From Desulfobulbaceae bacterium (lineage in GTDB: Bacteria > Desulfobacterota > Desulfobulbia > Desulfobulbales > VMSU01), in NCBI GenBank assembly GCA_013792005.1, contig VMSU01000156.1, positions 1 through 42,624 of the forward strand: 42,624 bases of DNA. The letters are read 5' to 3'. The notes under the pieces were generated by a model, which saw only the letters and a program-made list of their open reading frames with translations, searched no databases and was not told the origin of the DNA. This document shows, piece after piece, positions 1 through 42,624 of the stretch. How positions within the stretch are numbered: position 1 is the stretch's first letter; the number at the start of each line of letters is the position of its first letter. The translations under genes were made by a program, and so were the position numbers.

Positions 1-317
1 AGATTACAGGGAGACTTGCAGTCGCCAAAATGGGTCTGGGCAAGCGCTGCCAGTCGCTCCTGACGGATTTTTTTGAGTTCTGGGCTGTCGGTGGTTACTA
101 CCAGGCCTTCGGAAATAAGAGTGGAGCAGGAAAGCACCGGTTTTGAAAGTCCCTCCACTTCGACAATGCATAGCCCGCATGACTCTGTTGATTTGTTGCC
201 ACGCACCTGACAGAGGCTGGGGATTGTGATGCCGGTCTGGCGCGCTGCTTCCATGATGGTGATCCCAGAAGGAACGTGTGTTTCAATAGTGTTTATCCTT
301 AGAATCGTCTGTGTCAT
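1..317 (-). CDS. 2Fe-2S/FAD-dependent oxidoreductase, N-terminal part (runs off window)
   Basis: The reverse strand reads an open frame from an ATG at 317, preceded by a purine-rich GAGAG, and continues off the left edge. The visible ~105 residues form a plant-type 2Fe-2S ferredoxin domain with four spaced cysteines (contexts SLCQ, ESCGLC and LSCST). They are followed by a GDCKSPCN stretch. In known families this order (NuoG-like 2Fe-2S domain, then a GDC-x2-PC motif) occurs in fusions with GltD-like FAD/NAD(P)-dependent oxidoreductases and in some formate dehydrogenase or hydrogenase subunits. The gene lies downstream of PFOR on the same strand but behind a terminator, so it is probably a separate transcript. 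Without the C-terminal part the exact enzyme cannot be named. Confidence 0.7.
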   Translation of the reverse strand, partial: MTQTILRINTIETHVPSGITIMEAARQTGITIPSLCQVRGNKSTESCGLCIVEVEGLSKPVLSCSTLISEGLVVTTDSPELKKIRQERLAALAQTHFGDCKSPCN

Positions 318-399
318 CACATCTCTCATGCAGGTTAAGGGCCTCAGTCAAAATAAATCATCCCATCTTGCTTGTCTTTCCGGTAGTCTTCTTCGTCCC

Positions 400-436
400 G
401 GTAACAGTTACATAGCGCTGCTATGCGCCTGTTGCC
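400..436. repeat. short palindrome centred on CATAGCGCTGCTATG
   Basis: GGTAACAG pairs with CTGTTGCC, and CATAGC pairs with GCTATG inside it, with a 3-nt loop. The centre resembles the centre of the ~185-bp palindromic element at 31107-31291 (GTAGCGCTGCTAC), so this may be a degenerate relative. It lies in the gap between the PFOR terminator and the next gene; no T tract follows it on either strand. Confidence 0.4.
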
Positions 437-500
437 GCTCCTCGAATACGATCGGAAATCCTGCGCAATATTGGGACAATTTATTACGACCGAGGCCCTA

Positions 501-530
501 AGAAAACAGAGGGGCTGGTGCAGCCCCTCT
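501..530 (-). terminator. rho-independent terminator of the PFOR gene
   Basis: On the minus strand a perfect 10-bp stem (AGAGGGGCTG with CAGCCCCTCT) and a 3-nt loop are followed by TGTTTTCTT. It lies 28 bp past the PFOR stop codon. Confidence 0.85.
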
Positions 531-557
531 GCGGTGGGCGGAATTTACAACAACAGA

Positions 558-3500
558 TTATTTTTCCGGTTCAAGGGCCGCAGCGCGTCCCGTGAGGAAT
601 TTCCAGCCTTTTTCCACGTCGTGTTGGGCCTTGGCCATCAGTTCGTCGAACATGGTGGGGTTGGTGAGTTTCAGCGCCCGGTAACGGTTCTCGTTCATGG
701 CATACTCGGCAAAGGGTATGGCTGGCGCCTTGCTGTCGATGGTGAGCGGGTTAGCGCCTTCCATCTCTAGTAACGGGTTATAGCGGTAGAGCGGCCAATG
801 TCCGCATTCCGTGGCCTTTTTCTGCTGATCAAGCCCTTTTGTCATATTGATGCCGTGGTTGATGCAGTGAGAGTAGGCGATGATCAGGGATGGCCCGTTA
901 TAGGCCTCGGCTTCGTTGAAGGCCTTGACCACTTGGGCAGGGTTCGCGCCCATGGCCACCTTGGCTATGTAAACGTTGCCGTAAGTGGCGAAGATCATGC
1001 CGATATCTTTTTTGGGCATCCGTTTGCCGCCAGCCGCAAATTGCGCGGTTGCTGCCCGTGGGGTTGATTTTGACATCTGGCCGCCGGTGTTGGAGTAGAC
1101 TTCAGTGTCCATGATCAGGACATTGACGTTCTCTCCAGAGGCCAGGACATGATCCAGACCGCCGTAGCCGATGTCATAGGCCCAGCCGTCACCCCCGAAG
1201 ATCCACACCGATTTTTTCACCAGGTAGTCAGCCACATGCAGCAACTGTTTCATTCTCGGCGCCGTGCTCGATTCCAGGACCTTCTTCAACTCGGCTACCC
1301 GTGCACGCTGAGCCTCGATCTCCATCTGAGTGGTTTGTGGTGAGTTGAGCAGGTCCCACTTCAAGGTGTTGCCGATGACTCCGGTTGTCTCAGCTTCCTC
1401 AAGGAGTTCAGAAGCTTGCGATCCTAACTTGTTGACGGTTTGGCGCATGCCAAGTCCGAATTCGGCATTGTCTTCAAACAGGGAGTTGGCCCAGATCGGT
1501 CCCCGGCCATCGTCCCGTTTGCAGTAAGGTGTTGTTGGCAGATTGCCGCCGTAGATGGAGGAACAGCCGGTGGCGTTGGCGATCATCATCCGGTCGCCGA
1601 AAAGCTGGGTGGCCAGTTTGATGTACGGGGTCTCTCCACAGCCCACGCAGGCGCCAGGGTATTCGAAGAGTGGACGGAGCAGCTGACTGCCCTTGATGGT
1701 GGCCGGATTGAGTTCGGTGTAATCAAGCTCAGGCAGAGAGAGGAAAAATTGATAATTAACGGATTCGCGCTGCCGGACTTCTTCGGTATTGGTCACCATT
1801 TGCAAGGCTTTATCTTCTGTCTTGTTGCCTGCGGCATCCTTTTTGCGGGCCGGGCAGACTTGGAAGCAGTGGCTGCAGCCATTGCAGTCCTCGGTGGACA
1901 CTGAAATGACGAATTTGCGGTCATTAAATTGTTTACCAACGGCTCCAGCGCTCTGGAAGGTGTTCGGTGCTCCGGTAAGGGCATTTTGTGGGACGATTTT
2001 CATGCGAATCGAAGCATGGGGGCAGACCAGAGAACATTGGCCACACTGGATGCAGGTCTCTGCGTCCCATATTGGTACTTCAACGGCGATATTCCGTTTT
2101 TCGTACTGGGTGGTGGCGGTAGGCCAGGTGCCGTCGCATGGCATTTGGGAAACTTTGATCTCTGTTCCCTTGCCTTCGATCATCTTAGCGGTGACTTCTT
2201 TGACAAAGGCCGGGGCTGCCGCCGGGACTGTAAGAGGCAGCTCGTGTCCGGTGATTGCGCTTGGGACAGCTACGGCAACGATATTGTTTACTGCCGCATC
2301 CACGGCGCCATAATTCATAGTAACTACTTTGTCGCCTTTGACCCCGTAGGTTTTTTTGATGGCTTCCTTGATTTTGGTTATGGCCTCGTCTTTGGTGATG
2401 ACGTTCGAGATCAGGAAGAACGCAGTCTGCATGATCATGTTGATGCGGGCGCCAAGGCCAATGGCAGCAGCAAGTTTTAAGGCGTCGATGATGTAGAATT
2501 TAAGCTTTTTGTCGATAATCTGTTTTTGGATTCGAGCCGGAAGCTGATTCCAGACTTCATCCTTGCTGAAAGAGGAGGTGAGCAGAAAGGTGCCGTTATC
2601 CTCGATATTGGCCAGCATATCGTATTTATTAAGGAAGGTGAAGTTGTGACAGGCGATGAAGTTGGCCTTGTTGATGAGGTACGGGGCCATGATTCTGTTT
2701 TTACCAAATCGTAGATGGCTGGTAGTGATGGAGCCGGACTTCTTCGAATCGTATACAAAATAGCCCTGGGCATTGTTGTCGGTCTCGGTGCCGATGATCT
2801 TGATGCTATTTTTGTTGGCGCCTACGGTGCCGTCCGCACCTAAGCCGTAGAACATGGCCCGACACACATCGCTGCCCTCGATGTCAAAGGACTTGTCGTA
2901 ATTAAGGCTGGAAAAGGCCACGTCATCATTGGGGCCTACGCAGAAATGGTTTTTGGCAGAGGCTGAGCTCATATTGTCAAATACTGCTTTGACCATGGCT
3001 GGGGTGAATTCGGCAGAGCCCAAGCCGTAGCGACCGGACAGAACCACCGGCGCCAGCGTTAGAGTTCCGTTGTCCTGTGCTTCGCCCATCACGGTGCGGA
3101 CATCCAGGTATAGAGGTTCGCCTGCGGCACCCGGCTCTTTGGTGCGGTCGAGTACGGTGATACGTTTTACCGAATCGGGCAGGGCGCCGAGAAGAGCGCT
3201 GGCATCAAAGGGTCTGAAGAGCCGCACCACGATCACGCCGACCTTGTCTCCTTGGGCTACTAGATATTCAACCGTGGCCTGCACGGTCTCGGCGCCGGAA
3301 CCCATGATAATGATCACATTCTCGGCATCGGCAGCGCCGAAGTAATCAAAGAGGTGATACTGACGACCGACGATAGAGGCGAACTTGTTCATTGTTTCTT
3401 GGACAATCTCCGGGACTGCCGCATAGAATTTGTTGACAGTCTCGCGACCGGTAAAATAGACATCCGGGTTCTGGGCGGTACCCCGCATCATCGGCCGGTC

Positions 3501-4130
3501 AGGGGATAGTCCACGTTTGCGGTGCTCAATGATCAATTCATCATCGATCATGGCCCTCATGTCGTCTTCCGTCAACTGCTCGATCTTCTGAATTTCATGA
3601 GAGGTCCGGAAGCCGTCGAAGAAATGCATGAAGGGGATGCGGGATTTGAGTGTTGCCTGGGTGCTGATCAGCGCCATGTCTTGGGCTTCCTGCACGTTCT
3701 GAGAGCCAAGCATGGCCCAACCGGTCTGGCGGGCTGCCATGATATCACTATGGTCGCCGAAAATGGACAACCCTTGGTAGGCCAAGGAACGGGCGGTGAT
3801 GTGAAAGACCGTGGGAGTCAATTCGCCAGCGATCTTGTTCATGTTGGGCAAGAGCAACATCAGCCCTTGGGAGGCGGAAAAGGTGGTGCAAAGGCTGCCA
3901 GTGGTGAGAGAACCGTGGATCGATCCCGCCACACCGGCTTCGGACTGCATCTGACTCACGGCTGGAACTGAGCCCCAGATATTTTTTTGTAGGGCATTTG
4001 CTTTGTCATCCGATTCAGCGGACATGGAAGACGAGGGGGTGATGGGGTAGATGGTGATGATTTCGCTGGTTGAATAGGCGACATGGGTGCAGGCCTGATT
4101 GCCGTCGATGGTGACCATTTTGCGGGACAT
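558..4130 (-). CDS. nifJ: pyruvate:ferredoxin (flavodoxin) oxidoreductase, single-chain
   Basis: At 1190 aa this is the usual length of the fused homodimeric PFOR, which oxidises pyruvate with CoA to acetyl-CoA and CO2 and reduces ferredoxin in the cytoplasm. The N-terminal pyrimidine-binding domain has YPITPSS (residues 28-34). Two ferredoxin-type 4Fe-4S motifs follow near residues 690-705 (CIQCGQCSLVCP) and 747-760 (CNGCSHCFQVCP). The third, proximal cluster region begins with CVGCGE near 825. The TPP-binding domain has GGDGWAYDIGYGG near 978 and an SNTGGQ motif. The start ATG has AAAGGAG eight bases upstream. It sits 107 bp after purE on the same strand, with a hairpin between them, and ends in a strong terminator. 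It would be the central link between pyruvate and acetyl-CoA in an anaerobe; direction of flux cannot be told from sequence. Confidence 0.97.
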   Translation of the reverse strand: MSRKMVTIDGNQACTHVAYSTSEIITIYPITPSSSMSAESDDKANALQKNIWGSVPAVSQMQSEAGVAGSIHGSLTTGSLCTTFSASQGLMLLLPNMNKIAGELTPTVFHITARSLAYQGLSIFGDHSDIMAARQTGWAMLGSQNVQEAQDMALISTQATLKSRIPFMHFFDGFRTSHEIQKIEQLTEDDMRAMIDDELIIEHRKRGLSPDRPMMRGTAQNPDVYFTGRETVNKFYAAVPEIVQETMNKFASIVGRQYHLFDYFGAADAENVIIIMGSGAETVQATVEYLVAQGDKVGVIVVRLFRPFDASALLGALPDSVKRITVLDRTKEPGAAGEPLYLDVRTVMGEAQDNGTLTLAPVVLSGRYGLGSAEFTPAMVKAVFDNMSSASAKNHFCVGPNDDVAFSSLNYDKSFDIEGSDVCRAMFYGLGADGTVGANKNSIKIIGTETDNNAQGYFVYDSKKSGSITTSHLRFGKNRIMAPYLINKANFIACHNFTFLNKYDMLANIEDNGTFLLTSSFSKDEVWNQLPARIQKQIIDKKLKFYIIDALKLAAAIGLGARINMIMQTAFFLISNVITKDEAITKIKEAIKKTYGVKGDKVVTMNYGAVDAAVNNIVAVAVPSAITGHELPLTVPAAAPAFVKEVTAKMIEGKGTEIKVSQMPCDGTWPTATTQYEKRNIAVEVPIWDAETCIQCGQCSLVCPHASIRMKIVPQNALTGAPNTFQSAGAVGKQFNDRKFVISVSTEDCNGCSHCFQVCPARKKDAAGNKTEDKALQMVTNTEEVRQRESVNYQFFLSLPELDYTELNPATIKGSQLLRPLFEYPGACVGCGETPYIKLATQLFGDRMMIANATGCSSIYGGNLPTTPYCKRDDGRGPIWANSLFEDNAEFGLGMRQTVNKLGSQASELLEEAETTGVIGNTLKWDLLNSPQTTQMEIEAQRARVAELKKVLESSTAPRMKQLLHVADYLVKKSVWIFGGDGWAYDIGYGGLDHVLASGENVNVLIMDTEVYSNTGGQMSKSTPRAATAQFAAGGKRMPKKDIGMIFATYGNVYIAKVAMGANPAQVVKAFNEAEAYNGPSLIIAYSHCINHGINMTKGLDQQKKATECGHWPLYRYNPLLEMEGANPLTIDSKAPAIPFAEYAMNENRYRALKLTNPTMFDELMAKAQHDVEKGWKFLTGRAAALEPEK

Positions 4131-4184
4131 AACTGTTCTCCTTTGAAGATTTTATTTCGATGGTGTTGGTAAGTGGATTGTTTA

Positions 4185-4211
4185 CTGCTGTCACCGAAGC
4201 TGTGACAGCAG
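4185..4211. other. perfect 10-bp stem-loop between purE and PFOR
   Basis: CTGCTGTCAC pairs perfectly with GTGACAGCAG around a 7-nt loop, 27 bp after the purE stop and 54 bp before the PFOR start. No T tract follows on the minus strand, so it may be an mRNA-stability or processing hairpin or a protein site rather than a terminator. Confidence 0.5.
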
Positions 4212-4237
4212 CGAAGTGGTGATGATAATGACCGACA

Positions 4238-4744
4238 CTATGAGGTCTTTTGTTCTTTTTTCAGTTCGTCTGATTTCTTTTGCAGGGACTTGCGGGTGTC
4301 TTCTCTGAAAGTGTCAAGATTCCTGGCGATTTCAGGATACTTGATGGAAAGTATTTCACAGGCCAGATATGCTGCGTTTTTTGAGCCATCGATAGCCACC
4401 GTGGCCACTGGAATCCCTGGGGGCATCTGCACTGTGGAATGCAGGGCGTCAACTCCATTCATGGGGCCAGAGGCCAGTGGCACCCCGATCACCGGTAGGG
4501 TCGTGTGTGCTGCGATGACTCCTGCCAGATGTGCGGCCATGCCGGCTCCTGCGATGATAACTTCCAGGCCGCGCTCTCTGGCTGTGCGTGCGTACTCGGC
4601 TGTCTTGTCCGGTAATCGGTGGGCGGAACTGATGTCCATTTCAAAGGGAACGCCCATTTCATCAAGGACGGTCCCTGCTTTTCTCATTACCGGCAGATCG
4701 CTGTCGCTTCCCATTAAGATTCCGACAAGTGGTTTTTGTGTCAT
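4238..4744 (-). CDS. purE: N5-carboxyaminoimidazole ribonucleotide mutase (PurE)
   Basis: The 168-aa protein matches class I PurE, which moves the carboxyl group of N5-CAIR to give CAIR in de novo purine synthesis. Recognisable motifs are [13 protein letters not shown] near the N-terminus, SAHRLPDK, and a glycine/alanine-rich [14 protein letters not shown] followed by LPVIGVP. A longer frame exists upstream, but the ATG at 4744 has AAGGTG at a good distance and gives the family's usual N-terminus ([12 protein letters not shown]). No purK is adjacent. The C-terminal ~25 residues are lysine-rich and poorly conserved in the family. Same strand as PFOR downstream. Confidence 0.95.
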
Positions 4745-4880
4745 TGTGTTCACCTTACGATTGTGTGTTGTTTGAAAGTTGTTGTTTTCGGTTAATGTCC
4801 CAGTAATCACGGGGAGTGATACACGTGATGCGTTTGTTTCAAGCGTGTAGATGTTTACAGAGCGTCCGTTGTTGCCTAAG

Positions 4881-6656
4881 TTAATTTGATGTTGCGTCGA
4901 TCAGTTCTAACAGCGCCTTGGCCGCGTATTGAGGGCCGGTGCTCTCATACCCGCCAATGCCAAGCCTGGTGCGCAGTTCGCCGACAAATACCCCTTGTTG
5001 AAATGCTTTTTCAAAAACATTAATGGCAAGTTTTTCATGTAGTTCACGGTACTGAGGCGCTCCAAAAATATTGGCGAAATAGGTGTGTCCCAAACCGGTG
5101 GAGGTGGTGGTACCCTTGGCCATTACCGCACCGTTTCGGAAGACATTAAGGGCGTGCCCCGCAGAGTTAAATTGTTCAATGATCGGATGTTCTTCGTCCA
5201 CTTCTTCGTAATTGTTGGCGTAGAGCAGAAAATCAATGGCATCGCCGTGCAGGACTTCATCAATGGTGGTAACCGGTAACACGACTCTCGCGTTAACCTT
5301 TTGCGGACTCATGATGATCGCTCGGTCAATCTGGCCGAAGGCGTATCCTTGCTGCAGGTCGTCCAGTCGGATAAAAGCGCCGATTTCAGTGCCATAGCCA
5401 ATCACTCTGCCCTGTAGGTCGCTTTCCAGGGAACCCATGTCGTCTGCGATGATCACCATCTCCTGGACCAGATCTTCTCCCAATATTCGGAGGGCTTCCA
5501 GTGATTCAGATTTGCCAGCGGCCGTATCTCCGATGATCAGAAGAGTGGCCGCTTTGCCCCCTTTGAGCAGGATGCGGACCATTGCTCCATGGAAAGGCAA
5601 CCGACCTCGCTTCATCATCACGATATTGTGGAGTGTCAGGATCATTTTTTTCAAATAGCCGAAATAGCCGAAACGCTCCTCCAGGGGAACTGCCGCCGTA
5701 AGGAGGTTGTTTTCCTGGTCATCAAAGAAAACGGTCGGCAGGTCGCCAAAACGTGCCATGTGGTCGGGCGGGGCGCCAAAAATGTAGATGGCCTCGGGTC
5801 CTGCTGCGATTTGTTCGTTGCTTGCCAGTTCAAATAAGTTGGCAAGGGAAAATCCGAGTCCCATGAATCTGCGGTGGAAATAGACGAAGATTGTCAAAGG
5901 TCCGACTTGGGCCGGATAACAGAGCCACTCTTTGTCTGAGAGCTGTAGTCCGGTGATGGGATTTTCAGTAGCAGCCTTAAACTGACCGGTGCGTGTATTC
6001 ATGGGAGGATCTAAGATCAGGGGAGGGGCGAACCAGACCTGGCGGATAAAAGGAACATCCGCCAGCGCTTTTTGGTAGATGGATGGCAGGGAGCACTTCT
6101 TGGGGACTGCGATTACACCTGCGTCGAAGCCTGCGGCGACATGCCGGTAGACTCTGGGGTGGCTACCGGTAATGTTTTCGCACATGTCCCGATAAAGCGA
6201 ACGTATCTGGTGAGCTAAGGTGACGAGGGAGTCATTGAATGCCCGGTATGGCCGCTGGTTGGAGCCGTCAGGCCTGGATTCGGCAAGAAGGACAATGTAA
6301 CGGTCAAACGAGCGCCAATAATCGTACAATTTTTCAATAAATGAATGCATGGCCAGGCGGTGCTCATGACCTGTCAGAATTGTCGCTGACGGGAGAACCG
6401 AGGCCACCTGTTCGATGGGGTGTTCGCTGAGTGCGCGGAGAATATTGATCAGTTGCCGAAGGTCCCGCTTATTAGCCAAATCCGGACCCAGGTAATCGAG
6501 TAATGGGGAGTCGTTGCGACACAACTCTTCGACCAAGGTCTGCACGATGTCCGCAAAAACTTCGCTAGAAAGCAATTCTCTTTTAGATTCGCACACCTTG
6601 CCGTCTGAATAGATGATGCACTGCCGTCCTTCTCTGGCAAACGATTTGATGCTCAT
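4881..6656 (-). CDS. PEP carboxykinase-like / HPr-kinase-like P-loop protein
   Basis: A 591-aa soluble protein. The clear feature is a Walker A-type loop, [10 protein letters not shown], near residues 375-384, followed ~20 residues later by an acidic [10 protein letters not shown] segment. The C-terminal part has a glycine/threonine-rich [13 protein letters not shown] and a YFANIFG stretch, recalling the end of ATP-dependent PEP carboxykinases and the related HPr kinase fold. The first ~300 residues match nothing I recognise. The start at 6656 is chosen because AGGAGAAG lies just upstream; the frame continues to 6758, but that extension overlaps a terminator. The gene is alone, with a strong terminator hairpin 36 bp before the start. 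A true PEPCK would have a GLSGTGKTT-type loop; the different loop suggests a kinase or regulatory role, but this is inference. Confidence 0.55.
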
Positions 6657-6691
6657 GATGCTTCTCCTGTCCGCTCGTTTTGCAAAAAAGC

Positions 6692-6737
6692 AAAAAAAAA
6701 AGGTCGAAAATCCCTGGTGTCCCAGCGATCTTCGACC
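6692..6737 (-). terminator. strong terminator upstream of the P-loop gene, possibly a leader attenuator
   Basis: On the minus strand GGTCGAAGATC pairs with GATTTTCGACC (one G-T pair) and CTGG with CCAG across one mismatch. The tetraloop is GACA, and ten T residues follow. It ends only ~27 bp before the AGGAG site of the downstream gene, so it either ends the MpsC-type transcript or lies in the leader of the P-loop gene. Confidence 0.88.
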
Positions 6738-6950
6738 TCGTATTTCTTTCGTGCCCATGTCTGGGCCCGATTGAACTTGTTGTCGTTATGTGTTTCGACC
6801 GAAAGTGATCCTCACATTCTTGGCAGGTAGAGTGAGTGATCTGATTCTGACAGGCCCTGTTCTTCAGCCCCTCAGATTTCTGTCTGATTATGCTTTATAA
6901 AATACCTTTGTTTTTCAGGATGTCAATTTGAAAAAAGTGAGGGCTTGAAA

Positions 6951-7319
6951 TTATTCGAATCCAGTGGGGGCAGAGAGGGTGAAAAGGATGATTCTCTCTC
7001 CAGTTACAGTGCTGATATCCGTGTGCAGACTTTTGACTTTTTGTCCGGTAATTGATTCCACTACGGCTTCCAGTAGGGGCCTGCCTTTTTCCAGAAGGGC
7101 AATTCGAACCTGTTTGATCAATTCTCGGCCGTTGCTCATTTCACCTGGTTTGGAAAGTTGGTGCTCCGCCTGAGTGAGCACACCTTTGAGGCGGACTAGT
7201 ATTAGGTCACCGATAATATAGGTCTTGGTTTCGAGGGGGCCTCTACCCATGAACTCTTTTTCAAACTTGATGATGGCCTCACTGATGTCAGCCTCAACCT
7301 GTCCTTTTGTTCTGGTCAT
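6951..7319 (-). CDS. DUF2294 / MpsC-family protein
   Basis: This 122-aa soluble protein has the overall pattern of the DUF2294 family (Pfam Na-translocating membrane-potential system component MpsC): an N-terminal helical segment of GQVEADISEAIIKFEKEFMG type, a central GPLETKTYIIGDLILVRLKG, and a C-terminal part with VTGERIILFTLS. The length fits the family. A GGAGG site lies eight bases before the ATG. In known MpsABC systems the protein works with membrane partners in bicarbonate/sodium handling, but no MpsA or MpsB is seen here, so its role in this genome is open. It follows the tRNA-Leu terminator and is probably transcribed alone. Confidence 0.75.
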   Translation of the reverse strand: MTRTKGQVEADISEAIIKFEKEFMGRGPLETKTYIIGDLILVRLKGVLTQAEHQLSKPGEMSNGRELIKQVRIALLEKGRPLLEAVVESITGQKVKSLHTDISTVTGERIILFTLSAPTGFE

Positions 7320-7436
7320 TCTTCGTGTCCTCCATATGCTGAGACCATAGCTGCTACCAAGCAGAAAGGCAATATCAATAGTCAGGGCATAGAGTCACGG
7401 ATCTGAGTCGAAACGATCAAAAATGCTATGTATCAC

Positions 7437-7469
7437 AAAAAATGGGCTAACCAATTTCTTGGAAAGCCC
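7437..7469 (-). terminator. terminator of tRNA-Leu
   Basis: On the minus strand GGGCTTTCCAA, loop GAAA, TTGGTTAGCCC (T-T mismatches inside the stem), then ATTTTTTG. It starts 10 bp after the encoded CCA of the tRNA. Confidence 0.85.
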
Positions 7470-7478
7470 CGTATTTGT

Positions 7479-7566
7479 TGGTGCCCGGGACGAGAATCGA
7501 ACTCGTACAGCAGCGAGTGCCGAGGGATTTTAAGTCCCTTGCGTCTACCAGTTCCGCCACCCGGGC
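7479..7566 (-). tRNA. tRNA-Leu (anticodon UAA), CCA encoded
   Basis: The minus strand folds as a class II tRNA: acceptor GCCCGGG with CCCGGGC, anticodon arm GGGA-CTTAAAA-TCCC giving UAA, a long variable arm, and a T arm with GTTCGATTC. Discriminator A and CCA are encoded. The 88-nt length including CCA fits tRNA-Leu. Confidence 0.97.
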
Positions 7567-7595
7567 AATTTGTTGAATACTCGATAATTGTTGGC

Positions 7596-7624
7596 TTTAT
7601 ACTCTCTTTTTGAAAATAGATCAA
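7596..7624 (-). promoter_or_regulatory. sigma70-type promoter for tRNA-Leu
   Basis: On the minus strand TTGATC and TATAAA are separated by exactly 17 bp. The -10 box ends 29 bp before the mature tRNA, leaving a short 5' leader for RNase P. Confidence 0.65.
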
Positions 7625-7645
7625 CTTACGATTTTTGTCGATTCT

Positions 7646-7671
7646 GTCCTAAGTTTTTAGGACTGTTTTTT
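7646..7671 (+). terminator. small hairpin with T tract in the plus direction
   Basis: GTCCTAA pairs with TTAGGAC around a 4-nt loop, then TGTTTTTT. It points along the plus strand although both neighbours (tRNA-Leu and the retropepsin-like gene) are on the minus strand. It may block antisense transcription or act weakly in both directions. Confidence 0.5.
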
Positions 7672-7691
7672 GTGGGTTATTTTGATATTCT

Positions 7692-8663
7692 TTACAGCCA
7701 TCTAATTACACTTTTTTTCATGTCTATTTGGAATGGGTGCTTTTTTAGAAACGCCATACCTAATAGACCGTTGTGATCTCCATCTTGTTCGTTATGAATA
7801 TATGAGGTGGTTGCTACAAAGTTTTCTTCTCTGTGCGGGCCTACTTCTAACGCATCAAATTGGATAATTGCGTTTTCTATTTTTCTTCCATCTGCAACTA
7901 TTGAGTTACCCTTCCCTAAGAAGTTAGGCTGTATTTTTTGTGCTATCGAATAGTGGATAAGTGTTTGTCCACATCCGGTGTCTACTAATAGAGTCAATTG
8001 ATATCGAGTACCATTGTTTTCTATTATTGCTGGTATCAATATCGCATTGTTTTTTATGATAACTCGTGTTTCCTTTTCGATTCTATTTTCTGATCTCTGT
8101 GAAGTGCCTTGTTTTATTACGTTTATCCTTTCGTTTGTAAAATGTCTTGTTCCATTTTTACCTTCCCATGTGTAAATAATTTCTTCACCGCTGGTCCACG
8201 ATACTTTATTTCTTTTGTCGGAAAATTTATCTATTGCTTCAGGTGATTTCTTAATTATCGTTTCTTGTGTTTTAATTCTTTTTGGTTTTGATTCTATTGG
8301 GATTCTTGTTTTATACTGCTTGATTGCACTAAATGTTGATGCCACTCCTATTGCAATTAATGCAACGATCATACATTGTGCTATATTTTCTTGGAAAATA
8401 AATAAGTTAAATATATTATTTTTTTTCTGTTCATTCTTGTTTATGTTATTTTTGAAAAACTCATTATTCTCGCTTGGGTTTAGTTCTTTTTCGTTAATAT
8501 GTTTTTCAAGTTCAGTTTTCTGTAATTCATTTTTTTCTTCTTCTCTTTTTTTATATTTTTGAAGTAAGTTACTTGAATCTTTATTCCCATATTTTATTAA
8601 CGTGCATATTACAGCAATGGTAATTCCTATTATAATGATCATTATAAAAAGAAGTTCTAACAT
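7692..8663 (-). CDS. membrane-anchored retropepsin-like aspartic protease with DUF4124-like segment
   Basis: 323 aa. Hydrophobic segments at about residues 3-24 and 94-114 flank a Lys/Glu/Asn-rich linker (about 25-85), so the C-terminal two thirds probably lie on one side of the membrane. A segment near 160-176 (YTWEGKNGTRHFTNE) resembles the DUF4124 module. The C-terminal ~110 residues form a clan AA aspartic protease fold: LLVDTGCGQTLI near 224-235 holds the catalytic Asp-Thr-Gly, and NGLLGMAFL near the end is the usual hydrophobic-Gly motif. AGAGGA precedes the start. Base composition is far more AT-rich than nearby genes, suggesting acquired DNA. This is the bacterial single-domain, dimer-forming type; no reverse transcriptase is near, so it is not a retroelement. 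Substrate unknown. Confidence 0.75.
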   Translation of the reverse strand: MLELLFIMIIIIGITIAVICTLIKYGNKDSSNLLQKYKKREEEKNELQKTELEKHINEKELNPSENNEFFKNNINKNEQKKNNIFNLFIFQENIAQCMIVALIAIGVASTFSAIKQYKTRIPIESKPKRIKTQETIIKKSPEAIDKFSDKRNKVSWTSGEEIIYTWEGKNGTRHFTNERINVIKQGTSQRSENRIEKETRVIIKNNAILIPAIIENNGTRYQLTLLVDTGCGQTLIHYSIAQKIQPNFLGKGNSIVADGRKIENAIIQFDALEVGPHREENFVATTSYIHNEQDGDHNGLLGMAFLKKHPFQIDMKKSVIRWL

Positions 8664-8823
8664 GCAATTGTCCTCTTTGTTTTTTGTAAATTATGAATAA
8701 AAAGGTCCAATTTTGCATTTGTTGTTTTTTGATATTATTTTTTTTGTCGCTACAGATTAAACCATTGCTTAATCTTTTTTTCTGGAACTCCCATTCTTTT
8801 TTGGGTCTTTGTCACGTTTGCAG
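8664..8823. other. AT-rich non-coding stretch upstream of the retropepsin-like gene
   Basis: Very AT-rich, with poly-T and poly-A runs. A weak TTGGAC...TACAAA pair on the minus strand could be the promoter of the retropepsin-like gene. I see no gene here. Confidence 0.4.
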
Positions 8824-9019
8824 AAAAAAAGAGGGGGTGCTAGGCCAAATATAAGCCATATTAGATGGTTACCACACCAAATCTGATATGGAGATTTCAA
8901 CAATGTCACGCACCCCCTCTTTTCGCCCATTATACAACTTTCTTGGCTGGGTAATCCAGGAGATAAAATTTAACACTGAACTCGTTATGGTTAGACTGAG
9001 ACGGGATCATCGACTTAAG
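8824..9019 (+). mobile_element. 5' fragment of a transposase element, possibly ISL3-like
   Basis: A plus-strand frame beginning at 8888 or the ATG at 8903 reads a hydrophobic N-terminal motif (FRPLYNFLGWVIQEIKF, then VRLRRDHRLK). It has the look of the start of an ISL3-type transposase, just before its zinc-finger cysteines. After the HRLK codons the similarity stops, at about 9019, where the IS30-like fragment begins in the opposite direction. The palindromic block just upstream may be the end of the element. The family assignment is by eye and weak. Confidence 0.35.
8827..8923. repeat. nested inverted repeats (~97 bp)
   Basis: AAAAGAGGGGGTGC (8827-8840) is perfectly complementary to GCACCCCCTCTTTT (8910-8923). 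Inside, CCATATTAGAT (8856-8866) pairs with ATCTGATATGG (8881-8891) with one mismatch. It could be a MITE-like unit or an IS terminus. The right arm overlaps the coding start of the transposase fragment. Confidence 0.6.
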
Positions 9020-9520
9020 ATTATTTTAGGACGGTCATCGATGCTGATTCTGTTCTTCAGCGTTCCACTACGTTCCTGGCCGCTTCCATAGCGTTTTCGG
9101 TAGCGCTTTTGGCTGTTCAAGTGAAGCCATAAATCACCTTTGGCACGCTTGTCATTATATACATGCATGTAGATGGTTTCGTGACTGATTTTCAACGTTT
9201 TCTCCATAACCATGCGACTGGAGACTTGTTCAGGGCTTAATTTATCTCTTATCAATACATCAACTTGAGCCCAGTCTTCAGGGGGAAACTTGTTTGCATT
9301 ATGGCAAGCCAAGCGATGTGTTACGTATTTTTCCTGAGCCTGTTTTGGGCGCCAACCCCGCTCACCAACGTTTCGTCTTAACTCACGTGAAATTGTTGAT
9401 TTGTGGACCTTTAATGCATCAACAATCTCAGTCTGACAAAAATCCTGCTTTCTTCAGTCCATAAATCTGGTACCATTGCTCAATGGTGAGCTGGTTGTAG
9501 TGTCTCTTCGTACTCCTTTT
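9007..9520 (-). pseudogene. IS30-family transposase, frameshifted and truncated
   Basis: The minus strand encodes the helix-turn-helix half of an IS30-type transposase: HYNQLTIEQ, a GLKKAGF segment, VHKSTISRELRRN (the usual IS30 HTH), then KFPPEDWAQVDVLI, LSPEQVSSR and SHETIYMHVY. The frame breaks at a run of five A (9438-9442); removing one restores GFCQTEIVDALKVH. The catalytic DDE half is missing: after a SIDDRPKII stretch the frame ends within a few codons, at a junction near 9019. The left end of the element, near 9583, lies just before the start of the next gene. It is a dead remnant. Confidence 0.85.
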
Positions 9521-9593
9521 ACTTGGGCGTTTAAGAAGCCTGGATGCTACACAAGCTTGTCTTCTTAAACTCTATAAAAGTTGCACTTCGTTC

Positions 9594-11042
9594 TTGAATC
9601 CACGAATATTAATTATCTGCGCCACGGGAGATATTTTGACTCAACAACAGCTTGTTATTCTTCAAGATGCCCTCAATGGTCTCTTGCGTGGTGAATATAA
9701 AGTCTTGCTCGATCCCGGCATTACCACTCCACTGCCTGAGACTATCCTTCGCCTCATCAATAATCATAAAACGCCGGTCGTCGATAAGCTCCTGGAACAG
9801 ATCCAGCGTGCCTCAGGTAGTGGAGATGCGGATATCCGCCAGGCTGCCTCATTTTGTCTGGTGCGTATTGCCACCAGGCTGGCCATGGCAGGGCAGTGGG
9901 ACGTTTTGGACAAAAGTGTTGCGTGTTTACTTACTATTGCCGGTAATTTGAGATATCCTGACCAGTTGCGGGATGAGGCTAATAGCGCGTTGCAGATGGC
10001 GCACGCCCGGCAAATCGATGGGGGGAAATCGGAGGCAGCAGCGAAAGAAAAGATGGACCCACTGACCTCGCGGGAAGAGCAGATATTCGAATTGGCAGCC
10101 AAGGGGAATAAGGATGTGGCCAAGGAACAGCTTTTTGATCTGGTGGTCGCCTGTGCTCGAAAAAAAGACTTTTTCAATGCGGAAAGGCTACGGGATCGGA
10201 TTTACGAGATCGATCCTATGGCGCTCATGGAGATCATCCAGTCCGGTGACGTCATTGAGGCGGAAAAAGCAGGGGCTATCAGCAAAGACCTCCTGGCGAT
10301 CTGGGCTAAGCTTCTCACCGTGCTCTCTTTGGAGGAGTTCAACTCCCTCTATTGTGAGATGGAAGAACGGAGTTTCAAGCCGGAGGAGATGATAGTTACC
10401 CAAGGTGCGAACAATGATGAGCTTTTTTTCATCAATCACGGCAGCGTCAGGGCGTCCTACGCGGGAGGCGACAAGGAGATGCTCCTGAAGAATTTGGGCA
10501 GTGGTGAAATTGCCGGGGAGAATTTTTTCAACGCCTCGGTGTGGACCGTGTCCTTGACCGCTCAGCAGCAGACCTCCATCTTGGCGCTCAATCGGGACAA
10601 GCTCTCTCGTCTAGAGCAACGGATTCCTGGGATCGAATCCAAACTGATCGATTATTACAACAAGTACAGTGATATCTCTGCCGCAATAAAGAGAAAGGGC
10701 ATGGATCGTCGAGTTCATGAACGGTTTAAGGTTGAGAGCAAGATCCAGCTACAAATTATTGATGACAAGGATCGCATCTTGAGCAGCTTTCGGGGGGCGA
10801 TGACCGACATCTCTCAAGGGGGGCTATCCTTTTGCATCCGGATTGCCAAGAAGGAGAGTAGCCGACTGCTGTTGGGCAGAAGTATCAAGGCGAGTATCCC
10901 GGTCACTGGCAGCCCGGATGAAATCCTGCAGGGTACGGTCATCGGGGTGCAAGTCGTTGACCTGGTTCTGAGCGATTACTCTGTTCATGTAAAATTTAAT
11001 GATGAATTGTCCGGTAACGACCTTAAATCCTTCCTGGTTTGA
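9594..11042 (+). CDS. cyclic-nucleotide-binding-domain / PilZ protein, probably 5'-truncated
   Basis: 482 codons from a TTG. The N-terminal ~240 residues are helical and not recognised. Residues ~245-360 read as a cNMP-binding-like beta-roll domain (FKPEEMIVTQGANNDELFFI, GSVRASY, GEIAGENFF). The C-terminal ~110 residues form a PilZ domain with the c-di-GMP signature: RRVHERF near 372 and DISQGGLSF near 403. It could link two nucleotide second messengers, or the cNMP-like domain could be a non-binding module. No Shine-Dalgarno site or ATG lies before the TTG, and the IS30 remnant ends ~10 bp upstream, so the natural start and promoter have probably been lost. The next in-frame ATG is far inside the coding region. 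A strong terminator follows. Confidence 0.75.
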   Translation: MNPRILIICATGDILTQQQLVILQDALNGLLRGEYKVLLDPGITTPLPETILRLINNHKTPVVDKLLEQIQRASGSGDADIRQAASFCLVRIATRLAMAGQWDVLDKSVACLLTIAGNLRYPDQLRDEANSALQMAHARQIDGGKSEAAAKEKMDPLTSREEQIFELAAKGNKDVAKEQLFDLVVACARKKDFFNAERLRDRIYEIDPMALMEIIQSGDVIEAEKAGAISKDLLAIWAKLLTVLSLEEFNSLYCEMEERSFKPEEMIVTQGANNDELFFINHGSVRASYAGGDKEMLLKNLGSGEIAGENFFNASVWTVSLTAQQQTSILALNRDKLSRLEQRIPGIESKLIDYYNKYSDISAAIKRKGMDRRVHERFKVESKIQLQIIDDKDRILSSFRGAMTDISQGGLSFCIRIAKKESSRLLLGRSIKASIPVTGSPDEILQGTVIGVQVVDLVLSDYSVHVKFNDELSGNDLKSFLV

Positions 11043-11089
11043 TCCGTCCTACTCCCTATTTCGCAAGCAAGCGTCCATTAAAATCAAAT

Positions 11090-11134
11090 AGGCACAAAAA
11101 AAGGACAGTACAAAACTGTCCTTTTTTTGTGCCT
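11090..11134. terminator. bidirectional terminator with extended palindromic stem
   Basis: A perfect palindrome: AGGCAC, seven A, GGACAGT, loop ACAAA, ACTGTCC, seven T, GTGCCT. The core works as a terminator in both directions between the convergent PilZ gene and the tol operon. The outer six bases also pair, closing the A and T tracts into one 20-bp stem. Confidence 0.92.
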
Positions 11135-11206
11135 ACGAATGTTCTGGGGTAACAATATCCCCAAGACCTTGTTCTCACAGTGCCGCCACTTGGGCGGGAC
11201 TGATTT

Positions 11207-12175
11207 TTACTTGAAGGAATCAAGTCTCTTTTTGGCGGTCTCAACTTGATCGCTCTTTGGGTACTCTTTGAGAAGCTTGTTGTAGACGATCTTGGCGGTT
11301 TCGTTATCCTTGAGCTTCTCAAAGGCCAGGCCCTGCTTGAGGAGGGCAGAGGGGGCCTTGCTGTCGGTGGGATAGTCGGCGATCACCTTTTGGTACTCCA
11401 GGATGGCCAATTCAAATTCCTGCTGGTTATAGTAGCAGTCGCCGAGCCAGAATCTGGCGTTGGGCGCCATTTTCCCCTTTGGATGTTTACTGAGATAGTC
11501 ACTAAAAGTTCGATATGCCTCGTTGAATTTACTGGAGCGGAAGAGTTCCAGTCCCTTGTCGTAGATCGCCTTGCCAGGATCGCCGGGGGTGGCAGCTTCA
11601 GCATCGTCCGCTATTTGTGGTTTCGCCTCCTCAGTTGGCTTTTTTTCTGGGCTGGGTGTTTTTTTGGGGTCAGTGGCGGTCTGCTCGGGTACTTCCATTT
11701 TGGTGGGTGGCGGGACATCGACAGATGGCTTGGTGATGGGTTTACTTGGGGCTACTATTGCGAGTCCGGATGTCTGCCCAGTTTTTAGAGCCGAAGTGTT
11801 CTGATTAACTTGGTCGCCTAGGGCAGCAACCTGTTGGCTCAACTCATCAATTCTTCTTTGCAGGCCGCTGTCTGCCTGGGAGGACCTGGACTGGCGACTG
11901 TTATTTTCCATCTGTCCTTTTAACCGCATGATTTCGCTGTTCAAACGATCAATGTTATCGGCCATCTCCGCTTGTCTGGCTTGGATCTGATCTAAGGGAT
12001 TTTCTGGCCCGGCGCTTCCCCCTAAGCGGTTGACGGTTTTGCCGAGTTGAAAGACCTGATTGTCTAGGTTGCGGATCCGCAGGTCCAGACTGTTGACATC
12101 CTGGGAGGGGACGCACTGGACCAGCAGCGGGCTTGTTAAGAGAATGAAAGTGGTGGTACGTAAGGTTTTGAGCAT
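11207..12175 (-). CDS. cpoB: Tol-Pal system protein CpoB (YbgF), lipoprotein-like
   Basis: 322 aa and the last gene of the tol operon. The N-terminal signal ends in LLVQC, a plausible lipobox. A coiled-coil/Ser-Gln-rich region and a Pro/Lys/Thr-rich linker follow. The C-terminal ~125 residues hold three TPR-like repeats (KFNEAYRTFSDYLSKHP, EFELAILEYQKVIADYP, ETAKIVYNKLLKEYP), the hallmark of CpoB. In known systems CpoB sits in the periplasm with TolA and coordinates PBP1B-driven peptidoglycan synthesis with outer-membrane constriction. The start at 12175 is preferred over 12187 because GGAG lies six bases before it. The lipobox is a variation; the E. coli protein is secreted without a lipid anchor. 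Confidence 0.92.
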   Translation of the reverse strand: MLKTLRTTTFILLTSPLLVQCVPSQDVNSLDLRIRNLDNQVFQLGKTVNRLGGSAGPENPLDQIQARQAEMADNIDRLNSEIMRLKGQMENNSRQSRSSQADSGLQRRIDELSQQVAALGDQVNQNTSALKTGQTSGLAIVAPSKPITKPSVDVPPPTKMEVPEQTATDPKKTPSPEKKPTEEAKPQIADDAEAATPGDPGKAIYDKGLELFRSSKFNEAYRTFSDYLSKHPKGKMAPNARFWLGDCYYNQQEFELAILEYQKVIADYPTDSKAPSALLKQGLAFEKLKDNETAKIVYNKLLKEYPKSDQVETAKKRLDSFK

Positions 12176-12197
12176 GATCAACTCCATTGTGAGCGGA

Positions 12198-13490
12198 TTA
12201 ATAGGGGAGGCGGGGTGACCACTGCGGGTAAGTCTGGGTGCCCTTCATCGGGAACAGGGTGGTCAGCCCTTGGCCTTTAAGGAAAATGCGACACAACTCT
12301 TTGTTGGCGCCTTGGCCACGGGAGAGGACTATCTGCCGGCCATCAGGCGACCAGGAGGGGGATTCGTAGTTCCCCCAGTACTGGGTTAATTGGGTAGGCT
12401 CGCCGCCTTCCGGGCTGATGATAAAGAGTTGGTATCCGTTGTCTGTGAGGGCGGTGTAGGCGATGAGGTCACCCTTGGGAGACCAACTGGGGGTGGTGTT
12501 TTCCTTGCCAGAGAAGGTGAGGCGCTGCACCTGACGGCTGCCCATATCCATGATATAGATCTGCGGATTACCGGTGCGGTCGGAGACAAAGGCAAATCGT
12601 CTTCCGTCAGGAGACCAGGATGCCGAGCAGCTGATCCCCTGGTTTTTAGTGAGACGCTCAAGGATCTTGCCGGTGGTGGCCATGAGGTAGAGGTCGGAGT
12701 TGCCGTCCTTGCTCAGAGTCGTGATCAGGCTTTGGCCATCGGGGGACCAGGCAGGGGCCATATTGAGTCCTTTTTGCCAGGAGATGGCCTTGGTCGTCTT
12801 ATCCTGGGAGAGATCGGTGATGTAGAGGTTGGGGTTGTTGCGGTGGTATGAGGTGTAGGCCAGGCGACCACCGTCAGGAGAGAATCGCGGAGAGATGCAG
12901 AGCCCGTTGTGGCGGGTGACCTGACGGATATTGTCACCTAGGACATCCGCCAGATAGATCTCTTTTTTACCGGTCTTGTCGGAGACAAAGGCGATCTTGG
13001 TGTTGCTGACGCCTTGGTCGCCGGTAAGTTGAAAGATGATCTCGTCGCTTAACTTGAGGACGGTGGTGCGGGCTTTATTCGCCGGGGTTCGATACCGTTT
13101 GCCAGCGATCATCTTATTGCCTTGGGTGTCCATAAGCTTGGCTTCGATAACCATTTCGTTTCCTTCGGTGCCATAGCTGCCAAAAATGACATAATCTGCA
13201 CCGAGGGCGCTCCAGTTGGCATCACGGCGGTTCTGATGTGATGATGCTGGAACTACAGAGATAAAACCGTGAAAGACGAGCGCTTTGGCCATCAGGTCAG
13301 TTATCTTTTGGCCCTTTTCGGTGATGACACCAGACGTTGTTGAATCAGTGAATGCCGGGATGGCTATCGATAATTTTTTGGCGTCGGCCGAGGTAATGTC
13401 AAGGTAGACCCGGGCCTCACCTCTGGAGGGGGAGAGCAGGGTAATGAAGGTGAAAATGGCTGAAAGGATGAAGATAAAATGTTTATTCAT
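12198..13490 (-). CDS. tolB: Tol-Pal system beta-propeller protein TolB
   Basis: 430 aa, the normal TolB length. A cleavable signal peptide (hydrophobic run ending near SRGEA) precedes the N-terminal alpha/beta domain. Then come five to six WD-like blades, each with a variant of P-x-WSPDG (FSPDGGRLAYTS, WSPDGQSLITT, WSPDGRRFAFVS, WSPKGDLIAYT, WSPDGRQIVLSR). TolB is periplasmic and in known systems bridges TolA and Pal. It is preceded by tolA (2-bp gap) and followed by cpoB; pal, usually next to tolB, is not here. Confidence 0.97.
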   Translation of the reverse strand: MNKHFIFILSAIFTFITLLSPSRGEARVYLDITSADAKKLSIAIPAFTDSTTSGVITEKGQKITDLMAKALVFHGFISVVPASSHQNRRDANWSALGADYVIFGSYGTEGNEMVIEAKLMDTQGNKMIAGKRYRTPANKARTTVLKLSDEIIFQLTGDQGVSNTKIAFVSDKTGKKEIYLADVLGDNIRQVTRHNGLCISPRFSPDGGRLAYTSYHRNNPNLYITDLSQDKTTKAISWQKGLNMAPAWSPDGQSLITTLSKDGNSDLYLMATTGKILERLTKNQGISCSASWSPDGRRFAFVSDRTGNPQIYIMDMGSRQVQRLTFSGKENTTPSWSPKGDLIAYTALTDNGYQLFIISPEGGEPTQLTQYWGNYESPSWSPDGRQIVLSRGQGANKELCRIFLKGQGLTTLFPMKGTQTYPQWSPRLPY

Positions 13491-13492
13491 AG

Positions 13493-14623
13493 TTAAAAGA
13501 GTCCGCTGGGCCTGAATTTCAGGCCGATTTCAAGTTGATTTTCTTTGAGGTCTGATGGAAATGGAGGCATGGGAAGCGCAGCTTGGATCGATTTTTCCAC
13601 ATAGTGGTCGAAAGAGCTGTTGCCGGAATTTTTTTCGAAAAAAGTTTCGACAATGGTCCCATCCCGATTGATTATAATGACCGCAATGGCCTCCAGATTG
13701 CTATCCCGGTCCTGGGTATCGGGGAGAGCCCAGTTGCTGTGAATCTTTCTGGAAATCGCAATATAATACTTCTTTAACGCTTCATCAAGCTGGGATGATG
13801 GGCCGCCACCTGTGCCAGAGGAAGAGACGCCTCCGCTATCAGCGCCACCGGCCCCTGGAGAGGCCTCGCTGGCAGTTTCTTCTGCTGTTGGCTTTGCTGT
13901 GGCGATGTCGTGCAGTGAGTCCCTCAGTCTTGCCAGTTTGTCTTTAACCGCTTGATTTTCCTGACGCTCGGCCACCCGGGCCTTTATGCGCTCAAGGGAT
14001 TTAAGAATTTTGACGTCCGCTTTGGCCGCGGTAGTGTCGGGCTTGGGAGTATCCTTTTTGGGTTTCTCAACCGGAGTATCCGGTTTTGTTTTCTCGGCAA
14101 CTTTCTTTTCTGGTTCTATCTTTTTCTTAACATTTTTCGGGCTTAATGAAATGGCTTTTTCCGGCGCTGGTTCAGGTTTCGGTTTCGGCGGTTCCGGTAC
14201 CGGCTCAGGCTTTGGTTCTGGTTTCGGTGGTTCCGGGATGGGTTCCGGTTTTGGTGGTTCGGGTGGCGGTTCCGGTGGTGTGGGTTCTGGCTCTGGTGGT
14301 TCAGGAGGTGGCGGCGGTGCAACCTCTTTTTTGGGCTCAGGTTTAGGCGCTTCCTTTTTTTGTTCAGGCGAGGGAGACGCCTTCTTGGTGACGGCATTGG
14401 CCGAGCGTTTTGGGCCTGAGGAGGCAGGGAGATTGAGTTCTCCTGCGTCAAAAAGGTTGATAGTCTGGACATCAGGTATTTCTCGCCGGGGAAAGAGAAA
14501 TGTAGGCGGAAATACGATCAGAAGGAGCAGCGCCACATGGAGGACAATGGCCAGGATGAGGGGGAGTTTCCACTGGTCTTCGTTGTCTTCTGGGCGATGG
14601 CTGGAGACATCGGGTTTAATCAT
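13493..14623 (-). CDS. tolA: TolA/TonB-type energy transducer
   Basis: 376 aa. One membrane segment lies near residues 20-42 (LPLILAIVLHVALLLLIVFP). A long proline-rich PE/PK/EP linker (about 95-155) should span the periplasm, and a lysine/alanine-rich region follows. A glycine/serine spacer leads to the C-terminal TolA/TonB domain (KYYIAISRKIHSNW, PMPPFPSDL). It couples the TolQR motor to TolB/Pal. Its start overlaps the tolR stop by 4 bp (ATGA), so the two are translationally coupled. The coding DNA of the linker is repetitive (about 14157-14340), which creates false open frames on the other strand. Confidence 0.93.
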   Translation of the reverse strand: MIKPDVSSHRPEDNEDQWKLPLILAIVLHVALLLLIVFPPTFLFPRREIPDVQTINLFDAGELNLPASSGPKRSANAVTKKASPSPEQKKEAPKPEPKKEVAPPPPPEPPEPEPTPPEPPPEPPKPEPIPEPPKPEPKPEPVPEPPKPKPEPAPEKAISLSPKNVKKKIEPEKKVAEKTKPDTPVEKPKKDTPKPDTTAAKADVKILKSLERIKARVAERQENQAVKDKLARLRDSLHDIATAKPTAEETASEASPGAGGADSGGVSSSGTGGGPSSQLDEALKKYYIAISRKIHSNWALPDTQDRDSNLEAIAVIIINRDGTIVETFFEKNSGNSSFDHYVEKSIQAALPMPPFPSDLKENQLEIGLKFRPSGLF

Positions 14624-15039
14624 TGCCGATCTTCAGGCTGGGTAACCATCCCAAGTTTCAGGAATCCGGACTCTTTGATATCAGCCATGACTTGGGCGAC
14701 TATCCCGTATGGCACCTCCTTGTCGGCGCGCAGGAAGATCGGAATCTCAGTCCCTTGACTGGCTGCCAGCTCACTGAGCTGCTGCTGAAGGATTTTTCGG
14801 TCACCTTGGATTTGATTGAAGAAAATCCCCCCCTGCGGGTCAATGGTGATGACAATAGGTTTGTCGTCCTGTTTGAGGGGTTTTGATGTAGTTTGCGGAA
14901 GATCGACATCGACACCTTGATTCATCATGGGGGCGGTGACCATGAATATAATCAACAGCACCAGCATGACGTCAACCAGAGGGGTGACGTTAATGTCGGC
15001 GACAACCGCGCCTTTTCGTCTTGCGGATCCCATTCCCAT
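14620..15039 (-). CDS. tolR: TolR / ExbD-family biopolymer transport protein
   Basis: 139 aa with the ExbD/TolR layout: a short cytoplasmic N-terminus, one membrane helix with the conserved aspartate (INVTPLVDVMLVLLIIFMVT), and a periplasmic domain (GVDVDLPQ, ADKEVPYGIVAQVMADIK). With TolQ it forms the proton-driven motor. The start has GGAG seven bases upstream; 12 bp separate it from tolQ, and it overlaps tolA by 4 bp. Confidence 0.96.
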   Translation of the reverse strand: MGMGSARRKGAVVADINVTPLVDVMLVLLIIFMVTAPMMNQGVDVDLPQTTSKPLKQDDKPIVITIDPQGGIFFNQIQGDRKILQQQLSELAASQGTEIPIFLRADKEVPYGIVAQVMADIKESGFLKLGMVTQPEDRQ

Positions 15040-15051
15040 GATCAGGCTCCG

Positions 15052-15750
15052 TCACACTTTAGCAATCAGGTCGCGCTCGACCAGATTCAGGAGGTCGGTG
15101 GAGAAGCGATGCATATTGTTTTCGAAATCATTAATCTGGCCGGTAAAATGATTGAAGAAGATTACTGAAGGAATTGCTACGGCAAGACCTGCTGCTGTTG
15201 CTACCAGGGCTTCCGAGATCCCAGGAGCGACAACGGCAAGTGAAGCCCCCCCCTTTTGGCCGATCTCCTGAAATGAGGTCATAATTCCCCATACCGTGCC
15301 GAACAGGCCGATGAACGGGGTTGAACTGCCGGCAGTGGCGAGGAAATTGAGCGCTCGACTGAGGCGCTCGGCCTCAGTGGTGGCGGCTTTTTCCAGGGCA
15401 CGTTTGAGATTGTCCATCCCTGCAAGACGCATCTCAAACGTTTCATTGCCATCAGCACTGGAGGCCTTTGATTTGCTGATTTTTTGTAGTTCGCTGAATC
15501 CGGTGATGAAGATCTGTGATTCTGGGCTGAGCGGAGTTTTTTGGGCCGATCTGGCGGCTTCCGCCAGATTCTTGGATTTCCAGAAGGTTTCCAAAAAATC
15601 ATCCGACTCCTGTCGTACCTTCTTGAACAGGATGAATTTCATGAAAATGATATACCAGGAGCCAATCGAAAAAATGACCAGGAGGAGCATGACGAACTTG
15701 ACGACAAGTCCGGCATGAAGAAACATACTGATGATACTGAGGTCCTGCAT
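15052..15750 (-). CDS. tolQ: TolQ / MotA-ExbB-family proton channel protein
   Basis: 232 aa, first gene of the tol operon. Three membrane segments are visible: near residues 15-37, and the pair AGSSTPFIGLFGTVWGIMTS and ISEALVATAAGLAVAIPSVI that carry the family's conserved residues. The start has TAAGG eight bases upstream. Gene order tolQ-R-A-B-cpoB on one strand with tiny gaps or overlaps indicates a single transcript ending at the 11090-11134 terminator. Confidence 0.96.
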   Translation of the reverse strand: MQDLSIISMFLHAGLVVKFVMLLLVIFSIGSWYIIFMKFILFKKVRQESDDFLETFWKSKNLAEAARSAQKTPLSPESQIFITGFSELQKISKSKASSADGNETFEMRLAGMDNLKRALEKAATTEAERLSRALNFLATAGSSTPFIGLFGTVWGIMTSFQEIGQKGGASLAVVAPGISEALVATAAGLAVAIPSVIFFNHFTGQINDFENNMHRFSTDLLNLVERDLIAKV

Positions 15751-16097
15751 TGCTATAACCTTATGATAGTGAGGTGGATGGGGGCTCTGACGTTCAGATG
15801 ATGGTGGATTGTATGGCTGGCGGATTAGCTTGTGTAGCAGTATCGATGATGAATTTTCCGAGAATGATCTGTATTTATGTTAGCTCGCACACCCTACTCA
15901 AAGTCGTGAAACTTATCAAATGATTTTTTGCGTCTGGATGGAAAACCGAAGAAAAAGTCCTTGGAGCCAAAGGGTGTTGATGGGCGATGTGAGGTAAATA
16001 ACCGCTTGACCGGTCGGGGAAAATTTGTCAAGCTCAGCCTAGGCAGCAGAGACTCTTGTTTGTTTTATTTTTTCTTCTTTAAGGGATGGTTTTTATT
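15751..16097. other. divergent intergenic region between tolQ and the M48 protease gene
   Basis: 347 bp that must hold the divergent promoters for the tol operon and the protease gene; I could not pick convincing boxes. A weak stem (GCTTGAC with GTCAAGC, about 16002-16034) is the only structure seen. No gene. Confidence 0.5.
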
Positions 16098-17348
16098 ATG
16101 GTTTTTAATCAGTTCTATTGGCTTATCATCATTGCCCTGGTTGGTAATTTTCTGATTACTTCATGGGCAGACTGGCTTAATCTCAAGGCCCTTGATCCAC
16201 AGCTTCCTGACGATTTTGCCGATGTCTATGAGGCGGCTGCATATGCTAAGTCTCAGCGTTACACCCGAGAGAAAACTCGATTTGGCTTGGTGGCATCCGG
16301 GATTGACCTGGTGCTGCTGCTGATATTTTGGCAGGCCGGGGGATTTAACTGGCTCGATTTCGTTGTGCGTGGGCTGGGTTTTGGTCCGGTGGTGAATGGG
16401 CTTATTTACCTGGGGGGACTTTTTGTGGTGAAAACACTGTTGGCGATCCCATTTTCACTGTACGAGACCTTTGTTCTGGAAGAGAAATATGGTTTCAACC
16501 GGACCACTCCTCGGACCTTTGTCTTGGATATGGCCAAGGGGGTTCTATTGGCGGCGATTCTGGGAGGCCCTTTGGTTGCCGCGCTGCTGTTCTTTTTTGA
16601 GTGGGCAGGGGGGGCGGCCTGGCTCTATGGCTGGGTGTTGACCACGGCCTTTATCGTTATTGTTCAATTTGTTGCGCCAACTTGGATCATGCCACTTTTT
16701 AACACCTTCACGCCGCTTGCCGATGGAGAACTACGGGAGAGGATCATGAACTACGCCAGGTCGGTTGGCTTTTCTCTAGAGAATGTCTTTGTGATTGATG
16801 GTTCAAAGCGCTCCAGTAAGTCAAACGCTTTTTTCACCGGGTTCGGCAGACACAAGCGGATCGCTTTGTTTGACACCTTGATTGCCCGGCATAGCGTTCC
16901 GGAGTTGGTGGGCATTCTGGCCCATGAGATTGGCCATTACAAAAAGCACCATATCGTGCAGGGCATGGTCATCAGCATTGCCCATCTCGGAGTGATGTTG
17001 TATCTGTTGTCGCTCTCTCTCGGCAGCCAAGGCTTATTTGATGCTTTTGGGATGTCGCACCGGTCCGTATATGGCGGCTTGGTGTTTTTCGGTTTGTTGC
17101 TGACTCCCCTGGAGCTGGCGCTGTCATTGCTTATGAATCGTCTGTCTCGGAAGAACGAATTCGAGGCTGATCGGTTCGCTTCGCAGACAACAGGAAGCGG
17201 CGAGGACTTGGTGTTGGCCTTGAAAAAGTTATCTGTTCATAATTTGGCTAACCTGACCCCCCATCCCTTCTATGTGACCCTGCACTATTCTCATCCGCCT
17301 CTGCTTGCCAGGATCGCTGCAATCCGGAGAGAGAACAGGGGGGCCTGA
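16098..17348 (+). CDS. M48-family (STE24/CAAX prenyl protease-type) membrane metallopeptidase
   Basis: 416 aa with several membrane helices in the N-terminal half. The family signature is complete: DGSKRSSKSNAFFTGFG, zinc motif HEIGH near residues 276-280, and a downstream EFEAD near 353 supplying the third ligand. This is the Ste24/M48 integral-membrane layout with the active site in an enclosed chamber. Bacterial homologues handle membrane-protein quality control rather than CAAX processing. The ATG at 16098 is preferred to that at 16086 because AAGG lies at a workable distance only from the former. The next gene starts 3 bp after the stop. Confidence 0.93.
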   Translation: MVFNQFYWLIIIALVGNFLITSWADWLNLKALDPQLPDDFADVYEAAAYAKSQRYTREKTRFGLVASGIDLVLLLIFWQAGGFNWLDFVVRGLGFGPVVNGLIYLGGLFVVKTLLAIPFSLYETFVLEEKYGFNRTTPRTFVLDMAKGVLLAAILGGPLVAALLFFFEWAGGAAWLYGWVLTTAFIVIVQFVAPTWIMPLFNTFTPLADGELRERIMNYARSVGFSLENVFVIDGSKRSSKSNAFFTGFGRHKRIALFDTLIARHSVPELVGILAHEIGHYKKHHIVQGMVISIAHLGVMLYLLSLSLGSQGLFDAFGMSHRSVYGGLVFFGLLLTPLELALSLLMNRLSRKNEFEADRFASQTTGSGEDLVLALKKLSVHNLANLTPHPFYVTLHYSHPPLLARIAAIRRENRGA

Positions 17349-17351
17349 GGA

Positions 17352-18221
17352 GTGAGATTGGAATTTACTCCCATCACCTTGGATCGTCAGGATGAGTATC
17401 TGGAGCGACTTCAGGCCACGCCTCAGGCTGCTGCTGATTATAGTTTCGTCAATTTGTGGGCGTGGGCTGAGGAGTATGGCTTGACGTGGGCCTGGGATCA
17501 AGGATTGGTCTGGATCAGGCAGAGTGTGCCGGGACATGCCTTGTGGGGACCTGTGGGTCCTTGGGATGAGGTGGATTGGCAGTGGGTTATGTCCTGGCTT
17601 GAGGGTCAGCCCTTGGTCAGGCTTCCAGAGGAGTTGGCTATGCGTATGGTTCGCGCTCACTCAAAGGCCATGATCAAGACCAGCAGGTCCCACTGGGAGT
17701 ACCTCTATTCGGTTCCGGAATTGATTGGTCTTTCCGGGAATCGGTTTCATGCTAAGATGAATTTGCTTCGGCAGTTTAAGGGCTCGTACCTTTGGTGTTA
17801 CCAGCCATTAACAGAAGATCTGATTAAGCTAGTGCTTGAGATGCAGGATCAATGGTGCACCTGGCGTGATTGCGAGGCATCACCTGATCTTGCCGCCGAA
17901 GACCGGGCGATTGCCAAGGTTCTTGGGTCGTATGCCTCTTTGCGAAGCTTGCTGGGAGGGGTTCTGGTCGTCGATTCCAGGGTGGTGGCTTTTATCGTTG
18001 CAGAACCCTTAAGAGAAGATACTTTAGTCATTCATTTTGAAAAGGGAATGGGTGAGTACAAAGGTGTCTATCAGGCGATCAACCATGAATTTTTGGTAAA
18101 GAGTAGAGGGTTTGCTCTGGTGAATCGGGAGCAGGATCTCGGGAATGAGGGGCTGCGAAAGGCGAAAATGTCGTATAATCCAGTGGAGTTTCTGCGAAAA
18201 TATGAGTTGCTTTGGCGGTGA
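17352..18221 (+). CDS. DUF2156 (phosphatidylglycerol lysyltransferase C-terminal-like, GNAT-fold) protein
   Basis: 289 aa soluble protein with the DUF2156 pattern: an N-terminal DYSFVNLWAWAEEYGL segment, GNRFHAKMNLLRQF in the middle (the usual K-x-N-x2-F-like motif), and a C-terminal YKGVYQAINHEFL and VNREQDLGNEGLRKAKMSY. In relatives such as MprF this GNAT-like domain transfers aminoacyl groups, but the standalone version has no proven substrate. Start codon is GTG at 17352 or TTG at 17358; the GAGGAG overlapping the GTG is better spaced for the TTG. Co-transcribed with the M48 protease. Confidence 0.85.
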   Translation: MRLEFTPITLDRQDEYLERLQATPQAAADYSFVNLWAWAEEYGLTWAWDQGLVWIRQSVPGHALWGPVGPWDEVDWQWVMSWLEGQPLVRLPEELAMRMVRAHSKAMIKTSRSHWEYLYSVPELIGLSGNRFHAKMNLLRQFKGSYLWCYQPLTEDLIKLVLEMQDQWCTWRDCEASPDLAAEDRAIAKVLGSYASLRSLLGGVLVVDSRVVAFIVAEPLREDTLVIHFEKGMGEYKGVYQAINHEFLVKSRGFALVNREQDLGNEGLRKAKMSYNPVEFLRKYELLWR

Positions 18222-18361
18222 AATTCCTGGTAACATGCCGTAAGTGAGGGTAGTAAATGTCGTATTTCTTCGAGAGTGCTGGACATGTGCTTTCGGGAAA
18301 TTAACAGTGAGCCTCACGGGAAGATTACCTGGATGCCGAATTGACAGGTGTAACTGCTTAG

Positions 18362-18486
18362 GTTATCGGTTTACGGTTGACAGTTGACGGTGATTGGGTC
18401 CTGCTAATGGCTGAGGACTCACTGACATTGAGTGTCAAGCGATGATTTATGACTAACCATGATTCTTTTAACCGTAAACCGATAAC
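18362..18486. repeat. inverted repeat with 17-bp perfect arms
   Basis: GTTATCGGTTTACGGTT (18362-18378) is perfectly complementary to AACCGTAAACCGATAAC (18470-18486). Partial further pairing (GACGGTGAT with ATCACCGT, the latter just beyond the right arm) suggests an imperfect long hairpin. It fills much of the 320-bp gap between the DUF2156 gene and the cytochrome gene, where no other gene is seen. Confidence 0.75.
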
Positions 18487-18574
18487 TGATCACCGTTACC
18501 TGGTATTTACTGACAGGTTTTAATTAATTAATTGAGTCGTTTTGCGGCTAGTTTGGATGAGGATAGAAACGGAT

Positions 18575-19009
18575 ATGTCGGTAATTACAGGTGTGCAATA
18601 CGGCAACAGGAAACGTAGGACGGTAATTTTTGTTGTTGCGTGCTGCCTTCTCCTCAATTTGAGCGCTTGTTCAGATAATAAGGGTGACGAAGCTCCCATT
18701 GGCGCAATCGGCCCGACTCAGTCTGCACCAGAGAAAAAGGCTGAGCCCCAAACACAGCCGGTCGATTCCACCCAGCCTTCAACAGTTTCACCTGACGGGG
18801 TATGTGCTTCTCTGGTTACTGCTAAGTGTGTTGAATGCCACAGTATGGCACGGGTCTGTGAGAAGCTTGGTAAAAAGAGCAAGTCTCGTTGGAGTCGGAC
18901 CATTAATCGAATGATTGATCGGGGCGCCAAAATTAACAGCGATGAGATTGCTGCACTTCTTGATTGTTTGGATGGTAAAATCAGTAAGTCAGATGTTGTG
19001 TGCCAGTAG
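18575..19009 (+). CDS. monoheme c-type cytochrome lipoprotein
   Basis: 144 aa from the ATG at 18575 (ATG at 18557 is possible). A basic NRKRR run and a hydrophobic segment end in the lipobox LSAC, so it should be a membrane-anchored lipoprotein facing the periplasm. A Pro/Gln/Thr-rich linker leads to a ~65-residue domain with one heme motif, CVECH, then RVCEKLGKKSKSRW and RTINRMIDRGAKI. The domain looks like small class I-like cytochromes common in Desulfobacterota; a methionine in INRM could be the sixth ligand. Likely a low-potential electron carrier. No close operon partner. Confidence 0.75.
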   Translation: MSVITGVQYGNRKRRTVIFVVACCLLLNLSACSDNKGDEAPIGAIGPTQSAPEKKAEPQTQPVDSTQPSTVSPDGVCASLVTAKCVECHSMARVCEKLGKKSKSRWSRTINRMIDRGAKINSDEIAALLDCLDGKISKSDVVCQ

Positions 19010-19161
19010 CATTTGTTGTCTCCACTAGCTCCTGTCTGCTTGTCACGTCCTTGCAGGCTTGAGTTACCTTAAGTGCTACATGAAGGCGCGCTGATTTTTG
19101 GGGAGCAGCAGGCGATGACCTTTACCTCATAAGGTGAGTAAATAAAACCAGGTTAGAACTT

Positions 19162-19345
19162 GATGGCGTCGCAAAAAGTGTGATCTACTGCGTCCCTGTC
19201 CAACACCAGCGGGGATTGAACTGAATTGCGTGGCGGTTTTGCTCGTTCGGCATACCATATGTATGGCCTCACTCACGAAACACACCCCGCGCATTGTATA
19301 TCGCACCTTTTACTTAGCCATCCCCGGACTTTTTGTGAGATTGTC
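19162..19345 (+). repeat. dispersed ~180-bp repeat, copy A
   Basis: Begins GATGGCGTCGCAAAAA and ends near TTTTTGTGAGATTGTC. Its inside aligns with the reverse complement of 20886-21060, sharing CTACTGCGT, the TTTTGCTC-TTCGGCA block, ACCATATGT-TGGCCTCA and TTTTGCTTAG/TTTACTTAG-CATCCC. The ends are imperfect inverted repeats. It lies 33 bp before the CvfB-like gene and fills the 369-bp gap. Confidence 0.85.
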
Positions 19346-19378
19346 AGAACTTAACTCAAATTTTATAAGGAATCGTTC

Positions 19379-20212
19379 ATGGTAGAACCAGGTATGATGA
19401 ATCGGCTGATGGTGACCAAGATGGTCGATATCGGCGCTTTTCTTGATGGTGAAAATTTAGGGAGGATCTTGCTTCCGCTACGGGCAGTTCCGCCCGATTG
19501 CCTGATAGGGGCCATGCTTGATGTGTTTGTTCATTATGACATGGAGGGTCGGTTTGTCGCCACAACTCGTAAGCCTTTGGCTTTTCCTGGAGAATTCGGG
19601 TACCTGAAAGTTGTCAAACTTACCCCTCTCGGCGCTCTATTGGATTGGGGGCTTCATCATCAGCTGCTCGTGCCTACTAGGGAACAGAAACAGGCGATGC
19701 AGGAGGGGAGATCCTATTTGGTGCGAGTTATCCATGACCCTAACAGTAAGCGCATTATTGCCTCGTCCAAAGTTGATCAGTATCTGGATCAAGTTCCTCC
19801 GAATTATGGCGCGGAACAGGAGGTCGATCTTTTGATTGGCGCTCATACCGACCTGGGATACAAGGCTATCGTCAATAACTCTCACTGGGGTGTGCTCTAC
19901 GAAAATGAGGTGTTTCAGCCGCTGAAAAAGGGGGATCGGTTATCGGGTTTTATTAAAAAAGTTCGGGATGATCAGAAAATCGATTTGAGTCTACAGCCTC
20001 CCGGTTATGCTAAGGTAGACAGCCTGACGGAAAAGATACTTGACCAATTGAAACGACATGACGGATTTATGGCTGTCAATGATAAAACTCCACCTGAACT
20101 TATCTATCAATGGTTCGGTGTCAGCAAGAAAAATTTTAAAAAGGCGATTGGCGCTCTGTACAAGAAAAAGATTATTCGGCTGGACAAAGACGGTATTTGC
20201 CTGACATCATGA
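19379..20212 (+). CDS. cvfB: CvfB-family S1-like RNA-binding protein
   Basis: 277 aa, the usual CvfB/YitL length. Three S1-like OB folds in tandem are readable: residues ~10-60 (VDIGAFLDGENLGRILLP), ~75-140 (LGALLDWGLHHQLLVPTREQ, the best S1 motif) and ~150-210 (GYKAIVNNSHWGVLYENEVF). A C-terminal winged-helix follows (LIYQWFGVSKKNFKKAIGALYKKKII). Staphylococcal CvfB affects virulence gene expression and binds RNA; a general RNA-regulatory role is inferred here. AAGGA lies seven bases before the ATG. The gene and the PilZ gene behind it are flanked by inverted repeat copies A and B. Confidence 0.88.
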   Translation: MVEPGMMNRLMVTKMVDIGAFLDGENLGRILLPLRAVPPDCLIGAMLDVFVHYDMEGRFVATTRKPLAFPGEFGYLKVVKLTPLGALLDWGLHHQLLVPTREQKQAMQEGRSYLVRVIHDPNSKRIIASSKVDQYLDQVPPNYGAEQEVDLLIGAHTDLGYKAIVNNSHWGVLYENEVFQPLKKGDRLSGFIKKVRDDQKIDLSLQPPGYAKVDSLTEKILDQLKRHDGFMAVNDKTPPELIYQWFGVSKKNFKKAIGALYKKKIIRLDKDGICLTS

Positions 20213-20288
20213 GCGAATTCTTTTATGATTCACTGTTGAAAAGGTAACTATCCACCTTCTGACCCAGAAAGGTGCCGAAGCCCAGAAC

Positions 20289-20399
20289 CGCAACTGTTCA
20301 GCAGTGCCGCAGATGCTAGGCATCGGCCTGCGAGGTGTGCTTTTCGCACATGAGCAGGCCGATAACAACGCAGATGTGGCACTGCTGGACTGTTACTTG
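20289..20399. repeat. 111-nt imperfect long hairpin (palindromic element)
   Basis: CAGCAGTGCC pairs with GGCACTGCTG, ATCGGCCTGC with GCAGGCCGAT, and GTGTGC with GCACAT around a TTTTC loop. Outer bases AACTGTT and AACAGTT also fit. The separate pairing blocks with internal loops look like a REP/MITE-type element or a structured RNA. It fills most of the 307-bp gap between the CvfB-like and PilZ genes. Confidence 0.75.
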
Positions 20400-20434
20400 A
20401 AAAGTAGTATTTTCAGCCGAAGCATATTTTCGTT

Positions 20435-20464
20435 TGACAGCTATTCTTCCAAATTTCTATACTA
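20435..20464 (+). promoter_or_regulatory. sigma70-type promoter for the PilZ gene
   Basis: A consensus -35 box TTGACA (20435-20440) and -10 box TATACT (20459-20464) are separated by 18 bp. The expected start gives a ~50-nt leader before the ATG at 20520. Confidence 0.7.
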
Positions 20465-20519
20465 ACAGATAGGAGACATTCTTTAGTGAGGGATTGTTAT
20501 TAGAAACGGAGAGGGGAAC

Positions 20520-20882
20520 ATGAAGCAAGCAAATGAACGGCGGTGTCAACCGCGATATCGATTAGGAGAGGGTGCCATTGCTGTGTCCGCAAACAACCCG
20601 GGACATATTCAGAATATCAGTATGGGTGGACTGTCATTTGTTTATTTGCATAGCGAGGAACAAGTTGTTGCGGGGGATTGTGTTGATATCCTGGATGGAC
20701 AGAATGATTTTTTTATGGAGGCTATTCCATGCCGTACCGTGTCTGAAAAATTGCTGATTAATGAATCCTCATTCAGCATGATCAGAATGGTGCAGCGTTC
20801 TTTGGAGTTTGGCCAATTGAGCAAGGCACAAAAGGTCCAACTTGAGGCTTATATTGTTCAGCATTCCACCGCATATGCTTAG
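20520..20882 (+). CDS. single-domain PilZ protein
   Basis: 120 aa. The PilZ c-di-GMP motif is split in the usual way: RRCQPRYRL near residues 7-15 (R-x3-R type) and NISMGGLSF near 37-45 ([D/N]-x-S-x2-G). No other domain is present, so it would act as a small c-di-GMP adaptor. A GGAGAGGGG site lies just before the ATG, and it has its own good promoter. The target is unknown; flagellar or pilus genes are not in the window. Confidence 0.85.
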   Translation: MKQANERRCQPRYRLGEGAIAVSANNPGHIQNISMGGLSFVYLHSEEQVVAGDCVDILDGQNDFFMEAIPCRTVSEKLLINESSFSMIRMVQRSLEFGQLSKAQKVQLEAYIVQHSTAYA

Positions 20883-20885
20883 TCT

Positions 20886-21060
20886 GATGGTCTCACAAAA
20901 AGTCACGGGATGTCTAAGCAAAAGGGCCGACATACAGGTAAGCGAGCGAAGAGAGACTCCGAGGCGCAGTGTGCTTTTACGAATGAGGCCACACATATGG
21001 TGTGCCGAATGAGCAAAAGTGCGCTGCAACGCAGTAGGTCGGGATTTTTGCGACGCCATC
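20886..21060 (-). repeat. dispersed ~180-bp repeat, copy B (inverted relative to copy A)
   Basis: Begins GATGGTCTCACAAAAAGT and ends ATTTTTGCGACGCCATC; the ends are inverted repeats with three mismatches in 16. The centre holds a CACACATATGGTGTG palindrome. Starts 3 bp after the PilZ stop codon. Confidence 0.85.
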
Positions 21061-21110
21061 AGTCTGTTTGGTGGTGAATGAATGAAGTAGCGTGGATCAC
21101 AAAAGAAGTA

Positions 21111-21177
21111 TAGAGCGCACATAAAAAAAGGCCCGACAGGAAGATTTCCTGTCGGGCCTTTTTTTATGTGCGCTCTA
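21111..21177. terminator. bidirectional terminator in a 67-bp perfect palindrome
   Basis: Two perfectly complementary 32-base arms around a GAT loop: TAGAGCGCACAT, seven A, then the GC stem GGCCCGACAGGAA, and the mirror. The A/T tracts make it a terminator in both directions for the convergent PilZ and cytochrome b genes. The arms continue 12 bp beyond the tracts. Confidence 0.93.
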
Positions 21178-21191
21178 CTGGCAGCAGCGGT

Positions 21192-22037
21192 TTAGTGCTT
21201 TTGGATATATTTGAACATGGTGATGATAATAGAAACTACCAGGATTGATCCCGTGGTGACGACAAAGATACCGAAGACTGTAGCCAGTCGTTTCAACCAG
21301 GCTGCAGGCGCTCTCCGGGTGGTCATTTTGTCCAACTCTCCGGATTTGACGAGCTGATCGTATTCTCGAGGGCGTTCGTGTTTTAGTTCATCTACTGTAA
21401 TTGAGCCAACAAATATGACTGGATCCAGGGGGAATTTCTCTGGACGAAGATGAGTGTTGTAGAAGTGGATGGTAAAGATAAAGCCGGATGCTAAAAGGGC
21501 CTCGTCGCTGTGAATAATAGTGGCAATGTTGAGCCAGTAACCGGGGAAAAAGAGTGAGAACTGTTCAGGAAACCACAGGGCAAGGCCCGATGAACCGATG
21601 ACTGCAATACCCCAGAAGACGGCCATAAAGTCAAATTTTTCCCAGTAGATCCATCTTCCGTAGTAGGGACGTTTGCCGCCGAAGAACCACTTGAATGTTT
21701 GGATCATCTCCTTGGCATCGTTTAAGTTTGGAACTAGGCCTTCCGGATCGAGGATATACTCGAACAGGCCTTTCTCTGATTCCTTCCAGGTAGTGTAAAG
21801 CAGGATCATGGTGAGGAAAAAGTAGAAAAATGTGATCACAGCACAGAAACGGTGAAGTGCGCCGAGCACGGCAAAACCACCGAGTAAATTGGCGATCTGT
21901 CCAGCCCAGTCTTCCATGGCGAATTTGAGTGCCATACCTGTCACTGCCAGGGTCAGGAAACTGATAATGATCAATAGATGAATGAATCTCTGAAAGACGG
22001 AAAATCTTTCCACATACAGCGTTTGTGTCTTGGCCAT
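21192..22037 (-). CDS. cytochrome b (FdnI/hydrogenase-type di-heme membrane subunit)
   Basis: 281 aa with four to five membrane helices. Histidines placed to bind two b hemes are seen in FIHLLIIISF, ALHRFCAVITFF, IATIIHSDEALL and FTIHFYNTHL. This is the layout of the cytochrome b subunit of formate dehydrogenases and Ni-Fe hydrogenases, which pass electrons between the quinone pool and a periplasmic partner. The upstream gene on the same strand encodes an 11-heme cytochrome c with a C-terminal membrane helix, so the two probably form one complex. It resembles Geobacter Cbc-type inner-membrane modules (CbcL is a fusion of such a multiheme c and such a b). Direction of electron flow is not readable. 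Confidence 0.85.
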   Translation of the reverse strand: MAKTQTLYVERFSVFQRFIHLLIIISFLTLAVTGMALKFAMEDWAGQIANLLGGFAVLGALHRFCAVITFFYFFLTMILLYTTWKESEKGLFEYILDPEGLVPNLNDAKEMIQTFKWFFGGKRPYYGRWIYWEKFDFMAVFWGIAVIGSSGLALWFPEQFSLFFPGYWLNIATIIHSDEALLASGFIFTIHFYNTHLRPEKFPLDPVIFVGSITVDELKHERPREYDQLVKSGELDKMTTRRAPAAWLKRLATVFGIFVVTTGSILVVSIIITMFKYIQKH

Positions 22038-22108
22038 GTCTGTGTCCTTATTTCTATGTGTTGAAGGGCAAGTTAATAATATTTGTTGTTACAGCTTCTT
22101 TGTTTGGG

Positions 22109-23347
22109 TCAGTGGCCTTTGGTTATGGCCTTGATCCGTTCAACCATGGAGCGCGGTACCCAGAGGATGGTGTGCAGTCCGAAGAATCCGAAGGTGCCGA
22201 CGAGAAGTCCGGTCATGGCCCAGAAGGTATAGAAGAGATACGGGTATTTATCTTTATCCGAGTGAGTGGCGTGAGTTAAATAGGTGGTAAAGCTCTGGTT
22301 GGCCTTGGGGTGGCAAGGTGAGCAGGTCTTGACGATATTTACGGTGTTGATTGCCGATGTCGGGTCCTGCGCTGGCATAATGTTGTGCGAACCATGGCAA
22401 TCCGAACATTTGGCAGTGCTCTCGCCACCTCTCAGCATAGAGGCTCTGCCGTGGTAAGTCTCCAGGTAGGTTTCGGTTTCGTGCTCATGGCAGTTGCCGC
22501 ATTGCTGGGCGATAATCAGGCGGAAATCCTTTTTGTCGACCTGCGCGATAGAGTGGTCGGTGTGGCAGTCGGTACAAACTGGCAGCTTTTTATCTGTTTT
22601 GGTGACCAGAGGGCTGTGAACAGATTTTTTGAATTGCTCAACAATGCCGACATGGCACTTGTTGCAGGTGTCGAGGATGTTGTCACGATTGACGCTTGAG
22701 GTCGGCTCGCTGGCTTTCTGGACATCATGGGCAGTATGACAACTGCTGCAGACAGCGGTAACGATCAACCCGTCTTCAAATAAACCTTTACCATGAACTG
22801 ACATAGAGTAGTTTTGGGTGATGTTGTGTTTATTTAACTCATGGGTGGTTGTCATGGTCGATCCTTCCTGGTGACAGCGCCCGCAGGTATATGGGATGTT
22901 CAGGGGATAGGTGGTGGAAAGTCGGTCTGAGGGCTTTCTTATATCATGCTTGGTGTGGCAGTCGCTACAAAGGGGGGCATATTTATCGCCCTTGGCCATG
23001 GCGACACCATGGGCGCTATTCGCGTAAATTTTATTAACTCCATCATGGCAGTTAGAGCAATCGACCGGACTCATTGGGTACGGGTGTTCATCTCCGGCGA
23101 CTTCAGCTTCAATATGACAGGAGACGCAGCCATTTTCAGCATGCACAGTTTCCTTGAAGGCTGCTTCGTCTACGAAGAGGCTGATGGTGTTGCCATCCTT
23201 TTGGGCGGTCATGGCTGTGTCGCTGTGGCAACCGATACAGTCATCGTTGGTCAGCGCATAGGCGCTGCCGGCTGTCAGGCTGAGAGTGCTGAGCAGGATA
23301 GCAAGTGATGTTCCGGCCCAGGAAAACAGTGTGTCCTTGTGACTCAT
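22109..23347 (-). CDS. undecaheme (11 CxxCH) cytochrome c with C-terminal membrane helix
   Basis: 412 aa. A Sec signal peptide (WAGTSLAILLSTLSLTAGSAYA) is followed by eleven CxxCH motifs: CIGCH, CVSCH, CSNCH, CSDCH, CGRCH, CSSCH, CNKCH, CTDCH, CGNCH, CSDCH, CSPCH. Extra histidines for bis-His ligation are abundant (SVHGKG, TKHDIRK, GSHNIMP). Near the C-terminus one membrane helix (FWAMTGLLVGTFGFFGLHTI) should hold the protein on the periplasmic face. The start at 23347 has GGAGG eight bases upstream; the frame extends to 23464 without a better start. It precedes the cytochrome b gene by 71 bp; the pair suggests quinol-linked export of electrons to periplasmic or extracellular acceptors. Confidence 0.93.
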   Translation of the reverse strand: MSHKDTLFSWAGTSLAILLSTLSLTAGSAYALTNDDCIGCHSDTAMTAQKDGNTISLFVDEAAFKETVHAENGCVSCHIEAEVAGDEHPYPMSPVDCSNCHDGVNKIYANSAHGVAMAKGDKYAPLCSDCHTKHDIRKPSDRLSTTYPLNIPYTCGRCHQEGSTMTTTHELNKHNITQNYSMSVHGKGLFEDGLIVTAVCSSCHTAHDVQKASEPTSSVNRDNILDTCNKCHVGIVEQFKKSVHSPLVTKTDKKLPVCTDCHTDHSIAQVDKKDFRLIIAQQCGNCHEHETETYLETYHGRASMLRGGESTAKCSDCHGSHNIMPAQDPTSAINTVNIVKTCSPCHPKANQSFTTYLTHATHSDKDKYPYLFYTFWAMTGLLVGTFGFFGLHTILWVPRSMVERIKAITKGH

Positions 23348-23733
23348 CGGTGAGACCCTCCGTGCGATTGAAATGGAAAAAATGTTATTCTTAATATTGA
23401 TGATGAATATCTTGTAAAGTGGTTGTAGGCGTTGAAGCAAAAAATAGTATTTTATTTGGAGCAATTCAGAATAATGCTCTCATGTGATCGGCATTGAAAT
23501 CCTATTCTGCCTTTGCAGGGATAATCCGTAATCGAAAAAATCCTTTATTGGAGCGGAATAGGAAGATTGCTAGCACCAGGTATTGGTTCAGTATCTTTGA
23601 GTTGGGCTATTTAAGCGGATGATGCCATGAAACGCAAGAAAAAATGAATCATTACTCATTATTTCTTGCCGACTGGTAAGAAATCCTTTAGATGGAATGG
23701 CATTGAGAGTAGTGTCAAGAGAGAGATTCGTCA
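23348..23733. other. divergent intergenic region, 386 bp
   Basis: Lies between the cytochrome c operon (minus) and a small membrane-protein gene (plus). AT-rich, presumably with both promoters; no convincing box pair, repeat or RNA was seen. Confidence 0.45.
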
Positions 23734-24078
23734 ATGGAGACGGCAACTGATGAGGTGGATATGGGTATGATCAACCAGGGGAAAGGACAAGAGCCGATTC
23801 CTGTGTATACAAAAGTTGGCTGGGTTATGGCCTGGGTGGTGATGTTTGTTATTGGGGCGATGATTTTACGCAATTGTGCCACCTCTGTAATTTATGGGCG
23901 AAAAACCAACCAGCAGCAGGTTGAAACGTATTATAAGCTCGGGATAACCGATGGAACTTCTGGGCAAGGACCCATGCTTCGTGATGAAGCGGTGAAGAAT
24001 CCTGTGTTGCGGAAGGCCTACAGTAAAGGCTACCGTGAGGGGGTGGACAAGGGTCGTCAAACGCAGATCAGTCAGTGA
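23734..24078 (+). CDS. small single-pass membrane protein of unknown function
   Basis: 114 aa. One strong hydrophobic helix at about residues 28-50 (VGWVMAWVVMFVIGAMIL) follows a short acidic/polar N-terminus. The C-terminal ~60 residues are hydrophilic, with two similar stretches (YYKLGITDGTSG and YSKGYREGVDKG) that may form a small repeat. I do not recognise the family. No strong Shine-Dalgarno site is visible, and ATG 23761 is an alternative. It converges on the DUF748 gene with an 17-bp gap and no obvious terminator. The balanced composition and helix suggest a real gene. Confidence 0.55.
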   Translation: METATDEVDMGMINQGKGQEPIPVYTKVGWVMAWVVMFVIGAMILRNCATSVIYGRKTNQQQVETYYKLGITDGTSGQGPMLRDEAVKNPVLRKAYSKGYREGVDKGRQTQISQ

Positions 24079-24095
24079 TACTCAAGATCGGTTGG

Positions 24096-27000
24096 TTATT
24101 TTGCCATAGTCACGCTGATTGCAACCCCGCGGTTTGGCCGAGCGGTTTTTTTCTGAGTGGTTGTTTCTATGGTTGTTCGTTCGATTTGCCCTGTTAGCAC
24201 GCCGTTAGATGTCAAAAAGTCGCTTACAGCTTGAGTTCGTTGACGTGCGAGTTGCTGCAAGGATTCGTGGGAAGGCGATCCTTTTCCTGTGTTCTTGTTA
24301 AGCTGGAGCAAGGCCTTCTGGTCGGCTGGATCGGTAGATCCCGTAAGAATTATTGCGATCAACGGGTGTTCTGAGAGATAGAGAGCGAGGGCGGGGAGCC
24401 GTTCCTTCATTGTCGGAGTTAATTGGTCCGATCCTGGCTTAAAAGAGATCGTTTCGGGGATTGTTTTCTGCGTATTTCCGAGAATGGAGACCGGGGAGAC
24501 GGTAGCCTTGAGCAGGAGTTGGTTGAGGAATGCCTTGATCCCTTCAAGGTAGGTGAATCCTGTGTCGGTTCGGCCATCGATCGGAATGGTCAGGGCAATA
24601 GCGCCATCGGTATCTTGGAGTAGCGCCTGGATCAGAGGCAGAGTCTCCCAGGTGGAGCCAATCGCCTTGATTGCCTGGGAGGACAGAGGATTGCTCAGTT
24701 TGAGTCCATTGAATGTCAGATGGCTCACGTCGTGAATTAAGGTATTCTCATAGGTCATATCGTTTTCGAAGTCCAGCGTTCCATCCTTAATAGTAAATCC
24801 CCAATGTGGTTCAATAACTGCTGCAAGTGATGAGAGTGGAAGTCCTATGATCTCAGTGGCGAGTGTCATCGCCGGCTGGGTTGCAAAGGGGCTGATAGTT
24901 CCTTCAGCCTCGAATTGGGCAGAGTTTTCCATCTTGCCGGTGAAGGTAAAGGGGATAATCTGGTCCTTGGCCACGATATAATCGGAGAGGTCGCCATCAA
25001 TTTTGTTGAGGGTGAGGGTCAGTCCCGGGGGGCCGGGAAAATCATAGATCAGGGTCCCTTCGCTCAGGGTGATGGATTTGATAGAGACGGTTGCTTCGTC
25101 GGGGGTTGTTCCGGGCTGCCATCCCGGCTGGATGAGAGGCGGCAGCGTGGGCATGCCATTCTCGTTTGCGGTTACCTGGAGGGATGGCCCTTGGAGGGTA
25201 AGCCGGTTAATTGCGACTGAGAGGGGTCGAAGGCTGAAAACAGTTTCTTCTCCGATAATCTTGCGGCAACTGATAGGGGGGGAGGCAAGTTCGGTAATGG
25301 ACCAATTTCCAGTGTAGTTTAACGCCGGAAGCGACAGGGTGCCGTCAACGCTCAGGGCCCCGCTTGCTGGCACGGTTAAATAGTGATTAAAGAGCGGTTG
25401 GAAAACGGTCAGGGGCACTTCTGTTGTTTGCAGGTTGAGAGTGGCGTTGAAGGGAGCGAGCGTAAAGGTGCCTGCGGCCTGGACTGGGTATTTGTCATCC
25501 AGCATGGCGGCGGCGGTCACGGTGTTGGGGCGTGCGCGATCAATCTGGTCCAATTGCAGGTCGAATCGCTCCAGGCGCAGGCTTATATCTGGTGGGCCTT
25601 GATTTTCGATCACAAGGCTGCTGTTGGTAATCTCCAGCCCATTTAGGTCGATATCCGGCGGTGGTGTGGCCTGGATGTCAGGATCGGTAAGCGGTGTCTG
25701 CCAGGAGGCGGTGGCGCTGCTCCTCCTGCAGACGATCTTGGCTTGCTGTAGGCGGACTTTGCCAAGGTGGAGCGTTGGTTCGTCGGGGTTGAATGATCCT
25801 TGATCACTATGCCAGACAGGGACCTCAAGCGTTTGGCCATTGAGTTCAACTAGGATATTTCTGGCCTGAATCGCCAAGGGGTCAAGATGCAGGATTGGTT
25901 CTTGGTTTGGTCCCAGGGTGACGGCAAAATTGGTTTGCGTCTGATCTATTGTGCCAGCGGTTATCGGCAGGGAAGGTCCGATTATCTGCCAAAGGTCCTG
26001 GATGGTGGCGATATCGATAGTGTTGAGAATCATTAGTCCTTTGGCGGTAAATGGGGCCCCGCTGGCACTGCCCTGGAGGCTGAGGCGAGAACCTGTTTCT
26101 GTCCGGGCATTAAGGGAGAAGAAGGCCTGTTCCGGGCCGTCTGGAGGGTGCGCGGTATTGATCGACGCGTCAAGGCCTTTCCAGTTTGTGGCCGGACTGA
26201 GTGGTGAGTCGGGGTGGGCGAAGATCTCTCCGTTGGTGATCTGGAGGAGGGTAACGGGCATGGTGCCGAGCTGCCTGGGGTTGGTTTGGATGAGGGCCGC
26301 AGCCAGATGGCGCCAAGGAAATGCCTTGTCAGCCGGTCGATGCCAGACAGGATGAGCGAGGGTGATTGCATTGGCATGAAATTGTTTGCTCACCGGCGCG
26401 AACCAGCCACTGATGCGACCGGAGTCAATGGTCAGTTTTCCTTGAGGGTTTTCGCCCTGGAACGAGCGAAGGGAGATTTCTCCGAGGACCCGAATTTTTT
26501 CTGATTGAGAACCATCGTAGAGCACGTCAAGGTCAAGATCAGCCTGTCCCTTCAATGTTTGCAGTCCAAGTTGTGGCGGCAGGTGATCCTTGTATGTTTC
26601 CAGGTCGAGGTTGGCCATTTTTAGGCTCATGCGGGATGTTGTCGGTCCCTGTGGCGACAGGGGCGTTTGCCCGGTCATAGCTATGGGGGTGCCATTGATC
26701 CGGGCGGAAAATTGAGGCTGCAGAGTGCCGCTGTGATAATTGATATTCTCAATTGCCGGCAGGGTCAGGGTGACTTCTTCCAGACGGTGACTTTTATTCG
26801 TTGTCAGGACCTCGTAACGGATCTCTCCTCTGGTGAGTTCGATATTGTTGATTGAGTAACGTTGGGCGGCTCTGCTGATGAGCCAGGTCAAGAGGCGATG
26901 ATTCTCTGTGGCAGTGGGCGGCACGAGAGAAGAAGCATTGTATTTGTTGTCAATGCCTTGAACCAGGTGGAAGAATGGCTGGTCAATACTCAACTCTTGG

Positions 27001-27458
27001 CAGATGATGGCTCGGTGGAACAGAGAGCTTGTTTCCAGATTAATGGTCATCTTGGAGAATGAAAGGATGGGGTCGACTTTGTCGTTAGGGGCTGAGAGGA
27101 GTGGACCGACAATGCCATTTATCAGGGTAAGCTTAAGGCGTAGCGGATCGAAGTTCACTTGACCGATAGTGATTGGTCGGCCAAGGCCACGGGCGATGGC
27201 TTGTGCGCCGAGAGTCTTGATCAGGTAGGGGAGCACAAAGTAGCCGCAGGATAGATAGCCGATGGCGCTGATACTAAGCAGAGTGAGAACTAAGGAGACT
27301 GGGAAGGGTACCTTGGCTTTGGGAGGGATTGCCTGTCGTGAAAAATGGGGTTGGCGCGGTGATCGTACCGTTCGGCCAGCGGTAGTGTTGATTGGAGATG
27401 ACGGCCTGTCGATGGATATGTCGCCAAAAGGGTCATGTTGGCTGTTTTGTTTTTTCAT
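24096..27458 (-). CDS. DUF748 (AsmA-like) envelope protein with OmpA-like C-terminal region
   Basis: 1120 aa. A cytoplasmic N-terminus with a Ser/Pro/Arg-rich tail precedes one membrane helix (FPVSLVLTLLSISAIGYLSCGYFVLPYLI). The remainder consists of the long beta-strand repeats of DUF748/AsmA-like proteins (YSINNIELTRGEIRY, VSIKSITLSEGTLIYDF, PLSSLAAVIEPHWGFTIKDG), probably a periplasmic groove. The C-terminal ~110 residues (FKPGSDQLTPTMKERLPAL, RTQAVSDFL, NRGVAISV) look like an OmpA/MotB-type region, common in DUF748 proteins. Related AsmA-like proteins are implicated in lipid transport across the periplasm; that role is inferred. The ATG at 27458 is used; a TTG at 27482 is possible and neither has a clear ribosome site. 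Confidence 0.85.
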   Translation of the reverse strand: MKKQNSQHDPFGDISIDRPSSPINTTAGRTVRSPRQPHFSRQAIPPKAKVPFPVSLVLTLLSISAIGYLSCGYFVLPYLIKTLGAQAIARGLGRPITIGQVNFDPLRLKLTLINGIVGPLLSAPNDKVDPILSFSKMTINLETSSLFHRAIICQELSIDQPFFHLVQGIDNKYNASSLVPPTATENHRLLTWLISRAAQRYSINNIELTRGEIRYEVLTTNKSHRLEEVTLTLPAIENINYHSGTLQPQFSARINGTPIAMTGQTPLSPQGPTTSRMSLKMANLDLETYKDHLPPQLGLQTLKGQADLDLDVLYDGSQSEKIRVLGEISLRSFQGENPQGKLTIDSGRISGWFAPVSKQFHANAITLAHPVWHRPADKAFPWRHLAAALIQTNPRQLGTMPVTLLQITNGEIFAHPDSPLSPATNWKGLDASINTAHPPDGPEQAFFSLNARTETGSRLSLQGSASGAPFTAKGLMILNTIDIATIQDLWQIIGPSLPITAGTIDQTQTNFAVTLGPNQEPILHLDPLAIQARNILVELNGQTLEVPVWHSDQGSFNPDEPTLHLGKVRLQQAKIVCRRSSATASWQTPLTDPDIQATPPPDIDLNGLEITNSSLVIENQGPPDISLRLERFDLQLDQIDRARPNTVTAAAMLDDKYPVQAAGTFTLAPFNATLNLQTTEVPLTVFQPLFNHYLTVPASGALSVDGTLSLPALNYTGNWSITELASPPISCRKIIGEETVFSLRPLSVAINRLTLQGPSLQVTANENGMPTLPPLIQPGWQPGTTPDEATVSIKSITLSEGTLIYDFPGPPGLTLTLNKIDGDLSDYIVAKDQIIPFTFTGKMENSAQFEAEGTISPFATQPAMTLATEIIGLPLSSLAAVIEPHWGFTIKDGTLDFENDMTYENTLIHDVSHLTFNGLKLSNPLSSQAIKAIGSTWETLPLIQALLQDTDGAIALTIPIDGRTDTGFTYLEGIKAFLNQLLLKATVSPVSILGNTQKTIPETISFKPGSDQLTPTMKERLPALALYLSEHPLIAIILTGSTDPADQKALLQLNKNTGKGSPSHESLQQLARQRTQAVSDFLTSNGVLTGQIERTTIETTTQKKTARPNRGVAISVTMAK

Positions 27459-27777
27459 TACGAGAGGTTGGGGCACGACCAAGGAGTGTTAAGGGGAGGC
27501 GGAGGGGGATAGCTAAGTGGCTGTGGACGCCGCCAAAGCTTTTCACCTCCATTGGTCATGCCTCATCAATTAAAATTAATATAATGGATGCGGTATAACA
27601 GCAACGAGCGTCTTCCCAGGATTTTTATTGTCTTGCCTGGGGAGGTATGATACATTTAAAAACTAACGAAATCAACATGATAAATCATTGCATCCCTAAG
27701 AATAGAGCCTCAGGATATTTTAACCGCTTAGAAATTACTCCTGGTTACGAATACCTTATGCCGTGTATCCCGGCAAG
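27459..27777. other. divergent intergenic region with -10-like box and a short possible uORF
   Basis: Holds a perfect TATAAT (27580-27585) in the plus direction with only a poor -35. A 44-codon frame from ATG 27647 ends at 27781 in ATGA overlap with the possible plsC start 27778; its GGGGAGG is only one base from the ATG, too close for normal initiation. No other structure seen. Confidence 0.35.
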
Positions 27778-28503
27778 ATGATTATGAAAACACTTCACTA
27801 TTTACGGGCCATCCTGGTGCTGCTTGTCACCCCGGCATCGACATTGGCGCTGAGCATATCGGCCTTGATTCTGGGTTCTTGTACTCGAAGTCCTGCTGTC
27901 TGGGTTCAGGCGCTGGCCAAGAGATGGGGCCGTCTTATCTGCTCTCTTGCCGGGGCACGAGTGTCGGTTGAGGGGCGGGAGAATCTTGTTCAGGCCGGAC
28001 CCTATATTTTTGCCGCTAACCATCAGAGTCAGTTCGATATCTTTGCTCTGCAGGGGTATCTGGGGTGTGATTTTCGGTGGATGGCCAAAAAAGAGTTGTT
28101 CGCTGTTCCTATCTTTGGCGCAGCGATGAGGTCGGCAGGTTATATCTCGGTGGATCGTTCCCGGGGGCGTCAGGCCATGCAGAGTTTAATCGAGGCAGCC
28201 AGAAGGATTGCCGATGGGACATCGGTGGTGATCTTTCCTGAAGGGACCAGGAGTCGTGACGATCAGCTTCAGGATTTCAAGAGCGGGGCGATGGTGTTGG
28301 CGATCAAAGCGGGGGTGCCTATTGTGCCTGTGGCTATTATCGGAACCCATCAGATTTTACCCAAAGGAAAATTGCTGGCCCGGTCGGGACAGGTTCTGAT
28401 CAAGATTGGTCAGCCCATAGACACGACAAAATTCTCCGGATCAGATAAACAGGCGCTTGCCCTCCGTCTGCAACAGGCGGTAGCCGACCTCATTGCAGGG
28501 TAA
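27778..28503 (+). CDS. plsC: 1-acyl-sn-glycerol-3-phosphate acyltransferase
   Basis: About 241 aa. The first ~35 residues are hydrophobic. The acyltransferase blocks are clear: NHQSQFD near 78-84 (N-H-x4-D), a middle FRWMAKKELFAVPIFG, and FPEGTRS near 152-158, then GVPIVPVAIIGTH. It adds the second acyl chain to lysophosphatidic acid at the inner membrane. Start is uncertain: GTG 27763, ATG 27778 and ATG 27784 are in frame and none has a clear Shine-Dalgarno site. It is the only plus-strand gene between minus-strand neighbours and converges on ldcA with 36 bp between the stops. Confidence 0.93.
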   Translation: MIMKTLHYLRAILVLLVTPASTLALSISALILGSCTRSPAVWVQALAKRWGRLICSLAGARVSVEGRENLVQAGPYIFAANHQSQFDIFALQGYLGCDFRWMAKKELFAVPIFGAAMRSAGYISVDRSRGRQAMQSLIEAARRIADGTSVVIFPEGTRSRDDQLQDFKSGAMVLAIKAGVPIVPVAIIGTHQILPKGKLLARSGQVLIKIGQPIDTTKFSGSDKQALALRLQQAVADLIAG

Positions 28504-28539
28504 GGCATGAGGTTTTTTGAAGCGTTGAAGGCCCTTTGG

Positions 28540-29459
28540 TTATTTGAGTAGCGAAAGTACGCATCTGCTGCTGTCCATGGAGACTGTGCTGCCAATCGGT
28601 AGTAAGATATTGCGGCTGCCATGGCCTGCTGGAAAATTGGCCCAGACCGGAATGTGCTCTCCGGTCAACTCCAAAGTCCGCTGCCAGATCAAGTCCAGGT
28701 CGGAGATGCTATGCATATCGCTGTCCAGGAAATCGCCGAGGATGATTCCCGCCAGGGAGTCAAGCCGTCCGGCCAGGCTCAGTTGGGTCAGGATGCGATC
28801 AATCTGGTAGGCTGATTCATTGATGTCCTCAAGGAGGAGGATGGCCCGGCCCACATCGGTTCATAGGGGGTCGCCACTAATTGTGCCAGGCAGGCCAGAT
28901 TGCCGCCAATCAGGTGTCCTTGGACCTCACCGGGGCGCAGCACCTCAAGACCTTTGATTTTTAGATGCTCCTGGGCATGAACCGTAAGTTCATTGAGCAT
29001 CGATATCATGGCTGGATTGCCGTCTCGTGCCAAAGTTGACAACATGGGGCCGTGGAAGGTGATAAGGCCGGTCTGGTGTTGGATGGCGTTGAGCAGAATG
29101 GTCAGGTCGGAAAAGCCGATCAGAATTTTGGGCTTGCGCCTGATGAGTTCAAAATCAAGTTTTGTCAGGAGTCTTGCGCACCCATAGCCCCCGCGTACCG
29201 CCACAATAGCCTTGACTTCATCGTCATCCCAGAGTCGATGGAACTCTTCAAGCCGGCGCTGATCGGAACCGGCTAGATAGTTTTCCTTGCGGCAGATATC
29301 GTCGGCGAATTTAACCTTGATCCGATTGTCCCGAAGGAGTTGCAGTCCCTGTCTGAGGATATCTTCCTTGATCGGCCCGGCCGGTGCAGCCAGGCCAATG
29401 GTGTCTCCCTTTCGTAGTTGGGGGGGATGAAGGGCTTTATTACTCATGGCAGCGCTCAT
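28540..29459 (-). pseudogene. ldcA: LD-carboxypeptidase (peptidase S66), broken by a frameshift
   Basis: Two overlapping frames make one S66 protein. The upstream part (28788-29459) has GDTIGLAAPAGP near the N-terminus, VRGGYGCARLL, the catalytic-serine motif GFSDLT near 116-120, and HLIGGNLACL, then loses frame after TPYEPMWAG. The downstream part (28540-28854) resumes as GRAILLLEDINES and contains the other catalytic-site regions, LLLED (Glu) and FPAGHG (His). One extra G near 28845-28854 would restore MWGRAILLLED. All catalytic residues are kept, so it may be a recent mutation or a sequencing error. The enzyme removes the terminal D-Ala from tetrapeptides in peptidoglycan recycling. The start overlaps the coaX stop; ATG 29447 is also possible. 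Confidence 0.85.
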
Positions 29460-30210
29460 AGATCAGGCGAAGTCCTTCCAGGGTGAGGTTTGGTTCGATC
29501 TCTTCAAGCGACGAGGCATAAGGGGCGATCAGTTTTGCCATGCCGCCGGTGGCGATAACCTTGGGGATCTGAGGTGAGAAGGAGGTCTTGAGCCGTTGGA
29601 TCAGCCCTTCCACTAAGCCGCCATAACCATAGAGGATACCGGATTGGATGGCGGAGACAGTATTGGTGCCAATGGGTTGTGGTGGCGGGATATTGATATC
29701 GACTCTGGGTAATTTGGCCGTTTTGCTGCCGAGCGCCTCAATGGCGATGCCCATGCCGGGAGCAATGGCGCCGCCCAGGTATTCCCCGTGAGCTGAGATG
29801 CAGTCAAAGGTGATGGCTGTGCCGAAATCGACGATGATCATGGCCTGTTGATAACGGTGAAATCCAGCTACAGCATTGACAATCCGATCTGCCCCGACTT
29901 CGGCCGGGGTGTCGATCATGATTGGGATACCGGTTGCTGTGTGGTGATCCACCAAGATTGGGTCTGCTGTTAACGTCCGCGAAAAGGTGAGCCAGGCGCT
30001 ATTCAACTGGGGCACAACGCTTGCGAGGATGAGGCCACGGATGCTGCCCGCGGAAAACTTGCTCATGGCAAAGAGACTGTGGACGATAATGGCGATTTCG
30101 TCGGCGGTGTGCTGGCGGTTGGTCTGAATTCTCCAGTGATGACTGATGTCATTGTTGTTAAAGATACCGATGACGGTATGGCTGTTACCAATATCGATGG
30201 CAAGAAGCAT
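29440..30210 (-). CDS. coaX: type III pantothenate kinase (CoaX)
   Basis: 256 aa, the normal CoaX length. ASKHA-fold motifs are present: MLLAIDIGNSHTVIGIF at the N-terminus, PAEVGADRIVNAVAGF near 102-117, IIVDFGTAITFDCIS near 125-139, and GGLVEGLI and VIATGGMA toward the C-terminus. It phosphorylates pantothenate in the first step of CoA synthesis; type III enzymes are insensitive to CoA feedback and need a monovalent cation. Overlaps the start of ldcA downstream. No strong Shine-Dalgarno site is visible. Confidence 0.96.
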   Translation of the reverse strand: MLLAIDIGNSHTVIGIFNNNDISHHWRIQTNRQHTADEIAIIVHSLFAMSKFSAGSIRGLILASVVPQLNSAWLTFSRTLTADPILVDHHTATGIPIMIDTPAEVGADRIVNAVAGFHRYQQAMIIVDFGTAITFDCISAHGEYLGGAIAPGMGIAIEALGSKTAKLPRVDINIPPPQPIGTNTVSAIQSGILYGYGGLVEGLIQRLKTSFSPQIPKVIATGGMAKLIAPYASSLEEIEPNLTLEGLRLIYERCHE

Positions 30211-30299
30211 GGGTGTACTCGAAGGATAAGGGATAAGGAGCTGTCTTTTATGGGGTGAGGTTTGACTGCCCAGGGGAATTCGAGGAAGAGCTGCGGGAC

Positions 30300-30494
30300 T
30301 TACTGGTCATGGATTCGACTTTCTCTCATGAGCATGACACCGAGGCCTGCCGTGAAAAGAAAGCCGAAGAGGCTGATCCACCATGGAATTACCGTTCCAG
30401 CGACAATGACCTCCACACTCATGATGAGACGGGTCAGGTGGAGGGCGGCAATCAGAAAAAGAAATATGATGGTAATCAGGGACGCAGGTTTCAT
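30300..30494 (-). CDS. small two-helix membrane protein
   Basis: 64 aa from the ATG at 30494, chosen because GGAG lies six bases upstream. Two hydrophobic helices, ASLITIIFLFLIAALHLTRLI and IPWWISLFGFLFTAGLGVML, connected by EVIVAGTV, with a basic/polar tail. It follows the cysteine-rich lipoprotein gene on the same strand and may share its transcript. Function unknown; I recall similar small proteins in anaerobic deltaproteobacteria but cannot name a family. Confidence 0.6.
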   Translation of the reverse strand: MKPASLITIIFLFLIAALHLTRLIMSVEVIVAGTVIPWWISLFGFLFTAGLGVMLMRESRIHDQ

Positions 30495-30512
30495 GACAGT
30501 CTCCATGAGGCT

Positions 30513-30540
30513 GCCGCCCTTGATTTCAAGGGCGGCAGTG
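30513..30540. other. 11-bp perfect hairpin between two small genes
   Basis: CTGCCGCCCTT pairs with AAGGGCGGCAG around GATTTC. No T tract in either direction, so it is more likely an mRNA stability or processing element than a terminator. Confidence 0.6.
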
Positions 30541-30551
30541 TTTGACGGAAG

Positions 30552-30998
30552 TTACTCCGCTTTTTTCAAGGGCATCCCGCATTTGCAGCCTGCAGGCATG
30601 GCAGACAGGGTGTTACAGGCACAAGTTCCCCCACAGTTACAGAAATAAATTCCTGATCCTGCAAGGTTTACCCGTTTGACCGGCATCCCGCATCCGCATT
30701 TGGTCGGGTCCTTGGGGTCAATATTGCATTTGCATCCTTCCTTGCATTGGCAGAGAATGGCCTCATTGCCCTCGACCTTGATCACGTGGCCCCACGCCAT
30801 TGGGGAACCGCACTTGCAGTTTCCAGGGGTGAGGCTGACGGAGTTGCATTTGCATTGGGGGCCGCAATTACAGCTGTAGAGTATATCGGTCCGTTCTTCT
30901 TGGGGGGCGCTTGCGGTCGGGCTAGTCCCTTTAGTCATGCAGGCGGTCATAAGAACGGATACGCAAATGGCCAGAAAGAGTGTTTTGAGCAGGTTCAT
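30552..30998 (-). CDS. lipoprotein with three identical-spacing cysteine repeats (metal-binding candidate)
   Basis: 148 aa. The signal peptide ends in lipobox LMTAC (Cys20). Three repeats then share exactly the same spacing C-x-C-x3-C-x-C-x9-C-x-C: Cys 43/45/49/51/61/63, 83/85/89/91/101/103 and 120/122/126/128/138/140. Each ends in C-x-CG-x-P and has CN after the fourth Cys. Eighteen regularly spaced cysteines strongly suggest metal binding (metallothionein-like) or cluster binding on the periplasmic side of a membrane. AGGAG lies seven bases before the ATG. The divergent neighbour across the intergenic repeat is a CDF metal-efflux transporter, which fits a metal theme, but that link is inference. 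No known family is claimed. Confidence 0.8.
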   Translation of the reverse strand: MNLLKTLFLAICVSVLMTACMTKGTSPTASAPQEERTDILYSCNCGPQCKCNSVSLTPGNCKCGSPMAWGHVIKVEGNEAILCQCKEGCKCNIDPKDPTKCGCGMPVKRVNLAGSGIYFCNCGGTCACNTLSAMPAGCKCGMPLKKAE

Positions 30999-31106
30999 GT
31001 GATTTCTCCTTTTTGTGGGGTTTAGGATGTTTTTTGCCAGAATCTTTGCTCATAATGGTAGCATTGTTGGGGAGGGGATAGCAAATGATTTTTGATGGCG
31101 CAGGTA

Positions 31107-31291
31107 TTAGGGACGCTGAAAATACCAATTTACCATAACGCATCCCGGCTTTGGGCCATCTTTGGTCGCGACTCAATCACAAAATCCTCGACGTAGCGCT
31201 GCTACGCCTGCGGTTTTGTTCAATCGGCGCAACCAAATCTGTCCCAGATCCGGGCGTGATCCAGGTAAATTGGTATTTCCCGAGTCCCTTA
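31107..31291. repeat. 185-bp MITE-like palindromic element
   Basis: Terminal arms of 28 bp (TTAGGGACGCTGAAAATACC... and its mirror ending TCCCTTA) are inverted repeats with a few mismatches; AAATACCAATTTACC is exact. The interior also pairs (CCCGG with CCGGG, TTTGGT with ACCAAA, CAAAA with TTTTG) down to a GTAGCGCTGCTAC centre. The whole element can fold into one long hairpin. It lies between the cysteine-rich lipoprotein and CDF genes. Confidence 0.85.
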
Positions 31292-31368
31292 TCTCCTCTG
31301 TTGACTAACCGGAATAAAAATGATTACGCTGCCTAGGTATTGTGAGGCATTCCTAAATTGTTTGTGTC

Positions 31369-32280
31369 ATGGAGAGGGTTGTGCTGAGGGATGAGCGTTT
31401 CAATAAAGCGGGTCGAGTCATCAAGGTAGGGTTGTGGGCTAACGCGTTGCTGATGGTGATGAAACTTCTGGCCGGTTATTTTGGCAAGTCGGAGGCGGTT
31501 TTTGCCGATGGAGTCGAGAGCGCCTGTGATTCGGTGGCGATTATGTCAACGCTTGTTGCGCTTCATATTGGCCGTAAACCTTCTGATGATGACCATCCTT
31601 ATGGCCACGGCAAGGCGGAGAGCATCGCTGCGATTCTTGTGGCTCTGCTTATTTTCGCTACGGGGGGGGGGATTCTTTATAGTGCGGTACGCACGGTCAT
31701 GACCGGCGTTTATCAGGAGCCGAGGATGATCGCCGTGATCGCCGCTATGGTGACGATTGTTACCAAAGAGGCTCTGCACCGTGTTTCACAGAATGTTGGA
31801 GACGAGCTGGGGAGTCCGGCAGTGCTGGCCATTGCCAAAGATCACCACAAAGATGCAGTTACCTCGGTGGCTACTATGATTGGTGTTACCAGCGCTTTTT
31901 TTGGATTTAAGATTATGGATCCCTTGGCGGCAGGACTTACGGCCTTTTTTATTTTTCATATCGGTTATGAGTCCTTCATGACAGCCGCCCATGAGCTGAT
32001 GGACGGTCAGCCCTCCGAAGAGTTGAACACCACGATTACGGTGTTAGCCGAAGAGGTGGAGGGGGTCGATCATGTCCATGAAATTCGTTGCCGCCGCTCA
32101 GGGCAGTATATCATTGTCGATTTGAAGCTGGACATGGACCCTCAGATGACGGTGAAGCGTTCTCACTCGATTGCATGTGAAGTGAAACAACGAATTTTTG
32201 AGCGATTTTCCGAGGTGGGCGATGTCATGATTCACATCAATCCCCACGATGAGGATCATGTGGATTTGATCAGGCTATAG
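31369..32280 (+). CDS. cation diffusion facilitator (CDF) family metal transporter
   Basis: 303 aa with about six membrane helices and a C-terminal cytoplasmic domain. The metal-site motifs are in place: FADGVESACDSVAI in helix II (D-x3-S/E-x2-D type), the HPYGHGKAES loop, and KDHHKDAVTSVATMIG in helix V (H-x3-D). The C-terminal part (HELMDGQPSE, VDHVHEIRCRRSGQYIIVDL) is the usual dimerising metal sensor. It exports divalent metal (Zn, Fe, Co, Cd or Mn) in exchange for protons; specificity is not readable. Start has no clear Shine-Dalgarno site; GTG 31381 is an alternative. Confidence 0.94.
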   Translation: MERVVLRDERFNKAGRVIKVGLWANALLMVMKLLAGYFGKSEAVFADGVESACDSVAIMSTLVALHIGRKPSDDDHPYGHGKAESIAAILVALLIFATGGGILYSAVRTVMTGVYQEPRMIAVIAAMVTIVTKEALHRVSQNVGDELGSPAVLAIAKDHHKDAVTSVATMIGVTSAFFGFKIMDPLAAGLTAFFIFHIGYESFMTAAHELMDGQPSEELNTTITVLAEEVEGVDHVHEIRCRRSGQYIIVDLKLDMDPQMTVKRSHSIACEVKQRIFERFSEVGDVMIHINPHDEDHVDLIRL

Positions 32281-32344
32281 CCCTTAGTTTATTAGGTAGA
32301 TTGTCGGTCAGGTTGGGATTGACGGAAGCAGAGGGAGAAGAGTG

Positions 32345-33505
32345 ATGGTACGGCAACGAGGTAAGCGGAAAAAGGAGATTGCTGTGTCTGAGGTTGAAGG
32401 GCAGGGGGATGCTGGGATGAACATGGGGCATTATTTTCTCCTTTTTCTGCTCGTCGTGGTCCTTGGGGCTTGCGTTAAGGTGGTAGCCGATTATGCCCAT
32501 GCCCTTATTCTTGCTATTATTCTCGCTATTGTCTTTGCCCCGGTTCATCAAGTTATCCTCCGCCTGACCAGAGGGAGGCGGCATGTTGCCGCTCTCTTTT
32601 CATGTCTTGTCTTGACGCTGGTTGTGGTTTTGCCCCTCATCTTTGTCGGTGTCTCGCTGATCCATCAGGGCGTTGACTCCTTTAACGCTATTCATGCCTG
32701 GGTCAATGCCGGAGAGTATCAGAAACTCTTTGCCCTGCCGTTGGTGATCAAGGTATGGGCTGTCATTATGCCTTATTTGCCCGATATGTCTAAGATTGCT
32801 TCGCAACTGGGGGGAGACCCTCAGCCTATCAATCAGACGGTACTTGATGTTACGTCGCTGGTCGGGAAGTTTCTGGTCAGTCAAGGGGGCGGGATTATGG
32901 GCAATTTCACCGCTTTTATCGGACATTTTTTTCTCCTGCTCTTCGCCTTTTTTTTCATGATCCGAGACGGGGAGATTATTGTCAGGCATCTTCAGCACTT
33001 GATCCCAATGTCCTCCACCCATGAGAAGAAGATTCTTGCCAAGGTGCATGATGTTTCCCGCTCAGTGCTTTTGGGGACTTTTCTGACGGCCTTGGCCCAA
33101 GGAGCCGCAGGGGGGGTGGCCTTCTGGATTACCGGGTTGCCGGGATTGTTCTGGGGGAGCATGATGGCATTCGCTGCTCTTATTCCCTTTGTGGGCACGG
33201 CGTTGATTTGGGTGCCTGCGGCGGGGTATCTTGTGGTCCTTGGCCGGTGGGAGGCAGCTGCCTTTATGGCGGGTTGGTGCGTATTGGTGGTGGGGTTGCT
33301 CGATAATCTGATCCGTCCCCTGTTTATGAAGGGCGCGGCTAATATGAGTCCGATGTTGATCTTTTTCGCTCTGATTGGCGGTATCAACAGTTTTGGCTTG
33401 ATTGGACTGCTCTACGGGCCATTGCTGTTTGGTTTGGCTTTGGTGTTGCTCTATATCTATGAGATTGAATTTGAGCCGTTTTTGGCCCATCAAGATCGTA
33501 GTTGA
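32345..33505 (+). CDS. AI-2E (PerM/YdiK) family transporter
   Basis: 386 aa with the family's seven or eight helices: an N-terminal pair, a long extracytoplasmic loop (HAWVNAGEYQKLFALP), a helix ending FAFFFMIRDGEIIVRHL, and the conserved PLFWGSMMAF-like GLPGLFWGSMMAFAALIPFVGT segment and LLDNLIRPLFMKG near the C-terminus. Relatives export autoinducer-2 or act as Na+/H+ antiporters or general permeases, so the substrate is open. The start at ATG 32345 has GGGAG seven bases upstream. The next gene follows after 15 bp. Confidence 0.92.
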   Translation: MVRQRGKRKKEIAVSEVEGQGDAGMNMGHYFLLFLLVVVLGACVKVVADYAHALILAIILAIVFAPVHQVILRLTRGRRHVAALFSCLVLTLVVVLPLIFVGVSLIHQGVDSFNAIHAWVNAGEYQKLFALPLVIKVWAVIMPYLPDMSKIASQLGGDPQPINQTVLDVTSLVGKFLVSQGGGIMGNFTAFIGHFFLLLFAFFFMIRDGEIIVRHLQHLIPMSSTHEKKILAKVHDVSRSVLLGTFLTALAQGAAGGVAFWITGLPGLFWGSMMAFAALIPFVGTALIWVPAAGYLVVLGRWEAAAFMAGWCVLVVGLLDNLIRPLFMKGAANMSPMLIFFALIGGINSFGLIGLLYGPLLFGLALVLLYIYEIEFEPFLAHQDRS

Positions 33506-33520
33506 TCTCTGAGGTATGTG

Positions 33521-33721
33521 ATGAAACGTGGAAGCTACTCGGAGCGGCGGCGGGGCGGGAAGTTATTTGTGTGTCACTGCTGTAAAAAGGAGTTGCCCTT
33601 CTGCTGGAATTGTCTCTGTGGTTTCCAAATCTGTGATGAATGTTTCCAGGAAAATAAATGGGGATTGACCAACGGACCGACGTGGGTCTGTCCTGATTGT
33701 GGACGAATCAGGATGATGTGA
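33521..33721 (+). CDS. 66-aa cysteine-rich zinc-ribbon-like protein
   Basis: Ten cysteines in pairs: CHCC, CWNCLC, CDEC and CPDC, spread so that two zinc sites are likely. A basic N-terminus (KRGSYSERRRGGK) could bind nucleic acid. GAGG lies six bases before the ATG, and the gene follows the AI-2E permease by 15 bp, so they are probably co-transcribed. I recognise no named family. Confidence 0.7.
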   Translation: MKRGSYSERRRGGKLFVCHCCKKELPFCWNCLCGFQICDECFQENKWGLTNGPTWVCPDCGRIRMM

Positions 33722-33741
33722 CATGGGGGGAAAGTGGAGAT

Positions 33742-34434
33742 TCATGTCGCAAAATCTTTGGGATCTTCAATTTTTCGTAAATTGATATAATTTTCTAAGG
33801 CATCGCGGGCATTGTCATCCGGTTCAAAATTGATTCCCAGGGTGTGGTTTCGTTCTTCTTCGGTTTGAATCCAAACTATCTTGGCTTCCGCGAGGGTGAT
33901 TGTCTCTTCGTAATCGGCGAGCAATCGGGAACAGAGGATGAAAGAGAGGGCGCAGAGCGTGTCTCCTGTTGAAAGTTGCGCTGGAAGATCAATTGATAAT
34001 TGAGCGCCATTCAGGGAGATGTCGACTACTTTGCCGCTGTAGACCCGCTGTTTGTGGAGGATGGAGAAAGTGATCGTGGACTTGCGGGCTGTCTGGACTC
34101 GGGGAGATTTTCTTCGGAAAACATTGTAAATTTCTGTGGGATACTGCAGTCCAAGAAATTGTTTGGCCTTTTTGACTCGTGCTGCCTCAAAGTATCGTAA
34201 AGGAGCCCCAGCGGTGGCGTAGTAAAATGAGCACTTATCAGAGTCGCATGGATGATCGGGGTGGAGTATGACCATAAGGTCTCCGGCGCTGGATTTACTT
34301 TTTGCCACCAAAGGCAATTTTTTCATCTTGTCGGAGGTTCCCCCCTTGGCGCACACCAGCGCGCCCTTATTGGTAATCAGCGAGTTTATCTCTTCCGCGA
34401 TCTCGGTGGGGTTATTGGTGAATAACTTTTTCAT
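33742..34434 (-). CDS. PilZ-domain protein with an N-terminal unassigned domain
   Basis: 230 aa. The N-terminal ~105 residues form an alpha/beta domain, perhaps YcgR-N-like, with a CDSDKCSFYYAT segment. The C-terminal ~110 residues are PilZ: RRKSPRVQT near 107-115 supplies the R-x3-R element and VDISLNGAQLSI near 136-147 supplies D-x-S-x2-G. It is thus a probable c-di-GMP receptor and the third PilZ protein in the window. Start ATG at 34434 without a clear Shine-Dalgarno site. It converges on the zinc-ribbon gene with 20 bp between the stops. Confidence 0.8.
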   Translation of the reverse strand: MKKLFTNNPTEIAEEINSLITNKGALVCAKGGTSDKMKKLPLVAKSKSSAGDLMVILHPDHPCDSDKCSFYYATAGAPLRYFEAARVKKAKQFLGLQYPTEIYNVFRRKSPRVQTARKSTITFSILHKQRVYSGKVVDISLNGAQLSIDLPAQLSTGDTLCALSFILCSRLLADYEETITLAEAKIVWIQTEEERNHTLGINFEPDDNARDALENYINLRKIEDPKDFAT

Positions 34435-34695
34435 GGTGTAAGTAATGAATTAAAGTGAATTGTCCAATTTGAGACTTTTCTGGTGGAATATGTAACGGTC
34501 CCTCACTTTGTGGTATCTACCTACTAATGATATACTGATAGGAACTAGTCCTGTCAACTTTTTCAGCCTCTGTCAGCGGAGGCTCTCCTTGTTGCCCGAT
34601 CATTTGCCCTGATTTCTGAATCGCTCCCCCGGTGGTAAGAGAGTATTTGGGAGTCGGCAATTATTGATATGTCGTTTGTTAACTCTCGAAACATT

Positions 34696-34769
34696 CGTCA
34701 TTCCTGCATGTTTTTATCCGCAATTCAGGTTCCGCGCTGGATACCAGCTAAGGTCATGCTGGTATGACG
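34696..34769. repeat. degenerate palindromic repeat of the GTCATTCC...GGAATGAC type
   Basis: CGTCATTCCTGCATG at the left and CATGCTGGTATGACG at the right are near-perfect inverses (one mismatch), with CGCTGGATACCAGC inside. This looks like the common proteobacterial extragenic palindrome. The remaining 34435-34695 holds nothing I can identify. Confidence 0.6.
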
Positions 34770-34806
34770 GCAAAGATAAACGGAACTTTTGTAATTTCTC
34801 GGTCCC

Positions 34807-35631
34807 TTATTCATTGTGTCGATAGAGATGATGGCAGAGGCCACCATTGCCGTGCCCTAAGCGATAGTCGACGCTTGCAGCAAGTAGGAAGTTGAGAAAA
34901 TCGATGCTGCGCTGAAAAGCCTCACTGTAATCACCGCTATGCTGGTGGAAGGCGGCCAAGGCCGAGGCGAAGGTGCATCCGGTTCCGTGGGTGTTGCGGC
35001 TGATAATCCGTGGATGAGAGCGGAAGAGAGGTTGATCGTCTCCGGCGAGAAGCAGGGTGTCTGTTACTTGGTTCAGATCGGGATTAAGATGGCCGCCCTT
35101 GATTGCCACGGCTTTCAGTTTTGGAAATACGGCCAGGAGCTTCTTCCCGGCCACCAGCGCCTCTGTGGTGGAACCGATGTTCTGGCCAGTGAGGAGTCCT
35201 AATTCTTGGAGGTTGGGGGTCAGGGCCGTGGCTCGCGCAGCAAGCTGATGAACTCCTTCCAGGGTGTCGGTGGTCCGTATTGGTTGACCGACGCTGGAGT
35301 AGATAACAGGGTCGTAGATTACCTCACCGGTAAAGCCTTGAAGCGCGTGACAGATGGCCGAGCCGATATCATCCGAGCCGATCATGCCGATTTTGATATG
35401 GCTCACGGTCATGTCGTCAAGGACGGCGGCAATCTGTTGATGGACCAGTTCCGGGGCGAGTGGATGACAGTCCAGAACACCCAAGGTGTTCTGGACTGTG
35501 AGACTGGTAATGACGGCGCAGCCATAGGTGCTGAGGACGGTGAAAGTCTTGAGGTCGGCCTGGATGCCAGCCCCGCCAGAGGGATCGGATCCGGCAATGG
35601 TGAGGATGGCCCTGGTTTGTTGGTGGGTCAT
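34807..35631 (-). CDS. thiD: hydroxymethylpyrimidine/phosphomethylpyrimidine kinase (ThiD)
   Basis: 274 aa, usual length. Ribokinase-fold motifs: ILTIAGSDPSGGAGIQADLKTF near the N-terminus, VIYDPVIYSSVGQPI in the middle (the usual DPVM is DPVI), and the C-terminal anion hole NTHGTGCTFASALAA near 220-234. It phosphorylates HMP and HMP-P for thiamine synthesis. The start codon overlaps the stop of the FKBP gene (ATGA), so the two are translationally coupled. Confidence 0.95.
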   Translation of the reverse strand: MTHQQTRAILTIAGSDPSGGAGIQADLKTFTVLSTYGCAVITSLTVQNTLGVLDCHPLAPELVHQQIAAVLDDMTVSHIKIGMIGSDDIGSAICHALQGFTGEVIYDPVIYSSVGQPIRTTDTLEGVHQLAARATALTPNLQELGLLTGQNIGSTTEALVAGKKLLAVFPKLKAVAIKGGHLNPDLNQVTDTLLLAGDDQPLFRSHPRIISRNTHGTGCTFASALAAFHQHSGDYSEAFQRSIDFLNFLLAASVDYRLGHGNGGLCHHLYRHNE

Positions 35632-36077
35632 TTGTCGACAGCGGGGCGGATCGATTGCACAGTGACTTGGTAGTTAAGCGGTTGCCCGGCCAGCGGGTGA
35701 TTGAAATCGACTGTAACCATGTTGTCAGTCACCGATGTTACAGTGGCTGGGACCTGTTCCTTTTTCCCTTCGTGGTCAATGGTCAGGCCAAGGATCATGC
35801 CGACGCTGAGTGATTCCTGGCCGGGCAGGACAGCACGGTCTACAGTATGGATCAGCTCGGGGTTGCTCGGGCCGTGGGCTTCATCAGGCGGAAGGCGGAA
35901 GGTCTTGATCTCTCCCTCGCCCATGCCAATGACCTGGGCGTCGAAAGCCGCCATTACGCTTCCATCGCCCACGGTAAATTCGAGAGGACCGCTGGCCTCA
36001 GAGGATTCAAATAGTTCGCCGTTGTCTAGTAGTCCGTCATAGAGAACCACAACGGTGTCGCCGGTTTTTACCTTCAT
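35628..36077 (-). CDS. FKBP-type peptidyl-prolyl isomerase, SlyD/SlpA-like
   Basis: 149 aa. FKBP core strands (VKTGDTVVVLYDGLLDNGELFES, PLEFTVGDGSVMAAFDAQVIGM) flank an inserted-flap region (DEAHGPSNPELIHTVDRAVLP), followed by VDFNHPLAGQPLNYQVTV, all typical of SlyD/SlpA chaperone-isomerases. The histidine/cysteine-rich metal-binding tail of E. coli SlyD is absent. AAGGAG lies six bases before the ATG. First gene of a two-gene unit with thiD. Confidence 0.93.
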   Translation of the reverse strand: MKVKTGDTVVVLYDGLLDNGELFESSEASGPLEFTVGDGSVMAAFDAQVIGMGEGEIKTFRLPPDEAHGPSNPELIHTVDRAVLPGQESLSVGMILGLTIDHEGKKEQVPATVTSVTDNMVTVDFNHPLAGQPLNYQVTVQSIRPAVDK

Positions 36078-36092
36078 TGTCTGCTCCTTGTT

Positions 36093-37514
36093 TCATGTGT
36101 TGGCATTTGCTTTTTGAAAAGTGATTTTATATTTGTTGATGGCCGTGGTCACCGCCCCGACCCTGGTAGGTGGAGGCGAAATCATGAGTTGCATGTCTTT
36201 GGGGATTTCATAGTCCGTGATGAATATTTCTACCCCTTCGCCATATGAGATGATCGTGGACTTGACCAGATTAAAAAGGTCATTATAGGGAAACGGTTTC
36301 TTGTAGTGACTGACTATCCCGTCAATATAATGTTTGATTTTATTTAGGTCATCATGAGAGGTTCCGAAAAAGGTTTTGCAGTTGGTAATTCCTTTTTCGA
36401 GCATAAGTTGGAGCTCGATCTCGTTAACAGCTTCTTGGCCTTTCAGCGAATTCATCATCAGTTTGAGTGAGCGGATGATGCCGCCGGTTCCTTCAAAAAA
36501 AGATCTGGTCATCTTGCTGGATACTACGATTGGGTTAAGGGGAGACCCTGCTGATTCCACCTCCTTCTGCAGGCTCGGGATGATCCGATTTTTCATGATG
36601 CTGCAAAAAAAGTTGATGGAGTCCAATGCTACTCTTGCCGTGTCCATAGCGCTATGGAGATTTTGTTTGTGGTAGAGGGACGAAAGCAAAGTAGCCATGA
36701 TTTGTCCCTGCGCCACGAGGCCCTTGATCAGGGCGGCTGGGGACTCGGTCTGGATGGCGCGGAGATCTTTTTCGATGGTGGCTATTAAACTTATTTCACG
36801 ACTCATTCGTTCGACTAGGTCATGCAGAAAGATTTTGATTTCTCGGTTGGCAGCGAGAGAGCTTTCGATGTGGTGAAAGAGGATCTCTTCAATCAGGCGT
36901 GGCAGCTTGTTGATGGTAAGGCGTTGGAACCGTGCTTCCAGTCGTTCTGGTTCATGGCCAAGGTCGAGCAGGTTGTGTCTTCCCTCATTGTCGTCGGGTT
37001 GCTTGGTCAGCAGGCGCAGAATTGTTGCCCCGCTGCTGAGTTGATCTTTCTTGGCTGGGGCGAGAAGTTTGGCAATAGCGATGAGGGGGGTGAGGTCGAG
37101 TTGCTGTTGCAGACAAAGATTTGCGGTTATGAGTGGACGTATGATGGTCTGGAATTCTTCCTTCATTGCGGTAAGGCCGGTGATTTTTTCCGCGAGTTTC
37201 TGGGCAGAGGCCAGGGCCGTCTGGGGGTTAGAGATGTCAATGCAGTCGGCCAACTGGTTGCCAATCTCGATATTCCAAGCGTCGATCTGTTTACCGATTT
37301 TTTTTGCCTGTTGCTGGTAGTTGTTGAGGCTTGCGCTGATAGCGTTAGTGTCAATGCCAGCGCTGTCAAGCAGAGGAGAATAGTGTTTATAGTCGATGGT
37401 GTTCCAGTCGGCGATTTTCGGGTCTTTAAGTATGGTTATAATGGCCTCTTTTTCACGCTTCAAATCGGATCGAAGGGTGTTGAGGATTGCAGTTACGTTT
37501 TCGAGTTGGGGCAT
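36093..37514 (-). CDS. 473-aa predominantly helical protein of unknown function
   Basis: A cytoplasmic-looking protein without signal peptide or membrane segment. Long amphipathic helices run through the first ~300 residues (NTLRSDLKREKEAIITIL, LNNYQQQAKKIGKQIDAW, ALASAQKLAEKITGLTAMKE), with coiled-coil potential. The middle has HEPERLEARFQRLTINKLP and a HIESSLAANREIKIFLHDLV segment. The C-terminal ~80 residues are mixed alpha/beta (GEGVEIFITDYEIPKDMQLM). I recognise no domain. It lies 15 bp upstream of the FKBP-thiD pair on the same strand and may be transcribed with it. Composition matches the neighbours, so it looks native. Confidence 0.7.
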   Translation of the reverse strand: MPQLENVTAILNTLRSDLKREKEAIITILKDPKIADWNTIDYKHYSPLLDSAGIDTNAISASLNNYQQQAKKIGKQIDAWNIEIGNQLADCIDISNPQTALASAQKLAEKITGLTAMKEEFQTIIRPLITANLCLQQQLDLTPLIAIAKLLAPAKKDQLSSGATILRLLTKQPDDNEGRHNLLDLGHEPERLEARFQRLTINKLPRLIEEILFHHIESSLAANREIKIFLHDLVERMSREISLIATIEKDLRAIQTESPAALIKGLVAQGQIMATLLSSLYHKQNLHSAMDTARVALDSINFFCSIMKNRIIPSLQKEVESAGSPLNPIVVSSKMTRSFFEGTGGIIRSLKLMMNSLKGQEAVNEIELQLMLEKGITNCKTFFGTSHDDLNKIKHYIDGIVSHYKKPFPYNDLFNLVKSTIISYGEGVEIFITDYEIPKDMQLMISPPPTRVGAVTTAINKYKITFQKANANT

Positions 37515-37748
37515 CGTCGTTGGAGTTAAATGCAGTGGAAGTTTGTTTGATGCTGATCAAAGTCAGTGGAGGTGGAACTCTTTGGTGTTAGCAGCTAGGT
37601 AGGAGCAGGATGTTTGTATTGATCATGATAGGGCTATTTAATTAATAAGGTCCTTGACCAAGAACATTTACCATGAAAAGCTACTATAGTAACTGAAAAT
37701 ATGGCATTTGAAAATCCAAAAAATTGGGAGAGTCAAAAGGGAACTTTC

Positions 37749-37777
37749 TTGACAAAAAAGAGAGTTCCGCCTAGTGT
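37749..37777 (+). promoter_or_regulatory. sigma70-type promoter of the hisI-hisG-engB cluster
   Basis: A consensus -35 box TTGACA (37749-37754), a 17-bp spacer and TAGTGT (37772-37777). GGAACTTTCTT and AAGAGAGTTCC form an imperfect dyad over the -35 region, a possible operator. The rest of the 37515-37944 gap shows no gene or repeat. Confidence 0.55.
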
Positions 37778-37944
37778 AAATTGTTTGTTGATAGTGGATA
37801 ATTATTGGGTGCGGGTAGGATTACTCTGACTGCTGACTGAGATTGTCTCTCGTGCGTTACTATTGGTATTATTCACCTCGGATTTTTTCCTGCGGGCAGA
37901 GGACGTTCATTGATTTTGCTTAAAGTGTGTGCAGGGAAGCTATA

Positions 37945-38127
37945 GTGGATCTTGTTTGCGATAAGTATAAGCAAACGTTGGAGGCAGACGACGCCTATTG
38001 TCGTCATCCTACCGAATATTGTAAATTCAGGACGGCCTGTCTGATCAATTTCGTGTCTAAGGAGAACAAGGCCAAAGCCGCAATGGTGGCTGTTGTTCCA
38101 GAGAAGAGCAGTGAGCAGGAAGTTTAA
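37945..38127 (+). CDS. 60-aa protein with four conserved-looking cysteines upstream of hisI
   Basis: Starts at GTG 37945 with AGGGAAG five bases before it. It reads [19 protein letters not shown], then [16 protein letters not shown], and ends in a polar Ala/Glu tail. Four cysteines (about residues 5, 19, 26, 32) with aromatic and histidine neighbours suggest a small metal- or cluster-binding fold. It is the first frame after the promoter and lies 61 bp before hisI. No named family is claimed. Confidence 0.6.
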
Positions 38128-38188
38128 TGTCGGGGTGTCCGCAGGGGCGGTAAGTGATTGCCGCATGGAAAATGATAAGGAAGTGGTG

Positions 38189-38566
38189 ATGGAAATTTTG
38201 AATTTTGCCAAGGGTGACGGCTTGATCCCAGCCATTGCTCAGGATTATGAGACCAACGAGGTTTTGATGTTGGCTTATGTTAATGAGGAAGCATGGCAGC
38301 GCACCATTGCTACTGGCAAGGCCCATTACTGGAGCCGGTCTCGGAATCAGTTGTGGCTGAAGGGTGAGACCTCAGGTCACGTTCAGCTGATTAAAGAAAT
38401 CCTGGTGGATTGCGATCAGGACACAGTGGTCTATCGCGTGGAACAGTTGGGCGGGGCTGCCTGTCATAAGGGATATCACAGTTGTTTTTTTCGGCGGCTG
38501 GAAGGCGAGTCGCTGGTTATTAAGGGTACGACGGTTTTCGATCCGGCGGAGGTATATAAGAAATGA
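38189..38566 (+). CDS. hisI: phosphoribosyl-AMP cyclohydrolase (HisI)
   Basis: 125 aa, the monofunctional HisI length. Motifs: [28 protein letters not shown] at the N-terminus (shown in parts here), [11 protein letters not shown], the Mg-binding DCDQD, and the zinc cysteines in [12 protein letters not shown]. It opens the purine ring of PR-AMP in the third step of histidine synthesis. The ATG at 38189 has AAGGAAG five bases upstream and gives the family's normal start; earlier in-frame starts back to 38093 are unlikely. The stop overlaps hisG (ATGA). Confidence 0.95.
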
Positions 38567-39435
38567 AGGTGTTGAAGTTAGGCATTCCCAAGGGTAGCCT
38601 GGAAAAGGCTACTATTGAATTGTTCGATAAGTCGGGGTGGAAGATCAAGCTCTCCTCCCGTAATTACTTTCCCGAAATTGATGATCCCGAGTTGTCGTGT
38701 TCCATCTGTCGACCACAGGAGATGTCCCGCTATATCGAGCGTGGAGTCCTTGACGCCGGAATCACCGGCCTTGATTGGACCATGGAGAACGAGTCCGATG
38801 TAGTAGTGGTCGCCGATCTGATTTACTCTAAAGTCAGCCGTAAGCCTACCCGCTGGGTGGTGGCTGTGCCGGGTGACTCCGACATCAAGGAGTTGAAGGA
38901 TCTGGAAGGCAAGAAGATTTCCACTGAATTGGTCAACTACACCCGGAACTTCTTTGCTGATAAGGGGATCAATGTCGATATCGAATTTTCCTGGGGAGCC
39001 ACTGAGGCCAAGGTAGTGTCCAAACTGGCCGATGCCATCGTTGAGGTGACCGAGACCGAGTCCACCATCAGGGCCCATGGCCTCAGGGTCATTCATGAGA
39101 TGTTGCAGTCCAACACCCAGTTTATCGCCAGCCAAGAGGCTTGGGCCGACCCGTGGAAGCGCGAAAAAATTCAGAACATCTCCATCCTGTTGCAAGGGGC
39201 GTTGCGAGCTGATAATATCGTCGGCCTCAAGATGAACGTGTCCAAGGAGAATCTTGATCGGGTGATTGCGCAGTTGCCGAGCATGAATGCCCCGACCATC
39301 GCCCATCTTTATCAGAAAGAGTGGTACTCGGTGGAGACGGTCATCTCCGAGCATGAGGTTCGCGATCTGGTGCCGAAACTGCTGAAAAGCGGTGCCGAGG
39401 GAATTGTTGAGTATTCCCTGAACAAGGTTATTTGA
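38563..39435 (+). CDS. hisG: ATP phosphoribosyltransferase, long form (HisG-L)
   Basis: 290 aa, long form with its own C-terminal regulatory domain, so hisZ is not needed. Motifs: [16 protein letters not shown] at the N-terminus, DAGITGLDW near 64-72, and the PRPP loop region [18 protein letters not shown] near 160-177. The C-terminal ACT-like domain starts near 215 ([19 protein letters not shown]). It commits ATP and PRPP to histidine synthesis and is normally feedback-inhibited by histidine. Overlaps hisI by 4 bp and is followed by engB after 2 bp. Confidence 0.96.
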
Positions 39436-39437
39436 GG

Positions 39438-40043
39438 ATGGCTATTAACTATTCGGAAGTCGAGTTTCTGATTAGCGCCTATGCCCTGAAACAGCTTCCG
39501 GAACCGGAGTACCCCGAGATTGCCTTTGCCGGGCGTTCCAATGTCGGCAAGTCCAGTCTGATGAATCGGCTCCTCAATCGCCGTAACCTGGTTAAGGTCA
39601 GCGCCAAACCAGGCAAGACCCAGAGCTTGAACTATTTCACCGTGGACAACGCGCTCTACCTGGTTGATCTGCCGGGATACGGCTACGCCAAGGTGCCGAA
39701 GGCGGTTAAGGGGCTGTGGCAGGGTTTGATTTCCGATTATATTGAATCCCGCAAAACCCTGTGTTGTGTGGTGGTGATTATCGATATCCGCCATCCATTG
39801 AAGGAGTTGGATCTTGAGTTGGTCAACTGGCTGCGCGAAGTATGCGTGCCCTATCTCCTCGTCTATACCAAGCTTGATAAGATCACCAGGGGGCAGCGTT
39901 ATCAACACGCAGCAGCTCTCGATGCCGGTTTGACGGTGGCCCCAAGCGAAAGGGTGTTGTTCTCGTCTCAGACTGGCGAGGGCAGGGATGAGTTGATTGC
40001 CCGGCTGGAAGGTTTTATGGCTGCCACGCGAGATAATAAATAA
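39438..40043 (+). CDS. engB: ribosome biogenesis GTPase EngB (YsxC/YihA)
   Basis: 201 aa. GTPase motifs: G1 GRSNVGKSS near 31-39, G3 DLPGYG near 77-82, G4 TKLDK near 145-149, plus the family's PGKTQSLNYF. EngB assists assembly of the large ribosomal subunit. Start is ATG 39438; TTGAGG directly abuts it, and a TTG at 39432 overlapping the hisG stop is the alternative. Last gene of the hisI-hisG-engB unit; no clear terminator until the palindromic repeat downstream. Confidence 0.96.
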   Translation: MAINYSEVEFLISAYALKQLPEPEYPEIAFAGRSNVGKSSLMNRLLNRRNLVKVSAKPGKTQSLNYFTVDNALYLVDLPGYGYAKVPKAVKGLWQGLISDYIESRKTLCCVVVIIDIRHPLKELDLELVNWLREVCVPYLLVYTKLDKITRGQRYQHAAALDAGLTVAPSERVLFSSQTGEGRDELIARLEGFMAATRDNK

Positions 40044-40102
40044 TTGCGGCTCTAGACTATCTTCAGCCTTTTTGTTGGTAATCGTACCAAGGCTTTTCTT
40101 GA

Positions 40103-40176
40103 TCCTGTTCCCTTCGGCTTCGCTCAGGGAACGGTCCCGCGATAATCGTTCCCTGAGCGAAGCCGAAGGAACAGGA
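40103..40176. repeat. palindromic extragenic repeat, 30-bp arms
   Basis: The left arm TCCTGTTCCCTTCGGCTTCG..AACG (31 nt) and right arm CGTTCCCTGAGCGAAGCC..AGGA (30 nt) are perfectly complementary except for one bulged G, with a 13-nt loop. The GTTCCCTGAGCGAAGCC core is of the widespread REP-like type. It follows engB by 59 bp and may serve as a transcript end. Confidence 0.85.
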
Positions 40177-40289
40177 CATTGAGTATGAGTTCTTGTTCAT
40201 TCTCATCGGAAGATTTAGCGGGAAACAGTTAAGAGGCACGTAAATAATTGATTGCCGGGCAGGCTCAGCAGTAACGTCCTGCCCTAACC

Positions 40290-40323
40290 GTAAGCGATTG
40301 CGGGATGTTTTGTGATCGCTTAC
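40290..40323. repeat. 9-bp perfect hairpin before the two-CW gene
   Basis: GTAAGCGAT pairs with ATCGCTTAC around a 16-nt loop, 42 bp before the next start codon. Could be a repeat half or an operator. Confidence 0.45.
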
Positions 40324-40365
40324 AGTCGATAAGCTTGAATTACAGAACGATACCGAGGTGCAAGG

Positions 40366-40599
40366 ATGAGAGAGCTTCCCTGTTGGATGATCATGAATTG
40401 TAATAATCATGCTTGCATCGCACGGCAACAACCGGACACGGAGTGCTGGGAACTGGCTCAAGAGACCGAAGATTATCGTCCCGAGTTCAATGTCTGTTCC
40501 GACTGCCTGGTGTTAGTTCTTAAAACCGGTAAAGTTCCTCTCTCCCAGCCTGACTTGGCCATGATCGCCGACGGCAGACGATGCCCGTTGTCTCGTTAG
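40366..40599 (+). CDS. two-CW domain protein
   Basis: 77 aa. Two CW pairs, LPCWMIMNC near 5-12 and TECWELA near 26-32, with ACIAR between them, match the small two-CW domain seen in Desulfobacterota proteins. A later CSDC and a final CP give seven cysteines in all, suggesting a metal or cluster site. A purine-rich GAGGTGCAAGG stretch precedes the ATG. Function unknown. Confidence 0.7.
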   Translation: MRELPCWMIMNCNNHACIARQQPDTECWELAQETEDYRPEFNVCSDCLVLVLKTGKVPLSQPDLAMIADGRRCPLSR

Positions 40600-41362
40600 C
40601 TTGTAAGTTGGTGGCAAGCACTCCCAGGGCATCAGTGTTATTGTAACAGCTCTTGGCAACAAAACTGTACTGGATGTTGCCCTTGTGCTTTTAGCCGTTT
40701 CCCTCCAAAGAGGAAGAACCGACCGATCGAACTTTGATCTCGGGCATCCCTCTTATTTATCCGTCGTGACTGTCTTATCCTCATTTTGTACCCCAGCCTT
40801 ATATTTTATCTTTTATCCTGTCGTCTTCAGCACCCATTCCCAAGCATAATCTGCTTCAGTAATCGCTTGTGTGGATATCGTTGAGATTTTAACGTTTCAA
40901 CCATAGTCTTTTTATCTGTTCAGCCTCCATATAAAGGAGGATGGATAGCAGCGCGCTTGCAGTGATTGATAGTGTCATGGTGATCGCGAATTCTGAGAGC
41001 TGCGCGATTATAGTGCTAGGAAGGATTTACTGTTGATTTATTTTGAGGGAGGTGGCAAAAGAGTAGGGTTGCCAGGTAAATATTAGTATTTTTCAGATTT
41101 CGTCAATCGGCATTATTGGAGAGAATTTCTTACCACTAACACCTTAAGAGCTGATCTCTGGCATTGTTCGCGTTTGGCAGGCATGTGAAATGTGGGTTTT
41201 TCGTGGAACGGTAGGGGAAGCGCAATGGTGCGGTGGTATCCTGTTTCCTGGATATCGTTCCGTGAGGAGTGATATCTAGTTAAGAAATGGTCTGGTAACT
41301 CCAGGTTCTAGGGGGACAAAGGCTATGTATTGTGGAGATATCCGGAAACGGGATAATTATTA
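40600..41362. other. 763-bp gene-free stretch before the integron cassette
   Basis: No frame over ~60 codons, no tRNA and no clear repeat were seen. A 31-codon frame at 40941 has AAAGGAGG directly touching its ATG. No integrase gene or recognisable remnant is visible, so if 41363 is an attI-type site the integrase is not beside it. Some small stems (for example TATCC with GGATA near 41340) are too weak to name. Confidence 0.5.
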
Positions 41363-41369
41363 GTTGGGC
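41363..41369 (+). other. integron core site (GTTRRRY) at the left cassette boundary
   Basis: GTTGGGC fits the recombination core, with crossover after the G. It is exactly complementary to the GCCCAAC inverse core of the attC at 42486, as required if both come from the same circular cassette. Upstream sequence does not fold like an attC, so this may be an attI-type or secondary site. Confidence 0.65.
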
Positions 41370-41391
41370 TTAAACTCCACCTGGAGGAAAC

Positions 41392-41763
41392 ATGTTTGAG
41401 TGGTATGAAAATTTACCAGAATGGCTAAGGTGGGTCTTATTCGTGCCGCTGTCAGCCTTAGGTTCTTTGGTTGGAGTGATATTTTACGCAATATTCCGTG
41501 CAGATGATTTTGCGTTCGTGAAGCCCGTGTTCGCCATGTTAATTACAATGTTTGTTGTTTATTCTTTGGCACCAAGAGCTAAAAAGCAGCTAGCACTCGC
41601 TTCTCTTATAATTCGCATGATCGTAGTTGCTGTCATGATGAGGCTTGTTTGGGTGGTCGAAGGATATTTTGAAGCGCAGTCATTATGGGAAATCGGATAC
41701 GAACTTGCTGGATATATTATATCATTTTTGGTTTGGTGGAATTTTATGAAAAAAGATGCGTAA
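41392..41763 (+). CDS. cassette-borne small integral membrane protein
   Basis: 123 aa with three or four membrane helices: WVLFVPLSALGSLVGVIFYAI, KPVFAMLITMFVVYSLA, LASLIIRMIVVAVMMRLVWV and IGYELAGYIISFLVWW. Short polar ends. GGAGGAAAC directly before the ATG is a strong ribosome site and lies only ~15 bp inside the cassette boundary, typical for cassette genes. No recognised family. It precedes a second membrane-anchored gene in the same cassette by 81 bp. Confidence 0.7.
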   Translation: MFEWYENLPEWLRWVLFVPLSALGSLVGVIFYAIFRADDFAFVKPVFAMLITMFVVYSLAPRAKKQLALASLIIRMIVVAVMMRLVWVVEGYFEAQSLWEIGYELAGYIISFLVWWNFMKKDA

Positions 41764-41844
41764 AAAGCGACAGAAAGCAGGTCAATTTTTAGCTGGCACT
41801 ACAAGTTACAACTGTGTCGAGTTATGTACTATGAGAATTAAGCC

Positions 41845-42468
41845 ATGTCAGTTATTGAATTAATTTCATTTCTTGGCGGTTCATCCGTTTTACTTGGTGC
41901 TGTCGCATGGCTTATCAAATCCCTGACATCACAATTTCTTGCCAAAGAATTGGAGAACCATAAATCACAAATACAATTTCAGAATCAGATTGAATTAGCA
42001 AAAATTAAATACGAAATAGAAAAAATATTTTTTGAGCACCAGGTTGTATTTAGCAAACTTCATGAAAAGCAAGCAGAAATACTTGCAGGATTATATGCAA
42101 GCATTGTAGAGCTATATGATTTAGCGAGTCTATTCGTCAGTTACGCAATTTTTGAAGAAAAAGAAAGCAGAAAAGAAAAATCAAAAGAATTATTGGATGC
42201 TGTAAATAAATTTAGAAATATATATGAGCCAAATATAATTTTTTTCCCTGAAACTGTTTGTGTAAAAATTAAAAAATTGGATAAAGAACTCTTGGCTCCG
42301 GTAAGCAAATTGATACACCATCTAGAAATATATGAACAAAACGATGATATTGGACCTGCTCGCCAAGCATGGGAAGATGGCCAAGTCACAATTGAACAGA
42401 TTGTATTTGAAATAAAAAATGAAATTGAAGTTGAATTCAGGAAAATACTTGGAGTTAAGTTCCAATAG
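41845..42468 (+). CDS. cassette-borne membrane-anchored coiled-coil protein
   Basis: 207 aa. One N-terminal helix (FLGGSSVLLGAVAWLIKSL) is followed by a coiled-coil (FLAKELENHKSQIQFQ, ELAKIKYEIEKIFFEHQ, VVFSKLHEKQAEILAGLY) and a helical C-terminal domain (FRNIYEPNIIFFPETVC). The SKLHEKxAE element and the overall plan recall a hypothetical family that I have seen repeatedly near mobile and defence genes, but no function is proven. Composition is very AT-rich. Its stop is 17 bp before the attC site, the usual cassette spacing. Confidence 0.75.
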   Translation: MSVIELISFLGGSSVLLGAVAWLIKSLTSQFLAKELENHKSQIQFQNQIELAKIKYEIEKIFFEHQVVFSKLHEKQAEILAGLYASIVELYDLASLFVSYAIFEEKESRKEKSKELLDAVNKFRNIYEPNIIFFPETVCVKIKKLDKELLAPVSKLIHHLEIYEQNDDIGPARQAWEDGQVTIEQIVFEIKNEIEVEFRKILGVKFQ

Positions 42469-42485
42469 TGGAATTAATGGAAATG

Positions 42486-42548
42486 GCCCAACGAATAAGG
42501 TTAGATTGTGAGAGCGCAGCGAACCACAATCTGAACCGTTTGTTGGAC
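42486..42548 (+). other. attC (59-base element) recombination site
   Basis: 63 bp. Inverse core R'' GCCCAAC (42486-42492) and core R' GTTGGAC (42542-42548) fit RYYYAAC and GTTRRRY. Between them GTTAGATTGTG pairs with CACAATCTGAAC, leaving one unpaired G in the right arm, the classical extrahelical base that sets strand and orientation. The terminal loop is GAGCGCAGCGAAC-like. All hallmarks of a functional attC are present. Confidence 0.88.
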
Positions 42549-42624
42549 AAGCCCGGCTACTATATATAGAAAAGAGCTTTTGAGAGGGAGTCTGCCAGAT
42601 CAGGCAAAAGAAAGGACGGGATAC

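Follow-up and report, generated by a model that had tools for sequence, protein, structure and literature searches.

A predicted lipoprotein with three six-cysteine domains, a candidate soft-metal binder of the cell envelope in a Desulfobulbaceae bacterium

The window analysed here, a stretch of 42,624 nucleotides from a Desulfobulbaceae bacterium, contains a 148-residue ORF running from ATG to stop whose product carries three equally spaced six-cysteine blocks behind a lipobox, and which we read, with rather more confidence than doubt, as an exported, lipid-anchored, metallothionein-like scavenger of soft metals in the cell envelope. In each domain, six thiolates would hold a cluster of soft, thiophilic metal ions around which the chain folds, and the lipid-anchored protein would shield an anaerobe's envelope from these ions. 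The group to which the host is related is anaerobic and sulfide-producing; from this kinship with Desulfobulbaceae we infer the same of the host, whose thiols would then be kept reduced, in a periplasm reducing enough to leave them free. The family is real, conserved and unnamed in the two profile libraries searched. Most known metallothionein-like proteins are cytoplasmic. If the soft-metal reading is true, a family exported in two forms, one with two domains and of soluble type, the other with three domains and a lipid anchor, would extend metal handling in such anaerobes to the envelope, and it suggests a route by which an HMBD-type knuckle may have turned into an all-cysteine cluster domain.

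The features of the locus are collected in Table 1. A scan with the general lipobox pattern matched LMTAC20 behind the signal sequence, the arrangement of a bacterial lipoprotein; lipidation itself is predicted. The residue that follows the lipidated cysteine indicates where a lipoprotein is located; here it is Met, which points to the outer membrane as the probable location of the anchored protein. A sigma-70 consensus scan near the gene gave 0 promoter-like sites against 1.4 expected by chance, and no RNA element reached its gathering score within 30000-31500.

Table 1. Coordinates of the lipoprotein gene, its parts and the neighbouring features in the window
Feature	Position	Strand	Basis
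Lipoprotein gene, three six-cysteine domains	30552-30998	-	ORF; 19-row alignment; low pN vs saturated pS
AGGAG ribosome-binding-like sequence, 7 nt 5' of ATG	31006-31010	-	read from sequence
Signal sequence and lipobox LMTA-C20 (Cys20 codon 30939-30941)	30939-30998	-	pattern match
Linker, residues 21-42	30873-30938	-	residue scan
Domain 1 cysteine block CxC-x3-CxC-x9-CxC, residues 43-63	30810-30872	-	pattern count
Domain 2 cysteine block CxC-x3-CxC-x9-CxC, residues 83-103	30690-30752	-	pattern count
Domain 3 cysteine block CxC-x3-CxC-x9-CxC, residues 120-140, then GMPL (HMBD-like end)	30579-30641	-	pattern and profile
68-aa small hydrophobic protein, 45 nt downstream of the lipoprotein gene	30300-30506	-	ORF
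CDF gene, divergent from the lipoprotein gene	31369-32280	+	Pfam (Cation_efflux, 9.4e-41)
67-aa cysteine-rich CxxC protein, beyond the CDF and AI-2E genes	33518-33721	+	no Pfam match above cut-off

The original prediction had described three exact six-cysteine repeats behind a lipobox, and this is borne out by the ORF, the residue positions and a shuffle test. Cysteines stand at residues 12, 20, 43, 45, 49, 51, 61, 63, 83, 85, 89, 91, 101, 103, 120, 122, 126, 128, 138 and 140; Cys12 lies within the signal sequence, Cys20 is the lipobox cysteine, and the other 18 form three blocks starting at residues 43, 83 and 120, each with exactly the spacing C-x-C-x3-C-x-C-x9-C-x-C. When the mature sequence was shuffled (n = 200,000), one block arose in 109 shuffles and two or three blocks in 0. 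The blocks are identical at few of the 31 non-cysteine positions compared (5 between blocks 1 and 2, 9 between 1 and 3, 7 between 2 and 3), so the array did not arise by recent tandem copying. Comparison with the nearest homologue over 147 codons gave pN 0.19 and pS 0.90, with synonymous sites saturated, as expected under purifying selection.

Conservation across the three-domain family was assessed in an alignment of 19 proteins, the window protein included; a copy in G131, which stops before domain 3, and one in G637, found later, were left out. Seventeen of the 18 domain cysteines are Cys in 19/19 rows, and C103 in 18/19. All three blocks keep the 3/9 spacing in 15/19 rows and three more have 3/9, 3/10, 3/9; taken by domain, the x9 spacer of domain 1 is present in 19/19 rows, domain 3 fits in 18/19, and between them the middle spacer has nine residues (x9) in 15 rows and ten (x10) in 4. 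The exceptional protein is L073, which has lost one cysteine and gained a residue in block 3, its middle spacer being 10 residues long. The lipobox pattern fits 15/19 rows, one of them (L067) doubtfully; the start of L079 is missing, and L084 has the look of a lipoprotein although the pattern does not fit it. Past the lipobox, the linker contains extra cysteines in L068, L069 and L077 (7548-8135, minus strand) and Met/His-rich stretches in L077 and L082. Met and His together number 9 in L077, 7 in L082 and 4 in L078. Only a minority of the homologues are this rich; in the window protein the linker contains a single Met, and His is absent. The G131 homologue (L080, 9371-9739, minus strand) ends after domain 2, with no third domain behind its stop in the three frames read.

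A tree of single domains (54 domains from 18 proteins, L073 skipped) needed 4 label changes to sort the domains by position, against a mean of 25.9 for shuffled labels, with 0/200 shuffles as low. Domains thus mostly cluster by position, the divergent, long-branch domains of L074 falling outside their groups; support is good for only 2/51 inner branches, and the bootstrap had not converged. This clustering suggests an apparently old triplication, earlier than the spread of the proteins sampled, with each position conserved separately.

A search with the protein as query found matches in 10/58 related genomes, its own included. Within its own family, the gene occurs in 2/10 genomes (the window's genome and one of the same genus, G002), a patchy distribution among genomes some of which are incomplete. 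An alignment-based search gave matches in 18/257 genomes of the class and 19/395 of a phylum sample, two overlapping sets; G061 and G118 among the former were judged chance or broken matches, G317 and G532 among the latter were topoisomerase I zinc ribbons, and all were dropped before counting. A homologue in an uncultured Nitrospirae MAG, one of 2/8 genomes of that group with the gene, suggests that the gene probably crosses phyla, unless contigs are misplaced in these MAGs. Carriage by plasmids or viruses was considered and rejected: a search of 72,556 plasmid records gave no match, and viral contigs contained no relative.

The searches also delimited a sister group of two-domain proteins, of which 15 were aligned. 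Their signal sequences were judged by eye, and the lipobox pattern fits 0/15. Exact blocks are present twice in 10/15, once in 4/15 and not at all in 1/15. Conservation of the spacing, which the original prediction had proposed as a check, holds almost throughout the three-domain group, in which only L073 lacks a cysteine and departs in block 3, and holds in part in the two-domain group, where 5/15 lack one or both exact blocks. Spacing that is strict in the lipoproteins and looser in their sister group argues partly against a universal fixed cluster.

Scans of Pfam and NCBIfam left the window protein unnamed, and a literature search weighted to open-access journals returned no title or abstract describing the lipoprotein family. 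Weak matches to Metallothio_PEC were found in 14/19 rows of the three-domain alignment (best 3e-05), the window protein scoring 10.7 bits against a cut-off of 31.8, below this curated metallothionein threshold; these matches are probably due to cysteine content. The second most frequent weak family was HMBD (PF19335), a domain associated with metal-efflux proteins, with 3/19 rows matching (best E 0.0019). The window protein itself did not reach the HMBD gathering score and gave no match up to E 10, in a range where HMMER filters drop most matches above about E 0.1.

To compare the domains with HMBD at the profile level, an HMBD profile was built from 19 stretches of related genomes picked by a CPMHP/PGxCPxCGM-type pattern, and a joint profile from 58 domains (domains 1 and 3 together with both blocks of the two-domain group). 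hhalign aligned the two with a probability of 94.3% and a score of 31.6 over 19 columns around PGxC-CGMxL. Taken separately, domain 3 gave 95.8% over 18 columns, domain 1 87.9% over 27, the first and second blocks of the two-domain group 84.4% and 42.3%, and domain 2 alone 4.2%. The highest scores among column-permuted HMBD controls were 13.8 (60 controls) and, with cysteine columns fixed, 15.3 (60 controls); rubredoxin (9 sequences) and YHS (8 sequences) gave 0.8% and 2.2% against the domain profile. HMBD itself gave 32.1% against rubredoxin and 29.8% against YHS, so part of the signal reflects a shared knuckle type. Similarity above the controls is confined to the second half of the domain, and by these profile comparisons the second half of domains 1 and 3 is HMBD-like. 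Common descent with HMBD is likely, though not proven because the similarity covers few (18-27) columns.

That the protein captures metal at the cell surface, as the original prediction proposed, is supported indirectly by the near-invariant cysteines in 19 proteins, the HMBD-like halves and the export signals, and gains nothing from the link to the CDF gene treated below. A stack of clusters, its other suggestion, might also be built on the cysteines. Against metal binding stand a domain 2 that is not HMBD-like, the lack of a conserved metal-gene neighbourhood and the 5/15 two-domain proteins without the exact blocks. Six thiolates fit a multi-copper thiolate cluster. As to the ion, Cu(I) is our tentative choice, held at somewhat less than an even chance, with Ag(I), Cd(II), Zn(II) and Hg(II) as alternatives; it follows from the kinship with HMBD, the Met/His-rich linkers in a minority of homologues, the CxCxxxCxC precedent of CopY and one multicopper oxidase neighbour.

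A structure was predicted from three sequences only, giving five models with mean pLDDT of 46.4-74.6. In the best (74.6), the ten-residue blocks from residue 41 on had pLDDT 78-91, except residues 121-130 (69). Comparison of this model returned nothing at E 0.001 by Foldseek against the PDB and nothing above Z 3.3 by VIA-align 2, and a phmmer search of PDB sequences gave two chance-level rows (E 0.48 and 0.53).

Genes around the family members were called by a simple longest-ORF rule and compared across 35 loci. The divergent CDF gene that the original prediction had noted beside the lipoprotein gene is there, and it had been offered as support for a metal role; a CDF relative was found in 1/35 loci, the window itself, in a count that covers about 8.5 kb around each gene and includes several contigs shorter than that. 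Linkage to the CDF gene is thus not conserved, and the partnership was rejected, also because the gene in G002 lies directly beside a relative of the cysteine-rich CxxC protein, at the contig's end, with neither CDF nor AI-2E gene between them. The downstream 68-aa protein has a homologue beside the gene in 1/34 other loci, the same-genus one, and is a possible operon partner in the window's genus only. No conserved operon emerged: besides the gene itself, the clusters common to at least 5 of the 35 loci are antisense frames of it, signalling proteins, present in 16 loci, and ABC ATPases, present in 5, as judged from sequence and Pfam. For the three-domain genes, 104 of 105 neighbours were scanned (one window ORF left out), the commonest Pfam families being response regulator (8) and histidine kinase ATPase (7), and no metal-efflux family was among the matches listed (25 of 152 families, the window's CDF outside these). 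For the two-domain genes, 70 of 72 neighbours were scanned (two L098 ORFs left out); among the matches listed (25 of 107 families), multicopper oxidase domains occurred in 2 neighbours and CusB/HlyD in 1. A multicopper oxidase is the next gene in 1/15 two-domain loci (L089), and no conserved metal-gene neighbourhood was found across the 35 loci.

Two further regions of the genome were recorded. Between the lipoprotein and CDF genes (31106-31292) lies a 187-bp imperfect palindrome with 29-nt ends that are 86% complementary. Complete or partial copies turn up at about 37 places in the genome, nine of which start at contig base 1; the 65 BLAST matches behind this figure count the palindrome on both its strands. 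The sequence looks like a MITE-type element. Elsewhere, 6/7 HMBD matches and 3/4 YHS matches of the genome fall at 32613-43555 of contig C225, some of them in a 906-aa frame; this is probably a Cu/Ag efflux region.

Other functions were weighed against soft-metal scavenging. HMBD segments of Cu/Ag efflux systems hand on metal, and the protein might likewise be a chaperone and not a store, passing Cu(I) to an efflux or cuproenzyme partner. The HMBD-like half of the domains would suit such a role, as would a genome with seven HMBD matches (six on contig C225), in which a Cu/Ag-type system probably exists; yet the matches listed include no common metal-efflux neighbour, one CusB/HlyD-type protein near the two-domain genes notwithstanding, and 18 thiols are a storage-like number, so that we consider a chaperone unlikely. 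Exported proteins often carry disulfides, and the domain cysteines are even in number (18, plus the lipidated one), as would befit a structural or adhesive envelope protein with paired cysteines and no metal. CxC pairs, however, are characteristic of metal-thiolate proteins, the domains resemble the metal-binding HMBD, and the host is kin to an anaerobic, sulfide-producing group; we regard disulfide pairing as distinctly unlikely.

Redox or sulfur chemistry at the cell surface, with the protein as thiol buffer, persulfide carrier or electron relay, appears very improbable. It draws on weak matches of 4/15 two-domain relatives (best 5.1e-05) to ExtJ, a protein of the selenite/tellurite cluster, but in the two members scanned singly the best stretch is the signal region (residues 1-30 or 1-31), and no cytochrome or rhodanese family is among the matches listed (25 families per neighbour set). 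These two members scored 23.6 and 22.8 bits against the 52.5-bit cut-off of NF040942; each has a second matching stretch, and the ExtJ link was rejected on account of where the best stretches fall. Separately, a 77-aa frame in the window's genome (L100, contig C238, 1921-2121) lies at the ExtJ cut-off, with 52.1 bits, or 52.5 with its neighbours in frame. We take its neighbours, from their sequences, to be a TlpA-like thioredoxin and an UppP-like gene; within the 3.2 kb covered there, no further ext gene was recognised. The least probable proposal, which we give very little weight, is a lipid-anchored array of three metal-thiolate or metal-sulfide clusters on sulfide-producing bacteria, a re-shaped HMBD acting as metal-sulfide scaffold or short electron relay.

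The anchored soft-metal binder that we favour can be set beside several known systems. With HMBD it shares the PGxC-CGMxL second half and the aromatic-x-Cys start; the full signature CPMHP plus PGxCPxCGM is absent, CPMHP being replaced by CxC-x3-CxC and CPxC shortened to CxC in the CxCG end, and the window protein is a free-standing triple array with a lipid anchor. MymT, the mycobacterial copper metallothionein, has a predicted capacity of up to six Cu(I) according to the part of PMC7558416 drawn on here, where it is not described as a lipoprotein. Its model (NF052418) is matched weakly in the second half (positions 26-45/47) by 5/15 two-domain members (best E 0.0047), the best of ten scanned singly reaching 16.8 bits against a cut-off of 80, and in NCBIfam the window protein matched neither MymT nor ExtJ. 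In CopY, according to the same review (PMC7558416), Cu(I) is usually bound by a CxCxxxCxC at the C-terminus, which is the string of the first four cysteines in each block here; CopY is a DNA-binding repressor, whereas the window protein is exported and has no Pfam DNA-binding domain. The copper lipoprotein CopL of Staphylococcus and Listeria, compared by description only, is suggested in PMC10233261 to bind extracellular copper, and unlike the window gene it is encoded with a copper ATPase (copXL). PmtA of Pseudomonas aeruginosa is a bacterial metallothionein detected at the cell surface, by a route given as unknown in PMC11237414; the window protein has an explicit lipobox. CopL and PmtA are, by analogy, functional precedents for the window protein.

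Follow-up and report, generated by a model that had tools for sequence, protein, structure and literature searches.

An integron gene cassette whose attC-like end combines its own R'' box with the end of an IS91-family element in a Desulfobulbaceae genome

Introduction

An integron gene cassette takes its R'' box from the same original attC as its 5' core (TTRRRY), and the locus described here raises the question of whether the 63-bp attC-like site that closes a two-gene cassette belongs to that cassette at all. The window, meaning the whole 42,624-nucleotide stretch that was analysed, is the entire contig C156 (VMSU01000156.1) of the 252-contig draft genome G000 of a Desulfobulbaceae bacterium (GCA_013792005.1), and it ends 76 bp past the site, within a repeat common to contigs C162 and C74 of the same genome. 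The original prediction had described positions 41363-42548 as a gene cassette with a complete attC site and two membrane genes. We found that the locus holds a real integron gene cassette with a misread attC. It is very likely, in our judgement, that the locus represents an integron fragment without an integrase gene of its own, consisting of an attI site, a two-gene cassette and an IS91-family HUH transposon placed directly after the AAC of the R'' box. Two points are of interest, namely an IS91-family end that imitates attC upon landing on R'', and attI sites that have been multiplied.

Results

The features of the locus are, from left to right:

41238-41363, plus strand: attI-like site, ending at the G of GTT, with no adjacent intI
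41238-41257: attI box A, inverted
41271-41287: attI box B, GATATCTAGTTAAGAAA
41337-41362: attI box C, GATATCCGGAAACGGGATAATTATTA
41363-41369, plus strand: cassette 5' core GTTGGGC at the attI/cassette junction, exact complement of the cassette R''
41392-41763, plus strand: cassette gene 1, ORF for a 123-aa membrane protein with three hydrophobic segments
41845-42468, plus strand: cassette gene 2, ORF for a 207-aa protein in which a hydrophobic N-terminal segment is followed by a charged body, probably helical
42486-42492, plus strand: R'' box GCCCAAC, which belongs to the cassette's own attC and is complementary to the 5' core; its AAC is the IS91 insertion target
42486-42548: attC-like site, from GCCCAAC (42486-42492) to GTTGGAC (42542-42548), with imperfectly paired inner arms and one extrahelical base
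42493-42624, minus strand: hairpin (oriIS-side) end of an IS91-family insertion sequence, truncated by the contig end
42497-42510 and 42525-42537: stem arms of the IS91 hairpin
42542-42548: inner GTTGGAC of the IS91 element, just inside the hairpin

Further upstream, the window also contains a perfect inverted repeat, with 23-bp arms around a 13-nt loop (40111-40169), and, behind a YihA/EngB-type GTPase gene, a small cysteine-containing ORF (40366-40599) that is conserved in this position in two genomes of the genus.

The 126 bp ahead of the cassette align with nine other loci, and the conservation among these 10 copies, which come from four Desulfobulbales genomes, ends at GTT. At least 11 copies of the site were present across four Desulfobulbales genomes, among them three in the window's own genome, which carries an additional partial copy on C139. 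When 84,980 species genomes were searched with the attI pattern, it was found in eight places, which belong without exception to Desulfobulbales: three in Desulfocapsa sp., four in Desulfobulbaceae STD1_110 and one in Desulforhopalus sp. Three homologous copies directly adjoin, in divergent orientation, decayed genes for long (~480 aa) integron integrases, with the cassette junction at G|TT; the remaining copies, including the one in the window, have no intI beside them, and tblastn detected no intI remnant upstream of the window's copy. The inverted outer boxes and the several dispersed copies, three of which in genome G003 have 260-262 bp in common at 95-100% identity, would also fit another kind of repeat, for instance a regulatory one or the end of a transposon. 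However, conservation ending exactly at the GTT crossover, a different gene behind each copy, attC sites following several of them (in the window, where the site is chimeric, on C74, and on G003 C86, C124 and C151) and the adjacent integrase remnants argue against this reading, and we consider it unlikely. Since the three G003 copies lie in different places, their long shared stretch indicates that the attI site itself was multiplied. We infer that the copies without intI are orphan attI sites, possibly served in trans.

Several other structures were observed. On C74 and C37, a GC hairpin, GATGGCCCGGC-tgc-GCCGGGCCATC, lies directly after attI copies and is followed by an attC that lacks R'' (loci L026, 2403-2535, and L048, 5209-5269); a similar hairpin with an R''-less attC is found on C162 (L025, 8052-8212). 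The array behind the orphan attI on G003 C86 (L060, 4061-8650) encodes a caspase-like protein and an AAA ATPase/TOPRIM-like pair, contains two good attC sites, and looks defence-rich.

The original prediction had seen no integrase and proposed a CALIN-type array. The genome has two integron-integrase genes (TIGR02249), one on C89 (374 bits, an open 482-aa frame) and one on C162 (322 bits, split by a frameshift), the locus has an attI, and the window contains a single, chimeric attC-like site with no second attC, and a CALIN was therefore rejected. Further attC sites are found on other contigs of this genome. Upstream of the C89 integrase, before its contig ends, are related but different boxes (GATAACC..), so this integrase is no proven partner of the attI described here. 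In the C162 array, an IS3-type insertion lies within the first cassette after the frameshifted intI (L025, 5775-7150); the gene at 7180-7938 of the same locus encodes a 252-aa protein whose C-terminal part is TIR/nucleoside-deoxyribosyltransferase-like (PADLOC 'Effector TIR', E 7e-13) and is a possible anti-phage cassette.

The cassette itself withstood scrutiny. Its 5' core is the exact complement of its R'', its cargo consists of two short ORFs, an attI-like site lies upstream, the genome has integrases and other attC sites, and the relative of protein 2 is itself cassette-borne. Both ORFs exist as originally predicted, with their hydrophobic segments. Neither protein gave a significant match to domains, solved structures, or defence or phage families; for protein 1 the Pfam matches were all sub-threshold. 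Among 395 genomes of the phylum, protein 1 had at most one relative, a very weak one, and protein 2 had a relative in G135 alone, where it forms a single-gene cassette flanked by two attC sites of 117-119 bp, beside an IntI gene; a distant relative of protein 2 is a Synechococcus plasmid protein (27% identity). The two proteins were not seen together elsewhere in the 395 genomes, and the proposal that they form a functional pair is not supported, protein 2 occurring without protein 1. A degenerate attC was looked for between the two genes and was not found. As a tentative best guess, protein 2 may be helical and anchored in the membrane, with an accessory role that is perhaps of the defence type.

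All of the attC features that had been predicted are present: the RYYYAAC and GTTRRRY ends, the complementary but imperfect inner arms, the extrahelical base, and the GTTGGGC at 41363-41369. In a scan of the 42.6-kb window for RYYYAAC..GTTRRRY sites with complementary arms, 42486-42548 reached an arm score of 29, compared to 16 for the runner-up, and a score of 29 or more was not reached by any site in 200 sequences generated from a first-order Markov model of the window. The bottom strand, whose folding had been suggested as a check, folds at -10.9 kcal/mol (z = -2.9). What did not hold is the completeness of the attC, as the R'' alone is owned by the cassette, and the arms and the R' are the end of an IS91-family element.

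This element was recognised from the repeat in which the contig stops. Over its last 141 bp (42484-42624) the window agrees in every base with the end of C162. A 139-bp match at 99% lies inside C74, where the shared stretch runs into an ORF that matches the C-terminus of a transposase intact in related genomes. In the window's own genome the transposase is visible only as its C-terminal 57 residues, on C74; at the present locus, its gene lies past the contig end, reading towards the hairpin end. The element is assigned to the IS91 family because the transposase of the intact relatives carries the Y2_Tnp (HUH) and zinc-binding Zn_Tnp_IS91 domains. A search of the 395 phylum genomes with the C74 stretch gave matches in 11, including its own, and the hairpin was at the corresponding place in nine of the 10 others (13 of their 14 matches). 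The hairpin is present in 27 of the 258 genomes of the order, in which the reversed hairpin pattern gave no match, and a stem change is compensated between copies (GGTT/AACC versus GGAT/ATCC). Genome G476 has 14 near-complete copies of a 2.44-kb element with fixed ends, 97.7-99.8% identical and with unrelated flanks, one of them carrying a further insertion; the copies start AAC|GAATAAGG, finish ..TTCGTCCAACAA, and carry genes for a fragment of a tyrosine recombinase and for the IS91 transposase, which is frameshifted in the copy that was read. Positions 42493-42624 thus form one end of an IS91-family element, whose repetitive nature explains why the contig stops at 42624. No plasmid match to the 60-residue transposase tail was obtained by tblastn. 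Two further observations concern the hairpin: contig C1 of G476 (4.8 Mb) has 17 dispersed copies, making this a good genome for studies of the element, and on G482 C61 a fully symmetric version, GAATAAGGTT..AACCTTATTC, stands between two ORFs with no IS sequence following it (L151, 5405-5464).

The R'' in front of the element is the cassette's own, because it is the exact complement of the cassette 5' core, as in the other two interrupted cassettes of this genome (GTTGGGC/GCCCAAC on C162 and GTTAGGC/GCCTAAC on C74). Exact complementarity thus holds for all three insertions, each of which occupies the R'' of a different cassette exactly behind AAC, and is also seen in intact cassettes of G003 and G135. 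A single duplicated cassette behind the three identical copies was rejected, given that unrelated cassettes precede these copies and that the shared part continues into the transposase.

It might be supposed that the IS91 end carries a functional attC to which cassettes were joined by the integron integrase, as its architecture is that of an attC and cassettes precede many of its copies. However, an IntI crossover at G|TT of R' would have brought the cassette's arms together with its R'', and in many cases the element occupies a plain NAAC site, making such a history highly improbable. An insertion of the element into the cassette, and not a joining of the two by IntI, is indicated by the R'' following the cassette and the arms following the element. 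Cassette capture by one-ended IS91 transposition is likewise unlikely from what is known of IS91 and ISCR elements, as the cassettes abut the hairpin (oriIS) end. That the 63-bp site is simply the cassette's ordinary attC, and that its three identical copies reflect a CALIN-type array with homogeneous attC sites, is scarcely credible: although the site satisfies all attC sequence and folding rules and its copies lie at cassette ends, the identity extends 76 bp into the transposase element, G476 has this hairpin as an IS end outside integrons, and the other attC sites of the genome (88 bp on C162 and 123 bp on C74) differ in arms and lengths.

Insertion of the IS91-family element behind R'' was then compared across 46 copies with distinct flanks. 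The consensus target is R-Y-(C/A)-T-AAC; AAC adjoins 45 of the 46 copies, as NAAC that is mostly TAAC rather than GAAC. In other genomes, an exactly complementary core lies within 1.5 kb upstream of 13 of 43 copies (3.4 expected), and none of 500 permutations reached as high a count when copies were treated as independent. Most of the core-to-R'' segments enclose an ORF, and in some (L079 and L085) the core ends an attC-like hairpin. The strict R''/R' rule was passed by 18 of the 46 copies, and in G476 and G154 the element mostly stands at plain NAAC sites that lack a matching core behind the IS. The element appears to favour integron R'' boxes without requiring them. A strict attC scan around the IS91 copies missed most cassettes, and the core/R'' complementarity test was more sensitive; an alignment of true attC sites was too heterogeneous for a covariance model.

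Discussion

Transposases of the IS91 family are HUH enzymes that work on DNA in single-stranded form, at a terminal hairpin, and in IS200/IS605 elements guide sequences help to choose the target. At the present locus, it is probably the terminal hairpin that the transposase recognises and links to a NAAC target (GTTN on the opposite strand), and the element's GTTGGAC, being complementary to RYYYAAC, might assist in choosing this target through a guide-like pairing that we propose tentatively. Sites of the attC type would be good targets, as they offer RYYYAAC and fold as single strands, and DNA structure may contribute to their choice. Insertion would cut a real attC after R'', whereupon the hairpin and GTTGGAC of the element would restore the appearance of an attC; the look-alike arises because the inner GTTGGAC pairs with R''. 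The contigs of this genome all end inside the element, and the rest of the cassette attC, predicted beyond it, lies outside the assembled data. Past the contig end we would expect the IS91 transposase and tyrosine recombinase genes, then ..GTCCAACAA, and then the remaining half of the attC, ending in GTTGGGC on C156, GTTGGGC on C162 and GTTAGGC on C74.

A bolder proposal, which we think rather unlikely, is that this IS91 lineage evolved for insertion at R'' and rebuilds a working attC from its own hairpin, the cassette remaining mobile. If so, the integron integrase could take the transposon along or trim it, and HUH transposition would be directly coupled to integron recombination; a chimera that worked would link two mobility systems based on single-stranded DNA. 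Since attC is recognised by structure, and the IS91 end meets the structural rules, such an end may be counted as an attC, and identical IS91 ends may be read as an array or CALIN in Desulfobacterota genomes. The repeated attI copies raise the question of whether several attI sites, dispersed over one chromosome, share a single integrase. Among the papers listed from the open-access literature, none was found to describe, by title or abstract, an IS91 end acting as or imitating attC, with most subscription journals outside the scope of the search, and the novelty of the attC-imitating end is provisional.

Among known systems, the element resembles IS91-family members with an accessory tyrosine recombinase in its Y2_Tnp and Zn_Tnp_IS91 domains, its upstream tyrosine recombinase gene, its terminal hairpin and its NAAC-side insertion. 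The usual IS91 target is just GAAC/CAAG, whereas here the extended target resembles an R'' box and insertion into cassette attC sites is repeated. Mobile elements found in attC sites also include the IS1111-attC elements and the group IIC-attC introns, but their enzymes are unrelated (a DEDD transposase and a reverse transcriptase/ribozyme, respectively), and in the present case an HUH element stands behind R'' and rebuilds an attC look-alike with its own end. According to PMC7923331, no class of intron other than group IIC had been reported with integrons. A CALIN is a cluster of attC sites without an integrase, currently defined by at least two attC sites (PMC9024848); the locus shares with it cassette DNA without a neighbouring intI, and differs in its attI and in having a chimeric site as its sole attC. 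Finally, the unusual delta-attI gene cassettes of mobile integrons (PMC12901181) are described as containing partial attI copies that end cassettes inside class 1 arrays; they likewise place attI-derived sequences away from the primary attI, whereas here near-complete attI copies start arrays at separate places of the chromosome.
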